A stretch of 64,000 nt of DNA from Isoptericola sp. AK164 (GCF_029643425.1 NZ_CP119106.1:2728001-2792000), one strand, 5' to 3'. Counted from the first letter of the stretch, positions 1 through 64,000 are shown. Notes: a model not told the origin generated them from the sequence alone. Program-made: numbers and translations.

Positions 1-210
1 GCGCGACGTCGTCCGCGCGCCGGGGCGGTCGTTCGGGCGCGCGGGACCCTTGCGGGGTCGCGGCGTGGCGGGACGACGGGAGGACACGTCCCGATTGTGC
101 CGAACCAACGGGCCCGGGCGGCTCAGCCCGGCCCGGCGCGCCCGGCCTCGGCCCGTCGTCGGCCCCGGCGGGAGACCGCCGTCGGCCCGTGGTCGCCCCG
201 GGGGACGACG

Positions 211-249
211 ACGGCCGGTCGCCCTCTCCGCGAGAGGACGACCGGCCGT
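211..249 (-). terminator. Rho-independent-type terminator downstream of eno
   Basis: A near-perfect inverted repeat: an 11-bp outer stem (211-221 with 239-249) continues into a 6-bp inner stem after one mismatch, closed by a 3-nt loop at 229-231. It lies 35 nt past the eno stop codon on the strand of eno transcription. There is no U-tract, as is usual in high-GC actinobacteria. No gene is recognisable in positions 1-283; the long open frames there are shadows of eno or GC-driven. Confidence 0.7.
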
Positions 250-283
250 GGACCCCGGCGCACCGGGGACGGGTGGGGCTGGC

Positions 284-1759
<1,476 letters not shown>

Positions 1760-1773
1760 CTATCGTGGGGACG

Positions 1774-2475
1774 GTGGACGGCTTCTGGGACTTCGTCGGC
1801 TCCTACTGGTGGCTGGTGTTCCCGCTCAGCGGCATCGTCGGCGGCTGGGCCGGCGGCGTCCGCCGCTGGGACGAGCGACGACGCCGGGACAAGATCGAGA
1901 TGTACCGCCTCCGGTACGGCGCCGAGAAGACCGCTGCGGAGTCCGAGGAGGCCCTGACCGGCGAGATCGAGCGCACCCTGTCCGCGCACACCGAGACCGA
2001 GCGGCGCTGGCTCGACTACGAGCTCGACGCGGTCAAGGTCCTCGAGTTCCCCGTCATGACCGACATGCGCGAGCAGGTGACGATCGACTTCCACCGCGCG
2101 CGCCGGGACGCCGAGAACCTGCGTCCGGACGACCCCGCCGAGCTGCGCGACCGCCGCCTGCTCGACCGGTACCGGGAGGCGGTGCGCGAGTACCAGCTCA
2201 CCTTCGACGTCGCCGAACGAGAGGCGAAGCGCCGACGCGCCTCGGACCTCTCGGCCGAGGAGCGTCGCGCCGTGGACCGGGCGAAGAAGCTCCTCGCGAT
2301 CGCCGACGACGCCGGGGCCACGACGTCGGAACGGCAGTCCGCGTACCGCCGGGCCATGAAGGAGCTCGAGGGCATCCTCGTCCTGCCCGACGCCGCCACC
2401 GCGGCGATCGAGCAGCGCATCGCGGGAGAGCTGGGGACCGGGCACCGCCCCGACCGCGAGCGCCCCTCCGGCTGA
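1774..2475 (+). CDS. Hypothetical membrane-anchored, charged helical protein
   Basis: I do not recognise this protein family. The N-terminus has one hydrophobic, tryptophan-rich segment (FWDFVGSYWWLVFPLSGIVGG) followed by a basic stop-transfer stretch (RRWDERRRRDK), so it is probably anchored with a cytoplasmic body. The remaining 190 residues are almost entirely charged and helix-forming, rich in Glu, Arg and Ala, and likely coiled coil. I chose GTG 1774 because a TATCGT -10 sits at 1761-1766, exactly 7 nt upstream, which is the leaderless arrangement seen elsewhere in this window. GTG 1726, ATG 1729 or GTG 1765 are possible in-frame alternatives but would lie within or upstream of that promoter. 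It is transcribed away from eno and converges on ppdK across the repeat array. Confidence 0.7.
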   Translation: MDGFWDFVGSYWWLVFPLSGIVGGWAGGVRRWDERRRRDKIEMYRLRYGAEKTAAESEEALTGEIERTLSAHTETERRWLDYELDAVKVLEFPVMTDMREQVTIDFHRARRDAENLRPDDPAELRDRRLLDRYREAVREYQLTFDVAEREAKRRRASDLSAEERRAVDRAKKLLAIADDAGATTSERQSAYRRAMKELEGILVLPDAATAAIEQRIAGELGTGHRPDRERPSG

Positions 2476-2518
2476 GACCGGTCCTCCCGCGAGCCCCGCG
2501 CGGGGAGCATGGGCCGGC

Positions 2519-2736
2519 CGAGGTAGGCAACGTTCCGTCGAGGTAGGCAACATCCGGCCGAGGTAGGCAACATCCGGCCGAGGTAGGCAACTCTGTGGCG
2601 AGGTAGGCAACATCGCCTACCTCGCGGCTCGGTTGCCTACCTCGCGGCTCGGTTGCCTACCTCGCGGCTCGGTTGCCTACCTCGCGGCTCGGTTGCCTAC
2701 CTCGCCGGAGATTCGCCTACCTGGCGAGGACATTGC

Positions 2737-2745
<9 letters not shown>
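2519..2745. repeat. 12-copy, 20-bp-period repeat array between convergent genes
   Basis: Units share the core CGAGGTAGGCAAC and repeat at exactly 20 bp. Five plus-oriented copies have AGGTAGGC at 2521, 2541, 2561, 2581 and 2601. Seven inverted copies have GCCTACCT at 2615, 2635, 2655, 2675, 2695, 2715 and 2735. Copies are oriented with the gene they follow: plus copies after the hypothetical gene ending 2475, minus copies after ppdK. Some 9-nt spacers are identical (four with CGCGGCTCGG) and others differ. The two halves meet in an 11-bp stem (2598-2608 with 2615-2625) and 6-nt loop that could end transcription in both directions. The outermost minus copy supplies the ppdK stop codon. The core recurs at 63199-63250. 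Confidence 0.95.
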
Positions 2746-5417
<2,672 letters not shown>

Positions 5418-5421
<4 letters not shown>

Positions 5422-6338
5422 GGCTCCCTCGCCTCCGTCTCGGCTCCGGGCGGAAGGGGGTCGCTCCGCCCGTCGACGTGCTCGGACAGGACTGTACGGG
5501 CGCGGCGCCGTGCTGTCACGAGGTCGATGATCCGTCCGGCCGCCTCCTCGAGGGCCAGCGTGGTGGTGTCGAGCACCGGGCAGCCGAGCCGGCGCTGGAC
5601 CTGGGTGATGTCGTCGAGCTCGTCGACGATGCGGGCCAGGTCGGCGTACCCGCCCAGGCGCCCGGCGTCCTGCCGGCCCGCTCCCATGAGGTCCACCCGC
5701 CGACGACGGATGGTCACCAGCCGCTCCGGGTCGATCGTCAGACCCACGACCTTCCAGGGGTCGATCCGGAACAGCTCCGGAGGCGGCGGGACGCCGGCGA
5801 CCAGCGGGATGTTCGCGGTGCGGTACCCGAGGTAGCCGAGGTACATCGACAGCGGCGTCTTGCCGGTGCGCGAGGCCCCGACCAGCACGATCTGCGCCTC
5901 GGCGAGGCCCTCGGGCGTGGCGTGGCCGTCGTCGTTGGCGATCGCGAACTCCATCGCGTGGATGCGCTCGAAATAGTCCGCCGCGAGCCCGACGGGCTGC
6001 ACCAGGCGCGCCGGCTCGGCGGCCGTGCGCGCGGTGACGGCGTCCAGCGCCGGGGTGAGCAGGTCGGCGCACGGGATCTCGAGCTCGGCGCACCGGTCGA
6101 TCACCTGCCCGTGCAGCACCTCGTCCACCACGGTGCAGAAGACGACGGCAGGGTCCGGGTCCGCGCGCAGCTGCTCGACGACGTCGTCGAGCCCCTCCTG
6201 GCTGTGCAGGCGGGGATGGCGCACCACCACGACGTCGAGGTCGGGGTACTGCGCCTGCACGGCACGACCGACGCGGGCACCGGTGTCACCGGTGGAGTCC
6301 GCGACGACGTGGATGACGACCCGCTCCGTCGTGGGCAT
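5418..6338 (-). CDS. ppsR: Pyruvate, phosphate dikinase regulatory protein (DUF299 kinase/pyrophosphorylase)
   Basis: Bifunctional regulator that phosphorylates and dephosphorylates PPDK on the Thr near the catalytic His. The 306-aa product shows the family N-terminus (VVIHVVADSTGDTG), the P-loop GASRTGKT at residues 154-161, then PLSMYLGYLGYRTANIPLV. Its position directly before ppdK with a 4-bp overlap identifies the partner as PPDK rather than PEP synthase. The last 25 residues are charged and non-conserved. The symbol ppsR is used for the wider family; PDRP/RP1 is the plant counterpart. Confidence 0.93.
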
Positions 6339-6390
6339 GGCGACAGCCTAGGACGCACGCCGCGCCCCGCTCGACCGACGAGCCGGTGGA

Positions 6391-6645
6391 TTACTCGACC
6401 AGGAGACTCCGACGGCGGAGCTCGTCCACGAACGCGGCCGCGTCGTGCCGCGCCCGCTCTTCGTCGATGTCGAACTCCTCCACGAGCGCCGTCGCGAGCT
6501 CGCCGGTGTCGGCGCCGTCGACGAGCGCCTGCGCGAGCAGCGTCCCGGCACGGTTCGTCGTCAGGTAGGCCGACGAGGCGAGGTCGAGCAGGACGAGCTC
6601 ACCGTCGATCTCTTGCCACGTGACGCCGTCGGTGCGAAGCCGCAT
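6391..6645 (-). CDS. Lasso peptide biosynthesis B1 protein (PqqD-like RRE)
   Basis: A small PqqD-family RiPP recognition element that binds the precursor leader and delivers it to the protease. The 84-aa product has the typical pattern DGVTWQEIDGELVLLDLASSAYLTTNRAG followed by a helical half ending RRRSLLVE. The start is ATG 6645, preceded by a GGAGGGGGAG ribosome-binding site; an upstream in-frame start at 6684 would bypass it. It is divergent from the precursor gene and shares its regulatory region (6717-6804). It is also the only lasso gene co-directional with and 52 nt upstream of the PPDK regulator, so some readthrough into that gene is possible. Confidence 0.88.
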   Translation of the reverse strand: MRLRTDGVTWQEIDGELVLLDLASSAYLTTNRAGTLLAQALVDGADTGELATALVEEFDIDEERARHDAAAFVDELRRRSLLVE

Positions 6646-6716
6646 GCCTCTCCCCCTCCTGGTGGTCCTCGGGCATCCAATCATCGACGCCGGCGGTCCA
6701 CTGTGCAGAGCGGAGA

Positions 6717-6804
6717 TTTCATCCCCACCGGACGCTCTTCACCCGGTCGCGGGGAGATTTCACCCCTGGGTCTCGCTGCGGGCGGGTCGGCCCGGTCGAA
6801 TACT
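6717..6804. promoter_or_regulatory. Divergent lasso promoter region with three TTCACCC-type sites
   Basis: Three direct copies of the motif begin at 6718 (TTCATCC), 6738 (TTCACCC) and 6759 (TTCACCC), spaced 20-21 bp, two helical turns. A candidate -10 for the precursor gene is TACTGA at 6801-6806, placing the sites 83, 63 and 42 nt upstream of it. In the other direction, toward the B1 gene, the nearest -10 candidate (TTGGAT, 6680-6675) is weak. The same motif-to-promoter geometry recurs at eight polysaccharide and lasso promoters in this window. The binding protein is unknown. Confidence 0.7.
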
Positions 6805-6839
6805 GAAACCGTCGCGCACCACAACGGAGAGGCACACCC

Positions 6840-6965
6840 ATGTACGAGGCACCCAGCATCCGCGAGGTCGGCACGGTCGCCGGGCTCACCCTCGAGGGCC
6901 AGTTCGCCCTCGACTACGACGGCCACCTGTTCCGTGGCGACAAGGAAGACGGCGGCCTCTCCTGA
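6840..6965 (+). CDS. Lasso peptide precursor (leader plus core), 41 aa
   Basis: The short open frame between the B1 and cyclase genes encodes a 41-residue precursor. Residues 2-17 fit the lasso leader pattern YxxPx(L/I)xxxGx(F/V)xxxT: Tyr2, Pro5, Ile7, Gly11, Val13, Thr17. With Thr at the conserved -2 position, the predicted core is residues 19-41, starting Glu-Gly-Gln and ending Gly-Gly-Leu-Ser. Asp27 would be ring position 9 if Glu19 is residue 1, or 8 if cleavage falls before Gly20; Asp25 would be position 7 in the first case. The C-terminal Ser41 is the residue type phosphorylated by HprK-like lasso kinases, and such a kinase is encoded downstream. A GGAGAGG sequence lies 8 nt before the ATG. 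The leader, flanking RRE, protease and cyclase together make the call firm; ring size and N-terminus are uncertain. Confidence 0.87.
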   Translation: MYEAPSIREVGTVAGLTLEGQFALDYDGHLFRGDKEDGGLS

Positions 6966-7032
6966 GGCGTCGAAAGATCCGTCGGCGGCACCCGCGGTCC
7001 CCGTGGGTGCCGCCGACGCGTCGCACGACACC

Positions 7033-8184
7033 ATGAGCCGTGACACCTACCGCCCGACCACCCACGAGATCGCGTGGGGGTGGCTGCCGGGCCTGGTCGA
7101 CCCGCCGGCTCACCGACAGGCCACGGCGCGCCCGGTCGGGGCCCTGGCCCACGTCATCGCGCGCACGGCCGGCGAACGCCAGGTCTTCGTGGCGTTCTCG
7201 GGCGGCCGCGACTCCTCCGCGGTCCTGGCGGCAGCGACGCACGCCGCGCACCTGGCGGGCACGAGGGCCCCGATCCCCGTGACGTTCGTCTACCCGGGCG
7301 TCCCGGAGACCGACGAGTCGGCGTGGCAACGCTCGGTCGTCGATCACCTGGGCCTGCAGGAGTGGTGGCGGTTACCGATCACCGTCGAGCACGACCTGCT
7401 CGGACCCGTCGCGCAGGCGAGCCTCCGGCGCCACGGCCTGCTCTGGCCGGCCACGCTCCACACCCACGAGCCGCTCCTGGAGCGGTGCGCCGGCGGCGCG
7501 ATCCTCACCGGCGAAGGCGGCGACGAGGTCTTCGGCGACCGCCGCCTGCGTCCCGTCCGCCGGACTGCCCGCCACCCCCTGGCCGCCGGCAGCCCGCGCC
7601 GCGCCGCACTGGCTGCCGTGTCGCCCGCGCGCAGCCGACGTCGGCACCTGCGGATGACGATCGCGATGCCCTGGCTGCGCCCCGCCGTCTACGACGACCT
7701 GGTCGAGCGTGTGTGCACGGACGACGTCGCAGAACCCTTGGCGTTCGGCGCCTCGCTCCGCTGGGTCGCGCGGCGACGGAGCGTCACCGAGTTCCGCCGG
7801 AACTACTCCGCGCTCGCGGCCGAGCACGAGGCCACCGTGTCACACCCGTTGCTCGACCCCGAGTTCCTCGACGCCCTCGCGCGGCACCACCCGACCGGCT
7901 TCTCCTCCCGCACCGAGGGGATGCGAGCCGTCTTTGCCGGCGCCCTGCCCGACGCCCTGCTCGCCCGGACGTCGAAGGCCACGTTCACCCACGCCTTCCT
8001 CGGCGAGGCGACCCGGGAGTTCGCCCGGAGGTGGGACGGGAGCGGCGTCCCGCACGACCTCGTCGACGCCGACGCGCTGCGGCGCGCCTGGCTGAGCGCC
8101 CGGGTCCCGGGGCCGACGAGCCTGCTGCTCCAGTCGGCGTGGCTCGCCGGCCAGGCGTGTCTCCCGGCCGAGGAGGCGGCATGA
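7033..8184 (+). CDS. Lasso cyclase (asparagine-synthetase homologue), compact form
   Basis: Activates the side-chain carboxylate of a core Asp/Glu with ATP and forms the macrolactam with the core N-terminus. The 383-aa product contains the PPi-loop SGGRDSS at residues 56-62 and the TGEGGDEVFG motif at 159-168 of the AsnB synthetase domain. The N-terminal glutaminase-like domain usual in lasso cyclases of 500-600 aa is missing: only about 50 residues precede the PPi-loop. The open frame extends upstream to 6445, but that part overlaps the B1 gene, promoter and precursor and lacks AsnB similarity. An in-frame GTG at 7003 is an alternative start. It ends with an ATGA overlap to the B2 gene. Confidence 0.88.
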   Translation: MSRDTYRPTTHEIAWGWLPGLVDPPAHRQATARPVGALAHVIARTAGERQVFVAFSGGRDSSAVLAAATHAAHLAGTRAPIPVTFVYPGVPETDESAWQRSVVDHLGLQEWWRLPITVEHDLLGPVAQASLRRHGLLWPATLHTHEPLLERCAGGAILTGEGGDEVFGDRRLRPVRRTARHPLAAGSPRRAALAAVSPARSRRRHLRMTIAMPWLRPAVYDDLVERVCTDDVAEPLAFGASLRWVARRRSVTEFRRNYSALAAEHEATVSHPLLDPEFLDALARHHPTGFSSRTEGMRAVFAGALPDALLARTSKATFTHAFLGEATREFARRWDGSGVPHDLVDADALRRAWLSARVPGPTSLLLQSAWLAGQACLPAEEAA

Positions 8185-8621
8185 ACCTCCGACGCACCGT
8201 CAGCGGCAGCGTGCTCGCGGCACGGTCGGCCGCCGTCTACGTCGTCGCCGAGACCGGGCTGCGGACGCTCGGCCTCCGTCGCACCTGCTTCGTCCTGGGT
8301 GTCCGGCTGAGTGGACCGTCGAGCACCGCGGCCCGGACCACGCTCGACACCAGCCGGCTCACCGGTCGCGAGCTGCGGGCGCTGCGTGTCGCACGCCGCG
8401 TCCTGCGGCTGCGCGCGGTGAACGGCACCTGCCTGCGCTCGGCGCTGGTCCTGGGCCGCACGCTGCGCGCCCGCGACCCCGAGATCGTGCTGGGAGTACG
8501 CCGGGTGGGCGACCGGATCGCTGCGCACGCCTGGTTGCGGGTCGACGGGGCCGACCTCGACCCGGAGGGCCTCGCCGACCGGTACCTCGAGCTCGGCCGA
8601 CCGAGCGGGAACGCCGCATGA
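8181..8621 (+). CDS. Lasso peptide B2 protein (transglutaminase-like leader protease)
   Basis: Cysteine protease that removes the precursor leader in concert with the B1 RRE protein. The 146-aa product carries the family triad: Cys84 in NGTCLRSALVL, His116 in AAHAWLRVDG, Asp122 in the same motif. Length matches stand-alone B2 proteins, consistent with B1 being a separate gene here. Its ATG overlaps the cyclase stop and its stop overlaps the kinase start, so A-C-B2-kinase form one translationally coupled unit. Confidence 0.9.
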   Translation: MNLRRTVSGSVLAARSAAVYVVAETGLRTLGLRRTCFVLGVRLSGPSSTAARTTLDTSRLTGRELRALRVARRVLRLRAVNGTCLRSALVLGRTLRARDPEIVLGVRRVGDRIAAHAWLRVDGADLDPEGLADRYLELGRPSGNAA

Positions 8622-9598
8622 CCTCGTCCGCCGCCCTGTACGGGCTCGCCGTGGACAGCGACGTCCCGATGCCGACGCGGTCCGGCCGCCTCACGACCGA
8701 CGGGCACGTCCGCATCCGTCGTGGCGCCGACGTCCCCGCGACGACGGACGCACCGCCCGGTGACGTCCTGCTCCACCACGCGAGCCCCGACCGACCCTGG
8801 TACACCGCGACGCGCACCGGCGACGGCTACCACCTGCGGTTCTACGGAACCTGCGAGTTCGTGCTCGGCCACGACCTGGAGGACGTGGTCCTGCACGTGA
8901 CCGACGGCGCGGATCCCGGCGTCGCGCACGTGCTCGCCTCCGGCGCTCTCCTTGCCTTCCAGCTCTACCTGCGCGGCCACGCCGTCCTGCACGCCAGCGC
9001 CGTCCAGGTCGGCGACGGTGTCGTCGGCTTCGTGGGGCGGTCCGGCATGGGCAAGAGCACGATGGCGGCGCTGCTCTGCGCCGAGGGCGGCGCCCTCGTC
9101 ACCGACGACGTGCTCCGGATCGACCCGGCGGGAGACGACCACCTCGCCCGGCTCGGCGCCACCCAGCTCCGGCTCCGCAAGGGCGCCGACACGTTGGCAC
9201 GACGGTTCGGCACCGGCTCGCCCGGACGAGGGCGCAGCGCCGACGACCGAGACCTCCTCGCCCCCGGACGGACCGCGAGGGACGACGTACCGGTCCGCGC
9301 TCTCGTCGTCCCGCTGCCCGAGCGCGACCGGGACGAGCTGGAGGTCGTCCCGGTGCGCGGCGCCGCCGCAGCGCTCCTCGTGCTCAGCTACCCCCGTCTC
9401 CTGGGCTGGCAGGACACCGTCGTCGCCGCCCGGCAGCTCGCCCGGGTGTCCGCGCTCGTGGCCCGCGTCCCGGTCGTCACCGCTCGCGTGCCGTGGGGCC
9501 CGCCCTTCCGCGACGACCTGGGAGCCGAGCTGATCGCGGCGCTGGGGTCTCAGGGGGTCGAGCTGGACCACTCGTCGGGGAAGTACGCGCCCGCCTGA
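8618..9598 (+). CDS. HPr-kinase-like lasso peptide tailoring kinase
   Basis: 326 aa. The central part resembles the HprK/P fold: HASAVQVGDGVVGFVG leads into the Walker A GRSGMGKST (residues 140-148), followed by LVTDDVLRID (160-169). In known lasso clusters of the paeninodin type, homologous kinases phosphorylate the C-terminal Ser of the precursor; here the precursor ends in Ser, so the same role is inferred. A variable N-terminal part of about 115 residues precedes the kinase core. The start overlaps the B2 stop by 4 bp. The 3' end overlaps the convergent exporter gene by 49 bp, so the two mRNAs are antisense to each other there. Confidence 0.8.
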   Translation: MTSSAALYGLAVDSDVPMPTRSGRLTTDGHVRIRRGADVPATTDAPPGDVLLHHASPDRPWYTATRTGDGYHLRFYGTCEFVLGHDLEDVVLHVTDGADPGVAHVLASGALLAFQLYLRGHAVLHASAVQVGDGVVGFVGRSGMGKSTMAALLCAEGGALVTDDVLRIDPAGDDHLARLGATQLRLRKGADTLARRFGTGSPGRGRSADDRDLLAPGRTARDDVPVRALVVPLPERDRDELEVVPVRGAAAALLVLSYPRLLGWQDTVVAARQLARVSALVARVPVVTARVPWGPPFRDDLGAELIAALGSQGVELDHSSGKYAPA

Positions 9599-11406
9599 AG
9601 GTCGAACAGCTCGGCGTAGAGCCCGCGGTGGGCCATGAGCTGCTCGTGGGTGCCGGACTCGACGACCCGGCCGGAGGACATGACATAGATCCGGTCGGCC
9701 CCCCGCACGGTCGCGAACCGGTGCGAGACGAACAGGGCGGACCGACCGTGCAAGGTCCGGCGGAGCGAGGAGAAGAGGTCGTGCTCGGCCCGCGGGTCCA
9801 GGGCCGCCGACGGCTCGTCGAGGATCACCAGGTCGGCGTCCCGGTAGAACGCCCGGGCGATGGCGAGCCGCTGCCACTGCCCGCCCGAGAGGTCGGCGCT
9901 GTCGTCGAACATCCGTGACAGGCGCGTCGCGTACCCGTGCGGCAGGCGTGCCAGCGCGCCGTCCACCCCGGCGGCACGAGCCGCGGCACGGACGTCGTCC
10001 CGCCCGAGCTCGTCGCGGCGGGCGTCCGCGCCGGCGTCGTCGAGCGCGATGTTCTCGGATGCGGAGAAGGCGTACCGGACGAAGTCCTGGAAGATCACGG
10101 CGATCCGGCTCCGCAGGTCGGCGTCGACCAGCGTGCCGTACGGTCGGTCCCCCCACATCGCGTGACCGGTGTCCGGGTCGTAGAGGCCGGCGAGGACCTT
10201 CGCCGCCGTGGTCTTGCCGGAGCCGTTCTCCCCCACGACGGCGACGACCTCACCGGGACCGACCGCGATCGACACGTCCGTCAGCGCGTCGGTCGTCGCC
10301 CCCGGATATCGGAAGGACACGTCCTGGATGCGCGCCCCGGCGAACGGGGGCGCATTGTCGCGGCGGTCCGGCGCGGTCGCCTCCTGCCGCGCGTGGTGGC
10401 GGAGGAACGACTGCAGGTCGTCGAGGTAGAGGCCGGACTCGTGGACCTGCTGGACACCGCCGACCAGTCCCTGGAACTGCCCCTGCAGGACCCGGATGCC
10501 GACGATCGCCGCACCGGCGTCCGCGATCCCGACCTCCCCGTTCGCGATGAGGACCACCAGCACGAGCAGCGTCCCGGCGAGCACGACGCCCGAGAGCACC
10601 TGGCCGAGGGTCGACAGCCGCAGGCGGCGCACGAGGTGCTTGCGCAGCGCCTCGAGGTAGGTGTCGTACAGGGTGCGGTACCGGTCGCGCAGCCAGGTGG
10701 ACACCTGGAACGCGCGGATCTCCTTGGCCTCGTCGCGGTTCGTCTGCACGAAGTTGACGTACATGCGTTCGCGCTGGTTGGTGGTCTGCGCCACCGTGAA
10801 GCGGAACTCCAGCGCGCTCTCGCGCCGGCTGGTCAGGAGCACCGGCACGGCTCCGACGGCGAGCAGCGGCAGCAACCACGGGTACAGCGCGACGAGCGCG
10901 GCGCCGACACCGATCGACGACACGAGCGTCCCGATGACGGTGAAGAGACCCTGGGTGACCTGGAAAGGTCGGGTCGCGGCGCTCTGCCGGACCCGTTGGA
11001 GAGTCTCGAAGAACTCCGGCGACTCGAAGTTTCGCAGCGGCACCGTGGTCGCCACGTCCTGTACGCGTTCGTTCATCGACCGGGCGACGAGCTCGCCGAG
11101 CAGTCGTCGCACGCTGCCCTGCGCCACCCCGACGACGGAGCCCAGCGCCATGAGGACCGCGAGCGCCACGACGGACCACACCAGCGCCGTGGTCACACCG
11201 GCGTCGGGGAGATCGAGGATGCGCTCCAGCACCTGCGCCACGACGAGGACCTGCAGGCCGAGTGCGGCGGCGGCCAGGATCTGCAGGCCCACCATGGCGA
11301 CGAACAGCCGCGGGCCGCAGGACCAGACGAGCCGGGTCGAGCGGCGCACGAGCTCGGCGACACGGCGCCCCGGGCGCTTCGACCGGGTCGGTCCGGTCCT
11401 GCTCAT
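9550..11406 (-). CDS. ABC transporter, fused permease-ATPase (lasso peptide exporter)
   Basis: 618-aa half-transporter. About six membrane segments lie in residues 25-300 (type I exporter fold), followed by an ATPase domain with Walker A GENGSGKTT near residue 395, Q-loop FQDFVRYAFS, signature LSGGQWQRLAIARA, Walker B DLVILDEPSAALD and H-loop VSHRF. There is no N-terminal C39 peptidase domain, so leader removal is left to the B1/B2 pair. Location in the lasso locus suggests it exports the mature peptide and gives self-immunity, as other lasso D proteins do. The start overlaps the stop of the upstream nucleotidyltransferase gene (ATGA). Confidence 0.88.
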   Translation of the reverse strand: MSRTGPTRSKRPGRRVAELVRRSTRLVWSCGPRLFVAMVGLQILAAAALGLQVLVVAQVLERILDLPDAGVTTALVWSVVALAVLMALGSVVGVAQGSVRRLLGELVARSMNERVQDVATTVPLRNFESPEFFETLQRVRQSAATRPFQVTQGLFTVIGTLVSSIGVGAALVALYPWLLPLLAVGAVPVLLTSRRESALEFRFTVAQTTNQRERMYVNFVQTNRDEAKEIRAFQVSTWLRDRYRTLYDTYLEALRKHLVRRLRLSTLGQVLSGVVLAGTLLVLVVLIANGEVGIADAGAAIVGIRVLQGQFQGLVGGVQQVHESGLYLDDLQSFLRHHARQEATAPDRRDNAPPFAGARIQDVSFRYPGATTDALTDVSIAVGPGEVVAVVGENGSGKTTAAKVLAGLYDPDTGHAMWGDRPYGTLVDADLRSRIAVIFQDFVRYAFSASENIALDDAGADARRDELGRDDVRAAARAAGVDGALARLPHGYATRLSRMFDDSADLSGGQWQRLAIARAFYRDADLVILDEPSAALDPRAEHDLFSSLRRTLHGRSALFVSHRFATVRGADRIYVMSSGRVVESGTHEQLMAHRGLYAELFDLQAGAYFPDEWSSSTP

Positions 11407-12578
11407 CGTCGGCCTCCGCTCACGGCCGTGGCGAAGTAGGCCTCGCGGGCCGCGACATCGGGCACGTCCTCCTGGAGCGGCCGGACCGCGTCCCGTCCGG
11501 CCCGGTGCCGCCATTCGATGAGTCGAGCCTGCACGTGCTTGGCGGCCAGCTGGCCCGCGCTCACGGCGGCGGACGGCCTCGCGGCCGCGTACACACCGCC
11601 GCCGAGCCGGGCGTCGCCGGGCAGCCCCGGGAACGGGTGCCTGGCGTCGCGGGAGCGGGCCAGCCGTCCCCAGGCGTTCGAGGCGACGCCGGCCAGCTCT
11701 TCGGAGCCGACGCCGTCGTGCCCGGCGACACGGTAGGCGCGGTCCAGGACCAGCGCGACCGGCACGGATGCGCGCGCCGCTCTGCTGCGCCGTGCGAGCT
11801 CGTCCCACGCGACGTCGGCCGTGACGTAGTAGGCGTCGGCGAGCCACATCAGCCGGTTCGCCCCCGCCTGTGCGGCGTGCACGGCGACGTGCAGCGCCTG
11901 GTCCTCGGCGTCGAGCATCGGGACGGAGATCCCGGACAGCTCGCGCCGTCGCCGCCGCGCCAGCATCGCGTCGACGTCGAGGGGGAAAGCACGGCGGACC
12001 GACGGCGCGACGGCCAGGTGCCAGTGCACGTCGACGTGCGTGCCGTGGCGGCCGACCATGGCCAGCTCGCCACGTCGGGAGGAGCGCAGGGCCGGCCAGT
12101 TCCGGTCGAGCAGCCGACCACCGACGTCCTCGACGATCCGGACCGCGTCACGGAACGCCGCCGGCTGGACGAGGAGGTCGAGGTCGAAGTACTCGCGCAT
12201 GTCGGCGTGCGGCCAGACGACCGAGGCGAGGGTCGCCCCCTTGACCGCGGCCCACGCGATGCCCGCCCGGTCCAGGGCCGCGCCGATGCCCTTCAGGTCC
12301 TCCAGGGCCTGGAGGTGCCGGAGCAGCTGCCGCTCCCGTGCCGACCGGAGCGCCGGAGCCCATCCGTCGGGCAGCTCGTCCCAACCGCGCACGGCACGGG
12401 CGATCGCCGGCGTGACCCGGTGCAGCCGACCGGCCTCCCAGATCTCGCTCCCCGTCGCACGGTCGAGTGCGGCGGAGCGCTGCGCCGGACGGTCGAAGGC
12501 CGCATCGAGCAGCAGCCGTGCCACCGGGCGCAGAGACTGGGCCGGACCGGCCGCCGAGCGTCGTCTCGCAAGTGCCAC
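11403..12578 (-). CDS. Nucleotidyltransferase-fold protein of the lasso locus (NTP_transf_5-like)
   Basis: 391 aa. It resembles the nucleotidyltransferase family found beside kinase-bearing lasso clusters: AAVKGATLASVVWPHADMREYFDLDLLV contains the KGA turn (113-115) and the acidic pair of DLDLLV (132-137), which could bind metal and NTP. THVDVHWHL near residue 190 supplies a third acidic position. Its substrate is unknown; a second tailoring step on the peptide or its phosphate is an inference. The start is GTG 12578, 6 nt after a CATGCT -10, so the mRNA may be leaderless. It is the first gene of a two-gene minus operon with the exporter. Confidence 0.75.
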   Translation of the reverse strand: MALARRRSAAGPAQSLRPVARLLLDAAFDRPAQRSAALDRATGSEIWEAGRLHRVTPAIARAVRGWDELPDGWAPALRSARERQLLRHLQALEDLKGIGAALDRAGIAWAAVKGATLASVVWPHADMREYFDLDLLVQPAAFRDAVRIVEDVGGRLLDRNWPALRSSRRGELAMVGRHGTHVDVHWHLAVAPSVRRAFPLDVDAMLARRRRRELSGISVPMLDAEDQALHVAVHAAQAGANRLMWLADAYYVTADVAWDELARRSRAARASVPVALVLDRAYRVAGHDGVGSEELAGVASNAWGRLARSRDARHPFPGLPGDARLGGGVYAAARPSAAVSAGQLAAKHVQARLIEWRHRAGRDAVRPLQEDVPDVAAREAYFATAVSGGRR

Positions 12579-12584
12579 GAGCCG

Positions 12585-12640
12585 AGCATGACGCGGCGGG
12601 GGCGGTCAGGACACCGCGCGGGCGGATTTCACCCGGGTGG
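12585..12640 (-). promoter_or_regulatory. Promoter with palindromic TTCACCC/GGGTG site before the nucleotidyltransferase-exporter operon
   Basis: TTCACCC at 12628-12634 abuts GGGTG to form the palindrome CACCCGGGTG. On the transcribed (minus) strand, GGGTGAA starts 44 nt upstream of the candidate -10 CATGCT (12590-12585), the distance seen for other reversed sites. The GTG start follows the -10 by 6 nt. This puts the second lasso transcription unit in the same putative regulon as the first. Confidence 0.6.
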
Positions 12641-12669
12641 TGGGCCGGGTTCGCGACGACCCCGAGCCG

Positions 12670-15600
12670 TCAGCGTGACGCGGTCCCGGCCGCCGCCGCG
12701 GCGGACACCTCCCCGAGCACGACGGCGTCGATCAGCTGGCGGGCCCAGTCCAGCAGCGCCGCACCGCGCAGCGGCTTGCCGCCGATGCGCGCCGTCGTCG
12801 GGAAGGGCACCAGAGCGGCGCGGATGCCGGGCTTGAGGACGGTGCCCGGGTAGAGCCGCTTGAGCCTCATCTGGGCCGACTCGGCGAGGTCCAGCGGCGC
12901 GAAACGGATGTACTTGCCCTGGGCGGTGACGTCCGTGAGCCCGGCGCGACGGGCGTGGTTGCGGAACTCGGCCACCCAGAACAGCGACTCGGTCGGCTCG
13001 GGCAGCGCCCCGTATCGGTCCGTCAGCTCGGCCCGCACCTCGGCCAGGGCCGCCGAGTCCTGGGCGGCGGCGATCTTCTTGTACGCCTCGAGGCGCAGCC
13101 GCTCGGTCGCGATGTAGGTCTCGGGCAGGTGCGCGTCCACCGGCAGCTCGATGGTGATCTCCGGCTCCTCGGCGTCCCCCTCGCCCTTGAAGGCCCGCAC
13201 GGCCTCGCCGACCATGCGCACGTACAGGTCGAACCCGACGCCGGCGATGTGCCCGGACTGCTCGCCGCCGAGCAGGTTGCCGGCCCCGCGGATCTCCAGG
13301 TCCTTCATCGCGATCTGCATGCCGGCCCCGAGGTCGGTGTTCGCCGCCATGGTCGCCAGCCGGTCGTGCGCCGTCTCGGTCAGCGGGCGCTCCGGGGGGT
13401 ACAGGAAGTAGGCGTAGGCGCGCTCGCGACCGCGACCCACGCGGCCGCGCAGCTGGTGGAGCTGGGAGAGCCCGAAGGTGTCGGCACGCTCCAGGACCAG
13501 GGTGTTGGCGTTGGAGATGTCCAGGCCGGTCTCGACGATCGTCGTGCACACGAGCACGTCGACCTCGCGCTCCCAGAAGGCGCGGATGATCTGGTCGAGC
13601 TGGTTCTCGCTCATCTTGCCGTGCGCGACGCCGACGCGGGCCTCCGGCACGAGCTCGCGGATCTTGGCCGCGGTGCGATCGATCGACTCGACCTTGTTGT
13701 GGATGTAGAAGACCTGGCCCTCGCGCAGGAGCTCGCGGCGCACGGCGGCGGCGATCTGCCGCTCCTCGTACGCCCCGACGTAGGTGAGCACCGGGTGGCG
13801 CTCCTCCGGGGGTGTGGCGAGCGTGGACATCTCCCGGATCCCGGTGACGGCCATCTCGAGGGTGCGCGGGATCGGCGTCGCCGACATCGCCAGCACGTCG
13901 ACGTTGGTGCGCAGCTGCTTGAGCGTCTCCTTGTGCTCGACGCCGAACCGCTGCTCCTCGTCGACGATCACCAGGCCCAGGCTCTTGAAGGTGACCGAGC
14001 CGGTGAGGAGCCGGTGGGTGCCGATGACGATGTCGACGGACCCGTCCTTGAGCCCCTGGACCGTCTCCTCGGACTCCTTGGTGCTCTGGAACCGCGACAG
14101 CGCCCGCACGTTCACCGGGAAGCCCGCGTACCGCTCGGAGAAGGTGTCGAAGTGCTGCTGGACGAGCAGCGTCGTGGGCACCAGCACGGCGACCTGCTTG
14201 CCGTCCTGCACCGCCTTGAACGCCGCGCGGATCGCGATCTCCGTCTTGCCGTAGCCGACGTCGCCGCAGATCAGCCGGTCCATAGGGACGGTCTTCTCCA
14301 TGTCGGCCTTGACCTCGTCGATCGTGACGAGCTGGTCCGGCGTCTCGACGTAGGCGAAGGCGTCCTCCAGCTCGCGCTGCCACGGCGTGTCCGGACCGAA
14401 GGCGTGCCCGGCGGTGGCCTGACGCGCGGAGTACAGCCGGATGAGCTCACTGGCGATCTCGCGGACGTGCTTGCGGGCGCGCGCCTTGGTGTTCTTCCAG
14501 TCGGCACCGCCCATCTTGTTCAGGCTCGGCGACTCGCCGCCGGTGTACTTCGTGACCTGGTCGAGCTGGTCCATCGGCACGAACAGCCGGTCGCCGGGGT
14601 GGCCGCGCTTGGACGAGGCGTACTCGATGACGAGGTACTCGCGGGTGGCGCGGTTCGCCCCGGCGCCGAGCGTGCGCTGCACCATCTCGACGAAGCGCCC
14701 CACACCGTGCTGCTCGTGGACGACGAAGTCGCCGGCCTGCAGCTGCAGGGGGTCGACGACGTTCCGCCGACGCGAGGGCATCTTGCGCATGTCGCGGGTC
14801 GAGGAACCCTGCCGACCGGTGAGGTCGGCCTCGCTGAACACCGCGAGCCGCAGCTCGGGGACCACGAAGCCCTTGCCGACCAGCGCCGGCACCACGTGCA
14901 CGACGCCGCCCTCCGGCTCGGCCGCCAGGTCCGTGGACAGCCGGGCCGCGGTGTCGACGGCGCCGAGCTGCTCGACCATGCGCTTGGCCGGGCCAGGGCC
15001 CTCGGTGGTGAGCACGAGGCGCCACCCGGCCTTCTGCAGGCCCTGGACGTCGTCGAGCGCCCGGGCGACGTCGCCGCGGTAGGACTCGACGTCGCGGGCC
15101 GCGATCGTCACCGTGGTGCCGCCGTCGTCCGTGGTGACCGCCGGCGCCTCGTCGTCGGACGCCTCGGCCGCGTCGAGGGAGAACGCCGAGAGCGTCCACC
15201 AGCCGAGCCCGCGCCGCGCGGCGACCTCGCGGGTCTCGGCGAAGGTGGCGAACGACGCGGCGGACAGGTCGATCGGGGCGTCGGCACCCGCCACGGCCCC
15301 CGTCCACGCCGCGGCGAGGAACTCCTCGGTCGTGGCGACCAGGTCGTGGGCACGACGTCGGACCCGCTCGGGCTCGTCGAGGACCAGCAGCGCGTCGTCA
15401 CGGACCAGGTCCAGCACCGGCACCATCCGGTCGACGAGCACCGGAGCGAGGGACTCCATGCCCTCGACGGCCACGCCGGCGGCGAGCTTGTCCAGCATGT
15501 CGGTGGCGCCGGGGAGCTGCTCGACGAGCCCGGCCGCGCGCTCCCGCACGGCGTCGGTGAGCAGGATCTCCCGGCACGGCGGCGCCCAGAGCCCGTGCTC

Positions 15601-16275
15601 GGCGATCTCCAGGGAGCGCTGGTCGGCCACGGCGAACCACCGGATCTCGCTGATCTCGTCGCCCCAGAACTCGATGCGCAGCGGGTGGTCCTCCGTCGGC
15701 GGGAAGACGTCGAGGATGCCGCCGCGCACCGCGAACTCGCCCCGGCGCTCCACCATGTCGACCCGCGTGTAGGCGGCGGCGACCAGGGCGTCGCCCACCG
15801 CGGTGAGGTCCGCCTCCTGCCCCGTGTGCAGCTCGACGGGCACCAGCTCGCCGAGCCCCTCCACGACGGGCTGCAGCAGCGCGCGGACCGGCATCACCAG
15901 CACGTCGACCGGACCGGTCGGCCCGGTCTCGTCCGGGTGCGCGAGCCGACGGAACACGGCGAGGCGCCGGGCCACGGTGTCGGCCCGGGGCGAGAGCCGC
16001 TCGTGCGGCAGCGTCTCCCAGGCGGGCAGCACCGCGACGCTGTCGGACCGCTCGTCCGGCAGGTAGGCACGCAGCGCCGCTGCCGTCTCGTCCGCGTCGC
16101 GGCCGGTCGCGGTGACCACGACCAGGGGGCGCTGCTCGGCCGCCGCGGCGAGCAGCGGGGCCCGGACACCCTTCGGCCCGACGACGTTGACCTCGCCACC
16201 GCTCCCGACGGCCTCGAGCGCGGCGGCGGCGCCGGGGTCGGCGAGGAGGGCGGGGACGATGCCGGTGAGATTCAT
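12670..16275 (-). CDS. mfd: Transcription-repair coupling factor
   Basis: DNA translocase that removes stalled RNA polymerase and recruits UvrA. The product is 1201 aa with the canonical order: UvrB-homology region (EIRWFAVADQRSL, RRGEFAVRGGILDVFPP), RNA-polymerase interaction domain (QAGDFVVHEQHGVGRFVEM), RecG-like helicase with Walker A GDVGYGKTE, VDEEQRFG box, SATPIPRTL, HQLRGRVGRG, and the C-terminal autoinhibitory domain. ATG 16275 begins at the conserved MNLTGIVPALL-type start; an in-frame extension to 16308 is not supported. In actinobacteria mfd normally lies near pth and prs; here about 32 kb of polysaccharide genes separate them. Confidence 0.97.
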   Translation of the reverse strand: MNLTGIVPALLADPGAAAALEAVGSGGEVNVVGPKGVRAPLLAAAAEQRPLVVVTATGRDADETAAALRAYLPDERSDSVAVLPAWETLPHERLSPRADTVARRLAVFRRLAHPDETGPTGPVDVLVMPVRALLQPVVEGLGELVPVELHTGQEADLTAVGDALVAAAYTRVDMVERRGEFAVRGGILDVFPPTEDHPLRIEFWGDEISEIRWFAVADQRSLEIAEHGLWAPPCREILLTDAVRERAAGLVEQLPGATDMLDKLAAGVAVEGMESLAPVLVDRMVPVLDLVRDDALLVLDEPERVRRRAHDLVATTEEFLAAAWTGAVAGADAPIDLSAASFATFAETREVAARRGLGWWTLSAFSLDAAEASDDEAPAVTTDDGGTTVTIAARDVESYRGDVARALDDVQGLQKAGWRLVLTTEGPGPAKRMVEQLGAVDTAARLSTDLAAEPEGGVVHVVPALVGKGFVVPELRLAVFSEADLTGRQGSSTRDMRKMPSRRRNVVDPLQLQAGDFVVHEQHGVGRFVEMVQRTLGAGANRATREYLVIEYASSKRGHPGDRLFVPMDQLDQVTKYTGGESPSLNKMGGADWKNTKARARKHVREIASELIRLYSARQATAGHAFGPDTPWQRELEDAFAYVETPDQLVTIDEVKADMEKTVPMDRLICGDVGYGKTEIAIRAAFKAVQDGKQVAVLVPTTLLVQQHFDTFSERYAGFPVNVRALSRFQSTKESEETVQGLKDGSVDIVIGTHRLLTGSVTFKSLGLVIVDEEQRFGVEHKETLKQLRTNVDVLAMSATPIPRTLEMAVTGIREMSTLATPPEERHPVLTYVGAYEERQIAAAVRRELLREGQVFYIHNKVESIDRTAAKIRELVPEARVGVAHGKMSENQLDQIIRAFWEREVDVLVCTTIVETGLDISNANTLVLERADTFGLSQLHQLRGRVGRGRERAYAYFLYPPERPLTETAHDRLATMAANTDLGAGMQIAMKDLEIRGAGNLLGGEQSGHIAGVGFDLYVRMVGEAVRAFKGEGDAEEPEITIELPVDAHLPETYIATERLRLEAYKKIAAAQDSAALAEVRAELTDRYGALPEPTESLFWVAEFRNHARRAGLTDVTAQGKYIRFAPLDLAESAQMRLKRLYPGTVLKPGIRAALVPFPTTARIGGKPLRGAALLDWARQLIDAVVLGEVSAAAAAGTASR

Positions 16276-16379
16276 GGAGATCCTTCGGGCGCACGGCGAC
16301 GGGCCCACCTCGCCCCGGGACGGGGCGTGCGGGCTGACCGTCCTAGGTTACGCCGGGCCACGGACCGGGTCCCGCCGGG

Positions 16380-16438
16380 TTTCACCCTCCCGACACCGAC
16401 CGCCGGGGCCCCGGGCCGGGGCATGATCGACCTACGAG
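16380..16438 (+). promoter_or_regulatory. PAP2 promoter with TTCACCC site
   Basis: TTTCACCC occupies 16380-16387. A candidate -10, TACGAG, lies at 16433-16438, 52 nt from the start of TTCACCC, and the PAP2 ATG follows after a GGACGGAG ribosome-binding site. A separate minus-strand -10 (TAACCT, 16350-16345) probably serves mfd. Confidence 0.5.
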
Positions 16439-16450
16439 GGACGGAGACCG

Positions 16451-17140
16451 ATGTCACCGACGCGCACCACACCTCTCGACGAGGTCACGACCGAGCAGCT
16501 CCGCCTGGCCGGTCTGGCCCTGGTGAGCGCTGCGGCTTTCGTGGTCCTGTTTCTGGTCTCCGTCCACACCACCGGCGGACGCGGGATCGACGGCGACGTG
16601 CGGGCCTGGACCGTTCATGAGCTGGCCCCGCTGCAACCGTTCGGGGACGTCGTCCGCACGACCCTCCCCCTGGCGCTCGCGGCACTGGCGGCCGTGCTGG
16701 CCGTGATCGCTCTGGGTCGACGCCGCGTCGCGCCGGTCGTCGCTGCCGGGTCGGTCGTGGTCGTCTCGGTCCTCCTCGCGCGCCTCCTGCGCGACCACCT
16801 CCCGCGGCCGCCGGTCGGACAGGGCCTCAACGGGGAAGCGGTCGTCAACACCTTCCCGAGCGGCCATGTCGCCGCAGCCGCGAGCCTGCTGGTCGCGGTC
16901 CTCGTCCTCTGGCCCCGTCGCCGCGTGCCACGGACCGTCCGGATTCTCGCGGCGATCATCCTGCTCGCCTCGGCCTTCGGCTCCGTGGTGACCCACGCCC
17001 ACCGACCAGGCGATGTCCTCGGTTCCCTGCTGCTCGTCGGTGCCGTCGCCGCCGGGGTGCTCCTGGTCGTCCGTGGGTTGGCCCCGGCGTCCGTCGGCGC
17101 GGTCGGATCAGCGCGTTCGCCCCGCCGTCGTCGAGCGTGA
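16451..17140 (+). CDS. PAP2-family membrane phosphatase
   Basis: 229-aa integral membrane protein with about six hydrophobic segments. The acid-phosphatase motifs are present: RLLRDHLPRP (motif 1), FPSGHVAA (motif 2, catalytic His) and THAHRPGDVLGS (motif 3, His and Asp). Such enzymes hydrolyse undecaprenyl-PP or other lipid phosphates at the outer membrane face; recycling of the lipid carrier used by the adjoining polysaccharide locus is a reasonable inference. The C-terminal tail is Arg-rich. Its 3' end overlaps the convergent glycosyltransferase gene by 33 bp. Confidence 0.88.
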   Translation: MSPTRTTPLDEVTTEQLRLAGLALVSAAAFVVLFLVSVHTTGGRGIDGDVRAWTVHELAPLQPFGDVVRTTLPLALAALAAVLAVIALGRRRVAPVVAAGSVVVVSVLLARLLRDHLPRPPVGQGLNGEAVVNTFPSGHVAAAASLLVAVLVLWPRRRVPRTVRILAAIILLASAFGSVVTHAHRPGDVLGSLLLVGAVAAGVLLVVRGLAPASVGAVGSARSPRRRRA

Positions 17141-18229
17141 CGAAGAACGGCGGGTGCGGCGGTAGAGGTCCTCGTAGGTGTCGACGACGTGGGAGAGCGA
17201 GAACTCCTGCGCCCGGACGGCTCCCGCGCTCGCGAGCACCGCCCGACGGCCACCGTCGGTCAGGAGATCGGTGAGCGCCGGCCCGACGTCGTCGAGCGGT
17301 GTCAGCAGAGCCGCACGGCCCTCGTCGCTGACATACCGCGCACCGACGTTCGGCGTGGCGACCACCGGGAGCCCGCTCGCCATCGCTTCCACGTACGGGA
17401 GGCCGAACCCCTCGTAGTCGGACGGCAGGCAGAAGACCCACGCCCGCCGGTAGGCCTCGGCGAGCTCGTCGTCGTCGACCGCGCCGAGCACCCGGATCCC
17501 CGGTCCGGCGTCGTCGGGGACGTCACGGGAGACCATCCACAGCTCGGCGTCAGGGTGTCGCGGGCGGACGTGCTCCACGAACTGGCGGGCGAGCTCGGCG
17601 CCGTTCTTGCGCCCGCGCCACGTCCCGACGAACAGCACGACGGGGTACGGGGAGCGCTCGTCCGGGGCCGGCCGGAAGCGGTGCAGGTCGACACCGTTGG
17701 GCACGACGTCGTGCACCCAGGGGTACCAGCGCCGCGTGCCCGGTGAGACGACCACGGTGTGGTCGGCCACGACGCTGGCCAGCACCTCCGAGAGCCCCAG
17801 CAGCACCATCCGGGTGCGCTCCTTGAGACCGCGGATGCGGCGGGCCTCCTCGAAGCAGGACCCGTGCAGGGTCCGCACGTGCCGGTCGGTCCGGTGCCGC
17901 CACATCCAGTAGTCGTCGCCGTGGGCGTGCACGACGGCGTACCCCGACAGGTCCAGGCGACGCACCGCCGTCGCGAACCGGAACGTGCGCAGGGAGCCGT
18001 TCAGCTCGACGTGCCGGTGCCCGTAGGTCGCGCCTGCCACGGGTGGGCACTCGCTGATCACGTCCACGTGGTGGCCCCGGCGCACGAGCTCGGTGGCGAG
18101 CTCGTGCACCTGATAGCCGACACCCTGCTTGCTGGCGCTCGGCAGGTAGTAGGAGATCATCGCGATGCGCAGCGGGCGGCTCGGCACCCGGTCCCGGGTC
18201 GGCGCCGTCGTCGGTGGTGTCGAGGTCAT
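17108..18229 (-). CDS. Glycosyltransferase family 4 (GT-B)
   Basis: 373 aa with two Rossmann halves. The N-terminal part has a glycogen-synthase-like loop (SKQGVGYQVHELATELVRRGHHV) and the C-terminal donor domain has the GT4 EX7E signature in PSDYEGFGLPYVEAMASGLPVV. Donor and acceptor cannot be read from sequence. The start overlaps the stop of the upstream WbsX gene (ATGA), so the pair forms an operon. The C-terminus is Ser/Arg-rich and overlaps the PAP2 gene on the other strand. Confidence 0.88.
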   Translation of the reverse strand: MTSTPPTTAPTRDRVPSRPLRIAMISYYLPSASKQGVGYQVHELATELVRRGHHVDVISECPPVAGATYGHRHVELNGSLRTFRFATAVRRLDLSGYAVVHAHGDDYWMWRHRTDRHVRTLHGSCFEEARRIRGLKERTRMVLLGLSEVLASVVADHTVVVSPGTRRWYPWVHDVVPNGVDLHRFRPAPDERSPYPVVLFVGTWRGRKNGAELARQFVEHVRPRHPDAELWMVSRDVPDDAGPGIRVLGAVDDDELAEAYRRAWVFCLPSDYEGFGLPYVEAMASGLPVVATPNVGARYVSDEGRAALLTPLDDVGPALTDLLTDGGRRAVLASAGAVRAQEFSLSHVVDTYEDLYRRTRRSSSRSTTAGRTR

Positions 18230-19296
18230 CCGTCCTCCCGCAGCCCGTCGCGCAGAGCCTCCAGCCAACCGTGCCCGAACCGGAGGTCCGGTTCGAGGTG
18301 GTTGCCCTCGGCCCACTCGTTCCACGACTTGACCCACAGCAGACGTTCGTCGGCCGGCCGGTGGGCGATCGACGCCGCGGCCTGGCGCACGTTCTCGCGG
18401 AACCCGTCCGGCGTCGCGCCGTGCAGCACCACGCCTCGGCGTCCCGAACGCGGGGTGTTGTCCCAGTTCGGGTACACGCACGGCTGCACGAGGTCTCCGG
18501 TGCGGTTCTGCTCCGCCCAGGACGTCGAGTACGGGTGGATCTCCGGGCCACCGGCGAGCTTGCGGTACGCCCGCATACGCAGCATGTCGAGCCGCGACCG
18601 GCCTGCCGGCATCCGCATGTACACCCCGGCGTCGAAGCCGTCCTCCTTGACGCGGTCGTAGCGCACGCCACCACCGTCGATGTCGCTCATCTCGGCGACC
18701 AGGTAGAGGCCCTCCAGACCGGCACGACGGGCCAGTGACTGCCACAGGTCCACGAAGCGCCCGGCGTCGGGCAGCTCCTCGGGGCGGAAGAGGTAGAACA
18801 CGGGACGTCCCCCCACGCGCAGGTAGCGCGGATCACGGAACGCGGGCAGCACGGCCTCGAAGTGGGCCACGTGGTCCTCGTCGCCCGGGTACTCCTGACG
18901 CATCAGCACCCGGCCCGGGTCGCCGTGCCAGATGCCGCTCCACGTCTGGTTGGCCCACGCCAGGCAGAACGGCAGGCCCGGACGACCCGAGTCGAGCACC
19001 TCGGCGAAGGGGCGCTCGAGGATGCGTCGCCCGTTGCCGAACCAGTAGTGCCAGTAGGCGAAGGCCTCGACGCCATACTGCTGGGCGAGATCGGCCTGCG
19101 CGGCCCTGGCCTCGGGGAGGCGCAGGTCGTAGAACCCGAGGTCGGCCGGGAGGTGGGGCTGCACGTGCCCGGGGTAGAGACGCCGCGCCCGGGCGACGTT
19201 GGTCCACTCGGTGAAGCCGGGTCCCCACCACTCGTCGTTCTCGGGGACGGGATGGAATTGGGGCAGGTAGAACGCCACAGCGCGGGTCGTCGTCAT
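18226..19296 (-). CDS. WbsX-type glycosyltransferase / GH99-like protein
   Basis: 356 aa. It is recognisable by the WbsX signature at the N-terminus, AFYLPQFHPVPENDEWWGPGFTEWTNV, followed by QPHLPADLGFYDLRLPE. Proteins of this family occur in O-antigen and capsule loci and share the fold of GH99; whether this one transfers or cleaves sugar is not settled. KSWNEWAEGNHLEPD near the C-terminus is also typical. ATG 19296 is preceded by GAGGAGG. It is the first gene of a two-gene operon driven by a TTCACCC-type promoter. Confidence 0.85.
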   Translation of the reverse strand: MTTTRAVAFYLPQFHPVPENDEWWGPGFTEWTNVARARRLYPGHVQPHLPADLGFYDLRLPEARAAQADLAQQYGVEAFAYWHYWFGNGRRILERPFAEVLDSGRPGLPFCLAWANQTWSGIWHGDPGRVLMRQEYPGDEDHVAHFEAVLPAFRDPRYLRVGGRPVFYLFRPEELPDAGRFVDLWQSLARRAGLEGLYLVAEMSDIDGGGVRYDRVKEDGFDAGVYMRMPAGRSRLDMLRMRAYRKLAGGPEIHPYSTSWAEQNRTGDLVQPCVYPNWDNTPRSGRRGVVLHGATPDGFRENVRQAAASIAHRPADERLLWVKSWNEWAEGNHLEPDLRFGHGWLEALRDGLREDG

Positions 19297-19327
19297 GGCG
19301 TCCTCCTCGTGCAGCCGGGCCATCCCC

Positions 19328-19410
19328 AGTCTCGGCCCCGGTCGGGGACCGCTCAACGTCCCGGGCGTCTTTTCACCCCGGTCACCCACGTCCCGCAGCC
19401 AAGTTCACCC
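19328..19410 (-). promoter_or_regulatory. WbsX operon promoter with two reversed TTCACCC sites
   Basis: TTCACCC occurs at 19372-19378 and 19404-19410, 32 bp apart, with an imperfect GTCACCC between them. On the minus strand these read GGGTGAA and start 45 and 77 nt upstream of the -10 candidate GAGACT (19333-19328). The aminotransferase operon has nearly the same sequence and spacing around its -10 (AGACTGGG), supporting a shared promoter class. Confidence 0.55.
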
Positions 19411-19444
19411 CCGCGGCCTCGGAGAACGCCGACGTCGTCCTGTC

Positions 19445-22400
19445 TCAGGACGGGGACCACGCCTGCACGGCGCTGACGGCGACGAGCCAGTCGCTCTCGG
19501 TGGCCAGCCCCATGGAGACCGGCGGCGGCCCGCCGAGCACGCCGGTGTAGTTGACGTCGAGCACCCGGGTGCCACGCACCTGCGTCCACGGCACGGTCAC
19601 CCGCACGGCGTCGATCTCCACCGGCTCGGTGCGCAGCAACGCCACGCGGTCCCACAGCTGATCCGTCCGCACGGCGATCTCGCGCCACTCCCCGGCGGGC
19701 GTCCGGACCTCGACGGTGTAGTGGCGCAGGCCAGCGGTGCAGCAGCGGATCCCGGCGGTCGCGACCGCGAGGCGGTCGACCTCCACGGGCACCTCGAGCT
19801 CGACCGTCACCGACGGGGCGGGGTCCACCGACCCGTCCTCGAGCCGACCGGAGCGCCACGGGTCGCGGACGGCGAACGTGCCCGACGTGATCGTTGCCGG
19901 GTCCCCGGCGTCCGGATGGGTGGACGACGCCGTCACGGACGCCCCGGCCAGCACGTCCTCGCCGAACGGCTCGACGGCCCGCACCGAGAGCCCCTCCCCG
20001 GCGGGCGTGCGCAACGCCACCGGGCTGCCGGTCACCAGCACCTCAGTGCCGCCCGCCCCGAGGTTCAGCGATGACTCGGCACCGTAGACGTCGCGGCGCA
20101 CGACCTCGACGTCGTCACCGCCGGGGTCGACGAGGACCGGCGTGCTCAGTCCCTCCGACCACAGCACCAGGAGCGACGACCCGTCGTCCGCGGCCGCCCG
20201 CACGGCGTGCACCCCGGGAACGCCCGTGGAGACCGTCGTCGCGTCGTCGTACCGGTCCAGCAGCGGCGCGGTGGCCGCCATCGCCGCTCCCGCCGGCTTG
20301 ACGTAACCGTCGTACTGCACGAGCGACCACGAGACACCGTTCTCACCGAAGCCGCCCTCGCTGAAGAAGTAGGTCCACTCGGCGACGTCCTCGGTCGCGT
20401 ACCACCACAGCTTGCGGGCCACGTCCCACCCGGACGCCCAGAAGTTCACGACGCCGTCCGACCACCACCCGGACTCGGTGTCCCACCAGGGCAGACCGTC
20501 GCAGTCGGCGAGGATCTCACGCAGCGCGTCCATCTCGGCACCGTCGCGGGAGAACCCCTCCTCCTCCCACGAGCGGTTGTACCCGGTGTAGGGGTGGATC
20601 CCGACGGCGTCCATCGACGCGCAGCCGCCCGCGTCCACCAGGGAGCGCCACCAGTCCAGGGCGAACCCGAGGGTGTTGCCCCCGACGACGACGGCGTCCG
20701 GGTCGGCGGCGCGCACGGCTCGCGCGAACGGCGCACCCACCTCTCGCTCGTAGCGGGGCGCGTCGTCGTATCCGGTGTTGTTCGGCTCGTTCCACGGCTC
20801 CCAGGCCGAGATGCCGGGTGCCTGCTCGCGCAGCTCGGCGACGATCACCCGCACCCAGCCCTCCCAGGTGCCGGCCTCGGCGGCCGAGGTCTCCGCCTCG
20901 CCTCCCTGCCCGACCTGGACCGCGAGTCGCACGCCGGTGCGGGACGCCAGCCGGGCAGCAGCCGTGAGGTCGGCGAAGGGATCCGTGATCTCCCCGTCGA
21001 CGGCGTGCCGCTCCGCACCGGGCAGGGAGTCCCAGACGATCGCGGCCGGGTCCGGGGGCCCTGCCGGGTCCGGGACCAGCGCACCGAAGTCGAGCTGCAC
21101 CCGGTGGGAACCCACACCGAGCTGGTCGGCGAGCTGCACACCACGCAACGGCGCCGCCCCGCCCCAGTCGGCTCCCTCGGCGAGGGCCGACGGGTCGAGC
21201 GCGCTGCCCGGCGGGGTGACCGTGTACCGCAGGCACGTCCCCGACACGGGGACGTCGTCCCCGTCGAGCAGGGCGGCGTCCACCTCGTACACACCGGGTC
21301 GCGGGCTCGGGAGCTCCAGGTCGACCGAGCCACCCTGGGCGGGGAGGCCGACCACCCGGACGTCCCCGACGACCGGGTCCGGCACCCGCGGGTCCCCGCG
21401 CACCTGGTAGCGCAGCCGGTACCGGTCGGCGTGCGCGCCCCAGGCAGGGTCGAACTCCGCGGTCACCCGTGGCGTCTCGTCCGCGGCGAACACCCCGTAG
21501 GGCCGGTCGACGAGCAGCCCGGCACCCAGACCGAGGACGGCCACGAGGGACTCGTCGGCCGCGTCGACCTGGATCGGCTCGCGCAGCCCTGACGACATCC
21601 GCGCGGAGCCGATCTGCGTGAGCTCGACGGTGGCGTCGGGGCCGTCGGTGAGCAGGTAGTAGTCCTCCCCGTCGCGCAGCACCGGCGTGCGGTCCCACAG
21701 GGAGAACGGCTGGGCGAGATCGAAGCCGACGTCGGGCCAGACCCCCCGCCGGACGCCGTCGGAGCCGTACCAACGCAGTCCCGTGCCCGGCTCGGCCAGC
21801 AGCAGCCCTCCCTCCGGTGCGGTCGCGGCGCCGGTCGCGTCGGTCCACGGCAGGTCCGGCAGACCGATCGGCCCGTCCCGCTCGGCGGGCGCTCCGAGAC
21901 GTGCCTGCACCGCACCGTCCGCGCCGGTGACGGTGAGCGTCGGCCCGTCGTCCTCGCCGCCGTAAGCCACCGCGCCCTCGTCCAGGGCGCCCAGGACCCG
22001 GCCGTCCACGGCCAGCGGGTCCAGGGTCTCGCCGTCGCCGGTGACGCGGTGCATGACGGCGCCGGCGTCGTTGACCCCGACGACCGGTCCGCGTTCCTCG
22101 ATGTCCCAGACCACCGTGCCGGACAGGTCGAGCACCGCACCGGTGGTCTGCGGGCCGGTGGGGAGCTCGACGCGCCACTGCTCGGTGCCGTCGGGGGCGA
22201 TCTTCAGCAGGTCGCGACGGCCCATGAGCGTGTCCAGGAGGTACACGTTCCCGTCGTCGTCGACCTCGAAGGAGTCGAGGCCGAACAGCTCGTAGGTGGG
22301 GTCCCACTCCAGGGTCACGGAGGTCTCGCCCTGGGCGCTGCCGTCGGCGAGGTCGAAGCGGGCCACCGTGTAGGTGGCCTCGTCCCGCGACATCACGAAC

Positions 22401-22693
22401 GCGGTGCCGTCGCGCACCCGGGCCGTGGCGAGCTCACCGGGCTCCGGGAGCACGTCCTCCACGACGGTGCGCACACCCGGCAGCGACGACCCGTCGACAC
22501 CGTCCGCGACCACCGGCGCGAGGTCCGGTATCCCGCACACGGGCACGTCCTCGGTCAGCACCGCGGCGGTGGGCGCCTGCGACGGCACCTCGGACGCGGG
22601 GCCGCCGCCGGGAGGACGACCGACCAGTAGCGCCCCGACGACGAGCACGGCCACCAGCACGGACACCGCCACCACCGCCGCGCGTCGTGTCAT
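19445..22693 (-). CDS. Large exported glycoside hydrolase with beta-propeller and C-terminal discoidin-like domain
   Basis: 1082 aa. A signal anchor (residues about 5-25) leads to a Pro/Ser linker, then a region of repeated propeller-like strands (VDDDGNVYLLDT, APDGTEQW) to about residue 400. The middle is a clan GH-A-type barrel: Glu636 in EPWNEPNN fits the acid/base, and Glu740 in WWDTESGWWSDG fits the nucleophile. The last 150 residues resemble an F5/8-type sugar-binding domain (ASVTASSTHPDAGDP, VRVTVPWTQVRGTRVLDV). It is probably tethered outside the cell, trimming or binding the polysaccharide made by this locus. ATG 22693 follows GAGGAGG; GTG 22696 is equally possible. Confidence 0.8.
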   Translation of the reverse strand: MTRRAAVVAVSVLVAVLVVGALLVGRPPGGGPASEVPSQAPTAAVLTEDVPVCGIPDLAPVVADGVDGSSLPGVRTVVEDVLPEPGELATARVRDGTAFVMSRDEATYTVARFDLADGSAQGETSVTLEWDPTYELFGLDSFEVDDDGNVYLLDTLMGRRDLLKIAPDGTEQWRVELPTGPQTTGAVLDLSGTVVWDIEERGPVVGVNDAGAVMHRVTGDGETLDPLAVDGRVLGALDEGAVAYGGEDDGPTLTVTGADGAVQARLGAPAERDGPIGLPDLPWTDATGAATAPEGGLLLAEPGTGLRWYGSDGVRRGVWPDVGFDLAQPFSLWDRTPVLRDGEDYYLLTDGPDATVELTQIGSARMSSGLREPIQVDAADESLVAVLGLGAGLLVDRPYGVFAADETPRVTAEFDPAWGAHADRYRLRYQVRGDPRVPDPVVGDVRVVGLPAQGGSVDLELPSPRPGVYEVDAALLDGDDVPVSGTCLRYTVTPPGSALDPSALAEGADWGGAAPLRGVQLADQLGVGSHRVQLDFGALVPDPAGPPDPAAIVWDSLPGAERHAVDGEITDPFADLTAAARLASRTGVRLAVQVGQGGEAETSAAEAGTWEGWVRVIVAELREQAPGISAWEPWNEPNNTGYDDAPRYEREVGAPFARAVRAADPDAVVVGGNTLGFALDWWRSLVDAGGCASMDAVGIHPYTGYNRSWEEEGFSRDGAEMDALREILADCDGLPWWDTESGWWSDGVVNFWASGWDVARKLWWYATEDVAEWTYFFSEGGFGENGVSWSLVQYDGYVKPAGAAMAATAPLLDRYDDATTVSTGVPGVHAVRAAADDGSSLLVLWSEGLSTPVLVDPGGDDVEVVRRDVYGAESSLNLGAGGTEVLVTGSPVALRTPAGEGLSVRAVEPFGEDVLAGASVTASSTHPDAGDPATITSGTFAVRDPWRSGRLEDGSVDPAPSVTVELEVPVEVDRLAVATAGIRCCTAGLRHYTVEVRTPAGEWREIAVRTDQLWDRVALLRTEPVEIDAVRVTVPWTQVRGTRVLDVNYTGVLGGPPPVSMGLATESDWLVAVSAVQAWSPS

Positions 22694-22723
22694 CACGCCT
22701 CCTCGGTCCGGCCCGATGTCCCC

Positions 22724-22861
22724 ACGCTAGGCACCCGCCCGGCGGTACGACGAGGTCAGGCGCAGAGTTCACCCGGACGGGATCCGGGGCGGCTTCACCC
22801 ACACTTCACCCCGCCGGAGATGGCGAAGTGCTGTCGTACCCGAGGGCCGAACAGCGATGAT
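22724..22861. promoter_or_regulatory. Divergent promoter region with three TTCACCC sites
   Basis: Exact TTCACCC copies start at 22768, 22794 and 22805. For the minus-strand hydrolase gene, a clear -10 TAGCGT (22729-22724) lies 45 nt from the nearest site in reversed orientation. For the plus-strand glycosyltransferase gene, GATGAT (22856-22861) is a possible -10, 51 and 62 nt from two of the sites. The region 22694-22917 contains no other coding signal. Confidence 0.6.
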
Positions 22862-22917
22862 GAACCCGGGTGCCGACCAGCCGCGGCGCCGTGGACGCGA
22901 GAGGAGGCCAGGGCACG

Positions 22918-23754
22918 ATGGACCCTCGTCGCGTGGGCGCGTACGTCCTTCCCGGGGATCCCACCTGGCTCGATCGCACGCTGTCGGTGTACTACCCGCT
23001 GCTCGACGAGCTCGTGGTCCCGCTGCCGCACGACGGACGAGGCTGGACGGGCCGGCCGTTGCCCGTCCAGGAGTGCCTCGACATCGTGCGGACCGTCGAC
23101 ACCCGCGGCATCGCACAGGTGGTCCCGGGGAGCTGGGTCGATCCGCGTGACCCGCTCGGTGCCGAGACGCGGCAGCGACAGGCCGCCGTCGACGCCCTCG
23201 CCGGGACGGACTGGGTCGTCCAGCTCGACGGTGACGAGCTGCTTCCCGCACCAGGGCTCCTGGTTCACGCGATGGACCGCGCCGATGCCCTCGGCGTCGA
23301 CGCCGTCGAGCTGCCGATGCGCGTGATCTTCCGCCGGACCCGGCGTGCACGGTACGAGGTGGTGCAGCCGGGCGGCGCGCCGCACCTCGAGTACCCCGGT
23401 CCGGTCCTGGTGCGCCCCCTGGCGCGGCTCACCTCCACGCGCCGGACGGACGGACCGTTCCTCCGCCTCGTCGTCCCCGGCGACACGTCGCTGCAGTCCG
23501 CCCGCGCACCGGAGGACGGCGAGGTCAGGGAGAGTCTGCCGGACGAGTTCGACTCCCTGGTGCACAACTCCTGGGGCCGGACGCCGGCGGAGATCCTCGC
23601 GAAGATCCGCTCGTGGGGCCACGCGAACGACATCCACCGCTACCGGTTCTACGGCGCGGTATGGCTCCCGGCCCCCGTCACCTGGCGCCTGCTGCGGGAC
23701 TTCCACCCGCTGGCGGGCGAGCTGTGGCCTCGCCTGCGACGTGTGGCCGACTGA
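22918..23754 (+). CDS. Putative glycosyltransferase (GT2-like)
   Basis: 278 aa. It begins VGAYVLPGDPTWLDRTLSVYYPLLDELVV and contains WVVQLDGDELLP, a DxD-like motif expected of a GT-A fold enzyme using a metal-bound nucleotide sugar; SWGHANDIHRYRFYG lies near the C-terminus. I recognise it only at the level of a GT2-like family member. ATG 22918 is chosen over 22870 because GAGGAGG lies 10 nt upstream. One nucleotide separates its stop from the GTG of the next glycosyltransferase. Confidence 0.75.
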   Translation: MDPRRVGAYVLPGDPTWLDRTLSVYYPLLDELVVPLPHDGRGWTGRPLPVQECLDIVRTVDTRGIAQVVPGSWVDPRDPLGAETRQRQAAVDALAGTDWVVQLDGDELLPAPGLLVHAMDRADALGVDAVELPMRVIFRRTRRARYEVVQPGGAPHLEYPGPVLVRPLARLTSTRRTDGPFLRLVVPGDTSLQSARAPEDGEVRESLPDEFDSLVHNSWGRTPAEILAKIRSWGHANDIHRYRFYGAVWLPAPVTWRLLRDFHPLAGELWPRLRRVAD

Positions 23755-23755
23755 C

Positions 23756-24757
23756 GTGTCGCCGACCTGCCGCAGCCTCGTCGTGGTGCTGTCGTTCCAC
23801 GGTGCCGACGACACGCTCGCGTGCGTCCGCTCGATCATGGAGGGCTCCTCCGGGCACGACGTGCTCGTCGTGGACAACGGGTCGTTCGACGGCGTGCTCG
23901 AGACGGTGGCGGCCGCCTGGCCCCACGTGGCGACGATGCAGACGGGCAGGAACCGGGGGTTCTCCGGGGGGATGAACGCCGGTCTCGCCCGCGGTCTGCG
24001 CGACGGATACGACGTGGTCACCGTGCTGAACAACGACACGGTGGTCGACCCCGGTGCGCTCGACGAGCTCCTCCGGACCACGGCGGGGAGCCGCGTGGCC
24101 GCCAGTCCGCGCGTGCTCTACCGCGACGCCCCGGAACGTGCCTGGTTCGCCGGCGGTCTCCTGGACCCGGACGACGGACTGCCGCGGCACATGACACCTG
24201 CGGAGGCCGCCGCGGCAGGCGCCGAGGAGGGCGGCGAACCGTACGCCGTCGACATCCTGGCCGGGTGCAGCGTGACGGCGTCCGCCGCGACCTGGCGGCT
24301 CGTCGGCCCCTTCGACGACCGCTACTTCCTCAACTTCGAGGACTCGGACTGGAGCATGCGGGCGCGCTCGCTGGGGGTCGCGCTCCAGGTCGCGCCCCGA
24401 GCGGTGGTCCGCCACGGGGTCTCGCGGTCGTTCACCGGCGCCTACGCCTATCTCGGGACCTACTACTACCTGCGCAACCTGCTGCTCTTCGCCGCGACCT
24501 GGCTGCCCGCCCGGCAGCGACGACGGCTGCTGCGGACCCGCGTGCTGCCCGCCCCCGTCCGCGACGCGAGGGAACACGGGTCACGCGCGGGGATCCGCAC
24601 CGGACGACTCCTGGCGGACGTGGCGATCGCGAGGCTCCTGGGCCGCTACGGCAAGGCGCCCGACCGCATCGAACGCCGGGCGCAACGATGGTCACGCCGC
24701 GACCTGCCGGTGGTGGCCGGGGAACCGACCGGTTTCACCCCCGATGGCCGCGCATGA
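23756..24757 (+). CDS. Glycosyltransferase family 2 (rhamnosyltransferase-like)
   Basis: 333 aa. GT2 features are clear: VVVLSFHGADDTLACVRSI, VVDNGSFDGVLE, GRNRGFSGGMNAGLARG and VTVLNNDTVVDPGAL, which carries the metal-binding Asp pair. FLNFEDSDWSMRARSLG near residue 200 is the acceptor-side motif of WbbL-like rhamnosyltransferases. The GTG start at 23756 is set by the preceding stop; the open frame upstream of it overlaps the other gene. The last codons contain one TTCACCC copy of the downstream promoter. Confidence 0.85.
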   Translation: MSPTCRSLVVVLSFHGADDTLACVRSIMEGSSGHDVLVVDNGSFDGVLETVAAAWPHVATMQTGRNRGFSGGMNAGLARGLRDGYDVVTVLNNDTVVDPGALDELLRTTAGSRVAASPRVLYRDAPERAWFAGGLLDPDDGLPRHMTPAEAAAAGAEEGGEPYAVDILAGCSVTASAATWRLVGPFDDRYFLNFEDSDWSMRARSLGVALQVAPRAVVRHGVSRSFTGAYAYLGTYYYLRNLLLFAATWLPARQRRRLLRTRVLPAPVRDAREHGSRAGIRTGRLLADVAIARLLGRYGKAPDRIERRAQRWSRRDLPVVAGEPTGFTPDGRA

Positions 24758-24811
24758 GCAGAGATTCACCCGTTGCCGCCGTTCCGGATGACCACCCCTG
24801 GTGCCTACGGT
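24734..24811 (+). promoter_or_regulatory. ABC exporter promoter with two TTCACCC sites, leaderless start
   Basis: TTCACCC at 24734-24740 and 24765-24771 (31 bp apart) precede the -10 TACGGT (24806-24811) by 72 and 41 nt. The proposed GTG start at 24818 lies 6 nt after the -10. The rfbC promoter has the same two-site layout within 1 nt. The upstream site is inside the end of the preceding coding sequence. Confidence 0.65.
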
Positions 24812-24817
24812 GCAGAG

Positions 24818-26029
24818 GTGAGTCCCGAGCCCGAGTCGGCGATCCAGGCGCGCGGCCTGGGCAAGTCGTACCGCATCGCGACCTCCGGGCGCGCCCACGA
24901 CCGCCTGTCGGAGGCCGTCGTCGAGCGCTTCAAGGCGCCCCTGCGGCGACGGGAGTTCGAGACCTTCGACGCCCTGTCCGACGTCTCCTTCGACCTTCCG
25001 TGGGGTGAGGCCGTGGGGATCGTCGGACACAACGGTGCCGGCAAGAGCACGTTGCTCAAGATCCTCACCCGGATCACGGCGCCGAGCCAGGGGCGGGTCG
25101 AGCTCGGCGGACGCGTGGGCAGCCTCCTCGAGGTCGGCACCGGCTTCCACCCGGAGCTCACGGGGCGCGAGAACATCTACCTGAACGGCTCGCTGCTCGG
25201 CATGGGTCGACGCGAGATCCGGCGCCGCTTCGACGACATCGTGCGCTTCTCCGGTATCGAGAGGTTCCTCGAGACACCCGTCAAGCGCTACTCGTCCGGG
25301 ATGTACGTCCGGCTCGCGTTCTCCGTGGCGGCCCACCTGGAGACGGAGATCCTCGCCATCGACGAGGTCCTCGCCGTCGGGGACGCGGAGTTCCAGCGCA
25401 AGTCGCTGGACAAGATGCGCGACGTCGCCAAGGACGGTCGCACCGTGCTGTACGTGAGTCACCAGCTGCAGACCGTCACCTCGCTGTGCACCTCGGCGAT
25501 GTTCCTGGACCGCGGTGAGCTCAGGCTGCACGGCACGGTGGACGACGTCATGGAGGCCTACCGGGAGAGCTTCGAGGGACACCGGGTGCGACAGCGGGAC
25601 GCCGAGCGACGCCCGGGCAACGGGCAGATCCGACTGCGGGACGTCAGCACGCCGGAGATCCGTGAGCCCGTGGGCGACACGGTCGTCAGCTTCGAGGTCG
25701 GCGCCAACCCGGAGATCGTCGGCAAGTACTTCGTCACGTGCAACATCCGGGACCACCAGGGGCTGATCGTGGCGCAGTGCGACTCTCGCCTCGTCAGCCT
25801 CTGGCTCGACCCGTCCGAACCGCACCGGGGCGAGCTGCGGATCAAGGACCTGTGGCTGCGACCAGGACCGTACACGGTCGACATGTTCCTGTGCCAGGCC
25901 GGCGTCTTCGACGCGTGGAGTGCTGCCGCGGCGTTCGAGGTCCTGCCCCATCTGCCCTACCCCGAGATCGTGATCGAGGACGGCATCTTCGGTGCCGTCC
26001 TGTGCGACTTCGACTACGAAGCCTGGTGA
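24818..26029 (+). CDS. Polysaccharide ABC exporter ATPase (Wzt type) with C-terminal domain
   Basis: 403 aa. The ATPase domain carries Walker A GHNGAGKST, the Wzt/TagH-type stretch GTGFHPELTGRENIYLNG, the YSSGMYVRLAFSVAAHL signature, AIDEVLAVGD Walker B and VSHQL. From about residue 250 a beta-rich C-terminal domain follows (VVSFEVGANPEIVGKYFVTCNIRD), as in Wzt proteins that recognise a modified chain end. GTG 24818 is preferred because of the leaderless promoter; ATG 24788 is the alternative. It works with the permease 7 nt downstream. Confidence 0.92.
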   Translation: MSPEPESAIQARGLGKSYRIATSGRAHDRLSEAVVERFKAPLRRREFETFDALSDVSFDLPWGEAVGIVGHNGAGKSTLLKILTRITAPSQGRVELGGRVGSLLEVGTGFHPELTGRENIYLNGSLLGMGRREIRRRFDDIVRFSGIERFLETPVKRYSSGMYVRLAFSVAAHLETEILAIDEVLAVGDAEFQRKSLDKMRDVAKDGRTVLYVSHQLQTVTSLCTSAMFLDRGELRLHGTVDDVMEAYRESFEGHRVRQRDAERRPGNGQIRLRDVSTPEIREPVGDTVVSFEVGANPEIVGKYFVTCNIRDHQGLIVAQCDSRLVSLWLDPSEPHRGELRIKDLWLRPGPYTVDMFLCQAGVFDAWSAAAAFEVLPHLPYPEIVIEDGIFGAVLCDFDYEAW

Positions 26030-26036
26030 CGCCGGA

Positions 26037-26861
26037 ATGCCTTCTCCCAGGACAGTGATCACTCCACCCGGGCGCCTCAACCTGCCCCATTGGCGCGAGC
26101 TGTGGGAAGCGCGCGAGATCCTCTACCGCTTCGGTGTCCGGGACGTCGTGCTGCGCTACCGCCAGACGGCCGTCGGCGTGACCTGGGTCGTGCTGCAGCC
26201 GCTGGTCACGGCGGGCATCTTCGCCGTCGTGTTCGGACGTGTCGCCGGCCTCCCCACGGGGGGCGTGCCGTACTTCCTGTTCGCTTTCGCCGGCACCATC
26301 GCATGGACCGTGTTCTCCGGCATCTTGACACGGGCCGCACCCTCGCTGGTGGCGAACCAGGCGCTCGTGTCCAAGGTGTTCTTCCCTCGCGTCGTCGTCC
26401 CGCTCTCGACGACGCTGTCCGTACTCCTCGACTTCGTCGTCTCCCTCCTTCTCTTCGCCGTGCTGCTCGTGGTGAACGGTGTGAATCCCGGCTGGGCGGC
26501 ACTCCTGGTGCCGGTATGGACGCTCTGCGCCCTGGCGCTCGGCTCGGGTGCGGGCCTGGCCGCCTCCGCCGTCATGGTGAAGTACCGCGACGTCCAGTAC
26601 GTGATGCCCTGGCTCGTGCAGGTGCTGATGTACGCCACCCCGGTGGCCTACTCGCTGGACGCGGTTCCGGCCGGCCTGGAATGGTGGTTCGAGGCGAACC
26701 CGCTGACCTGGCTCATGGAGTGCTTCCGATGGTCCCTGCTCGGCACGTCCGCTCCGCCGGCATGGCAGGTGGTCGCTCTGGTCGTTGCGTCCGTGGTGGC
26801 CCTGGCAGGCGGTCTGCTCGTGTTCCAGCAGCGTGAGCGCGAGTTCGCGGACGTGATCTGA
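26037..26861 (+). CDS. Polysaccharide ABC exporter permease (Wzm type)
   Basis: 274 aa with about six membrane segments, ABC-2 family. The cytoplasmic N-terminus (WREILYRFG-like, here WEAREILYRFGVRDVVLRYRQTAVGVTW) and the PVAYSLDAVP and ANPLTWLMECFRWSLLG motifs are typical of Wzm/TagG proteins. It pairs with the preceding ATPase to move lipid-linked polysaccharide across the membrane. An in-frame extension to 25992 overlaps the ATPase gene and is not favoured. Its stop and the next start share one base (TGATG). Confidence 0.93.
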   Translation: MPSPRTVITPPGRLNLPHWRELWEAREILYRFGVRDVVLRYRQTAVGVTWVVLQPLVTAGIFAVVFGRVAGLPTGGVPYFLFAFAGTIAWTVFSGILTRAAPSLVANQALVSKVFFPRVVVPLSTTLSVLLDFVVSLLLFAVLLVVNGVNPGWAALLVPVWTLCALALGSGAGLAASAVMVKYRDVQYVMPWLVQVLMYATPVAYSLDAVPAGLEWWFEANPLTWLMECFRWSLLGTSAPPAWQVVALVVASVVALAGGLLVFQQREREFADVI

Positions 26862-27784
26862 TGGGCGATCCACGGGTCACGGTGGTGATGTCGACCAACC
26901 GCGTCTCGCCCTACCTCCCTGAGGCGCTGCAGAGCGTCAAGGACCAGTCGTTCGCCGACTGGGAGCTGATCATCCTGGACAACGGCTCGCCCGACCCCGC
27001 CGGCGTGCGGGACGCCGCGGCCGCCGTGCCGGGCGCCACGGTGGTCCAGGAGTCGGGCCACGGGGTCTCGATCCCGCTCAACCACGGCGCAGCGCTCGCC
27101 CGTGGAGAGTTCGTCACGTTCTTGGACGACGACGACGTCTGGCTACCGGACCGTCTCACGAGACTGGTCGCCGCCCTCGACGGCGACCCGACAGCGGGCG
27201 CAGCCTACTCGTCCATCGATGCCATCGACGAGCACGGGCAACGGCACGGTCCCCACTTCGTGGCGAACGGGGAGACGCACCGGGAGCTGCTGTCCGGACG
27301 CACTCCCTTCCCCAACCTCGTCGGGTTCCTCTACCGTCGGGTGGAGTTCCTGCGCGTCGGCGGTTTCAACCCTGCTCTTCACTACGCCGAGGACACGGAC
27401 CTGACGTTCCGCCTGCTCCAGTACTCGAACGTGGTGGGTCTGCCAGAGGTGCTGACGTTGTACCGGCGCCACCAGACCAACACCACCCACGGTGATCCCA
27501 CCGTCGTGCACGACTGGGCTCGGCGCATGATCGGCATGCAGCTGTGGGGGGCGGAGCAGCACCCGGACCCGGACGTGCTCACCGACGTCCGCGCCAACCT
27601 GGCGGCCCTCGACGCGCGCGACGCCGCGGACTCGGTCGGGGAAGGACTCTACAGACTGCGGCACGGACGCATATCGGGTGCCACCCGAATCCTCGCCCGC
27701 GCGGTGCGCCTCGACGCGCGGGCTTCGGCGCATGAGGCCGTCCGTCGCGTACGGAACCGCACCCGACGGACGAGCGAGGGTTGA
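26861..27784 (+). CDS. Glycosyltransferase family 2
   Basis: 307 aa. GT-A motifs: VTVVMSTNRVSPYLPEALQSV, LIILDNGSPD, PLNHGAALARGEFVTFLDDDDVWLPDRL with a run of metal-binding Asp, and YAEDTDLTFRLLQY in the acceptor half. It is the last gene of the plus operon beginning at 24818. A gap of only 23 nt separates its stop from the end of the convergent minus operon, and no terminator hairpin is evident in that gap. Confidence 0.88.
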   Translation: MGDPRVTVVMSTNRVSPYLPEALQSVKDQSFADWELIILDNGSPDPAGVRDAAAAVPGATVVQESGHGVSIPLNHGAALARGEFVTFLDDDDVWLPDRLTRLVAALDGDPTAGAAYSSIDAIDEHGQRHGPHFVANGETHRELLSGRTPFPNLVGFLYRRVEFLRVGGFNPALHYAEDTDLTFRLLQYSNVVGLPEVLTLYRRHQTNTTHGDPTVVHDWARRMIGMQLWGAEQHPDPDVLTDVRANLAALDARDAADSVGEGLYRLRHGRISGATRILARAVRLDARASAHEAVRRVRNRTRRTSEG

Positions 27785-27807
27785 CACCGGCCGATCGTCG
27801 CCGACGC

Positions 27808-29232
27808 TCAGCCCGGGTCGTGCGTACCGAGCACGAGCAGCCAGTCGTGGTCGCCAGCGGAGTTGGCGCCCGGCGTCGTGATCGACCCGTCGGGCACCGT
27901 CTCCGTCGCCTCACCCGTGGTCGGGTCGACCCACCACGCACGGGCCCCGTCCACCAGGCGCCCGACGTCCAGGGTGATGGTCCGCTCGGTGGGGACGTAG
28001 ACGAGGGCCAGGTCACCGCCCGGGCTGACGGAGGCCGTCGCGAGGTCGGTCTCGAGCTGGTCGAAGGCCTCGGGGTCGCCACCGACGCCACCGGTCAGCA
28101 GCTCGCCGGTGTCCGGCACGAGCGTCCACCACGGCAACGACGCCACGACGCCACGGATCCGGGCGACCTGCTCCGCGCCCTCCGAGCTCAACCGTCCCTG
28201 CCACCCGGGCAGGAACTCCCAGTCGTCGGTGCCGTAGACGTCGCCGGGTGACCCGGAGGTGATCGCCCACAGGACCTGCCGTCGCAGTGTCTCCGTCGTC
28301 GTGGGCGGCCCCCCGGTGTTGTTCTCGCCCTCGTAGTTCGACTCCCCGAGCAGCGCAGGACGGACGGGTCGGCTGTCGTACGCCTCCCTGACGGCCTCGT
28401 ACACCGGCTGATACGTGTAGACGAAGTCCCAGTCCACGAGCGGACCCCAGTGCGCGTCCTGCCCCGGGAACCGCACGGAGATGAGCTGGGCCGAGAACGG
28501 CCGGTCGTCGCCCGTGGACCGGATCCCGTCCTGCACGGCCTCGAGACATTCGTCGGTGCCGGGTTCAGGGGTGTAGTCACCTCCGGTCATCCACAGGACG
28601 TTCGGCAGGTCAGCGGCCCACTCACCGACCATCGCGCCGTACTGCCGGCACACGTCGGTCGACGGCAACCCGAACGGTTCGTCGAGGACCCAGCTGTCCA
28701 GAGGGTAGAGCAACACCGTAAGGCCCAGCTCGGCCGCGCGCTCCAGGGTCGCGTGCGCCCGGTCCCAGTACGGCGCGTTCCATCGGGTCACGTCACCGTC
28801 GGTGAAGGGCAGCAGTCCGTCCACGGTCGCACCGTCGGCCGACGGCCCACCGTTCGCCGGGTTGCCCAGGAGCGAGACGACGAGCGTGTTGAACCCTTGC
28901 TCCGACCGGGTCGCCAGGTACGTCTCCGACTCGTCGGGTAGGAGGTCCACGAGCAACGACCACGGCGAGTCCCCGGCCACGAGGATCGGCTCGCCGTCCT
29001 GGTCGACGAAGTAGCGTCCGTCCTCCGAGACCGTCGAGACGAGGCGTGGGTTCCCGGCGGCCGTGCTGCGGGCCGTGGAGGGGTCGACGGACCGCACCGG
29101 TGCATCGGCGGCCGGCGGCCGCTCGTACCAGCCGTCCTGGGTCGGCGTGCCCGTGCGCAGCTCCCGGTAGGCGACGGCGGCCCCGGCGAGGACCACGGCG
29201 ACGACGGCCAGCACGACGAGCAGGCGCCTCAT
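27808..29232 (-). CDS. Exported DUF4038-type glycoside hydrolase (apiosidase-like fold)
   Basis: 474 aa with an N-terminal signal anchor (RRLLVVLAVVAVVLAGAAVAY). The body begins with RYFVDQDGEPILVAGDSPWSLL, the mark of DUF4038 / GH140-like barrels, and has VLWMTGGDYTPEPG and ALLGESNYEGEN, whose Glu/Asp are candidate catalytic residues. The C-terminal 90 residues look like the collagen-binding-type beta domain often attached to DUF4038. It is the last gene of a seven-gene minus operon and probably acts outside the cell on the locus product; substrate unknown. Confidence 0.8.
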   Translation of the reverse strand: MRRLLVVLAVVAVVLAGAAVAYRELRTGTPTQDGWYERPPAADAPVRSVDPSTARSTAAGNPRLVSTVSEDGRYFVDQDGEPILVAGDSPWSLLVDLLPDESETYLATRSEQGFNTLVVSLLGNPANGGPSADGATVDGLLPFTDGDVTRWNAPYWDRAHATLERAAELGLTVLLYPLDSWVLDEPFGLPSTDVCRQYGAMVGEWAADLPNVLWMTGGDYTPEPGTDECLEAVQDGIRSTGDDRPFSAQLISVRFPGQDAHWGPLVDWDFVYTYQPVYEAVREAYDSRPVRPALLGESNYEGENNTGGPPTTTETLRRQVLWAITSGSPGDVYGTDDWEFLPGWQGRLSSEGAEQVARIRGVVASLPWWTLVPDTGELLTGGVGGDPEAFDQLETDLATASVSPGGDLALVYVPTERTITLDVGRLVDGARAWWVDPTTGEATETVPDGSITTPGANSAGDHDWLLVLGTHDPG

Positions 29233-30410
29233 GACGGCATCCTCTCGGTGACGCGGAGCCCGAGCAGGGCGCGAACCCGGGCATCCTGGTCCCGCACGGC
29301 CGCCCGGTCGCGTGCGGCCACGGCCCGCACCCGAGCCGCCTCCGCCGGGTGGTCGGCGAGTATCTCGCGGACCTGAGCGACGATCGCGGCGACGTCGTAC
29401 GCGTCACGGTCGTGCGCCCGGTCGGACGGGCCGTACGCCGTCACCAGCGACTTCTGCTTGTGACCGTATCCGGTGGCGACCACCGGGACCCCCTCGCTCA
29501 CGGCCGCGACGAGATTGTGGTATCGGGCGGCCACGAGAACGTGGCAACCGTCCAGGGCACGCGCGACCTCTTCCACCGTGCGCGCCTCGCTGAGCTCGAC
29601 GGGCGCATCCGGGTCGGCGACCCTGGCACGATGCACCACCGGCACAGCGACGCGGAGGTCCAGCTGCTCGCCGGTCACCACCCGGACCCTCATCCCCTCG
29701 TCGAGCAGGGCACGGACCAGGTGGGTGCTGCGATCCGTGGTCACCTCGCGGTCGGCGTCACGCTCCGAGCCACCCCAGTCCATCACGCCGACGGCGACGA
29801 GGGGATCAGACCGTGCAGCGCCCCCGGTATCGTGCTCGGTCACGGGCTCACGGCCGAGCACGAGGTCCGGCACGACCTCGACCTCCCGGTGCACCCCCAA
29901 CGCCGCGACCGCCCTGGCCGACTCCTGGTCGCGCACGGTCAGCACGTCGGACCATGCGAGGGTCCGCGCGAAGAACCAGCGCACCCCGCGCGTCCCGCGG
30001 TCGTCGACCCCGACACTGAGCAGCAGCAGAGGGCGACGCCACAGGCGGGACCAGACCGCCAGCCAGAACAGCGAGAACGGGATGCCACGAGGGCGCACTC
30101 CCTGTCCCTCGAAGATGCCCGTGCCGGGGACCACGACGGCATCCACCGACCGCACCGTACCGGCGAGGTGCGCGACGTCGCCCACGCGACCGAGCAGGCT
30201 GGTGATCCCGCGCCGGGGCGGTCCGGGCCGTCGGATCTCCACCGCCTCGACCCCGTGCTCGGCAGCGACCACGGCCGGGAGCTGCGCCACCGCGACCGGC
30301 CTCGCGTCCGTGCCGTCGAGGATGCGCAGCCCGCTGTCCAGCGAGGCCTCGTTCCCGTAGTTGCCGGTGCCGGTCTCGCCGAAGAACGCGATCCGTCGCA
30401 CCGGCCTCAT
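29229..30410 (-). CDS. Polysaccharide pyruvyl transferase family protein
   Basis: 393 aa. Matches the CsaB/PssM-like family by its start RIAFFGETGTGNYGNEA, the central VVVPGTGIFEGQG, LTVRDQESARAVAALGV, and HVLVAARYHNLVAAVSEGVPVVATGYGHK near residue 300. Family members add ketal-pyruvate from PEP to sugar residues; some act as glycosyltransferase-like proteins. It is one of two such genes in this operon, sharing 4-bp overlaps with both neighbours. Confidence 0.83.
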   Translation of the reverse strand: MRPVRRIAFFGETGTGNYGNEASLDSGLRILDGTDARPVAVAQLPAVVAAEHGVEAVEIRRPGPPRRGITSLLGRVGDVAHLAGTVRSVDAVVVPGTGIFEGQGVRPRGIPFSLFWLAVWSRLWRRPLLLLSVGVDDRGTRGVRWFFARTLAWSDVLTVRDQESARAVAALGVHREVEVVPDLVLGREPVTEHDTGGAARSDPLVAVGVMDWGGSERDADREVTTDRSTHLVRALLDEGMRVRVVTGEQLDLRVAVPVVHRARVADPDAPVELSEARTVEEVARALDGCHVLVAARYHNLVAAVSEGVPVVATGYGHKQKSLVTAYGPSDRAHDRDAYDVAAIVAQVREILADHPAEAARVRAVAARDRAAVRDQDARVRALLGLRVTERMPS

Positions 30411-31324
30411 GCGGCCCTCCGGCGGTCCCCCACGAGCCCGGCGTCCCAGGGCAGACGGACCAGGTCCCCGGCGACGCTGCGCCATCCGGGAACGGTCCAG
30501 CGACCGAGCACGGTGGCCGCGCACCGGGCGCGCTCCGCACGGTCGAGCGGTGCGGACGCCACCGCCTGCAGCAGCAGCGCTGTCGACCTCGAGTACGGGA
30601 ACACCGTCCGCGGGCGGCTCGGGTCCACCCACGCGGCCTCCGAGGCGCGGTCCCCACCGTGCCGCCCCTCGTGGACGCGGATCTGCAGCAGCCCCCGCTC
30701 GGGCACCACCTCGAGGCGCCCGGCCAGCGAAAGCGCCGCGGGCAGCACCATCTCTCCCGCCGTGGACACGGACACACCCCCCGCCCCACGCGCCGCGGCC
30801 GTACGCATCAGGCCGAACCCGACCTGCCCGACCATGCGGCGCAGCACGGTGGCCAGCCGCCGGTGCGGGGCGGCTGCCGCCATGCCGTCGGCGAGGTCGG
30901 CGTCACCGTCCTTATGATGGCCGACCTCGCGGTCCTGCGAGTCGACGAGCACCACGCGGGGGACCGCGCACACCGCTGCCGTACCGGCGTCGTCGAGAAC
31001 CTCGACGCTACGGCGCAACCACGACGCCTCACGCACGTCGTCGTGGTAGGCCCACGCGAACAGCGGTGAGCGCGCGTGGTCGAGCAACCACGCCGCGTTG
31101 CGCCCGCCGCCGATGTTCGCCTCGTGCCGCACGTACGAGAACCGGGGGTCGCGAGCGGCGACCGCACGAGCGATCTCCTGGGTACCGTCCGTGGAGGCGT
31201 TGTCCGCCACGACCACGGCGAAGTCGTCGACGTCCTGCCGCTCCAGCGCCGCCAGGGCACGAGGCAGGTAGCGCTCGCCGTCGTGCACGGGCACGCCGAT
31301 CGTCACGCGGGGTGCGGCGCTCAT
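30407..31324 (-). CDS. Glycosyltransferase family 2
   Basis: 305 aa. Standard GT-A start VTIGVPVHDGERYLPRALAALERQ, then VVADNASTDGTQEIA, and LFAWAYHDDVREASWL with the metal-binding HDD. ATG 31324 overlaps the stop of the upstream pyruvyltransferase-family gene; a longer open frame to 31405 lies within that gene and is rejected. The C-terminal third is Arg/Ala-rich without a transmembrane segment. Confidence 0.85.
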   Translation of the reverse strand: MSAAPRVTIGVPVHDGERYLPRALAALERQDVDDFAVVVADNASTDGTQEIARAVAARDPRFSYVRHEANIGGGRNAAWLLDHARSPLFAWAYHDDVREASWLRRSVEVLDDAGTAAVCAVPRVVLVDSQDREVGHHKDGDADLADGMAAAAPHRRLATVLRRMVGQVGFGLMRTAAARGAGGVSVSTAGEMVLPAALSLAGRLEVVPERGLLQIRVHEGRHGGDRASEAAWVDPSRPRTVFPYSRSTALLLQAVASAPLDRAERARCAATVLGRWTVPGWRSVAGDLVRLPWDAGLVGDRRRAA

Positions 31325-32520
31325 GTGGTCACTCCTCTGCGCTCGAGCCTGGCCAGCACCTCGTCGTACCCGTGCAGCGTCCGTTCCCGGGCGACGTCGA
31401 CCCATGCGCTGATGTCGCGCGACAGCGCGTCGCGCTTGTCCGTCACCGCGTCGAGCGACCCGACGAGCTCCTCGGACCGGAAGGTGTGGGCGCCGACCCG
31501 GTAGGCTCCCAACCCCAGGTCCTCCGACAGGATCCCGACCTTGTCCGCGTGCTCGACCGCCACGAAGGGGACCGCGTCCAACGCCGCGGCGATCAGGATG
31601 TGGAACCGGCTGCCGATGACCACCCGGGCACCGGCGAGCTCACGCAGCACCTCGTCGAAGTTGCGGGGCACCCGGAGCGTGAGCGTTCCCGAGGTCCTGT
31701 CCCTCGTGGCCTCCTCGACCACCTGACGTGCCACCGCGACGTCCGCTGCGTCGGACACGACGACGCGCACGCGCTCGCCTCGGTCGAGCAGCGCCGCGAC
31801 GAAGCGGCATATCTCGCCGCTGTAGCGCCGACGCTCCTCGTCCGTCGCCTCGGGCGCACCGGCGGCGGAGGGCACGTCGATGACGCTCACCACGACGGGG
31901 CCGTCCTGGACCTCGGGCCGACGTGGGGGGAGGGCCGTCCGCCCGATCACGACGTCGTCCATCAGCACGTCGCGTGAGGTGTCCACACCCGCAGACCGGA
32001 CGGCCTCGAGCGTGACCACGTCACGGTACGAGCGGATGCACGCCGTCGCCGCCGCTGCACGCACCGTCCACCGGGTGAGCCTGCGCGAGTACCGGCTCCC
32101 ACCGACGGCGAGCCAGAGGTAGGGGGTGCGGCGGCACCGGGCCGCGACGCCGGCGAGGAGCAGCGACAGGAGCGTCCCACGGGGTAGCCCTCCCTGGCCG
32201 ACCTCGAGCGCACCCGTGCCGGGGACGACGATCACGTCGAAACGGCCCGCGATCCGCAGCAGGTGGATCAGGTCGAGGACGAGCCGGACGACCTTGGCCG
32301 CGCCGGAGGCATGCATCGGACCGCGATAGGCCCACCGGGCGCGGGCGTCCCACGCGGGCCGGCCGAGCTCCTCCTGGGCGGCGGCGGGCTCGCGGCTGAG
32401 GATCGTGACGTCGACGTCTCCCGGACCGGCTTCGAGCATGGCGATCACCTGGGCCGCCGACGCGTCGTTGCCGATGCTGCTGACACCCAGCTCCGCGAGC
32501 AACGCGACCCGGGTGGTCAT
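31321..32520 (-). CDS. Polysaccharide pyruvyl transferase family protein (second copy)
   Basis: 399 aa, same family as the gene at 29229 but clearly diverged. Family marks are VIVVPGTGALEVGQGGLPRG, YLWLAVGGSRYSRRLTRW and GARVVIGSRFHILIAAALDAVPFVAVEH. The two copies flank a GT2 gene in the same operon. Having two suggests two pyruvylated positions or that one acts in another transfer reaction. 4-bp overlaps on both sides. Confidence 0.83.
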   Translation of the reverse strand: MTTRVALLAELGVSSIGNDASAAQVIAMLEAGPGDVDVTILSREPAAAQEELGRPAWDARARWAYRGPMHASGAAKVVRLVLDLIHLLRIAGRFDVIVVPGTGALEVGQGGLPRGTLLSLLLAGVAARCRRTPYLWLAVGGSRYSRRLTRWTVRAAAATACIRSYRDVVTLEAVRSAGVDTSRDVLMDDVVIGRTALPPRRPEVQDGPVVVSVIDVPSAAGAPEATDEERRRYSGEICRFVAALLDRGERVRVVVSDAADVAVARQVVEEATRDRTSGTLTLRVPRNFDEVLRELAGARVVIGSRFHILIAAALDAVPFVAVEHADKVGILSEDLGLGAYRVGAHTFRSEELVGSLDAVTDKRDALSRDISAWVDVARERTLHGYDEVLARLERRGVTT

Positions 32521-33173
32521 GATGCGCCCGCCCTCAGGTCCAGGCGCTGCTTACGGACGGTGAACCCCTCGGCGTAGGTCGACCGACATTCCATCCCCCG
32601 CAAGCGCATCAGCCCCAGGAACGTCTCGTCGTCCCACCAGTCACGCCCCACCTGGGACGGGTAGTGCTTGGCGAGCAGCTCGACCTTGCGGCGTGCGTCG
32701 GCCGCGTCGACCGGTACGTAGGTGGAGACGCGGCGCAGGTCGCCGTCCCACTTGGGGATCTCGTACTCCAGCACGAGGGCGTCACGCCAGACCGTCGGGA
32801 CGAGCTCTGCGACGAGCCGGTGGTCCTGGTGGGCGTCGTCACGGCCGGGCGCCAGGACGAGGTCTATCGCCCCGGGACCGAGATCCCGGGCGAGCTCCTC
32901 CAGCGCACCCTTGACGGCACCCCAGTGCGCCGGCAGGTGACCGTCCGGCAACGACCAGAACCGGCTGGTCGCCCCCGGCAGGAACGACTGCGCCGCGGCC
33001 TCCGCCTCCGCGCGGCGTTCCGGCGTTCCCGTGAGCGTGGCGAACGTGGCCGCGACCCCGCCCCTCGCTGCGAGTCCCAGCAGCGTGCCTCCGCACGCGA
33101 TCTCGATGTCGTCAGGATGAGCCGCCACGCACAGGACCCGCAACGGGCCCACAGGGAGAGCCAGTCCGATCAC
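32517..33173 (-). CDS. PIG-L family deacetylase
   Basis: 218 aa zinc-dependent deacetylase of the LmbE/PIG-L family. VLCVAAHPDDIEIACGG gives the AHPDD metal motif, and GRDDAHQDHRLVAE the HxxH part. Such enzymes remove N-acetyl groups from GlcNAc-type sugars or precursors. In this locus it may free an amino group on a sugar nucleotide or lipid-linked sugar. Start is GTG 33173, overlapping the cytidylyltransferase stop as GTGA. Confidence 0.87.
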   Translation of the reverse strand: MIGLALPVGPLRVLCVAAHPDDIEIACGGTLLGLAARGGVAATFATLTGTPERRAEAEAAAQSFLPGATSRFWSLPDGHLPAHWGAVKGALEELARDLGPGAIDLVLAPGRDDAHQDHRLVAELVPTVWRDALVLEYEIPKWDGDLRRVSTYVPVDAADARRKVELLAKHYPSQVGRDWWDDETFLGLMRLRGMECRSTYAEGFTVRKQRLDLRAGAS

Positions 33174-34048
33174 GGATTGCCCCCCGCCACGACAGGGCTT
33201 GCCGCAGCATCCATGCTCCTGACGGCCTTACCGGCCTCGATGTCGGGAACCGGGAGCCCGCGGTGCTGGACGTCCTGGTCCCACACCGCCCACGGCCGGT
33301 GCCCCGAACGGTTCATCTCGTCCAACGCCGTCCGCTCCTTGAGCGTGTCCATCGGCGCCCAGAACCCGCTGTGCGGGTGCACCCGGAATCGGCCGGCCCG
33401 CGCGGCCCGCACGCACGCGTCCATCACGAGGTCCTCGCCCTCGCCCAGGTAGTCGAAGATGCCCTGGCGCAGCACGAAGTAGCCGCCGTTGATGCACATG
33501 GTCATGCCGGCCACGGGCTCGAGTCCGTGCATGGTGCCGTCACCGTCGTACTGCACCACGTGGAACGAGTCCTGGGGCGGGACCGCCATGAGGCTCCCGA
33601 CGGCGTCGGTCGCGAGGAAGTCGTCGATGATCGTGTTCATCGGGGCGTCCGTGAGGACGTCGCCGTAGTTCGCGAGGAAGACGTCGTCGTCCTCGAGGTA
33701 CGGTCGCACGCGGCGCAGCCGCTCCCCGATGGCGGTGTCCATGCCGGTGTCGACGAACGTGATGCGCCAGTCGCTGATGTCGCTCGACAGCAGCTCGACG
33801 TGCTCGCCCCCCTTGGTGAGCACGAAGTCGTTGGAGTGAGTCTCCCGGTAGTCGAGGAAGTAGTCCTTGACCGCGTTCGCGCCGTACCCCAGGCACAGCA
33901 CGAACTCCGTGTGCCCGAAGTGCGCGTAGTACTTCATGATGTGCCACAGGACGGGCCGCGACCCGATCGACATCATCGGCTTCGGCAACGAGTCAGGGCC
34001 GGAGCGCATCCTCATGCCGAGACCGCCGCAGAACAGTACGACCTTCAT
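33170..34048 (-). CDS. rfbF: Glucose-1-phosphate cytidylyltransferase-like nucleotidyltransferase
   Basis: 292 aa. Makes CDP-glucose from glucose-1-phosphate and CTP in the rfbF family. The activation loop is GGLGMRMRSGPDSLPKPMMSIG; YGDVLTD gives the metal-binding Asp, and GYFVLRQGIFDYLGEGEDLVMD and SGFWAPMDTLKERTALDEM are typical of RfbF. The loop reads GLGMRMR where GxGTRL is common, a known variant in this branch. It would start the CDP-linked branched-sugar route proposed for this cluster. Confidence 0.85.
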   Translation of the reverse strand: MKVVLFCGGLGMRMRSGPDSLPKPMMSIGSRPVLWHIMKYYAHFGHTEFVLCLGYGANAVKDYFLDYRETHSNDFVLTKGGEHVELLSSDISDWRITFVDTGMDTAIGERLRRVRPYLEDDDVFLANYGDVLTDAPMNTIIDDFLATDAVGSLMAVPPQDSFHVVQYDGDGTMHGLEPVAGMTMCINGGYFVLRQGIFDYLGEGEDLVMDACVRAARAGRFRVHPHSGFWAPMDTLKERTALDEMNRSGHRPWAVWDQDVQHRGLPVPDIEAGKAVRSMDAAASPVVAGGNP

Positions 34049-35481
34049 GACGCGACCTCCTCGGGCGCGGTGGTGTCCTTCGCCGGTGCGTCCGGCAGGC
34101 GGCGGGGCGCGGCGCGCTCCCGCATGGCGGGGGCCACGGGCCGGCCGCGCAGCAGCCCGTCCGTGGTGCCCGCGTCGACCGCGCGGCGGTAGTCCTCCAG
34201 GGCTCCACGCACCGCCGCGACGGTGTGCTCGACGTCGGCGTCCGTGTGCGCGGCCGAGATGACGAACGACTGGGCCAGCACCCCCCGCTCGAGCAGCCCC
34301 TGGAGCATCAGGGTGCGGAACGCCTGCGACGGGTTGCCCTCGTGGTCCCGCGTGCCGAAGACGAGGCACGAGTCGCGCCCCATGACGGTCACGTGCGCCG
34401 AGAGTCCGGCCGCGGCCACGACCTGCTCGACGCCGGTACGCAGCTTGGCGCCCTGCGCCTCCATCTGCGCGACCACGTCGCGCTCGGCGTAGACGTCCGC
34501 CACGGCCAGGTAGGCGGCCAGCCCGGTCGTCTCCGCACCGTGCGTGGTCGAGAGCAGGAACGCTCGGGACGCGTCCGTGTTGAGCCCGCCCACCTCCATC
34601 AGGTCGGCGCGGCCCGCGAGCGCCGAGACGGAGAACCCGTTGCCGAGCGCCTTGCCCCAGGTCGACAGGTCCGGGACGACGCCGTACACGGACTGCGCGC
34701 CGCCGGCGGCCCAGCGCATCCCGGTGATCATCTCGTCGAAGATCAGCACGAAGCCCTCGCGGTCGGCCAGCTCGCGCAGGCCCTCGAGGAAACCGGGCGC
34801 GGGTTCCGCCGTCGCCGTGGCCTGCTCCAGGATCAGGGCCGCCACCCGACCGGGATGGGCGTCGAGCATCGCCCGCACCGAGTCCAGGTCGTTGTACCGG
34901 AAGCCGACCGTCAGGTCGCGGTGCGCCTGCGGGATGCCGGCGGACATCGCCGTCGTCGAGACGAACCAGTCGTCGGTGGAGAAGAAGGGCTGCGTGCTGC
35001 AGATCGCGACGAGGTCGCGCCCGGTCGCGACACGGGCGAGCTTGACCGCGGCCGTGGTGACGTCGGAGCCGTTCTTGGCGAACTTCACCATCTCGGCGCC
35101 CGGCACCTGGTCGACGAACCGTTCCGCGGCCCGCAGCTCCCACACGGTCGGCCGGGAGAAGTTCACGCCGTCCGCGGCCGCCCGCGCGACCGCGTCGACC
35201 ACGGGCCGGTAGCCGTGCCCGAGCGTGACCGCCCGCAAGCCCATGCCGTACTCGACGAACCAGTTGCCGTCGAGGTCCTGCACCCGCGCGCCGTCCCCCC
35301 GCACCAGCACGGGCGCCATGTGCTCGGGGTACTGGTCGGAGCCTCGCGCGTAGGTGTGCGCGCCGCCCGGCACGAGCTCGTGCAGCCGCCGCTGCGCCGC
35401 GGCCGATGCGCTGAAGGCTCTCGGCGTCCGTTCCGACGCCGACAGGAGGTCTGGTGTGTGCGTGGCCTCGACCTGGGTCAT
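34045..35481 (-). CDS. Class III aminotransferase (glutamate-1-semialdehyde aminotransferase-like)
   Basis: 478 aa PLP enzyme, fold type I. PGGAHTYARGSDQYPEHMAPVL near residue 40 and FAKNGSDVTTAAVKLARVATGR are GSA-aminotransferase-like; the Schiff-base Lys lies in DLSTWGKALGNGFSVSALAG, and IFDEMITGMRW has the PLP-pyridine Asp. It is not a haem gene here: it heads a polysaccharide operon, so it probably transaminates a keto-sugar or related metabolite. ATG 35481 follows GAGGAG; an upstream extension to 35568 runs into the promoter. First gene of seven, all joined by 4-bp overlaps. Confidence 0.85.
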   Translation of the reverse strand: MTQVEATHTPDLLSASERTPRAFSASAAAQRRLHELVPGGAHTYARGSDQYPEHMAPVLVRGDGARVQDLDGNWFVEYGMGLRAVTLGHGYRPVVDAVARAAADGVNFSRPTVWELRAAERFVDQVPGAEMVKFAKNGSDVTTAAVKLARVATGRDLVAICSTQPFFSTDDWFVSTTAMSAGIPQAHRDLTVGFRYNDLDSVRAMLDAHPGRVAALILEQATATAEPAPGFLEGLRELADREGFVLIFDEMITGMRWAAGGAQSVYGVVPDLSTWGKALGNGFSVSALAGRADLMEVGGLNTDASRAFLLSTTHGAETTGLAAYLAVADVYAERDVVAQMEAQGAKLRTGVEQVVAAAGLSAHVTVMGRDSCLVFGTRDHEGNPSQAFRTLMLQGLLERGVLAQSFVISAAHTDADVEHTVAAVRGALEDYRRAVDAGTTDGLLRGRPVAPAMRERAAPRRLPDAPAKDTTAPEEVAS

Positions 35482-35518
35482 CTCGTCGCTCCTCGCCATG
35501 GAAGCCGTGGACGTTCCC

Positions 35519-35641
35519 AGTCTGCGCACCCGCCGACGATCGGCGGAAGGCAGGATCCGCGAGTTCACCCGGCCTGCTGGCTCCCCCGGACGAATTTCAT
35601 CCGCTCGGCCCCGCCCGTGCGTCCGCCTGCCGTCCTAGCGT
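35519..35641. promoter_or_regulatory. Divergent promoter region of the aminotransferase operon and rfbC
   Basis: TTCACCC at 35564-35570 and TTCATCC at 35596-35602 are 32 bp apart. Toward rfbC the -10 is TAGCGT (35636-35641), 72 and 40 nt from the sites, and the rfbC ATG follows after 7 nt (leaderless). Toward the aminotransferase operon the sites are reversed and lie 46 and 78 nt from CAGACT (35524-35519). One pair of sites could therefore serve both directions. Confidence 0.65.
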
Positions 35642-35648
35642 GTGGGAC

Positions 35649-36197
35649 ATGAGGATCATCGAGACGTCCATCCCCGGGCTCACGGTCTTCGAGCCGACTC
35701 CGCACCGCGACGAGCGCGGGTACTTCTCGCGCACCTTCGACGTGAACGTCATGGCCGAGGCCGGCATCGACCCGGCAGGCTTCAAGCAGGAGAACCAGTC
35801 GCGTTCCTACCAGGGCGTGGTCCGTGGGCTGCACGGCCGGTCGAACAAGGGCGAGGCCAAGCTGGTGCGGTGCGCACACGGCGCGGTGCTCGACGTCGCG
35901 ATCGACGCCCGTCCCGACTCGCCCACGTTCGGGCAGATGGAGACGTTCCTCCTCGACGACCAGCTCTGTCGCCAGGTGTACATCCCCCGGGGGTTCCTGC
36001 ACGGCTACCAGGCGCTGACGTCGGTCACGGACTTCGTCTACCGCATCGACGACTTCTACGGACCGGACGAGGACGTCACCGTGAGCTTCGACGACCCCGA
36101 TCTTGCCGTGCCGTGGCCGGCCCCCGTGACGATCGTGAGCCAGCGTGACCGACACGCCATGTCCTGGGTCGACTACCGGGCGTCCCTCGGTCGGTGA
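35649..36197 (+). CDS. rfbC: dTDP-4-dehydrorhamnose 3,5-epimerase family protein
   Basis: 182-aa cupin-type sugar-nucleotide epimerase. Catalytic His62 lies in GVVRGLH, Lys71 in GEAKLVR and Tyr131 in TDFVYRI; IPRGFLHGYQAL is also diagnostic. No rmlA, rmlB or rmlD accompanies it here; its neighbours are an rfbF-like cytidylyltransferase, a C-methyltransferase-like protein and an NAD-dependent epimerase. It may therefore act on a CDP-linked 4-keto sugar rather than dTDP-rhamnose precursors. The symbol denotes the family only. Monocistronic, leaderless, and closed by a strong terminator. Confidence 0.85.
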   Translation: MRIIETSIPGLTVFEPTPHRDERGYFSRTFDVNVMAEAGIDPAGFKQENQSRSYQGVVRGLHGRSNKGEAKLVRCAHGAVLDVAIDARPDSPTFGQMETFLLDDQLCRQVYIPRGFLHGYQALTSVTDFVYRIDDFYGPDEDVTVSFDDPDLAVPWPAPVTIVSQRDRHAMSWVDYRASLGR

Positions 36198-36218
36198 CGC
36201 ACCCGACGACGGCCGGAC

Positions 36219-36266
36219 CACGTCGAGGGGCCGGGACGCCGCGCGGCGTCCCGGCCCCTCGACGTG
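36219..36266. terminator. 48-bp perfect palindrome, bidirectional terminator
   Basis: Positions 36219-36242 are the exact reverse complement of 36243-36266: 24 paired bases with no spacer. It sits between the ends of convergent rfbC and the methyltransferase gene, starting 21 nt after one stop and ending 4 nt before the other. A hairpin this strong would stop both transcripts; no other terminator is evident there. Confidence 0.85.
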
Positions 36267-36270
36267 CGGG

Positions 36271-37455
36271 TCAGACGGGTTCCACCTCGCGCGGCATCGG
36301 GTCGAGGACGACCCACCGCCCACCGTTCGCCTCGATCTGCGGCAGCGCTCGACGCACCTCGTCGAGGAGGTCGGGGACGAACAGCAGCACCCGCTCCGGG
36401 CGCAGCTCGACGAGGTCGTCGGGCGAGACGATGGGGATGCGGTTGCCCGGCATCGTCCGGCCGTGCTTGGCCGTGGAGGCGTCCGCGACGGCCACGACGT
36501 CCGTCGCCTCGATCCCCGACGCCCGCAGCAGCGCCGACGTCCGCGAGGCCGCGCCGTAGCCCGCCACCCGGAGCCCACGCGCCGTGGTGTCCGCCAGGTA
36601 CTCGCCGATCGCCGCGACCGACTCGCGCAGCGCGACTCCGAGCCCGGCGACCGACGAGGGGTCGAGCACGCCCTCCGCCGTCTCGCGCTCGACCATGGCC
36701 GTGACCTCCGGCGACTGCTCGCCCCAGCGGGAACCGTCCTTGGCGAGGGCGAGCATGATGGTGCCCCCGTACAGCGGGTACTCCCACACCCCGACGGCGG
36801 TGAGCCCCACCTCCTCGGCCATGCGGACCAGGGCAGGAGTCGAGTAGTAGGCGAAGTGCCCGTGCCGCAGCGCGTTCCAGATGCCGCCCCGCATGATCGC
36901 CGCGAGCGTGTGGTACTGCATGAGGAGGACGCCGTCGTCCGCGAGCCGATCACGACGCTCGACCAGCGCGGCCCGCTGGTCGGCGTCGTGCATCATCCCG
37001 AAGATGTCGACCATGAGCTCGGCCGGTCCCTCGGTGACCTCGATCATGTCGCGGCGGGCGAGCTGGTCGACCCAGCTGCCACCGTGCGGGCTCGGGTACT
37101 CGAGGACTCGGGTGCCCCGACGGACGAAGCCGGCCGCCTCCGCCTGGTCGACGGCGGCCTCGGCCTGCGCGACGAGCGCGGCGGGTTCGACCCCGCGCGG
37201 CTCCTCGGGCGTCGTCGGGTCGGTCTCCAGCTGCGCGAGACCCGACGACGTGCCGAACACCATACGCAGGGGGTGCTCCGGGTCCGGTGCGGCGTCGGAC
37301 GGCGCGGGAAAGAGGTCGGCCGGCGGCTGCATCCCGAGGTCGAGGACGACCACGCCCTCGCCGGAACCGTTCCACCGGTCACGCCAGGCGGGGTCGGGCA
37401 GGGACCCGTCCGCCGCGCTCTGCGGGGTCGAGCCGGGTGTCGCGATGTCGGTCAT
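36271..37455 (-). CDS. Sugar C-methyltransferase-like protein with degenerate N-terminal parts
   Basis: 394 aa. The C-terminal 130 residues are the C-methyltransferase domain of NDP-keto-sugar methylases (RVAGYGAASRTSALLRASGI, VADASTAKHGRTMPGNRIPIVSP). The middle has MQYHTLAAIMRGGIWNALRHGHFAYYSTPAL and LYGGTIMLAL as in that family. The N-terminus keeps the VVVLDLGMQPPADLFP turn but lacks the four zinc Cys usually in front of it, and the SAM loop expected as VLEIGxxxG reads VLEYPSPHGGS. It may have changed activity. It lies 49 nt downstream of the epimerase gene, same strand. Confidence 0.75.
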   Translation of the reverse strand: MTDIATPGSTPQSAADGSLPDPAWRDRWNGSGEGVVVLDLGMQPPADLFPAPSDAAPDPEHPLRMVFGTSSGLAQLETDPTTPEEPRGVEPAALVAQAEAAVDQAEAAGFVRRGTRVLEYPSPHGGSWVDQLARRDMIEVTEGPAELMVDIFGMMHDADQRAALVERRDRLADDGVLLMQYHTLAAIMRGGIWNALRHGHFAYYSTPALVRMAEEVGLTAVGVWEYPLYGGTIMLALAKDGSRWGEQSPEVTAMVERETAEGVLDPSSVAGLGVALRESVAAIGEYLADTTARGLRVAGYGAASRTSALLRASGIEATDVVAVADASTAKHGRTMPGNRIPIVSPDDLVELRPERVLLFVPDLLDEVRRALPQIEANGGRWVVLDPMPREVEPV

Positions 37456-37504
37456 GAGGTGCTCCCGTTCGTGGTTCCGGATTCGGTGCTCCGTCGACGC
37501 TCGC

Positions 37505-38527
37505 TCAGCTCAGGCGCAGCGTGGCCAGGTCGAGCCGACCTGAGCTCGCCAGGCGACGGATGCGTTCGAGGCGGACGAACCGCTCGCCCTCGAAGTCCTC
37601 CGCCGCCAGGCCGCGGTCCGCGGCGTCCTTCCAGATCTCCCGGATGCCGTCCGGGACGGTCCATGCGGGCGCGGCGGCAGGCAGCTGCTCCCGGATCCTC
37701 GTGAAGTCCACCCGGTAGTTGCGCGAGTCGGCCCCGGCCCCCGCGGCGAACGTCACGGGAGCCCCGGTGATGTCGCTGACCTGCTCGGCCACGGTTCGGA
37801 TCTGCACCACGTCCTCGTCGCGTCCGACGTTGAACGCCTGGTCGTGGACGACCGCGCGCGGCGCCTCGAGAGCGGCGAGGAAGGCCCGCGAGATGTCCTC
37901 CACGTGCACGAGCGGACGCCACGGCGACCCGTCGGACGCCAGCCGGACCTCGCCGCGCGTGAACGCGGTGCCGGTGAGGTTGTTGACGACGATGTCGGCA
38001 CGCAGCCGAGGCGAGGAGCCGTACGCGGTGGCGTTGCGCAGGTACGTCGGCGAGAAGTCGTCGTCGGCCAGCGCCGCGAGGCCCTGCTCCGCCCTGATCT
38101 TCGACTCGCCGTAGGGCGTCACGGGGTGGAACTCGGCGTTCTCGTCCACCGGCGCCTCGCCCGCCGCGCCGTACAGGGAGCAGGACGAGGAGAACAGGAA
38201 GCGAGGGACGCCCGCGGCCTTGGCCACCCTGGCCATGTGCACGGTCCCCTCGGTGTTGACCGAGTACGTGGCCTCCGGGTTGAGGTGCCCCAACGGGTCG
38301 TTGGAGATGGCCGCGAGGTGGATCACCGCGTCGAACCCCTCGAGGTCCTCGGGCCGTGCGTCCCTGACGTCACCGGTGCGCTGCTCGTAGCCGGTCACCG
38401 GGGACCCGAAGTCGCACCCGTCGTACCAGCCGACGTCGAGCCCGACCACGTCGTGACCCGCCTCCTGCAAGAAGGGAACGAGCACGGCTCCCACGTACCC
38501 CCGGTCCCCATCGACGAGCACTCTCAT
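37505..38527 (-). CDS. NAD-dependent sugar-nucleotide epimerase/dehydratase (extended SDR)
   Basis: 340 aa. Cofactor loop [25 protein letters not shown] (an Arg-containing variant of GxxGxxG), [10 protein letters not shown], and the catalytic SSSCSLYG...PYGESK (Tyr/Lys). It most likely acts as 4,6-dehydratase, epimerase or reductase on the nucleotide sugar made by the rfbF homologue. ATG 38527 has GGGAG upstream; ATG 38596 is in frame but without a ribosome site. The mRNA leader would be about 76 nt from the TAGCGT -10. Confidence 0.85.
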
Positions 38528-38609
38528 GACACTCTCCCGACCTGCGGCTCGCTGTGACGTGCACCCGTCGTCGGGCCACGTGGGGGCGAACATCACGCCC
38601 GCGTCCTCG

Positions 38610-38720
38610 ACGCTAGCCAGTGCTCGCGGCGACCGTCAGGTCCTGGCCGGGTGAAAACGGCCGGCCACCGGGTGATTGCGCCGCATCGACGTTCCGTCAG
38701 GGGCGTCGGCGCGTGAGTAT
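38610..38720. promoter_or_regulatory. Divergent promoter of the epimerase operon and the GT4-GT2 operon
   Basis: GGGTGAA at 38649-38655 and GGGTGAT at 38670-38676 are 21 bp apart. Reading minus, they are forward TTCACCC-type sites 40 and 61 nt from a TAGCGT -10 (38615-38610). Reading plus, they are reversed sites 66 and 45 nt from GAGTAT (38715-38720), which is followed after 6 nt by the ATG of the fusion glycosyltransferase. Both distances match the other promoters of this group. Confidence 0.65.
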
Positions 38721-38726
38721 CGGGAC

Positions 38727-40751
38727 ATGAGGATCCTGCGCGTCTCGCACAGCGCCGTGGTCGACGCCTGGCGCGAGCGCGAACGTGAGCTGCGCAGGCT
38801 CGGCCACGACGTGCGGCTGCTCTCGGCACGGGCGTGGGACGAGGGCGGTCGCCGGGTCCCGCTCCGGCCCCGACCCGGGGAGCCCGTGCGCGGCGTGGCC
38901 ACGCTCGGTCGGCACCCCGCGCTGTTCCTGTACGCCCCCGGGCCCCTGTGGCGTGCGCTGGGCGAACAGTGGGACGTGGTCGACGTGCACGAGGAGCCGT
39001 TCGCGCTGGCCACGGCCGAGGTGCTCGCGCTGGTGCGCCTGCGGGCCGCGCTGTCCCGACGTCCCCCGCCCCCACTGGTGCTGTACTCGGCGCAGAACAT
39101 CGCCAAGCGCTACCCGTGGCCGTTCCGAACCCTCGAGCGTGCCGCTCTGCGCAGCGCGGCGGGGATCTCGGTCTGCAACGACCGTGCAGGCCGGATCCTG
39201 CGGGAGAAGGGTGCCCGCGGCGTCGTGGCGACGATCCCGCTCGGTGTCGAGCTGCCCGGCCGTGCGTCCGGCACGGGCCGAGCCGCGCAGGAGGCCTCCG
39301 CCCCGGAGCTGGTGCGCGTCGGGTACGCAGGTCGGCTCGCACCGCACAAGGGCGTGCCCACGCTGCTCGAGGCCGTGGACGCGGACGAGCGGCTGCACCT
39401 GGAGATCGCCGGGGACGGCCCGCTGCGCGACCAGGTCACCGAGGCCGCGGACCGTAGCGCCCGCGTGCAGTGGCACGGGCCGCTGTCAGGGCCGGCCCTC
39501 GCGGAGTTCTACCGCGGCCTCGACCTGCTGGCTGTGCCGTCCGTCGACACCCCGGGCTGGGTCGAGCAGTTCGGGCGGGTCGCGGTGGAGGCGATGGCGT
39601 CCGGCGTCCCCGTGGTCGCGTCACGCTCGGGAGCTCTGCCCGACGTCGTCGGCGACGACGATGACCCCGACGCCGATCCTGCCGGTGGCCTGCTCGTCCC
39701 CCCGGGCGACACCGACGCGCTGCGGGCAGCGCTGCTACGGGTCGGCACGGAGCCCGGCCTCGCGGACCGGCTGCGCGCCGGGGCCCTCGAACGGGCCCGC
39801 TCCTGCTCGTGGCCGCGGGTCGCTGCACGCTACGACCGCCTGTACAGCCGCGTCGTCGACGGTCCACAGGACCTCGGGGACCGTCCGCTGCCCGAGGTGC
39901 TCGTCGTCGCCTACGGTCGGCCGGACCTCCTGCGCCAGGCGCTGGAACCGCTGGCGGGCAAGTTCCCGCTGACGGTCGTCGACAACTCCTCGCTGCCCGA
40001 GATCCGCGAGGCCACGGAGCTGGCGGGGGGCCGCTATCTCGACCCGGGACGCAACGGCGGATTCGGCGCGGGGGTCAACCACGGCCTGGTGCACCGGCAG
40101 TTCCCGGGCGCGGACGTGCTGCTGCTCAACCCGGACGCCGTCGTCGGTGCCGACGACGTCCTCGCGCTGCAGCGCGCCCTGCACACCCGGCCCCGCACGG
40201 CGTCCGTCGGGCCGCGGCAGGTCGACGCCGGCGGCACTCCGGCCCGTGTGACGTGGCCGTTCCCGTCCCCGGCCGGTGCCTGGGCCGAGGCCGTGGGGCT
40301 GCGTCGGCTGCGGCGCACGCGTCCGGATCGCTCGTTTGTGATCGGCTCCGTGCTCCTGCTGCACGCCGACGCGGTGGCGGCCCTGGGCGGGCTGGACGAA
40401 CGGTTCTTCCTCTACGCCGAGGAGACCGACTGGGCCTACCGTGCGGCGCGTGCCGGCTGGCACCACGAGGTCGTCGACGACGTCGTGGCCACCCACGTCG
40501 GCGCAGGCACGAGCAGCGACCCGACGGTCCGGGAACACCACTTCCACGCCTCGCAGGAGCTCTACCACCGCAAGCACTTCGGCGCGACGGGCTGGGCGGT
40601 GACTCGGTCGGCCGTGCTGGCCGGCTCCGCCGTGCGCGCAGTGGCGCTGCCGCCCGGCCGGCGCGCCGAGGCCCGCCGGCGCCTGCGCCTGTACCTCCGT
40701 GGTCCGGTGCGCGCCCGGGCGGCGGACGTCGCCACGGAGCGCTCCGGATGA
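38727..40751 (+). CDS. Bifunctional glycosyltransferase: GT4 fused to GT2
   Basis: 674 aa. Residues 1 to about 380 are a GT4 enzyme (VGYAGRLAPHKGVPTLLEAV, and FGRVAVEAMASGVPVVASRSGALP with the EX7E-type donor motif). Residues from about 390 are a GT2 enzyme (EVLVVAYGRPDLLRQAL, VVDNSSLPEI, GRNGGFGAGVNHGL, VLLLNPDAVVG, FFLYAEETDWAYRAARAGW). Two linked enzymes could add consecutive sugars. The first codons after the -10 (GGGACATGAGGATC) are identical to those of rfbC. ATG 38727 is probably leaderless. Its stop overlaps the next start. Confidence 0.88.
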   Translation: MRILRVSHSAVVDAWRERERELRRLGHDVRLLSARAWDEGGRRVPLRPRPGEPVRGVATLGRHPALFLYAPGPLWRALGEQWDVVDVHEEPFALATAEVLALVRLRAALSRRPPPPLVLYSAQNIAKRYPWPFRTLERAALRSAAGISVCNDRAGRILREKGARGVVATIPLGVELPGRASGTGRAAQEASAPELVRVGYAGRLAPHKGVPTLLEAVDADERLHLEIAGDGPLRDQVTEAADRSARVQWHGPLSGPALAEFYRGLDLLAVPSVDTPGWVEQFGRVAVEAMASGVPVVASRSGALPDVVGDDDDPDADPAGGLLVPPGDTDALRAALLRVGTEPGLADRLRAGALERARSCSWPRVAARYDRLYSRVVDGPQDLGDRPLPEVLVVAYGRPDLLRQALEPLAGKFPLTVVDNSSLPEIREATELAGGRYLDPGRNGGFGAGVNHGLVHRQFPGADVLLLNPDAVVGADDVLALQRALHTRPRTASVGPRQVDAGGTPARVTWPFPSPAGAWAEAVGLRRLRRTRPDRSFVIGSVLLLHADAVAALGGLDERFFLYAEETDWAYRAARAGWHHEVVDDVVATHVGAGTSSDPTVREHHFHASQELYHRKHFGATGWAVTRSAVLAGSAVRAVALPPGRRAEARRRLRLYLRGPVRARAADVATERSG

Positions 40752-42091
40752 GCCCCGCACCGTTCCGCAGCACGGCGTGGTGGCTCGGCGCCGGTGCCGT
40801 GCTGGTCCTCGTGGGCGTGCTGGTCGTGGTCGAACCGATGGCGGGGCTGGCCGCCGCGGCGGCCGTGCTCCTGGTCGGTCTGACGGCGATGTACCCCGAG
40901 GCGCTGCCGCTGGCGAGCATGGCCACCCTGCTGGTCATCGAACGGGTGGGCGGCGACGCCGTGAACCTCTCGGCGAGCGACGCCGTGCTCTTCGTGGCGT
41001 TCTGGGTCGCCGTGGTGCTCGCGCCGCGACCCTTCTCCCGGCCCCTGCGCACCCTGCTGTGGCTGACGGTCTTCTACCAGGCCGCGACCCTGTTCACCGT
41101 GGTCGTGAACCCCTACGTCGCCAACACCGTCGAGTGGTTCCACGCGTGGTTGCTCACCGGCGGGGCGCTGGTCGTGGGGTGGGCGGTCGGCCGGTCGGGT
41201 CGAGCATCCGTGGGGCTCGGCCTCGTCGCGGCGGGAGCCGCCGGGATCGCCGTGCTGACCGTCGGCACGGCGGCGCTCGGCTTCCTCTCCACGGGGCAGC
41301 TGGACGAGGTCTACCTGGAGTGGCCGTGGGGTATGCACAAGAACTTCATCGGCTGCGTGCTCGCGTTCGTCGCCACGATCGCCTTCGCGCGCCCGTCGTG
41401 GCTGGGCTGGTCGCGGTGGATCACCTCCGGACTGTTCTGGCTCTGCACGGCCGGGATCCTCGCCTCGCAGTCCCGGCAGGCCCTGGTCGGCCTCGGGGTG
41501 GCCGTGCTCGTGCTGACGCTGTGGCGCGAACCGGGCCGGCGGCCACGGTGGTTCGTCGTCCTGGCCGTCGTGCCGGCGATGGCGCTCGTCGCCGGGATGG
41601 TGCGCGACCAGCTCGAGTCCGGCAACCAGTTCAACTCCGTGTACCAGCGCCTGAGCTGGTACGACCAGGCTCTGGACGTGTGGCGCGACAGTCCCGTGGT
41701 CGGGGAGGGCCTGCGCTGGTGGACGGCCGGCCGCACGGACTACGAGTTCCAGCCGCCGAACGCCGAGCTCGAGGTGCTGACGTCCGGAGGCGTCGTCGGG
41801 CTGGTCGGTTTCCTCGTCCTCATGCTCGGCTCGGTGATCGTGCTGTGGCGCGTCGACCGACGGTTCGGTGTGCTCGCGGCCACGCTGGTGCTCAACCGTC
41901 TGGTGCAGGCGCAGTTCGACCTGTTCTGGGTCTCGGTGCAGGTGTCGGTGCCGTTCGTGCTCGTGGGCGTCATCCTCGGCGCCCGCGAGCGGGAACGGAC
42001 CCACGTCGCTCCGGATCTCGCCGCGGCCGCCGATCTCACGGAGGCCCGGGCGGGCCGGACGCCGCGCGGGCGGGCGGTGGTCCGCGCATGA
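40748..42091 (+). CDS. O-antigen ligase / Wzy-like polymerase family membrane protein
   Basis: 447 aa with about 11 membrane segments. The Wzy_C-type loop is recognisable by SQSRQALVGLGVAVLVLTLW, the periplasm-side stretch QRLSWYDQALDVWRDSPVVGEGLRWW and FQPPNAELEVLTSGGVVGLVGFLVLML. Such proteins polymerise or ligate lipid-linked oligosaccharide. The family does not separate polymerase from ligase by sequence alone. The cytoplasmic C-terminus is about 40 residues. 4-bp overlaps with both neighbours. Confidence 0.83.
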   Translation: MSPAPFRSTAWWLGAGAVLVLVGVLVVVEPMAGLAAAAAVLLVGLTAMYPEALPLASMATLLVIERVGGDAVNLSASDAVLFVAFWVAVVLAPRPFSRPLRTLLWLTVFYQAATLFTVVVNPYVANTVEWFHAWLLTGGALVVGWAVGRSGRASVGLGLVAAGAAGIAVLTVGTAALGFLSTGQLDEVYLEWPWGMHKNFIGCVLAFVATIAFARPSWLGWSRWITSGLFWLCTAGILASQSRQALVGLGVAVLVLTLWREPGRRPRWFVVLAVVPAMALVAGMVRDQLESGNQFNSVYQRLSWYDQALDVWRDSPVVGEGLRWWTAGRTDYEFQPPNAELEVLTSGGVVGLVGFLVLMLGSVIVLWRVDRRFGVLAATLVLNRLVQAQFDLFWVSVQVSVPFVLVGVILGARERERTHVAPDLAAAADLTEARAGRTPRGRAVVRA

Positions 42092-43152
42092 GAGTCCTGC
42101 ACGTCGTGGTCACGGACGCGTTCGCCGGGGTGGAGCGGCACGTCGCGCGACTGGCGCAAGCCCAGTCGGCGCGGGGTCACACCGTCACCGTCGCCGGGGG
42201 CGACCCCGGCGCGATGGCGGTCGCGGCACCGGACGTCCGCCGCGTCGCCGCCGCGACCGTCCCGGCCGCCGCCGCGGCGGTCCGACGTGCGGCCGCCCGC
42301 ACGGACGTCGTGCACGCCCACATGACCGCGGCCGAGCTTGCCACGACGCTGGGCCTGGCCGGCCTCGGCGACGCCCCACCCGTCGTGGCGACGCGGCACT
42401 TCGCCCGACGGCGCGGGTCAGGACGCCTCGGCCCTGTCGTCGCGCGTGCGGCCACGCACCGGCTCCGCGCCCAGCTGGCCATCTCACGGTACGTGGCCGA
42501 CCGCGTCGACGGTGCCGCCGATGGGCCGTGCATCGTCGTCCCGCCCGGCCTGGACCCGGCACCCGAGCCCCCGGACGCCGCGGCACGCTCCGCCGTGGTG
42601 CTCGTCGCCCAGCGGCTCGAGGCCGAGAAGGACACGGCCACCGCCGTGCGGGCGTTCGCCGGGTCCGGTCTCGCCGCCGACGGGTGGACGTTGCGCGTGG
42701 CGGGCGACGGCGCGCAACGCGACGAGATCGCCCGGCTCGCCGACGACCTCGGGGTCAGGTCCTTGGTGGAGCTCCTCGGGCATCGCGGCGACGTCGACGA
42801 CCTCATGCGAGACGCCGCGCTGTTCCTGGCGACCTGCCCGGTCGAAGGGCTGGGTCTCAGCGTGCTTGAGGCGATGAGGTCGGGGCTGCCGGTCGTGGCG
42901 GTCGGTGCCGGTGGTCACCTGGACACCTCCGGGGTGCTGGACCGCGCGCCGTTGTTCGACCCGGGCGACCACCGCGGTGCGGCCACTCTGCTGGCCGACC
43001 TGGCCGGTGACCTCGAGGCCCGACGTCGGCTCGGCCGCGAGGGCCGCACGGTCGCGGCGGGACGGACGCTGGACCGCCAGGTCGAGGGCACCGACGCCGT
43101 CTACCGCAGCGTGCTGCGCGCGCCCGTCCCGGCGGAGCGCCGATGGGCCTGA
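42088..43152 (+). CDS. Glycosyltransferase family 4
   Basis: 354 aa. N-terminal VVVTDAFAGVERHVARLAQAQSARGHTV and C-terminal PVEGLGLSVLEAMRSGLPVVAVGAGGH (donor-binding EX7E). LVAQRLEAEKDTATAVRAF is the usual GT4 hinge. It is Ala/Arg-rich with no membrane segment. The start overlaps the polymerase gene and the end overlaps the next gene by 10 bp, so the four genes from 38727 form one operon. Confidence 0.86.
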   Translation: MRVLHVVVTDAFAGVERHVARLAQAQSARGHTVTVAGGDPGAMAVAAPDVRRVAAATVPAAAAAVRRAAARTDVVHAHMTAAELATTLGLAGLGDAPPVVATRHFARRRGSGRLGPVVARAATHRLRAQLAISRYVADRVDGAADGPCIVVPPGLDPAPEPPDAAARSAVVLVAQRLEAEKDTATAVRAFAGSGLAADGWTLRVAGDGAQRDEIARLADDLGVRSLVELLGHRGDVDDLMRDAALFLATCPVEGLGLSVLEAMRSGLPVVAVGAGGHLDTSGVLDRAPLFDPGDHRGAATLLADLAGDLEARRRLGREGRTVAAGRTLDRQVEGTDAVYRSVLRAPVPAERRWA

Positions 43153-44366
43153 CCGAGCCGCACCCCGGACGCCACGACCTCGTGGTGTTCTCCCTAGAGC
43201 CGTGGGACGAGGTCTGGCGGCGCAACCAGCACCTCGTCTCCCGGCTGCTGGACGCCGACCCGGAGCTGCACGTGCTGTTCGTGGAACCGCCCGCGGACCC
43301 GCTGCACGCGGCGCGCAGCGGTCACCCGCCCCGGCCCGGAGCGGGGCTGCACCCGGTTCCGGGCGACGACCGCTGGAGCGGGCGGCTACGGTTGTACCAG
43401 CCCACCAAGTGGCTTCCGCGACGCATCGACCCGCACGGCGACGCCCGTCGCACCCGACGCGCGCAGAGCCTGGCCGGCCGCACGTCCCCGGAGACGACCG
43501 TCCTGTGGGTCAACGACCTCGCCGCGGTGTCCGCACTGGACGCCGGTCCTGCGGTGCTCTACGACATCACCGACGACTGGATCGCCGCCGACCGCCCCGC
43601 TGCGGCGCACGACCGGCTCGTCGCGGCCGAGAGCCGTCTGCTCCGTGAGGCGGACACCGTCGTCGTGTGCGCACCGGCGCTGGTCCGCACCAAGGGCGGG
43701 CACGGACGCCCACCCGTCCTCGTCACCAACGGCGTCGACGAGATCGCCTACTCCGACGCCGTCCCCCGGCCCGCCGACCTGCCGGCGTCGCCGGTCGCGC
43801 TGTACGTCGGCACGCTGCACCGGGACCGGCTCGACGTCGGCCTCGCCGTGCGCACCCAACGCGCCCTGGCTGACGTCGGTGGCCGGCTCGTGCTGGTCGG
43901 CCCTGTCGCGCTGGACCAGCTCGACCGCGTGCGGCTGGAGTCGACCGGGGTCGTCCTGCTCGGCCCGCGGCCCTTCGGGACCGTCCCGGCCTACCTGCGG
44001 CACGCCGACGTCCTGGTCGTCCCGCACGTCGTGGACGCGTTCACGGACAGCCTCAACCCGATCAAGCTCTACGAGTACCGCGCCGCCGGGCGCCCGGTGA
44101 TCTCCACCCCCGTGGCGGGCTTCCGCGACGAGGGACACCCGACGGTCACGTGCGCGGTCGCCGAGGAGTTCCCGTCGGCGGTCAGCACGCTCGTCCGCGA
44201 CGTCCTCCGAGGCACGGTGCCGCCGCCCGACGGGTCCCCGACGGAGCTGCCGCGCACGTTGCCGACCTGGGCGCAGCAGGCGACCGCGATGGCCGAGATC
44301 CTCACGTCGACGCGGCGCGCAGCCGGCGCGGTCGCCGGCGCGCGCACGCCGCCTCCCAGGCGCTGA
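43143..44366 (+). CDS. Glycosyltransferase (GT4-like, GT-B fold)
   Basis: 407 aa. It begins HDLVVFSLEPWDEVWRRNQHLVSRLL, a start common in teichuronic-acid-type glycosyltransferases, with VLYDITDDWIAADRP, VVVCAPALVRTKG and VTNGVDEIAY, then DSLNPIKLYEYRAAGRPVISTPVAGFRD as donor-domain motif. Last gene of the plus operon. Its 3' end overlaps the convergent GT4 gene by 65 bp, so it probably has no separate terminator. Confidence 0.85.
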   Translation: MGLTEPHPGRHDLVVFSLEPWDEVWRRNQHLVSRLLDADPELHVLFVEPPADPLHAARSGHPPRPGAGLHPVPGDDRWSGRLRLYQPTKWLPRRIDPHGDARRTRRAQSLAGRTSPETTVLWVNDLAAVSALDAGPAVLYDITDDWIAADRPAAAHDRLVAAESRLLREADTVVVCAPALVRTKGGHGRPPVLVTNGVDEIAYSDAVPRPADLPASPVALYVGTLHRDRLDVGLAVRTQRALADVGGRLVLVGPVALDQLDRVRLESTGVVLLGPRPFGTVPAYLRHADVLVVPHVVDAFTDSLNPIKLYEYRAAGRPVISTPVAGFRDEGHPTVTCAVAEEFPSAVSTLVRDVLRGTVPPPDGSPTELPRTLPTWAQQATAMAEILTSTRRAAGAVAGARTPPPRR

Positions 44367-45495
44367 AGACCACCTCGGCGGTCCGTCCGACCGCGAACCG
44401 TTCGGAGGCGCGCACCCGGGCGCGGTCCGCGCGCTCACGTGCTCGGACCGGATCACGCAGCACCGTCTCGATCGCGCCGGCGAGCGCCTCGGGGTCGCCC
44501 GGGGGGACGAGCAGACCGAGCGGCTCCTCTCCCGACGGTGCCAGGATCTCCGGTATCCCCCCGGCGTCGGTGGCGACGACGGGCACAGCCCGGATCATCG
44601 CCTCGACGACCACCTGGCCGAACGGCTCCGGCGTCGGGGACGCGTGCACGACCACGGTGGCGCGGTCGATCTCCGCCGTCGGGTCCTCAACGGCCGGTAC
44701 CCGGTGGACGACGTCGCCGAGACCGAGGTGCTCGATCTCGTGGTCCACACGGCGCGCGTAGTCCTCTGCACCGAACAGCGGGTCCCCGACCAGGCGGAAC
44801 CGAGCGGCGGGCCACGCGGCGTGCACCGTCGCGGCAGCCCGCACCAGGTCGAGCTGGCCCTTGGTCGGGCTGATCCGGCCCAGCAGCAGCACGACCGGAT
44901 CGGCCGATCGCTCCGGACGGCGGCCCGGCGCGAGCTCCTGCTCCGGCGCGTACCCGGGATACGCGACGACCATCCCCCGCGCACCTGGGAGCGTCCGAGC
45001 CGTCGCCCGCGAGTTGGCGATCACCACGGCCGGGAACCGGCGGGCCGTCCATCGCAGGAACTCGACGAGGGTTGCCGGAAGGTAGTCCACGGCGATCCGG
45101 TCGTGCACCCACCACACGAGCGGGACGCGCGCCAGACGTGCCGCAGGCAGGCCCAGGACGTAGGCCTTGAGCGAGTTGGCGTGCACGACGTCGGGCCCGT
45201 CCGCGCGCAGGCGACGGGCCAGCCGGGCGACGAACGCCACCCCACGAGGGATGCTGAGCAGCCCGGCGAGCGCGCCCGCCCGGTGCCGGTCGACCGTGGC
45301 GATGTCCGGCGCGAGCGGGAGGACGTCCACAGGGACGTGTGCCGCACCGGCCCGTGCGACGAGTTCCCCGTCGGAGAACAGGACCAGGTGCGCGACCACC
45401 CGTTCCCGGTCCGACACCGCGAGCAGGCGGAGCAGCGCCAGCTCAGCGCCCCCGACCGCAGCCGTATGGTCGAGCACACTGACGCGGAGCGTCAC
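44302..45495 (-). CDS. Glycosyltransferase family 4
   Basis: 397 aa. VSVLDHTAAVGGAELALLRLLAV is the acceptor-side loop; VLLLGRISPTKGQLDLVRAA and PEPFGQVVVEAMIRAVPVVATDAGG the donor side. HANSLKAYVLGLPAARLARVP and WWVHDRI are typical of capsule GT4 enzymes. Start is GTG 45495, overlapping the Wzz-like gene stop as GTGA; the longer open frame into that gene is rejected. Last gene of the three-gene minus operon. Confidence 0.87.
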   Translation of the reverse strand: MTLRVSVLDHTAAVGGAELALLRLLAVSDRERVVAHLVLFSDGELVARAGAAHVPVDVLPLAPDIATVDRHRAGALAGLLSIPRGVAFVARLARRLRADGPDVVHANSLKAYVLGLPAARLARVPLVWWVHDRIAVDYLPATLVEFLRWTARRFPAVVIANSRATARTLPGARGMVVAYPGYAPEQELAPGRRPERSADPVVLLLGRISPTKGQLDLVRAAATVHAAWPAARFRLVGDPLFGAEDYARRVDHEIEHLGLGDVVHRVPAVEDPTAEIDRATVVVHASPTPEPFGQVVVEAMIRAVPVVATDAGGIPEILAPSGEEPLGLLVPPGDPEALAGAIETVLRDPVRARERADRARVRASERFAVGRTAEVVFSAWEAACARRRPRRLRAAST

Positions 45496-47132
45496 CGGGT
45501 GGCACGCTTCCGGGCCCCGGAGGCGCTGTCCGTCGAGCGGGGTGGGGACGGGACGTCGTGCTCGCCACGGACGTCGATGGGCATGCCACCGGACATGCTG
45601 GGAGGCGACCCCGCCGCCTGCCCGGTCACCACGGCGTCCGGCTCCTGGGGGCTCGACGCCGAAGACACCATGTCTCCGCCCTGTCCGTAGGTCGTGGCGT
45701 ACGCGATCCGGTGGTTGCCGGCGACACCGACGAGAGCGACCCCCAGGAGCCGCACGCCGCTCGTGCGCAGCCGGTCGGCGGCCCGGCCCAGGACGCCGAG
45801 ACTGGTCTTGCCGGCCGCGGCCAGCAGGAGGGTGCCGTCCGCGTAGCTGCCGAGGATCGTGGCGTCGGCGGCCGCGAGCACGGGAGGCACGTCTATCACC
45901 ACGACGTCCGCGTCCGCGCGGAGCGAGTCGACCAGTCCGCTGGCCACCGAGGTGGCCAGGAAGTCGGCGGGGTCGAGGGGCTGGTCCGGTACCGGGTAGA
46001 GCCGCAGGTTCATGATCGTCGTGGGCCGCAGCTCCCGCGTGCTGCCTCGCCACGTCGGCGGAGGAGGCAGGAGCTCGTCGATCTCGGGGCGGCGCATGTC
46101 GCCCGAGAGCACAATCGTCCGACGACCGGACAGGGCCAGCGACACCGCCAGGTTGGCCGTGACGAACGCGCGCGGAACCGCCGGATCGGCCGCTGTGACC
46201 ACGATGGCGGGGTGGGCGTGGTGCTGGATGCTGACCTGGACAGCCGTGCGCAACTCACGGACGGACTCGGTGAACGGTGTGGCCCGGCGACTGGCGACCG
46301 GCAGCACGTCGTGGTCGGCGAAGACCTTCAGACTCTTCCGCAGCCCCGTGACCTCGGCGAGCATCGGGGCGTCCGCGACCTCGGCCGCCTGCTCGATCGT
46401 CCGGACACGAACGTCGAGACCTCGGCGCAGGAACGCGATGCCAATCCCCGCCGCGATGCCGGCCAGCACGGCGATGCCGAGGATCGTCACCGCGCCGAGT
46501 CCGACCGGGCCGGCCGTCGCAGAGGTCACCACCTGTCCCGGCGAGACGAGGGTGCGGTAGCCGGTCCGTTGGGCCGTCAACAGGTTGAGGGACACCTCTC
46601 CGGTGTCCTGCAGCGCGACGGCCTCCGGGTCGTTCTGCCGCACCTTGAGCGTCGCGCGGGCGTCGCGGATCTGCTCGCTCAGGGCCTCGATCTGCACGTC
46701 GAGCTCGTCGACCTGTTCCTGCACGACCATCGGCAGGTGGTCGACGTAGGCCGCCGCGTAGGCGTCGGCAGCGGACGCGGCCAATCGTGCGGAGTCGGCC
46801 CTCGACGTGATCGTCATGATCTGCGTCTCGGGGTCGAACGCCGCCTCTGTCGCGACCGACCCCAGCTCAGCCACGGTGGTGCCGAGCTCGTCGGCCGCCG
46901 CCTGCTCGACCTCGGGGCTGGTCACGACGAGCGGGTCGGGGTCAGCCATCACGGCCCCGGCGTTCTCACCCGATCCTGTCCCGGCCGAGTTCAGCGCGAC
47001 CGTGGCCGACGCCTCGTACTGGACCTCCTGGCGCTCCGCATAGACGAAGCCGGTGGCCACGACGGCCACGATCGCGACCAGGACGTACCACTTGCCCTGC
47101 CAGAGGACGTGGAAGAACTCCCGCAGGGTCAT
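45492..47132 (-). CDS. Wzz/BY-kinase-like chain-length protein with a degenerate ATPase domain
   Basis: 546 aa. The N-terminal Wzz domain is bounded by membrane segments at about 15-32 and 211-236. The C-terminal half has the layout of a bacterial tyrosine kinase: Walker A' D345 in VLSGDMRRPE and Walker B D414 in VVVIDVPPVL. The P-loop position (313-322) reads TAADPAVPRA instead of a GxxGKST-type loop, and no tyrosine cluster is seen in the Ser/Pro-rich tail. It may regulate chain length without kinase activity. Second gene of a three-gene operon, 4-bp overlaps both sides. Confidence 0.86.
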   Translation of the reverse strand: MTLREFFHVLWQGKWYVLVAIVAVVATGFVYAERQEVQYEASATVALNSAGTGSGENAGAVMADPDPLVVTSPEVEQAAADELGTTVAELGSVATEAAFDPETQIMTITSRADSARLAASAADAYAAAYVDHLPMVVQEQVDELDVQIEALSEQIRDARATLKVRQNDPEAVALQDTGEVSLNLLTAQRTGYRTLVSPGQVVTSATAGPVGLGAVTILGIAVLAGIAAGIGIAFLRRGLDVRVRTIEQAAEVADAPMLAEVTGLRKSLKVFADHDVLPVASRRATPFTESVRELRTAVQVSIQHHAHPAIVVTAADPAVPRAFVTANLAVSLALSGRRTIVLSGDMRRPEIDELLPPPPTWRGSTRELRPTTIMNLRLYPVPDQPLDPADFLATSVASGLVDSLRADADVVVIDVPPVLAAADATILGSYADGTLLLAAAGKTSLGVLGRAADRLRTSGVRLLGVALVGVAGNHRIAYATTYGQGGDMVSSASSPQEPDAVVTGQAAGSPPSMSGGMPIDVRGEHDVPSPPRSTDSASGARKRATR

Positions 47133-48277
47133 CGGTCACCTCCCACCGCTGAGGACCCGTGCATCTCCTCAGAGACTACTTCTCGGAGGCGACCGATGAA
47201 GCGCTCCTCGCTGAAGGAGTCGTAGTGGGCCCTCACCGACTCCGGCGACCACGCTCCCTGCACGGTGTCGGTCACGGCCTCCGCCACGAGCCGCGGCTCG
47301 GGTGCCTCGAAGAAGCGTCCGCTGACCCCGTCCGCGACGGTGTCGAGGAATCCCCCCGCGTGCAGTGCCACCGTCGGGACCCCGAACGCACCCGCCTCGA
47401 GCGGTGTCAGCCCGTAGTCCTCGAAGGATGCCGCGACCAGGACGGCGGCGTTCCGGTACGTCCAGCGCATCTGGGCGTCGTCGACGCGACCTGCGAAGCG
47501 GACCAGCCCCCGAGCCGTCCTGTCCGCGCGGGCCTCCAACCGAGCTCGGTCCGGCCCCGTCCCGACGATCACGAGACGTGCACCGAGCAGACCCGCGGCG
47601 TCGATGACGACGTCGACGTTCTTGTACGGCAGGAGACGGGCGACGCACAGGAGGTACCCCGGTTCGACGTCGTCGAGGGGTCGCTCGGGGCCGTCGGGAC
47701 GCACGGCGCCCGGGGGCGGGAGCACCTCGGCCTCGATGCCGTACACGCGCCGGACGGCACGCTGGACCTCCGTGGAGTTGGTCAGGTAACGATCCGCCCG
47801 ACCGGCGGCCCGCCGGTCCCACTGACGCAGAGCAGGGCTCATCGTGGCGAGCAGGGCGGCCGTCACCCGGTCGCGGGCCCCGTGCACCTGTCCGTCGACG
47901 CCACCCAGGTAGCGCCGGGACTGGTAGAGCCAGCGTGCCGGCGCATGGCAGTAGACGACCGTCCGCCGGGCGCCCTGGTATCCGTGCGCCCATCCGCTGG
48001 AGCTGGCGAGCAGGACCTCTCCGTCCACCCGCTGGGCGTCCACGGCCGGTGCGAGCACCGGTAGCGCCGACCGGTGGTGCCGGCGCAGGAGCGGGACCTT
48101 GTTGAGAGGTCCGGGACGCAGATCGACGCCGGCGAACCCGGGGAGCGTGCGCGCCGGGTCGTAGAGCGTCGTGTACAGGGGCGATCCGGGGAACGCTCGC
48201 TCCATGAGGAGCGCGACACGCTCCGCACCCCCCGGCTGCGTCGCGTAGTCGTGGGCGAGGACGACGCCATCCGTCAT
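47129..48277 (-). CDS. Glycosyltransferase family 4
   Basis: 382 aa. Starts VVLAHDYATQPGGAERVALLMERAFPG, with VYCHAPARWLYQSRRYL and YLTNSTEVQRAVRRVYG; the donor motif is ASFEDYGLTPLEAGAFGVPTVALHAGGFLD. This N-terminus is common in WbaZ/mannosyltransferase-like GT4 enzymes. The start is ATG 48277 with GGAGG 7 nt upstream. First gene of the minus operon with the Wzz-like protein and a second GT4. Confidence 0.88.
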   Translation of the reverse strand: MTDGVVLAHDYATQPGGAERVALLMERAFPGSPLYTTLYDPARTLPGFAGVDLRPGPLNKVPLLRRHHRSALPVLAPAVDAQRVDGEVLLASSSGWAHGYQGARRTVVYCHAPARWLYQSRRYLGGVDGQVHGARDRVTAALLATMSPALRQWDRRAAGRADRYLTNSTEVQRAVRRVYGIEAEVLPPPGAVRPDGPERPLDDVEPGYLLCVARLLPYKNVDVVIDAAGLLGARLVIVGTGPDRARLEARADRTARGLVRFAGRVDDAQMRWTYRNAAVLVAASFEDYGLTPLEAGAFGVPTVALHAGGFLDTVADGVSGRFFEAPEPRLVAEAVTDTVQGAWSPESVRAHYDSFSEERFIGRLREVVSEEMHGSSAVGGDR

Positions 48278-48319
48278 TCGAGCCTCCTGCGGGCCCGCCG
48301 GGCAGCGGGATCCCCCACC

Positions 48320-48377
48320 ACGGTAGGCCGCGCGGGAGACGTCCGGGGAGGTCTACGGCAGACCTCACCCGGGTGAA
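48320..48377 (-). promoter_or_regulatory. Promoter with palindromic CTCACCC/GGGTGAA site
   Basis: CTCACCC (48364-48370) abuts GGGTGAA (48371-48377), giving the palindrome TCACCCGGGTGA. On the transcribed minus strand, the -10 TACCGT (48325-48320) lies 45 nt from the reversed half and 52 nt from the forward half. It is the last motif copy before the housekeeping block resumes. Confidence 0.65.
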
Positions 48378-48391
48378 TCCGCTGGTCATCG

Positions 48392-48994
48392 TCAGACCCG
48401 CTGGTGGTACTTCCCCTGCGCCGCCAGCAGACCCTCGGTCGCGACCATCTCGACGGCGTCGGCGGCGTCCTCGAGCACCATCGGCAGGTCCTTGCGCTCG
48501 CTGCCCGAGAAGTCCTTGAGCACGTAGTCGGCCGTGTCCATCCGGCCCGGCGGACGCCCGACACCGACGCGCACGCGCGTGTAGTCGCGGGTGCCGAGGG
48601 CCTTGGAGATGTCCCGCAGCCCGTTGTGACCGCCCTCTCCCCCGCCGGTCTTCAGCTTGAGGGAGTCGAACGGGACGTCCACCTCGTCGTGCACGACGAG
48701 CACGCGCTCGGGGTCGATCCCGTAGTACTGCGCCAGTGCCGACGTCGGTCCCCCGGAGGTGTTCATGTACGTCGTGGGCTTGGCGAGCACCACGCGCGGG
48801 CCGGGGGCCCCGCCGGGCAGCACGCCGAGACGGGTCTCGGCGACGGCCGCCTGGGCGCGGGCGTGCTTCGCGAAGCGGCTGCCGGTCCGCTCCGCGAGCA
48901 GGTCGAGCACCATGTGCCCGACGTTGTGGCGGTTGCCGGCGTAGCGCGGTCCGGGGTTGCCGAGACCCACCACCAGCCACGGGGTGTCAGACAT
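48392..48994 (-). CDS. pth: Peptidyl-tRNA hydrolase
   Basis: Releases tRNA from peptidyl-tRNA that drops off the ribosome. 200 aa, the family length. [26 protein letters not shown] contains the catalytic His23; [11 protein letters not shown] and [30 protein letters not shown] supply the conserved Asn, Asp and binding loops. It follows rplY after 127 nt containing a hairpin, as in related genomes. Confidence 0.97.
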
Positions 48995-49030
48995 GCGTTC
49001 CGTCCTTTCGCCAGGTGCAACCTACCGGGC

Positions 49031-49080
49031 ACGCAGAACGCCCGACGACGGCACGTGGCCGCCGCCGGGCGCATCTGCGT
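49031..49080 (-). terminator. Hairpin between rplY and pth
   Basis: A long imperfect inverted repeat: left arm 49031-49052 pairs with right arm 49058-49080 around a 5-nt loop (ACGTG), with a few internal mismatches. It lies 41 nt past the rplY stop on the transcribed strand. It may terminate or attenuate readthrough into pth. Confidence 0.6.
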
Positions 49081-49121
49081 GCGGGGCTTCCCGCGGGAGG
49101 CAGCTCCCGCAGGAGCCGGGA

Positions 49122-49736
49122 TCACTCGGCGGAGGACTCGCCCTCGGTGGCGTCGGCGGAACCGGCGGCCTCCTCGTCGGCCTCCTCGGCGGACTCCTCG
49201 CCGCGCGGCTCGGTGATCGTGACGACCGCGTGCTCCTCGTCGGTCAGCAGCGTGACGCCCGCGGGCATCTCGATGTCGCCGGCGTGGATGTTGTCGCCCG
49301 ACTCACGGCCCTCGATGGACACGTGGATGTACTCGGGGATCTGGGTGGCGTCGGCCTCGACGGACAGCGTCTGCGACTCGACGAAGTGGATCGTGCCGGG
49401 AGCGGACTCGCCCTCGACCTGGACCCAGACGTCGACGGCGATCTTCTCGCCCTTCTTCACCAGCAGCAGGTCGATGTGCTCGATGTCCCAGCGCACCGGG
49501 TGGCGCTGGATGTCCTTGACCACGGCGAGCTCGGTGCCGTTGTCGAAGGTGAGCTCGATCAGGGCGTTGGTGTGGCGCACCGCCAGCATGGTGGCGTGGC
49601 CCGGCAGCGTGATGTGGACCGGGTCGGTGCCGTGGCCGTACAGGACGGCGGGGATGTTGTTCGCGCGGCGGATGCGGCGGGCGGCGCCCTTGCCGAACTC
49701 GGTACGGACCTCGGAGGCGAGCTTGATCTCGGCCAT
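49122..49736 (-). CDS. rplY: 50S ribosomal protein L25 (CTC-type general stress form)
   Basis: Binds 5S rRNA. 204 aa, the long TL5/CTC form with an N-terminal L25 domain (EVRTEFGKGAARRIRRANNIPAVLYGHG, HPVRWDIEHIDLLLVKKGEKI) and a C-terminal beta domain (GDNIHAGDIEMPAGVTLLTDEEHAVVTI). The last 30 residues are an acidic Glu/Ala tail. ATG 49736 is the conserved MAEIKL start with a ribosome site AGGAGTGATCCCC upstream; the open frame to 49991 upstream is only leader. Confidence 0.96.
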   Translation of the reverse strand: MAEIKLASEVRTEFGKGAARRIRRANNIPAVLYGHGTDPVHITLPGHATMLAVRHTNALIELTFDNGTELAVVKDIQRHPVRWDIEHIDLLLVKKGEKIAVDVWVQVEGESAPGTIHFVESQTLSVEADATQIPEYIHVSIEGRESGDNIHAGDIEMPAGVTLLTDEEHAVVTITEPRGEESAEEADEEAAGSADATEGESSAE

Positions 49737-50081
49737 GGGGATCACTCCTGGGAAGGCTGTGCGTGCCGACGGACGGACAGAACCGTCGGCTGCCCGCGAC
49801 CGAAGCCGGCACGGGCGGGCGGCTGCGTCGGCGTGGGGCACGTGACGGACACGACCGCGGACGCCGCACGGGCGGGCATCAGCACCGCTCCGGCAGCCGC
49901 CCAGTCGATCACGGAGGTCCGACGCAGTCCTGCGTCGTGCAGCACGACCCGATCGGATCCGCTGCCCGTCAGACGTCCCTCGCCGAGGCAACCGGTCTAC
50001 TGTACCCGGTCCGGCCGCCCCGGCGAAACCCTCGGCGCCGTGCCCTGACTCACCGCCCGGCGTCGCGACGCACCGCGTCGA
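49737..50081 (-). other. 345-nt gene-free stretch: long 5' leader of rplY
   Basis: No coding signal on either strand. A TAnnnT -10 (TACAGT, 50004-49999, minus) would make an rplY leader of about 255 nt. Within it, GCCGACGG (49765-49772) and CCGTCGGC (49783-49790) form an 8-bp stem with a 10-nt loop, 28 nt upstream of the ATG. A palindrome GCGTCGCGACGC (50060-50071) near the prs stop may help end the prs transcript. I recognise no riboswitch class. Confidence 0.5.
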
Positions 50082-51065
50082 TCAGGGGTTGCCGTCGAAC
50101 AGCGACGTCACCGAGCCGTCGTCGAACACCTCGCGGATCGCCCGGGCGACCAGCGGCGCGATGGACAGCACGGTCAGCCCGTCGAAGCGCTTCTCGGCGG
50201 GGATCGGGAGCGTGTCGGTCACCACGACCTCGACGGCGCCGGACTCCGAGAGCCGCTGGGCGGCGGGGTCCGAGAGCACGCCGTGCGTCGCGGCCACGAT
50301 GACGGACTTCGCGCCCGCCTGCATGCAGACCTTGGCCGCCTCGGAGATCGTGCCGCCCGTGTCGATCAGGTCGTCGACGAGCACGCAGTCGCGGCCCTCG
50401 ACGTCGCCCACGACCCGGTTGGCCACGGCCTGGTTGGGCCGCGTGACGTCACGAGTCTTGTGCACGAACGCCAGCGGGCCGCCGCCGAGCTTGGCCGCCC
50501 ACTGCTCGGCCACGCGGATGCGCCCGGCGTCCGGGGAGACCACGGTCACGTTGGAGGTGTCCACCCGCGTGCGCACGTAGTCGGTCAGTACCGGCATCGC
50601 CCACAGGTGGTCGACCGGCCCGTCGAAGAAGCCCTGGATCTGGGCGGTGTGCAGGTCCACGCTCATGATCCGGTCGGCACCGGCGGTGTGCAGCATGTCC
50701 GCGACCAGACGGGCCGAGATCGGCTCGCGGCCGCGGGACTTCTTGTCCTGGCGCGCGTAGGCGTAGAACGGCGCCACCACCGTGATCGTGCGGGCCGAGG
50801 CGCGCTTGGCGGCGTCGACCATGAGCAGGTGCTCCATGAGCCACTGGTTGACCGGCGCCGTGTGGCTCTGCAGCAGGAAGATGTCCGCCCCGCGGACCGA
50901 CTCGCCGAAGCGGACGTACGTCTCGCTGTTGGCGAAGTCGTAGGCCGAGGTCGGCAGCAGGCTGATGCCCAGTTCCTCGGCGACGTCCTCGGCGAGGGCG
51001 GGGTGAGCACGACCGGCCGCGAGGACGAGGGTGCGCTCTCCGGTACCGGGGATGGAGGTGTTCAT
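50082..51065 (-). CDS. prs: Ribose-phosphate pyrophosphokinase
   Basis: Makes PRPP from ribose-5-phosphate and ATP. 327 aa, the normal length. FANSETYVRFGESVRG, YARQDKKSRGREPISARLVADM, the metal-binding DLHTAQIQGFF and the PRPP loop VLVDDLIDTGGTI are all present. It lies 35 nt downstream of glmU, same strand; the two are a conserved pair. Long upstream open frame extension overlaps glmU and is rejected. Confidence 0.97.
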   Translation of the reverse strand: MNTSIPGTGERTLVLAAGRAHPALAEDVAEELGISLLPTSAYDFANSETYVRFGESVRGADIFLLQSHTAPVNQWLMEHLLMVDAAKRASARTITVVAPFYAYARQDKKSRGREPISARLVADMLHTAGADRIMSVDLHTAQIQGFFDGPVDHLWAMPVLTDYVRTRVDTSNVTVVSPDAGRIRVAEQWAAKLGGGPLAFVHKTRDVTRPNQAVANRVVGDVEGRDCVLVDDLIDTGGTISEAAKVCMQAGAKSVIVAATHGVLSDPAAQRLSESGAVEVVVTDTLPIPAEKRFDGLTVLSIAPLVARAIREVFDDGSVTSLFDGNP

Positions 51066-51100
51066 CAGTGGGAGGTTCCTTCGCTGGGTGCGGCTCGGTC

Positions 51101-52810
51101 TCAGGCGGACTCGGAGGACTCCGGGTCGGCGGCGTCGCCGGTGCGCGACACCTTCGGGATCGCTCCTGTGAGGGCATTGTGCTCGGCCAGCTCGCGTTTC
51201 GCCTGCGGGCCGAGGCCGCCGGCGCCCTCGTCGCCCTCGTCGCGGGAGCGGGCGGCGGCCTCCGCGGCGGGCGTGCCGGCGCGACGCCGCTCCACCCAGC
51301 CGTCGATGTTCTTCTGCTGCGGGCGGCTCACGCCGAGCGCGCCGGCGGGGACGTCCCGCGTGACGACGCTGCCGGCGGCCGTGTAGGCGCCGTCGCCGAT
51401 CGTCACCGGGGCGACGAACATGTTGTCCGCCCCGGTGCGCGCGTGGGAGCCGATGACCGTGCGGTGCTTGTGGACGCCGTCGTAGTTGACGGTCACCGAG
51501 GCGGCGCCGATGTTGCTCTCGGCGCCGATGGTGGCGTCGCCGACGTACGACAGGTGCGGGATCTTCGACCCCTCGCCGATCTCGGTGTTCTTCGTCTCGA
51601 CGAACGTGCCGATCTTCCCGCGAGCGCCGAGCACGGTGTTCGGCCGCAGGTAGGCGAAGGGGCCGACGGTCGCGTCCGCGCCGATCACCGCCAGGGAGCC
51701 GTGCGTGCGCACCACGCTCGCCCGCTCGCCCACCTCGACGTCGGTCAGCGTGGTGTCCGGGCCGACCGTCGCGCCCTCGGCGACGGTCGTCGCGCCGTGC
51801 AGCTGGGTGCCGGGCAGCAGGGTGACGTCGCGGGCGAGCTCGACGTCGACGTCCACCCAGGTGGTGGCCGGGTCGACGACGGTCACGCCCTCGCGCATCC
51901 AGCGCTCCAGGGTGCGACGGTTCAGCTCGGCGCCGAGCGTCGCCAGGGCCTGCCGGTCGTTCACGCCCTCGACGAGCATCGGGTCGTCGGAGAGCACGGC
52001 GCGCACCGCACCGCCGCCGGCCCGCGCCGAGGCGATCACGTCGGTGAGGTACACCTCGCCCTGCGCGTTGTCGCTGCCGAGCCCGTCGAGGCCGCGGCGC
52101 AGCACGGCCGCGTCGAACACGTAGACCGAGGAGTTGATCTCGCGGATCGCGCGCTGCTCGGCCGTGGCGTCCTTGTGCTCGACGATGGCGGTGACGTCGC
52201 CGGTACCGGGTTCGCGCACGATCCGGCCGTAGCCGGTGGCGTCGGCGAGCTCGGTGGTCAGCACGGTGACGGCGTTGCCGTCCGCGTGGTGGGCGGCGAG
52301 CAGCTCGGCCAGCGTGGCGCCGTCGAGCAGCGGGATGTCGCCGGCCAGCACCACGACGGCACCGTCGAGCCCGTCGCCCAGCGGGTGCGCGCCGTCGGTG
52401 TCGTGGACCTCGTCGGCGCTGTGCACCAGGTCGGCGGCACGGGTGGCGTGCGTGCGCACGTCCAGCGCGTCGAGAGCGCACTGCACGGCCCGCCCCGTCC
52501 CGGGGATCTCGTCCTGGTCGACGACGAGCGCGGCCTCGTCGAGCTCGCGCGCCGCGGCGGCGACCTGCTCGCGCTCGTGCCGCACCACGACGGCGACGTG
52601 CTCCGGCGCCAGCTCGCGGGCGGCGGTCATGGCGTGGCCCAGCATGGTGCGGCCGCCGATGCCGTGCAGGACCTTGGGGACCGCGGACTTCATCCGGGTG
52701 CCCTGGCCGGCGGCCAGGACCACGACCGCGGCCGGTCGCGGGTCGGCGTGCGCTGCGGACGTCGAGCCGTCCGCCGCCTGCTGGTCGCCCTGGGGGGCCG
52801 TGGAAACCAC
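51101..52810 (-). CDS. glmU: Bifunctional GlcNAc-1-P uridyltransferase / GlcN-1-P acetyltransferase
   Basis: Makes UDP-GlcNAc for peptidoglycan. 569 aa, longer than the usual 450-495. The N-terminal half has LAAGQGTRMKSAVPKVLHGIGG and AGDIPLLD; the C-terminal half is a left-handed beta-helix (hexapeptide repeats, YLRPNTVLGARGKIGTFVETKN, ESNIGAASVTVNYDG). The extra length comes from an insertion near residues 118-135, acidic and Asp/His-rich (VHSADEVHDTDGAHPLGDG), and a charged C-terminal tail. Start is GTG 52810 with GGAG upstream. tRNA-Gln lies 34 nt upstream on the same strand. Confidence 0.96.
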   Translation of the reverse strand: MVSTAPQGDQQAADGSTSAAHADPRPAAVVVLAAGQGTRMKSAVPKVLHGIGGRTMLGHAMTAARELAPEHVAVVVRHEREQVAAAARELDEAALVVDQDEIPGTGRAVQCALDALDVRTHATRAADLVHSADEVHDTDGAHPLGDGLDGAVVVLAGDIPLLDGATLAELLAAHHADGNAVTVLTTELADATGYGRIVREPGTGDVTAIVEHKDATAEQRAIREINSSVYVFDAAVLRRGLDGLGSDNAQGEVYLTDVIASARAGGGAVRAVLSDDPMLVEGVNDRQALATLGAELNRRTLERWMREGVTVVDPATTWVDVDVELARDVTLLPGTQLHGATTVAEGATVGPDTTLTDVEVGERASVVRTHGSLAVIGADATVGPFAYLRPNTVLGARGKIGTFVETKNTEIGEGSKIPHLSYVGDATIGAESNIGAASVTVNYDGVHKHRTVIGSHARTGADNMFVAPVTIGDGAYTAAGSVVTRDVPAGALGVSRPQQKNIDGWVERRRAGTPAAEAAARSRDEGDEGAGGLGPQAKRELAEHNALTGAIPKVSRTGDAADPESSESA

Positions 52811-52844
52811 CGCTGCTCCGTCTCTGTCGGGGGTCTGGCGCAAG

Positions 52845-52916
52845 CTCCGCCCCCAGGATTCGAACCTGGACCAAGGGCACCAAAAACCCTTGTGCTGCCG
52901 ATTACACCAAGGCGGA
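52845..52916 (-). tRNA. tRNA-Gln (anticodon UUG)
   Basis: 72-nt cloverleaf on the minus strand. The acceptor stem pairs 52910-52916 with 52846-52852; the T arm is CCAGG-TTCGAAT-CCTGG. The anticodon loop TTTTGGT reads UUG at positions 34-36, decoding CAA (and CAG by wobble). The discriminator is G and the CCA end is not encoded. It sits just upstream of glmU, as in many actinobacteria. Confidence 0.95.
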
Positions 52917-53147
52917 TCGTGCGCGACGCGTGCCGGACCACGCCCGGCTCCGCCGTCGGGCCGACGACGACCGGGGTCGGGCGTCGCACATCCAGACCTC
53001 AGTCTGCCAGGTCGCCACGGGTGGCTCGCACACATCCCGTGCCGCCGCACCCTCCGCGGACGTGGGGCGCACCACACCCGCTCCGGCCGGTCCGGAGCGG
53101 CCGCCGCCCGTGGACGTCCGCGCCGTCGGCGACCGGTACCGGGCAGA

Positions 53148-53798
53148 ATGGACGTCATGGCTGCTGAACCCCGGGAGACGAAGCGTGCTCCGCGTGCGCG
53201 GATGACCGCGAGCCAACGCCGGGAGCAGCTGGTGGCGGTCAGTCGCGGGCTGTTCGCCGCCAAGGGCTTCGAGGGCACGAGCGTCGAGGAGATCGCCAGC
53301 ACGGCCGAGGTGTCCAAGCCGGTGGTCTACGAGCACTTCGGCGGCAAGGAGGGCATCTACGCCGTCATCGTCGACCGCGAGGTGCAGGCGCTGACCGGCG
53401 CCCTCACCGGGGCCCTCGCCGAGGGCGGCCACCCCAAGGTGATGGTCGAGCGCACGGCGCTGGCGCTGCTGGGGTACATCGAGTCCTCCGAGGACGGCTT
53501 CCGCATCCTGGTCCGCGACTCCCCCGTCGCGCAGGCCACGGGCACGTTCTCGTCCTTGATCGGCGACGTCGCCTCCCAGGTCGAGCACATCCTGGCCGAG
53601 GAGTTCCGCAGCAACGGGCTGGACCCCAAGGTGGCCCCGCTGTACGCGCAGATGCTGGTCGGGATGGTGGCGCTGACCGGGCAGTACTGGCTCGACGCCC
53701 GCCGCCCGAAGAAGTCCGACGTCGCCGCGCACCTGGTCAACCTGGCCTGGAACGGGCTGTCCGGCATGGAGCGCAAGCCCGGGCTCATCGGGCGCTGA
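53148..53798 (+). CDS. TetR-family transcriptional regulator
   Basis: 216 aa. The N-terminal helix-turn-helix is classic: FEGTSVEEIASTAEVSKPVVYEHFGGKEGIYAVI. The C-terminal ligand domain ends LVNLAWNGLSGMERKPG, close to actinobacterial regulators encoded near glmU. Start is uncertain: ATG 53148 lies 5 nt after TACCGG and could be leaderless, while ATG 53157 (MAAEPRET) is the other candidate. Ligand and target are unknown; the downstream protease gene is separated by a terminator. Confidence 0.85.
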   Translation: MDVMAAEPRETKRAPRARMTASQRREQLVAVSRGLFAAKGFEGTSVEEIASTAEVSKPVVYEHFGGKEGIYAVIVDREVQALTGALTGALAEGGHPKVMVERTALALLGYIESSEDGFRILVRDSPVAQATGTFSSLIGDVASQVEHILAEEFRSNGLDPKVAPLYAQMLVGMVALTGQYWLDARRPKKSDVAAHLVNLAWNGLSGMERKPGLIGR

Positions 53799-53843
53799 GC
53801 AGCGAACTCAGTACACTCGCACCCGACCGACCGCGGCGCCGCC

Positions 53844-53873
53844 GCGACCGTCCGCACGGGAGCGGACCGTCGC
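53844..53873 (+). terminator. Terminator hairpin after the TetR gene
   Basis: GCGACCGTCCGC (53844-53855) pairs with GCGGACCGTCGC (53862-53873) with one mismatch and a 6-nt loop, 46 nt past the TetR stop. A TACACT -10-like sequence at 53812-53817 lies before it, so the hairpin may instead be in the leader of the protease gene. Confidence 0.55.
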
Positions 53874-53967
53874 GGGACCGACGGCGCGCTGCAGGACACC
53901 ACCAGGACGCCGTCGCACCCTCAGGGCCGAGCGGACGAGGACGACGTCCCCGGCGAAGGGACGCTGC

Positions 53968-55491
53968 ATGATCCGACGACGCATCACGACCGGTCTCGGC
54001 GCGCTGCTCGCAGCCGCCACGCTCCTCACCGCTCCGCGGGCGGCCTCCGGGGCGCCGACGGACGGCACGGACCACGGGGCCGGTGGTGTCGACGCCTGTC
54101 GGCCGGCAGCGGCCGTCGACGGGCTGGGGGCCGGGTTCCCCGTGGACGACCAGGCGATCCCGGCGACGGGCACCGTGCACGCCACGACGGTCTTCGTCGA
54201 CTTCTCGGACGCACCCGCCGGTGCGGACACCCTGGGCGCGGCCGGGGACAACCTGCGCTCCGGCGTGGAGTACCTCGAGGACGTGTCCGGCGGCCGGCTC
54301 GCGCTGGAGGTGGCGGCGTCGGACTCGTGGGTGCGGATGCCGGAGCCCTCGACCGCGTACCCGTTCGAGCGGGGCCTGACCTACGCCGAGCACGTGCGGT
54401 ACATCGAGGACGCGGTCGCGGCCGCCGACCCGTCCGTCGACTTCGCGGACACCGACGTCGTCTGGGTCGTGGCGACCGCGGAGGCCGAGGCCATCAGCTA
54501 CTCGCCCACCACGAACTTCCTCGACGTCACGGTCGACGGCAACCGCCTCACGCACGCCGTCACCATCGGTGCCGACCAGTGGTCCTGGGGCGGTCTCGTC
54601 CTGGCGCACGAGTCCGGTCACACCTTCGGACTGCCGGACCTCTACCTGGCCGAGGCCCCCGCGGACGACCCGGGGAACCACCACGCGGCCGTGGGCGGCT
54701 GGGACCTCATGGGTCTGATCTCCGGGCACGCACCGGAGCTGTTCACGTGGAGCCGCTGGCAGCTCGGCTGGATCGACGACGAGCAGGTCGTCTGCGCCGA
54801 CGGCACGACGCCGTCGTCGGCGGACCTCGTCCCGGTCCCGGCCGCCGCGTCGGCGGACGCGTCGCAGGACGCGATGCTCGTGCTGCCGACCGGGCCGACC
54901 ACGGCCGTCGTGGTGGAGAACCGGCAGCGGGCCGGCTACGACGACGGCGCGCTCGCGACCGGGGCGCTCGTCTACACGGTCGACACCTCGGTGCGCAGCG
55001 GGGAGGGGCCGCTCCGCGTCGTCGACGCGACCCCCGGGTCGGCGGCCGGGCTCGACGACGCGCCGTTCGGCCCGGGCGACCGCTGGACGGAACCCACCAC
55101 GGGCGCGACGCTGACCTTCGCGACCGCGGAGGACCAGGGGTCCGCCGACGGGGCGCCGGTCCTGACCGTGACGGTCGAGCCGGACACCTCCGCGACGCCG
55201 CCGCTCGAGCTGGACACCGTCGTCCAGCCACGGTGCCTGGGGGGCCGCGGCTACCTGGCCGTGCGGGTGCAGAACGGCATGGACGTCCCGGTGTCCGTCA
55301 CGGTGGACACGCCGTACGGGTCCCGGACGGTCGAGGACGTCGCACCCGACCGGTACGTCCACCGGACGTTCGGTACGCGGTCCGCGGCGGTGCCCGCCGG
55401 TACGGTGTCGGTGACGGGGCACGCCGTGGTCGGCGGCGAGGACGTGACCTCGACCGAGGACGTCCCGTTCGAGGCGTTCACCTGCGACTGA
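53968..55491 (+). CDS. Secreted M6-like zinc metalloprotease
   Basis: 507 aa. A signal peptide (RRRITTGLGALLAAATLLTAPRAASGA) is followed by a propeptide-like stretch and a metalloprotease domain with HESGHTFGLPDL: His214, Glu215, His218 and Asp224 fit the HExxHxxGxxD pattern of M6/immune-inhibitor-A-like enzymes. VFVDFSDAPAG and GGWDLMGLISGHAPELFTWSRWQLGW further support M6. The C-terminal 130 residues form a beta domain with two Cys. Its role (degradation or defence) cannot be told from sequence. No neighbouring gene appears functionally linked. Confidence 0.85.
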   Translation: MIRRRITTGLGALLAAATLLTAPRAASGAPTDGTDHGAGGVDACRPAAAVDGLGAGFPVDDQAIPATGTVHATTVFVDFSDAPAGADTLGAAGDNLRSGVEYLEDVSGGRLALEVAASDSWVRMPEPSTAYPFERGLTYAEHVRYIEDAVAAADPSVDFADTDVVWVVATAEAEAISYSPTTNFLDVTVDGNRLTHAVTIGADQWSWGGLVLAHESGHTFGLPDLYLAEAPADDPGNHHAAVGGWDLMGLISGHAPELFTWSRWQLGWIDDEQVVCADGTTPSSADLVPVPAAASADASQDAMLVLPTGPTTAVVVENRQRAGYDDGALATGALVYTVDTSVRSGEGPLRVVDATPGSAAGLDDAPFGPGDRWTEPTTGATLTFATAEDQGSADGAPVLTVTVEPDTSATPPLELDTVVQPRCLGGRGYLAVRVQNGMDVPVSVTVDTPYGSRTVEDVAPDRYVHRTFGTRSAAVPAGTVSVTGHAVVGGEDVTSTEDVPFEAFTCD

Positions 55492-55505
55492 CCGCTCCGC
55501 CCGCG

Positions 55506-55541
55506 TCAAGATTCTTGACATCGAGAGACCAGCGTTAGTCT
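55506..55541 (+). promoter_or_regulatory. Autoregulatory MarR promoter/operator
   Basis: TCAAGATTCTTGA (55506-55518) is a perfect odd-length dyad, and TCTTGACATCGAGA overlapping it is a second, near-perfect one. They cover the -35 TTGACA (55515-55520). A -10 TAGTCT (55536-55541) lies 6 nt before the ATG, so the mRNA is probably leaderless. Dyads of this kind are typical MarR operators. Confidence 0.7.
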
Positions 55542-55547
55542 CGGGGC

Positions 55548-56051
55548 ATGGAGAGCACGCACCCCGGTGACGAGGTCGACCGCATCGTCGCCGCCTGGCA
55601 GCGCGAGCGCCCCGACCTCGACGTCGAACCCCTGACCGTCTTCTCACGCATCAGTCGGCTGGCCCGTCACCTCGACCGGGCACGGCGCGGCGCGTTCGCC
55701 CGGCACGACCTCGAGACCTGGGAGTTCGACGTGCTGTCCGCGCTGCGGCGCGCCGGCGAGCCGTACCGGCTGTCGCCGGGCCGTCTGGTCGCCCAGACCC
55801 TGGTCACCAGCGGCACCATGACCAACCGGATCGACCGGCTCGCCGAGCGCGGCCTCGTCGAGCGGCACCGCTCCCCCGAGGACCGTCGCGGCGTGCTCGT
55901 GCGGCTGACCGGCGCCGGCCGCTCACGCGTGGACGCGGCCATGAGCGACCTGCTCGGCGTCGAGGCCCAGGTCCTCGACGCCCTGCCGGCGGAGGAACGC
56001 CCCCGGCTGGCCGCTCTGCTGCGCACCCTCGGCGCCCAGTTCGATGAGTAG
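55548..56051 (+). CDS. MarR-family transcriptional regulator
   Basis: 167 aa winged-helix protein. TWEFDVLSALRRAGEPYRLSPGRLVAQTLVTSGTMTNRIDRLAERGLVERHRSPEDRRGVLVRLT contains the recognition helix and wing with the DxR motif. It overlaps the transporter gene by 8 bp and very likely represses that operon through the dyads in its own promoter. Ligand unknown. Confidence 0.92.
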   Translation: MESTHPGDEVDRIVAAWQRERPDLDVEPLTVFSRISRLARHLDRARRGAFARHDLETWEFDVLSALRRAGEPYRLSPGRLVAQTLVTSGTMTNRIDRLAERGLVERHRSPEDRRGVLVRLTGAGRSRVDAAMSDLLGVEAQVLDALPAEERPRLAALLRTLGAQFDE

Positions 56052-57321
56052 CCCCACCGGCGGCACCGGCGACGGCGGCACCGGCGACGGCGGCACCGGC
56101 GACGGCGGCGCGAACCGGGCGACAGCGTTCGCCGCGGGCGCCGGCGGGCTCGTCCTGGCCGCGCTGCTGCTCGTGGCGCTCAACCTGCGCGCACCGTTGA
56201 CCGCACTGGCCCCGGTGATCGACCAGGTCGCGGCCGGCCTGGGGATGTCCTCGGCCGGCGTCGCGCTCCTGACGTCGATCCCGGTGCTGACGTTCGCGGT
56301 GTGCACCCCGGCGTCCGCGGTGCTGGTGGGCCGCTGGGGCCCGGAACGTGCGCTCGTCGTCGGGCTGCTGGCGATCCTGGTCGGCACCCTGCTGCGCTCG
56401 AGCGGCTCCGTCGGGGCGGCCCTGGTCGGCACCGCCGTCCTGGGCATCGGCATCACGCTCGGCAACGTCTCCGTGCCGGTGATCATCACCCGGGACTTCC
56501 GGCGCCGCGCGGCCGGCGTGACCGGTGCGTACACCGCCACCATGAACGCCGGGTCCACCCTGACGACGGTGTTCACCGTCCCGCTGGCCGTCGCGTTCGG
56601 CTGGCAGTGGGCGCTGGCCGGATGGGGCGTGCTCGCGGCGGTCGCCCTGGTCGCCTGGGTCCCGGCCGGCCGGTCGCTGGCGCGCCGCCACGACGGGGTG
56701 CCGACGTCGGACACCCGTGCGCAGGAGCGTCAGCGGGCGACGGCGCAGCGCGGGCTCGCCGTGCTGCTCGCGATCGCCTTCGCCGGGCACACCGCCGGGT
56801 ACTACGCGATGTCGACCTGGCTGCCGACGATCCTCGCCGACCGGCTCGGCTTCGACGCCGCCACCGCGGGCAGCGGAGCCGCCCCGTTCCAGCTCGCCGC
56901 CGTCGTCGGGGCGTTCCTGGTGCCGCTCGGCCTGACCGGGCGCCTGTCCGAGCGGACCGTGGCGACCGTCCAGTGCGTCCTCTGGCTCACCCTGCCGGTG
57001 GCGCTGCTGCTCGTCCCGCAGCTGTGGTGGGTCGGGGTCGGCCTGGCCGGCGCGGCCCAGGGCGGCATCTTCGCGGTGATCTTCACGCTCGTCGCCCGGC
57101 GGTCGCCCTCGGTGGCCACCGCCCGCCGCACCTCCGCCGTCGTCCAGACCGGCGGCTACGCGTGCGGCGCGACCGCTCCCATCGCGCTCGGGGCCGTGTA
57201 CGAGGCGACCGGAGGGTGGACGGCGCCCCTCGCCCTGCTCACCGCGCTGCTGGTGGCGATGACCGTGGCGCTGTGGCTGGCTGCGGGACCGCCGCGCGTC
57301 GCCACCGCACCGAGCCGGTAG
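56044..57321 (+). CDS. MFS transporter (CynX/NimT type)
   Basis: 425 aa with 12 predicted membrane segments. LNLRAPLTALAPVIDQVAAGLGMSSAGVALLTSIPVLTFA is the CynX/NimT signature at the first two helices; LGNVSVPVIITRDFRR and QGGIFAVIFTLVARRSP also fit. The first 25 residues are an unusual Gly/Thr/Asp repeat (three GGTGD units) encoded by a DNA tandem repeat. It is translated from within the end of the MarR gene. Substrate unknown; export of a small anion or nucleobase-like compound is only suggested by the family. Its stop directly abuts the stop of the convergent LysR gene. Confidence 0.88.
   Translation: MSSPTGGTGDGGTGDGGTGDGGANRATAFAAGAGGLVLAALLLVALNLRAPLTALAPVIDQVAAGLGMSSAGVALLTSIPVLTFAVCTPASAVLVGRWGPERALVVGLLAILVGTLLRSSGSVGAALVGTAVLGIGITLGNVSVPVIITRDFRRRAAGVTGAYTATMNAGSTLTTVFTVPLAVAFGWQWALAGWGVLAAVALVAWVPAGRSLARRHDGVPTSDTRAQERQRATAQRGLAVLLAIAFAGHTAGYYAMSTWLPTILADRLGFDAATAGSGAAPFQLAAVVGAFLVPLGLTGRLSERTVATVQCVLWLTLPVALLLVPQLWWVGVGLAGAAQGGIFAVIFTLVARRSPSVATARRTSAVVQTGGYACGATAPIALGAVYEATGGWTAPLALLTALLVAMTVALWLAAGPPRVATAPSR
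56059..56109 (+). repeat. 15-bp tandem repeat in the MFS N-terminus
   Basis: Three exact copies of a 15-bp unit (GGCGGCACCGGCGAC) at 56059-56073, 56074-56088 and 56089-56103, followed by a partial copy. The unit length is a multiple of three, so copy-number change would lengthen or shorten the cytoplasmic N-terminus by five residues without a frameshift. Confidence 0.9.
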
Positions 57322-58218
57322 TCAGGCCGCCCGCGCGACGGCGAGGTTCGCCTCGCCGAGCAGCTCCAGCAGCCGGAGCGCGGCCGGCTCGGCCGTGGGT
57401 GCCGAGACCGCCGAGACCACCCATTCCGGGGCCCCGCCGTCCGGCAGGTCGAGGACGGCGAGACCCGCGGCCTGCGGCTTCGCGGCCACGTGCTGGGGCA
57501 CGACGGCGACCCCCAGCCCACGCTGGACGAAGTCGAGCAGCGTGTGGACGTCGTCGACGCTCATGCGGACGCGACGCTCGAGGTGCCGGTCGGCGAAGGC
57601 GGCGTCCACGAGCTGTCGGATGGCCCACGGCTCGCGGAAGTCGACGAAGTCCCGCACGGCGAGGTCCTCCCACGAGACCCGCGCCGACCGGGCCAGGTCG
57701 TCGGTGGGGTGCACGAGACCGACGACGGGACGGCGGCCGAGCTCGAGGCGGCGCAGGGGGCCGAGGTGCTGGGTCGTGGCGAGGAACGCCACGTCGAGGT
57801 CACCGGCGCGCACCTGGGTCGCGAGCTCGCGCGAACCCGCCTGCGTGAACTGCACGTCCACCAGCGGGTAGCGCAGCCGGAAGCGTTCCAGGAGCGGCCC
57901 GACGTCGAGAACACCGAGGCACTGCTCGGACCCGATCCGCAGCCGGCCGGAGATCTGCCGGCTGGCGCGCACGACGGCGTCGCGGCCGGCCGACGCCTGG
58001 GCGAGCATCTGCCGGGCGAACGGCAGCAGGGCCCGGCCGGCGTCGGTGAGGGCGACCTGGCGGGTCGTGCGGTCGAACAGGGACGCGCCGAGCTCCTTCT
58101 CGAGGTTCCGGATCGCGGCGGACAGCCCGGACTGGCTCACCCCGCACAGCGCGGCGGCGCGCGTGAAGTGGCCCTCCTCGGCCACCGCCACCAGGTACTC
58201 CATCTGCCGCAGCTCCAT
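57322..58218 (-). CDS. LysR-family transcriptional regulator
   Basis: 298 aa. The N-terminal winged HTH is MELRQMEYLVAVAEEGHFTRAAALCGVSQSGLSAAIRNLEKELG; the effector domain contains LDVAFLATTQHLGPLRRLELG and FVQRGLGVAVVPQHVA. It diverges from the first aldo/keto reductase gene and overlooks a 24-bp dyad, so it probably controls that pair. Its own promoter (-10 TACCGT, 58243-58238) overlaps the dyad, fitting autorepression. AGGAG precedes the ATG. Confidence 0.93.
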   Translation of the reverse strand: MELRQMEYLVAVAEEGHFTRAAALCGVSQSGLSAAIRNLEKELGASLFDRTTRQVALTDAGRALLPFARQMLAQASAGRDAVVRASRQISGRLRIGSEQCLGVLDVGPLLERFRLRYPLVDVQFTQAGSRELATQVRAGDLDVAFLATTQHLGPLRRLELGRRPVVGLVHPTDDLARSARVSWEDLAVRDFVDFREPWAIRQLVDAAFADRHLERRVRMSVDDVHTLLDFVQRGLGVAVVPQHVAAKPQAAGLAVLDLPDGGAPEWVVSAVSAPTAEPAALRLLELLGEANLAVARAA

Positions 58219-58237
58219 TGATCACTCCTGGTTCTGA

Positions 58238-58286
58238 ACGGTATGAGTTCAAGTCGTTGGACTCATCATCGCTCACTTCCTATCGT
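58238..58286. promoter_or_regulatory. LysR/aldo-keto reductase divergent operator-promoter
   Basis: ATGAGTTCAA (58243-58252) and TTGGACTCAT (58257-58266) form a 24-bp dyad (9 of 10 paired) around a 4-nt spacer. The -10 of the reductase gene is TATCGT (58281-58286), putting the dyad over its -35 region; the LysR -10 (58243-58238) touches the other side. This is the arrangement of a LysR-controlled divergent pair. Confidence 0.75.
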
Positions 58287-58314
58287 CGTCAGCACAGTCG
58301 AGACAAGGAGAACC

Positions 58315-59175
58315 GTGGAATCACGCACCATCGGACACCGCTCCGTCAGCGCGATCGGGCTCGGCGGCATGCCCCTGTCCATCGAGGGACGCCCCGACCG
58401 GGACCGGGCGATCGCCACCGTCCATGCGGCGCTCGACGCCGGCGTCACGCTCGTCGACACCGCCGACGCCTACCACCGCGACGCCGGGGAGGTCGGGCAC
58501 AACGAGGAGCTGATCGCCGAGGCGCTGCGCACCTGGGGCGGCGACACCTCCGACGTGCTCGTCGCGACCAAGGGCGGGCACCTGCGCCCGGGCGACGGCA
58601 CCTGGACCCAGGACGGCCGGCCCGAGTACCTCAAGGCCGCGGCGAAGGCCTCCGCGCAGCGCCTCGGTGTCGAGGCGATCGGCCTGTACCAGTTCCATCG
58701 GCCCGACCCGTCGGTGCCCTACGCCGAGTCGATCGGCGCGCTGGTCGATCTCCTCGACGAGGGCGTGATCCAGCAGGCCGGCATCTCCAACGCGAACGTC
58801 GCCCAGATCGACGAGGCGAACGAGATCCTCGGCGGACGGCTCGCGTCCGTGCAGAACCAGTTCTCCCCCGCGTTCCGCTCCAGCCTGGGCGAGCTGGAGC
58901 ACTGCGCCGAGCTCGGGGTCGCCTTCCTGCCCTGGTCGCCGCTCGGCGGCATCGCGCGGGCCGCCGAGGTCGGCTCGACGCACGCCGCGTTCGGCCGCGT
59001 GGCCGAGCAGCACGGCGTCAGCCCGCAGCAGGTGACGCTCGCCTGGGAGCTGTCCCTCGCCCCGGTCGTGGTGCCGATCCCCGGCGCCTCGCGACCGACC
59101 AGCATCCAGGACTCGGCCGAGGCCGTCGGTCTCGAGCTCACCACCGACGAGCTCGCCGAGCTCTCCGACCACTGA
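58315..59175 (+). CDS. Aldo/keto reductase
   Basis: 286 aa NADPH-dependent oxidoreductase with a TIM barrel. TLVDTADAY carries the catalytic Asp and Tyr, VLVATKGG the catalytic Lys, YQFHRPDPSVPYAESIGAL the His; PGASRP near the C-terminus is in the cofactor loop. The GTG start at 58315 follows AAGGAG by 4 nt; the ATG at 58243 lies inside the operator. First gene of a two-gene operon, 19 nt before the second reductase. Confidence 0.9.
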   Translation: MESRTIGHRSVSAIGLGGMPLSIEGRPDRDRAIATVHAALDAGVTLVDTADAYHRDAGEVGHNEELIAEALRTWGGDTSDVLVATKGGHLRPGDGTWTQDGRPEYLKAAAKASAQRLGVEAIGLYQFHRPDPSVPYAESIGALVDLLDEGVIQQAGISNANVAQIDEANEILGGRLASVQNQFSPAFRSSLGELEHCAELGVAFLPWSPLGGIARAAEVGSTHAAFGRVAEQHGVSPQQVTLAWELSLAPVVVPIPGASRPTSIQDSAEAVGLELTTDELAELSDH

Positions 59176-59194
59176 ACCACCCGGAGGATCCCCC

Positions 59195-60127
59195 ATGAAG
59201 ACCGTCCCCCTCGGCACCAGCGGCCGCCAGGTCCCCAACGTCGTCCTCGGCCTGATGCGCATCCAGCAGATGGACGACGACGCCGTCCGCGAGCTCGTGC
59301 GCACCGCCCGCGACGCCGGCATCGACTTCGTCGACCACGCCGACGTCTACGGCGACGCGCTGCACGGCTGCGAACGCCGGTTCGCCGAGGCCATGCAGCT
59401 CACGCCCTCGCAGCGAGAGGAGCTGACCATCCAGTCCAAGGCCGGCATCGTCCGCGAGGGCCCGTACTTCGACTTCTCCTTCGACCACCTGGTGTCGTCC
59501 GTCGAGGAGTCGCTGAAGGCCCTCGACACCGACTACCTGGACGTGCTGCTGCTGCACCGCCCGGACGCCCTCGTGGAGCCCGACGAGGTCGCCCGCGCCT
59601 TCGACCACCTGGAGTCGACCGGCAAGGTGCGCTCCTTCGGCGTCTCCAACCACACGCCGGGCCAGATCGAGCTGCTCAAGAAGTCGGTTCGCCAGCCGCT
59701 CGTCGCGAACCAGCTCCAGCTCTCGATCACCCACGCACCGCTGGTCGCGCAGGGCGTGGCCGCCAACATGGCCGGACTGGACCAGTCCGCCGGGCGCGAC
59801 GGCGGGCTCCTCGACTACTGCCGCCTGCACGACATCACCGTGCAGGCCTGGTCGCCGTTCCAGGCCGGGTTCTTCACCGGCGTGTTCCTCGGCTCGGAGA
59901 ACTACCCCGAGCTGAACGCCGTCATCGACCGGTTGGCCGCGAAGTACGACGTACCGGCCATCGCGATCGCGACGGCCTGGATCACCCGCCACCCGGCCGG
60001 GATGCAGGTCGTGCTGGGCACCACGACGCCGGAGCGCGTCGCCGGTGCGGCGCAGGGCTCGGACGTCCCGCTCACCCGCGCCGAGTGGTACGAGCTGTTC
60101 CGCGCCGCGGGCTACACCGTGCCGTGA
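59195..60127 (+). CDS. Aldo/keto reductase (YdhF-like)
   Basis: 310 aa. IDFVDHADVYG holds the catalytic Asp and Tyr, IQSKAGI the Lys, LLLHRPDALVEPDEVARAFDHL the His; VRSFGVSNHTPGQIELL, NQLQLSITHAPLV and TAWITRHPAGMQVVLGTTTPERV are characteristic of the YdhF group. It presumably shares the substrate class sensed by the LysR regulator. A strong bidirectional terminator follows. Confidence 0.9.
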   Translation: MKTVPLGTSGRQVPNVVLGLMRIQQMDDDAVRELVRTARDAGIDFVDHADVYGDALHGCERRFAEAMQLTPSQREELTIQSKAGIVREGPYFDFSFDHLVSSVEESLKALDTDYLDVLLLHRPDALVEPDEVARAFDHLESTGKVRSFGVSNHTPGQIELLKKSVRQPLVANQLQLSITHAPLVAQGVAANMAGLDQSAGRDGGLLDYCRLHDITVQAWSPFQAGFFTGVFLGSENYPELNAVIDRLAAKYDVPAIAIATAWITRHPAGMQVVLGTTTPERVAGAAQGSDVPLTRAEWYELFRAAGYTVP

Positions 60128-60159
60128 TCCGCGGCCGGACAGCGGTCTGACGCTCGCGC

Positions 60160-60207
60160 GTCCCGGTCGTGCGGGTTTCACCTGCCCGATTCCCGCACGA
60201 CCGGGAC
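60160..60207. terminator. Bidirectional terminator between reductase and ABC-F genes
   Basis: 16-bp perfect stem (60160-60175 with 60192-60207) around a 16-nt loop, between convergent gene ends at 60127 and 60223. The loop contains TTTCACCTG, which resembles the surface-locus motif but is part of the hairpin and has no promoter near it. Confidence 0.85.
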
Positions 60208-60222
60208 AGGCGTCGGGGAGGC

Positions 60223-62091
<1,869 letters not shown>

Positions 62092-62094
<3 letters not shown>

Positions 62095-62154
62095 CGTGCG
62101 TGCTTCCTTCTCCCTCATCGCGGCGCGGTCAGGGAGAAGGAGGCACGCACGATG
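62092..62154 (-). promoter_or_regulatory. Hairpin covering the ABC-F ribosome site and start, with possible leader peptide
   Basis: 62092-62115 and 62131-62154 are reverse complements at 23 of 24 positions, with a 15-nt loop. In the ABC-F mRNA this pairs the ribosome site and ATG 62094; ATG 62118 sits in the loop. A minus-strand -10 (TAGCGG, 62180-62175) upstream would place the hairpin in the leader. A short frame GTG 62150 to TGA 62117-62115 encodes 11 residues (VRASFSLTAPR) through the left arm, its stop overlapping ATG 62118. This resembles leader-peptide control. Confidence 0.6.
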
Positions 62155-62225
62155 GGCAAGAGGGGGGCCGCAAGCCGCTAGCCTCGGGGACGACGTCGCC
62201 GTCCGCACCCAGGAGAGTCCCCCTC

Positions 62226-63197
62226 ATGGCCCAGTTCGACCTGCCCGTGACCGAGCTTGAGCAGTACCGTCCCACGGTCGAGGAGCCCGGCGACTTCGAC
62301 GCCTTCTGGTCCGGCACGATCGCCGAGGCGCGCGGGTTCGGTGACGACGTGCGCATCGAGCGGGTGGACGCCGGGCTGACCGAGCTCACGGTCGACGACG
62401 TCACCTTCCCCGGGTTCGGCGGGCACCCGATCAAGGCATGGCTCGTCCGACCGGCCCGGGTCGACGGTCCCCTGCCCGCCGTCGTGGAGTTCATCGGCTA
62501 CGGCGGGGGCCGCGGGCTGCCGCACGAACAGCTCGGGTACGCCGCGGCCGGGTACGCGCACCTGGTCGTCGACACCCGCGGACAGGGTTCCGGCTGGGGC
62601 TCCGGCGGCGACACCCCCGACCCGGTGGGACACGGCCCCGCCTCCCCCGGGTTCATGACCCGCGGCATCCTCGACCCGGCCGAGCACTACTACCGGCGTG
62701 TCTTCACCGACGGCGTGCGGGCCGTGGACGCCGTGCGGCAGATCGACGGGATCGACCCGGCGCGAGTGGCCGTGGCCGGGACCAGCCAGGGTGGCGGCAT
62801 CGCGATCGCCGTGGCAGGCCTACTGCCCGACGTCGTGGCCGCGGCGCCGAACGTGCCGTTCCTGTGCCACTTCCGGCGCGCCGTCCAGATCACCGACGCC
62901 GATCCCTACGCCGAGATCACGCGGTACCTCGCGGTGCACCGGGAGCACGAGGACGCCGCCTGGCGCACGCTGTCGTACCTCGACGGGGTCTCGTTCGCGC
63001 GGCGCGCCCGGGCCGCCGGCCTGTTCTCCGTCGCGCTGATGGACACGATCTGCCCGCCGTCGACGGTGTACGCGGCGTTCAACGCGTGGGGCGGCACCGA
63101 CCGGGAGATCGACGTCTACCCGTACAACGGGCACGAGGGCGGTCAGCACTACCGGTTCGCGCCGACCCTGGCATTCCTGCGCAAGCACCTGGACTGA
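62226..63197 (+). CDS. Acetylxylan esterase / cephalosporin-C deacetylase family hydrolase
   Basis: 323 aa alpha/beta hydrolase of the CE7 family. DTRGQGSGWGSGGDTPDP is the oxyanion-region motif; the nucleophile Ser is in AGTSQGGGIAIAVAG; the acid Asp in DTICPPSTV and the His in NGHEGGQ. CE7 enzymes deacetylate xylo-oligosaccharides and similar acetyl esters in the cytosol, fitting a cellulolytic/xylanolytic lifestyle. Promoter -10 TAGCCT lies at 62179-62184. ATG 62226 begins MAQFDLPVTELEQYRP, typical of the family; the upstream open frame extension is promoter. Confidence 0.92.
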   Translation: MAQFDLPVTELEQYRPTVEEPGDFDAFWSGTIAEARGFGDDVRIERVDAGLTELTVDDVTFPGFGGHPIKAWLVRPARVDGPLPAVVEFIGYGGGRGLPHEQLGYAAAGYAHLVVDTRGQGSGWGSGGDTPDPVGHGPASPGFMTRGILDPAEHYYRRVFTDGVRAVDAVRQIDGIDPARVAVAGTSQGGGIAIAVAGLLPDVVAAAPNVPFLCHFRRAVQITDADPYAEITRYLAVHREHEDAAWRTLSYLDGVSFARRARAAGLFSVALMDTICPPSTVYAAFNAWGGTDREIDVYPYNGHEGGQHYRFAPTLAFLRKHLD

Positions 63198-63198
63198 G

Positions 63199-63250
63199 CA
63201 CTACCTCGCGGGGAGGTTGCCTACCTCGGCGGACGGTTGCCTACCTCGCG
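63199..63250 (-). repeat. Second, three-copy site of the 20-bp repeat
   Basis: CTACCTCG starts at 63201, 63221 and 63241, exactly 20 bp apart; on the minus strand each reads CGAGGTAG, the core of the array at 2.5 kb. The copies follow the ispE stop codon directly and point in the ispE direction; there are none in the orientation of the convergent esterase gene. Copies 2 and 3 carry the full GGCAAC extension on the minus strand, and the outermost copy differs after TAG. Confidence 0.93.
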
Positions 63251-63258
63251 GGGCGGTG

Positions 63259-64000
63259 TCAGAGGACGCGGGCCCCCGCGGCCGGCGCCGTCGTGCACCA
63301 GACCGCGTCGGCGGCGTCCTCGGCGGTCCAGGTCGCGGCGATCGCCAGCGCGTGCTGGCGGGACCGGGCCAGCGCGGCAACGGTCGGCCCGGAACCGGAC
63401 ACCATCGCCCCGAGCGCACCGCCGTTGCGGGCGATCTCCAGGGTGCGCTCCAGCTCGGGGCGGAGCTCGAGCGCAGCCGGCTCGAGGTCGTTGTGCAGCG
63501 CCGCCCCGAGCGCAGTCGGGTCCCCGGCGCGCAGGGCCTGCATGAGGCCGTTGTCGTCGGCGACGTCGACCGGCGGGGCGGTCGTCCCGTACATCTCGTC
63601 GAACCGGCCGTACACCGCCGGGGTCGACAGCCCCTCGTCCCGCGTGGCGAACGCCCAGTGGAACTCGCCGCGGGACATCGCCGGGGTCAGCAGGTGCCCG
63701 CGGCCCGTGCCGACGGCGGTGTGCCCCAGCAGCGCGAAGGGCACGTCGGAGCCGAGCCGGGCCGCCAGCCCGGACAGCTCGGCCCGGGACAGCCCGGCCC
63801 CCCACAGCGCGTCGCACGCGACGAGGGTGGCGGCGGCGTCGGCGGACCCGCCCGCCATGCCGCCCGCGACGGGGACCCCCTTGGACAGGTGCAGGGCGAC
63901 GTCCGGCGACGTGCCGACGTGCTCGGCCAGCACCTCGGCCGCCCGCCAGGCGAGGTTCGACGCGTCCAGGGGGACCCGGTCGGCCTGCGGCCCGTCGACC
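63259..64000 (-). CDS. ispE: 4-diphosphocytidyl-2-C-methyl-D-erythritol kinase, C-terminal part
   Basis: GHMP kinase of the MEP isoprenoid pathway. The frame is open to the window edge at 64000, so the N-terminus is missing. KGVPVAGGMAGGSADAAATL is the ATP-binding GHMP motif 2; LGSDVPFALLGHTAVGTGRG and GAMVSGSGPTVAAL (motif 3) complete the kinase core. The first in-frame ATG inside the window is not the real start. The repeat units follow the stop. Confidence 0.95.
   Translation of the reverse strand, partial: VDGPQADRVPLDASNLAWRAAEVLAEHVGTSPDVALHLSKGVPVAGGMAGGSADAAATLVACDALWGAGLSRAELSGLAARLGSDVPFALLGHTAVGTGRGHLLTPAMSRGEFHWAFATRDEGLSTPAVYGRFDEMYGTTAPPVDVADDNGLMQALRAGDPTALGAALHNDLEPAALELRPELERTLEIARNGGALGAMVSGSGPTVAALARSRQHALAIAATWTAEDAADAVWCTTAPAAGARVL

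Follow-up and report, generated by a model that had tools for sequence, protein, structure and literature searches.

The 64,000-nucleotide stretch of DNA that was analysed (the window) comes from Isoptericola sp. AK164, a soil actinobacterium of the genus Isoptericola with a 3.58 Mb single-contig genome, and its positions 6391-12578 hold a complete set of lasso peptide genes (B1, A, C, B2, K, D, and N). Seven intact frames fill this interval, with B1 on the minus strand, A-C-B2-K on the plus strand, and D and N on the minus strand; family searches recovered each of the seven genes where the sequence-only reading had placed it. The left flank (5418-6338) carries what we take, from its sequence, to be a PpsR-like gene, and the right flank (12670-16308) presumably a gene for an Mfd-like transcription-repair coupling factor, likewise named from sequence. 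The best-matching loci in the genome collection were from Isoptericola, with K identities of 72% and 71%. Scanning the whole genome with the B2 model returned a single match and no second lasso cluster. A lasso cluster of unspecified kind had been listed for this strain by antiSMASH (PMC10425560).

B1 (6391-6645, minus strand) encodes an 84-residue PqqD-like RRE protein (Pfam PqqD, E = 1e-13) that is predicted to bind the leader; it is transcribed divergently from A and scored 55.2 bits against the NCBIfam model lasso_PqqD_Strm, below the cut-off of 70. The precursor gene A (6840-6965, plus strand) has a GGAGAGG ribosome-binding site 5' of its ATG, and its 41-residue product matched the lasso leader model NF033521 (lasso_leader_L3) at 19.8 bits (cut-off, 19). 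Also on the plus strand are C (7033-8184), a short lasso cyclase of 383 residues (Pfam Asn_synthase PF00733 over residues 41-353, E = 7e-16); B2 (8181-8621), a transglutaminase-like leader peptidase (NF033537, 52.8 bits against a cut-off of 33; PF13471); and K (8618-9598), an HprK-like peptide kinase of 326 residues. On the minus strand, N (11403-12578) encodes a 391-residue NTase-fold protein (PF14907 NTP_transf_5, E = 3e-32) and D (9550-11406) a 618-residue ABC exporter (Pfam ABC_tran, 3e-27), which had a weak ABC_membrane match (3e-4) and was similar over its full length to MsbA-type exporter models. C and B2, B2 and K, and N and D each overlap by 4 nt, an arrangement typical of co-translated operons that suggests translational coupling of C-B2, B2-K, and N-D. 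K and D are convergent, and their 3' ends overlap by 49 nt; this overlap, the divergent B1, and the unusual shortness of the cyclase went unmentioned in the sequence-only reading.

The product of A consists of the leader MYEAPSIREVGTVAGLTL (residues 1-18) followed by EGQFALDYDGHLFRGDKEDGGLS, and the leader displays the YxxPx(L/I)...G...T pattern with Thr at -2. The two closest relatives each carry a homologue of A immediately before the cyclase gene, its leader nearly identical, its core variable, and its last residue Ser; the counterparts found before the cyclase gene in loci L018 and L019 read MYEAPSIREVGTVADVTLEGQLALNYDGDLFRGPKDGGGGGVS and MYEAPSIREVGTVADLTLEAQFDIDYDGDLFRGDRHGGGGVS, respectively. 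About 40 more loci have a diverged homologue in this place. Together, a conserved leader, a variable core, and a fixed terminal Ser characterise a RiPP precursor, and a chance open reading frame was ruled out because this small gene is conserved in place and in sequence across relatives. Conservation of the 6840-6965 frame had been named beforehand as the point on which the proposal of a lasso peptide could fall, and the relatives keep the frame.

Precursors were read in 120 B2-centred lasso loci, sampled from the same order and class as the host, using a pattern that covered the leader only and was blind to the C-terminus. The leader ended in T-x (Thr at -2) in every one of the 48 distinct kinase-clade precursors. 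Counted from this T-x, core residue 9 was Asp in 39 of the 48, and residue 1 was Ala (n = 23), Gly (n = 17), Glu (n = 5, including A), or Gln, Ser, or Thr (n = 1 each). The core of A has two acidic residues within the ring-forming range of 7-9, Asp7 and Asp9; within the E-type group, L018 has Asn in place of Asp7, and residue 2 is G, A, or Q. Because of the Thr at -2 and the prevalence of Asp9, we favour a predicted core of 23 residues, Glu19-Ser41, with a ring from Glu1 to Asp9, for which the Asn7 of L018 and the variable residue 2 also argue. Glu is an unusual core residue 1 among lasso peptides, which counts against this assignment; reports of Glu1 lasso peptides were absent from the literature searched, itself weak evidence.

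A ends in Ser41 (core Ser23), and there is no other Ser or Thr in its core. Of the 48 distinct precursors from loci with both a kinase and a short cyclase, 46 have Ser as their last residue and the other two (L039 and L045) end in Ser-Arg, the extra Arg standing behind the Ser despite the presence of a kinase. Terminal Ser was found in only 2 of 36 precursors from lasso loci with neither gene (Fisher p = 1e-18, a value inflated by the counting of related precursors as independent, though the contrast is still not subtle). Among candidate single kinase losses inside the clade, the precursor of L160 ends in Ser with no kinase detectable in 13 kb, and that of L159 ends in Phe beside a divergent kinase-like frame.

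The kinase K carries H125, G140, G143, G145, K146, S147, D163, and D164, all invariant in 28 of 28 sequences (alignment A2), and these eight residues correspond to the published set H148-G163-G166-G168-K169-S170-D186-D187 of BsfK and other lasso kinases (PMC10368454). Its match to Hpr_kinase_C is weak (E = 4e-5, under the Pfam gathering score); the model is matched by 27 of the 28 aligned kinases, and HPr kinases top the list in a profile search of PDB sequences with K. Since terminal Ser tracks the kinase and the catalytic set of K is kept, phosphorylation of the C-terminal Ser of A by K is very probable. The analogy is with PadeK, which phosphorylates the C-terminal Ser of a linear precursor according to two reviews (PMC9266682, PMC8498205). 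The sequence-only reading had paired an HprK-like kinase with a precursor ending in Ser and proposed a phosphorylated actinobacterial lasso peptide; the pair is present with its catalytic residues invariant, and the distribution of Ser (46 of 48 versus 2 of 36) lends the proposal support at the level of sequence.

The cyclase C consists of a synthetase domain alone, with the motifs SGGRDSS (residues 56-62) and GEGGDE, and is without the front region of about 190-240 residues found in 60 comparison lasso cyclases. The distance from the stop of A to the SGG motif is about 180-360 nt in the short-cyclase clade (usual spacing) versus 700-820 nt in the measurable comparison loci, and over half of the clade members have in-frame stops within 57-100 residues before the motif. 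A start further upstream was rejected for C, as it would overlap A and as stops lie just upstream in most relatives; that the frame extends open ahead of C in the window and in L019 is probably due to high GC. By PF00733 and both motifs C is of the ATP-dependent Asn-synthetase-like macrolactam synthetase type, and it lacks the two-domain form, the glutaminase-like region being missing. In structural alignment, its AF2 model matched the synthetase half of AsnB, ASNS, beta-lactam synthetase, and TsnB9 (from about 155-160; Z of 14-17.5). AsnB and beta-lactam synthetase share the synthetase-half fold and motifs with C but carry, in addition, an N-terminal glutaminase-type half absent from C. The score of C with the curated lasso cyclase model NF033535 was 11.3 bits (cut-off, 525), with residues 46-126 aligned to model positions 254-329 of 668, and 15 of the 31 short-cyclase clade members matched at E ≤ 0.01; the cut-off is likewise out of reach for some long lasso cyclases, so the miss does not settle whether C is a cyclase.

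In a synthetase-domain tree, 31 of 31 short cyclases formed a single clade (support 100/100) on a long stem, with some long cyclases adjoining, and its members came from Isoptericola, Jiangella, Nocardioides, Georgenia, Occultella, and others. A tree neighbour, L140, combines a clade-like kinase (364 bits), an N gene, and a Ser-ending precursor with a long cyclase, which would be compatible with a loss of the front domain inside the kinase-bearing lineage.

Two features of this locus, the Glu1 core and the short cyclase, admit other readings. Classical lasso cores begin with Gly, and a core starting at Gly20 would give an eight-residue Gly1-Asp8 ring, with Thr at -3 and Glu19 as the last leader residue, a role with which the invariance of Glu19 in the five E-type precursors is also compatible. 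We consider this boundary unlikely, since relatives have Ala or Gln at position 20 and since Thr at -2 with Asp9 suits all 48 precursors, including those with A1, G1, S1, T1, and Q1 cores. Of the two starts offered by the sequence-only reading, residues 19-41 are favoured and 20-41 disfavoured. As for the cyclase, SGGxDSS starts at residue 56 in C, and in each of the 60 long comparison cyclases it is preceded by at least 225 residues of open frame (a figure to be read as an upper bound, the frames running from stop to stop), which would suit a dependence of C on a partner in trans, encoded elsewhere in the genome, that supplies the front domain. Such a partner is improbable: none of the seven genes that fill 6391-12578 has a front domain, the short form makes up a single old clade spanning several families, and the model of C is confident and well packed (pLDDT, 93.5). 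We lean instead towards an actinobacterial lineage in which phosphorylated, probably phosphoglycosylated lasso peptides, some with Glu or Gln as core residue 1, are made by a one-domain cyclase that has lost its glutaminase-like half. If so, that half would be dispensable for knotting. Short lasso cyclases and Isoptericola lasso kinases had no earlier report in the literature searched, an absence that proves little.

The protein N has the residues of an NTase active site (K113-G114, D132-x-D134, and D183), invariant in alignment A3. Its AF2 model (pLDDT, 90.9) has an NTase fold, and its top Foldseek matches were NTases, MenT1, LnuA, and ANT(2'')-Ia among them, with FKRP further down. In pseudomycoidin, according to two reviews, the C-terminal Ser is phosphorylated by PsmK, and PsmN then places one or two hexoses onto the phosphoserine (PMC9266682, PMC8498205). 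By this analogy N most likely adds a hexose to the phosphoserine of the A product, which would narrow the "nucleotidyl- or otherwise further-modified" peptide of the sequence-only reading to a hexose-bearing one. Less probably, N acts as a true nucleotidyltransferase, so that the phosphoserine ends up carrying AMP, GMP, or CMP, or has an enzymatic role in immunity or regulation: its predicted fold is nearest to antibiotic adenylyltransferases and the nucleotidyltransferase toxin MenT1, and the metal-binding DxD is invariant. What counts against a nucleotide product is that the substrates of NTase-fold enzymes such as FKRP, one of the Foldseek matches, are nucleotide-activated sugars. The pseudomycoidin review allows for nucleotidylation by PsmN with the sugar added by a host enzyme (PMC9266682), but the only relative to have been characterised within a cluster like this one leaves the phosphate with one or two hexoses, according to both reviews (PMC9266682, PMC8498205), and we keep hexose transfer as the preferred reading of N. 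That the whole locus is a silent or decayed remnant is very improbable, as its frames are intact, its catalytic residues are kept, and the ribosome-binding site and 5' region are conserved between species.

Among known systems, the pseudomycoidin cluster (psm) of Bacillus pseudomycoides is made up of the same genes (A, B1, B2, C, D, K, and N), and its C-terminal Ser, the phosphorylation site, has its counterpart in the terminal Ser here, where the site is predicted. Pseudomycoidin is a product of Bacillota, whereas the present locus is actinobacterial and has a single-domain cyclase, a predicted Glu1 core, a divergent B1, and a K that is only distantly related to HprK models. The paeninodin cluster (pade) of Paenibacillus dendritiformis likewise has an HprK-like kinase, PadeK, that modifies the C-terminal Ser of the linear precursor, but belongs to another phylum and has another core. 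Paeninodins are confined to Bacillota according to a 2026 paper (PMC13381572), and phosphorylated lasso clusters have been assigned to Firmicutes and Proteobacteria (PMC8498205). The bsf cluster of Bradymonas sediminis likewise combines a kinase (BsfK) with a predicted nucleotidyltransferase (BsfN), with a common catalytic motif; it differs in that BsfK phosphorylates core Ser3 and the precursor ends in Asp. A Bsf-like Ser3 kinase was rejected as a reading of K, as core residue 3 is Gln and the sole core Ser is terminal.

Gene content, catalytic residues, conservation, the association of Ser with the kinase, and the short cyclase were read directly from the sequence. By these features and by analogy, it is highly likely that the locus, part of an actinobacterial lineage whose cyclase has one domain only, encodes a functional lasso pathway that works in the manner of paeninodin and pseudomycoidin. 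B1 would bind the YxxP leader and present precursor A, and K would phosphorylate the Ser41 hydroxyl on the linear precursor. B2 would then cleave A after Leu18 (Thr at -2), and C would adenylate Asp27 (core Asp9) and couple it with the alpha-amine of Glu19 (core Glu1), so that a ring of nine residues encloses the tail. N would then most likely add one or more hexoses or a related group to the phosphoserine, and D would export the finished peptide. We infer this order of reactions, the ring, the threading, the phosphorylation, and the modification by N from residues, conservation, and characterised relatives. Such a pathway would extend lasso clusters with a kinase and an NTase into Actinobacteria; the literature searched puts them in Bacillota and Proteobacteria and contained no report of an actinobacterial lineage with kinase and short cyclase, many relevant papers lying outside the search. 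C would offer a natural minimal cyclase for asking which enzyme parts knot-tying needs and, at 383 residues, an attractive structure target, no lasso cyclase structure being known according to a 2026 review (PMC13352647). The pairing of kinase and terminal Ser would likewise provide a ready system for the effects of phosphorylation and sugar on lasso peptides.

Putative regulatory DNA was also conserved. Three TTCAYCC direct repeats, a putative operator, lie about 21 nt apart between B1 and A (6718-6724, 6738-6744, and 6759-6765, plus strand), and their position and sequence are kept in L018 and L019, with the spacers diverged. The two-repeat pattern matched the 3.58 Mb genome once, and the operator palindrome pattern had no further match there. 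GAATACTGAAAC (6798-6809, plus strand), in which 12 of 12 columns are invariant in three species, is the probable -10 region of the A-C-B2-K operon; a sigma-70 consensus scan found no promoter. Upstream of the N-D operon is GATTTCACCC (12625-12634, plus strand), which has the core sequence of the repeats before A and is also found upstream of N in L018 and L019. A common regulator of the three transcription units (B1, A-C-B2-K, and N-D) is likely. In L023, L026, and L044, the position of the B1/A repeats is taken by the inverted repeats TTTCACCC...GGGTGAAA.

Direct repeats of TTCAYCC, spaced about 21 nt apart, were found in the intergenic region between B1 and the precursor gene A (6718-6765), and the same core sequence recurred in front of N, the gene for the NTase-fold protein (12625-12634), with both occurrences conserved in two relatives. 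An inverted-repeat version of the element was present in L023, L026, and L044. These elements look like a putative operator common to all three transcription units of the cluster.

In four relatives (L018, L019, L042, and L045), among them a Terrabacter locus (L042; kinase identity 43%), mfd was located close to the cluster. This proximity suggests that the mfd vicinity is a preferred or ancestral site of the cluster. The kinase and NTase of L140 were close to those of the short-cyclase clade, yet its cyclase was long and its core contained Cys; this locus may represent an intermediate stage preceding loss of the cyclase front domain.

Five Jiangella/Phytoactinopolyspora loci (L021, L025, L027, L029, and L032) carried a tandem pair of differing Ser-ending precursors followed by a single cyclase, an arrangement from which one enzyme set would probably produce two phospho-lasso peptides. 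The Cellulosimicrobium locus L031 (12336-12515) encoded two short cyclases and two precursors, one of which, GYPQNCKYGHGADN...CGPGDPLS, contained two Cys and lacked Asp or Glu at core positions 7-9, and so has no obvious ring-forming residue. Precursors of two kinase-bearing loci, L039 (6565-6714) and L045 (6127-6252), ended in GSR, i.e., Ser plus one Arg, which is possibly trimmed off or tolerated by the kinase. The earliest acidic residue of the L039 core was at position 10.
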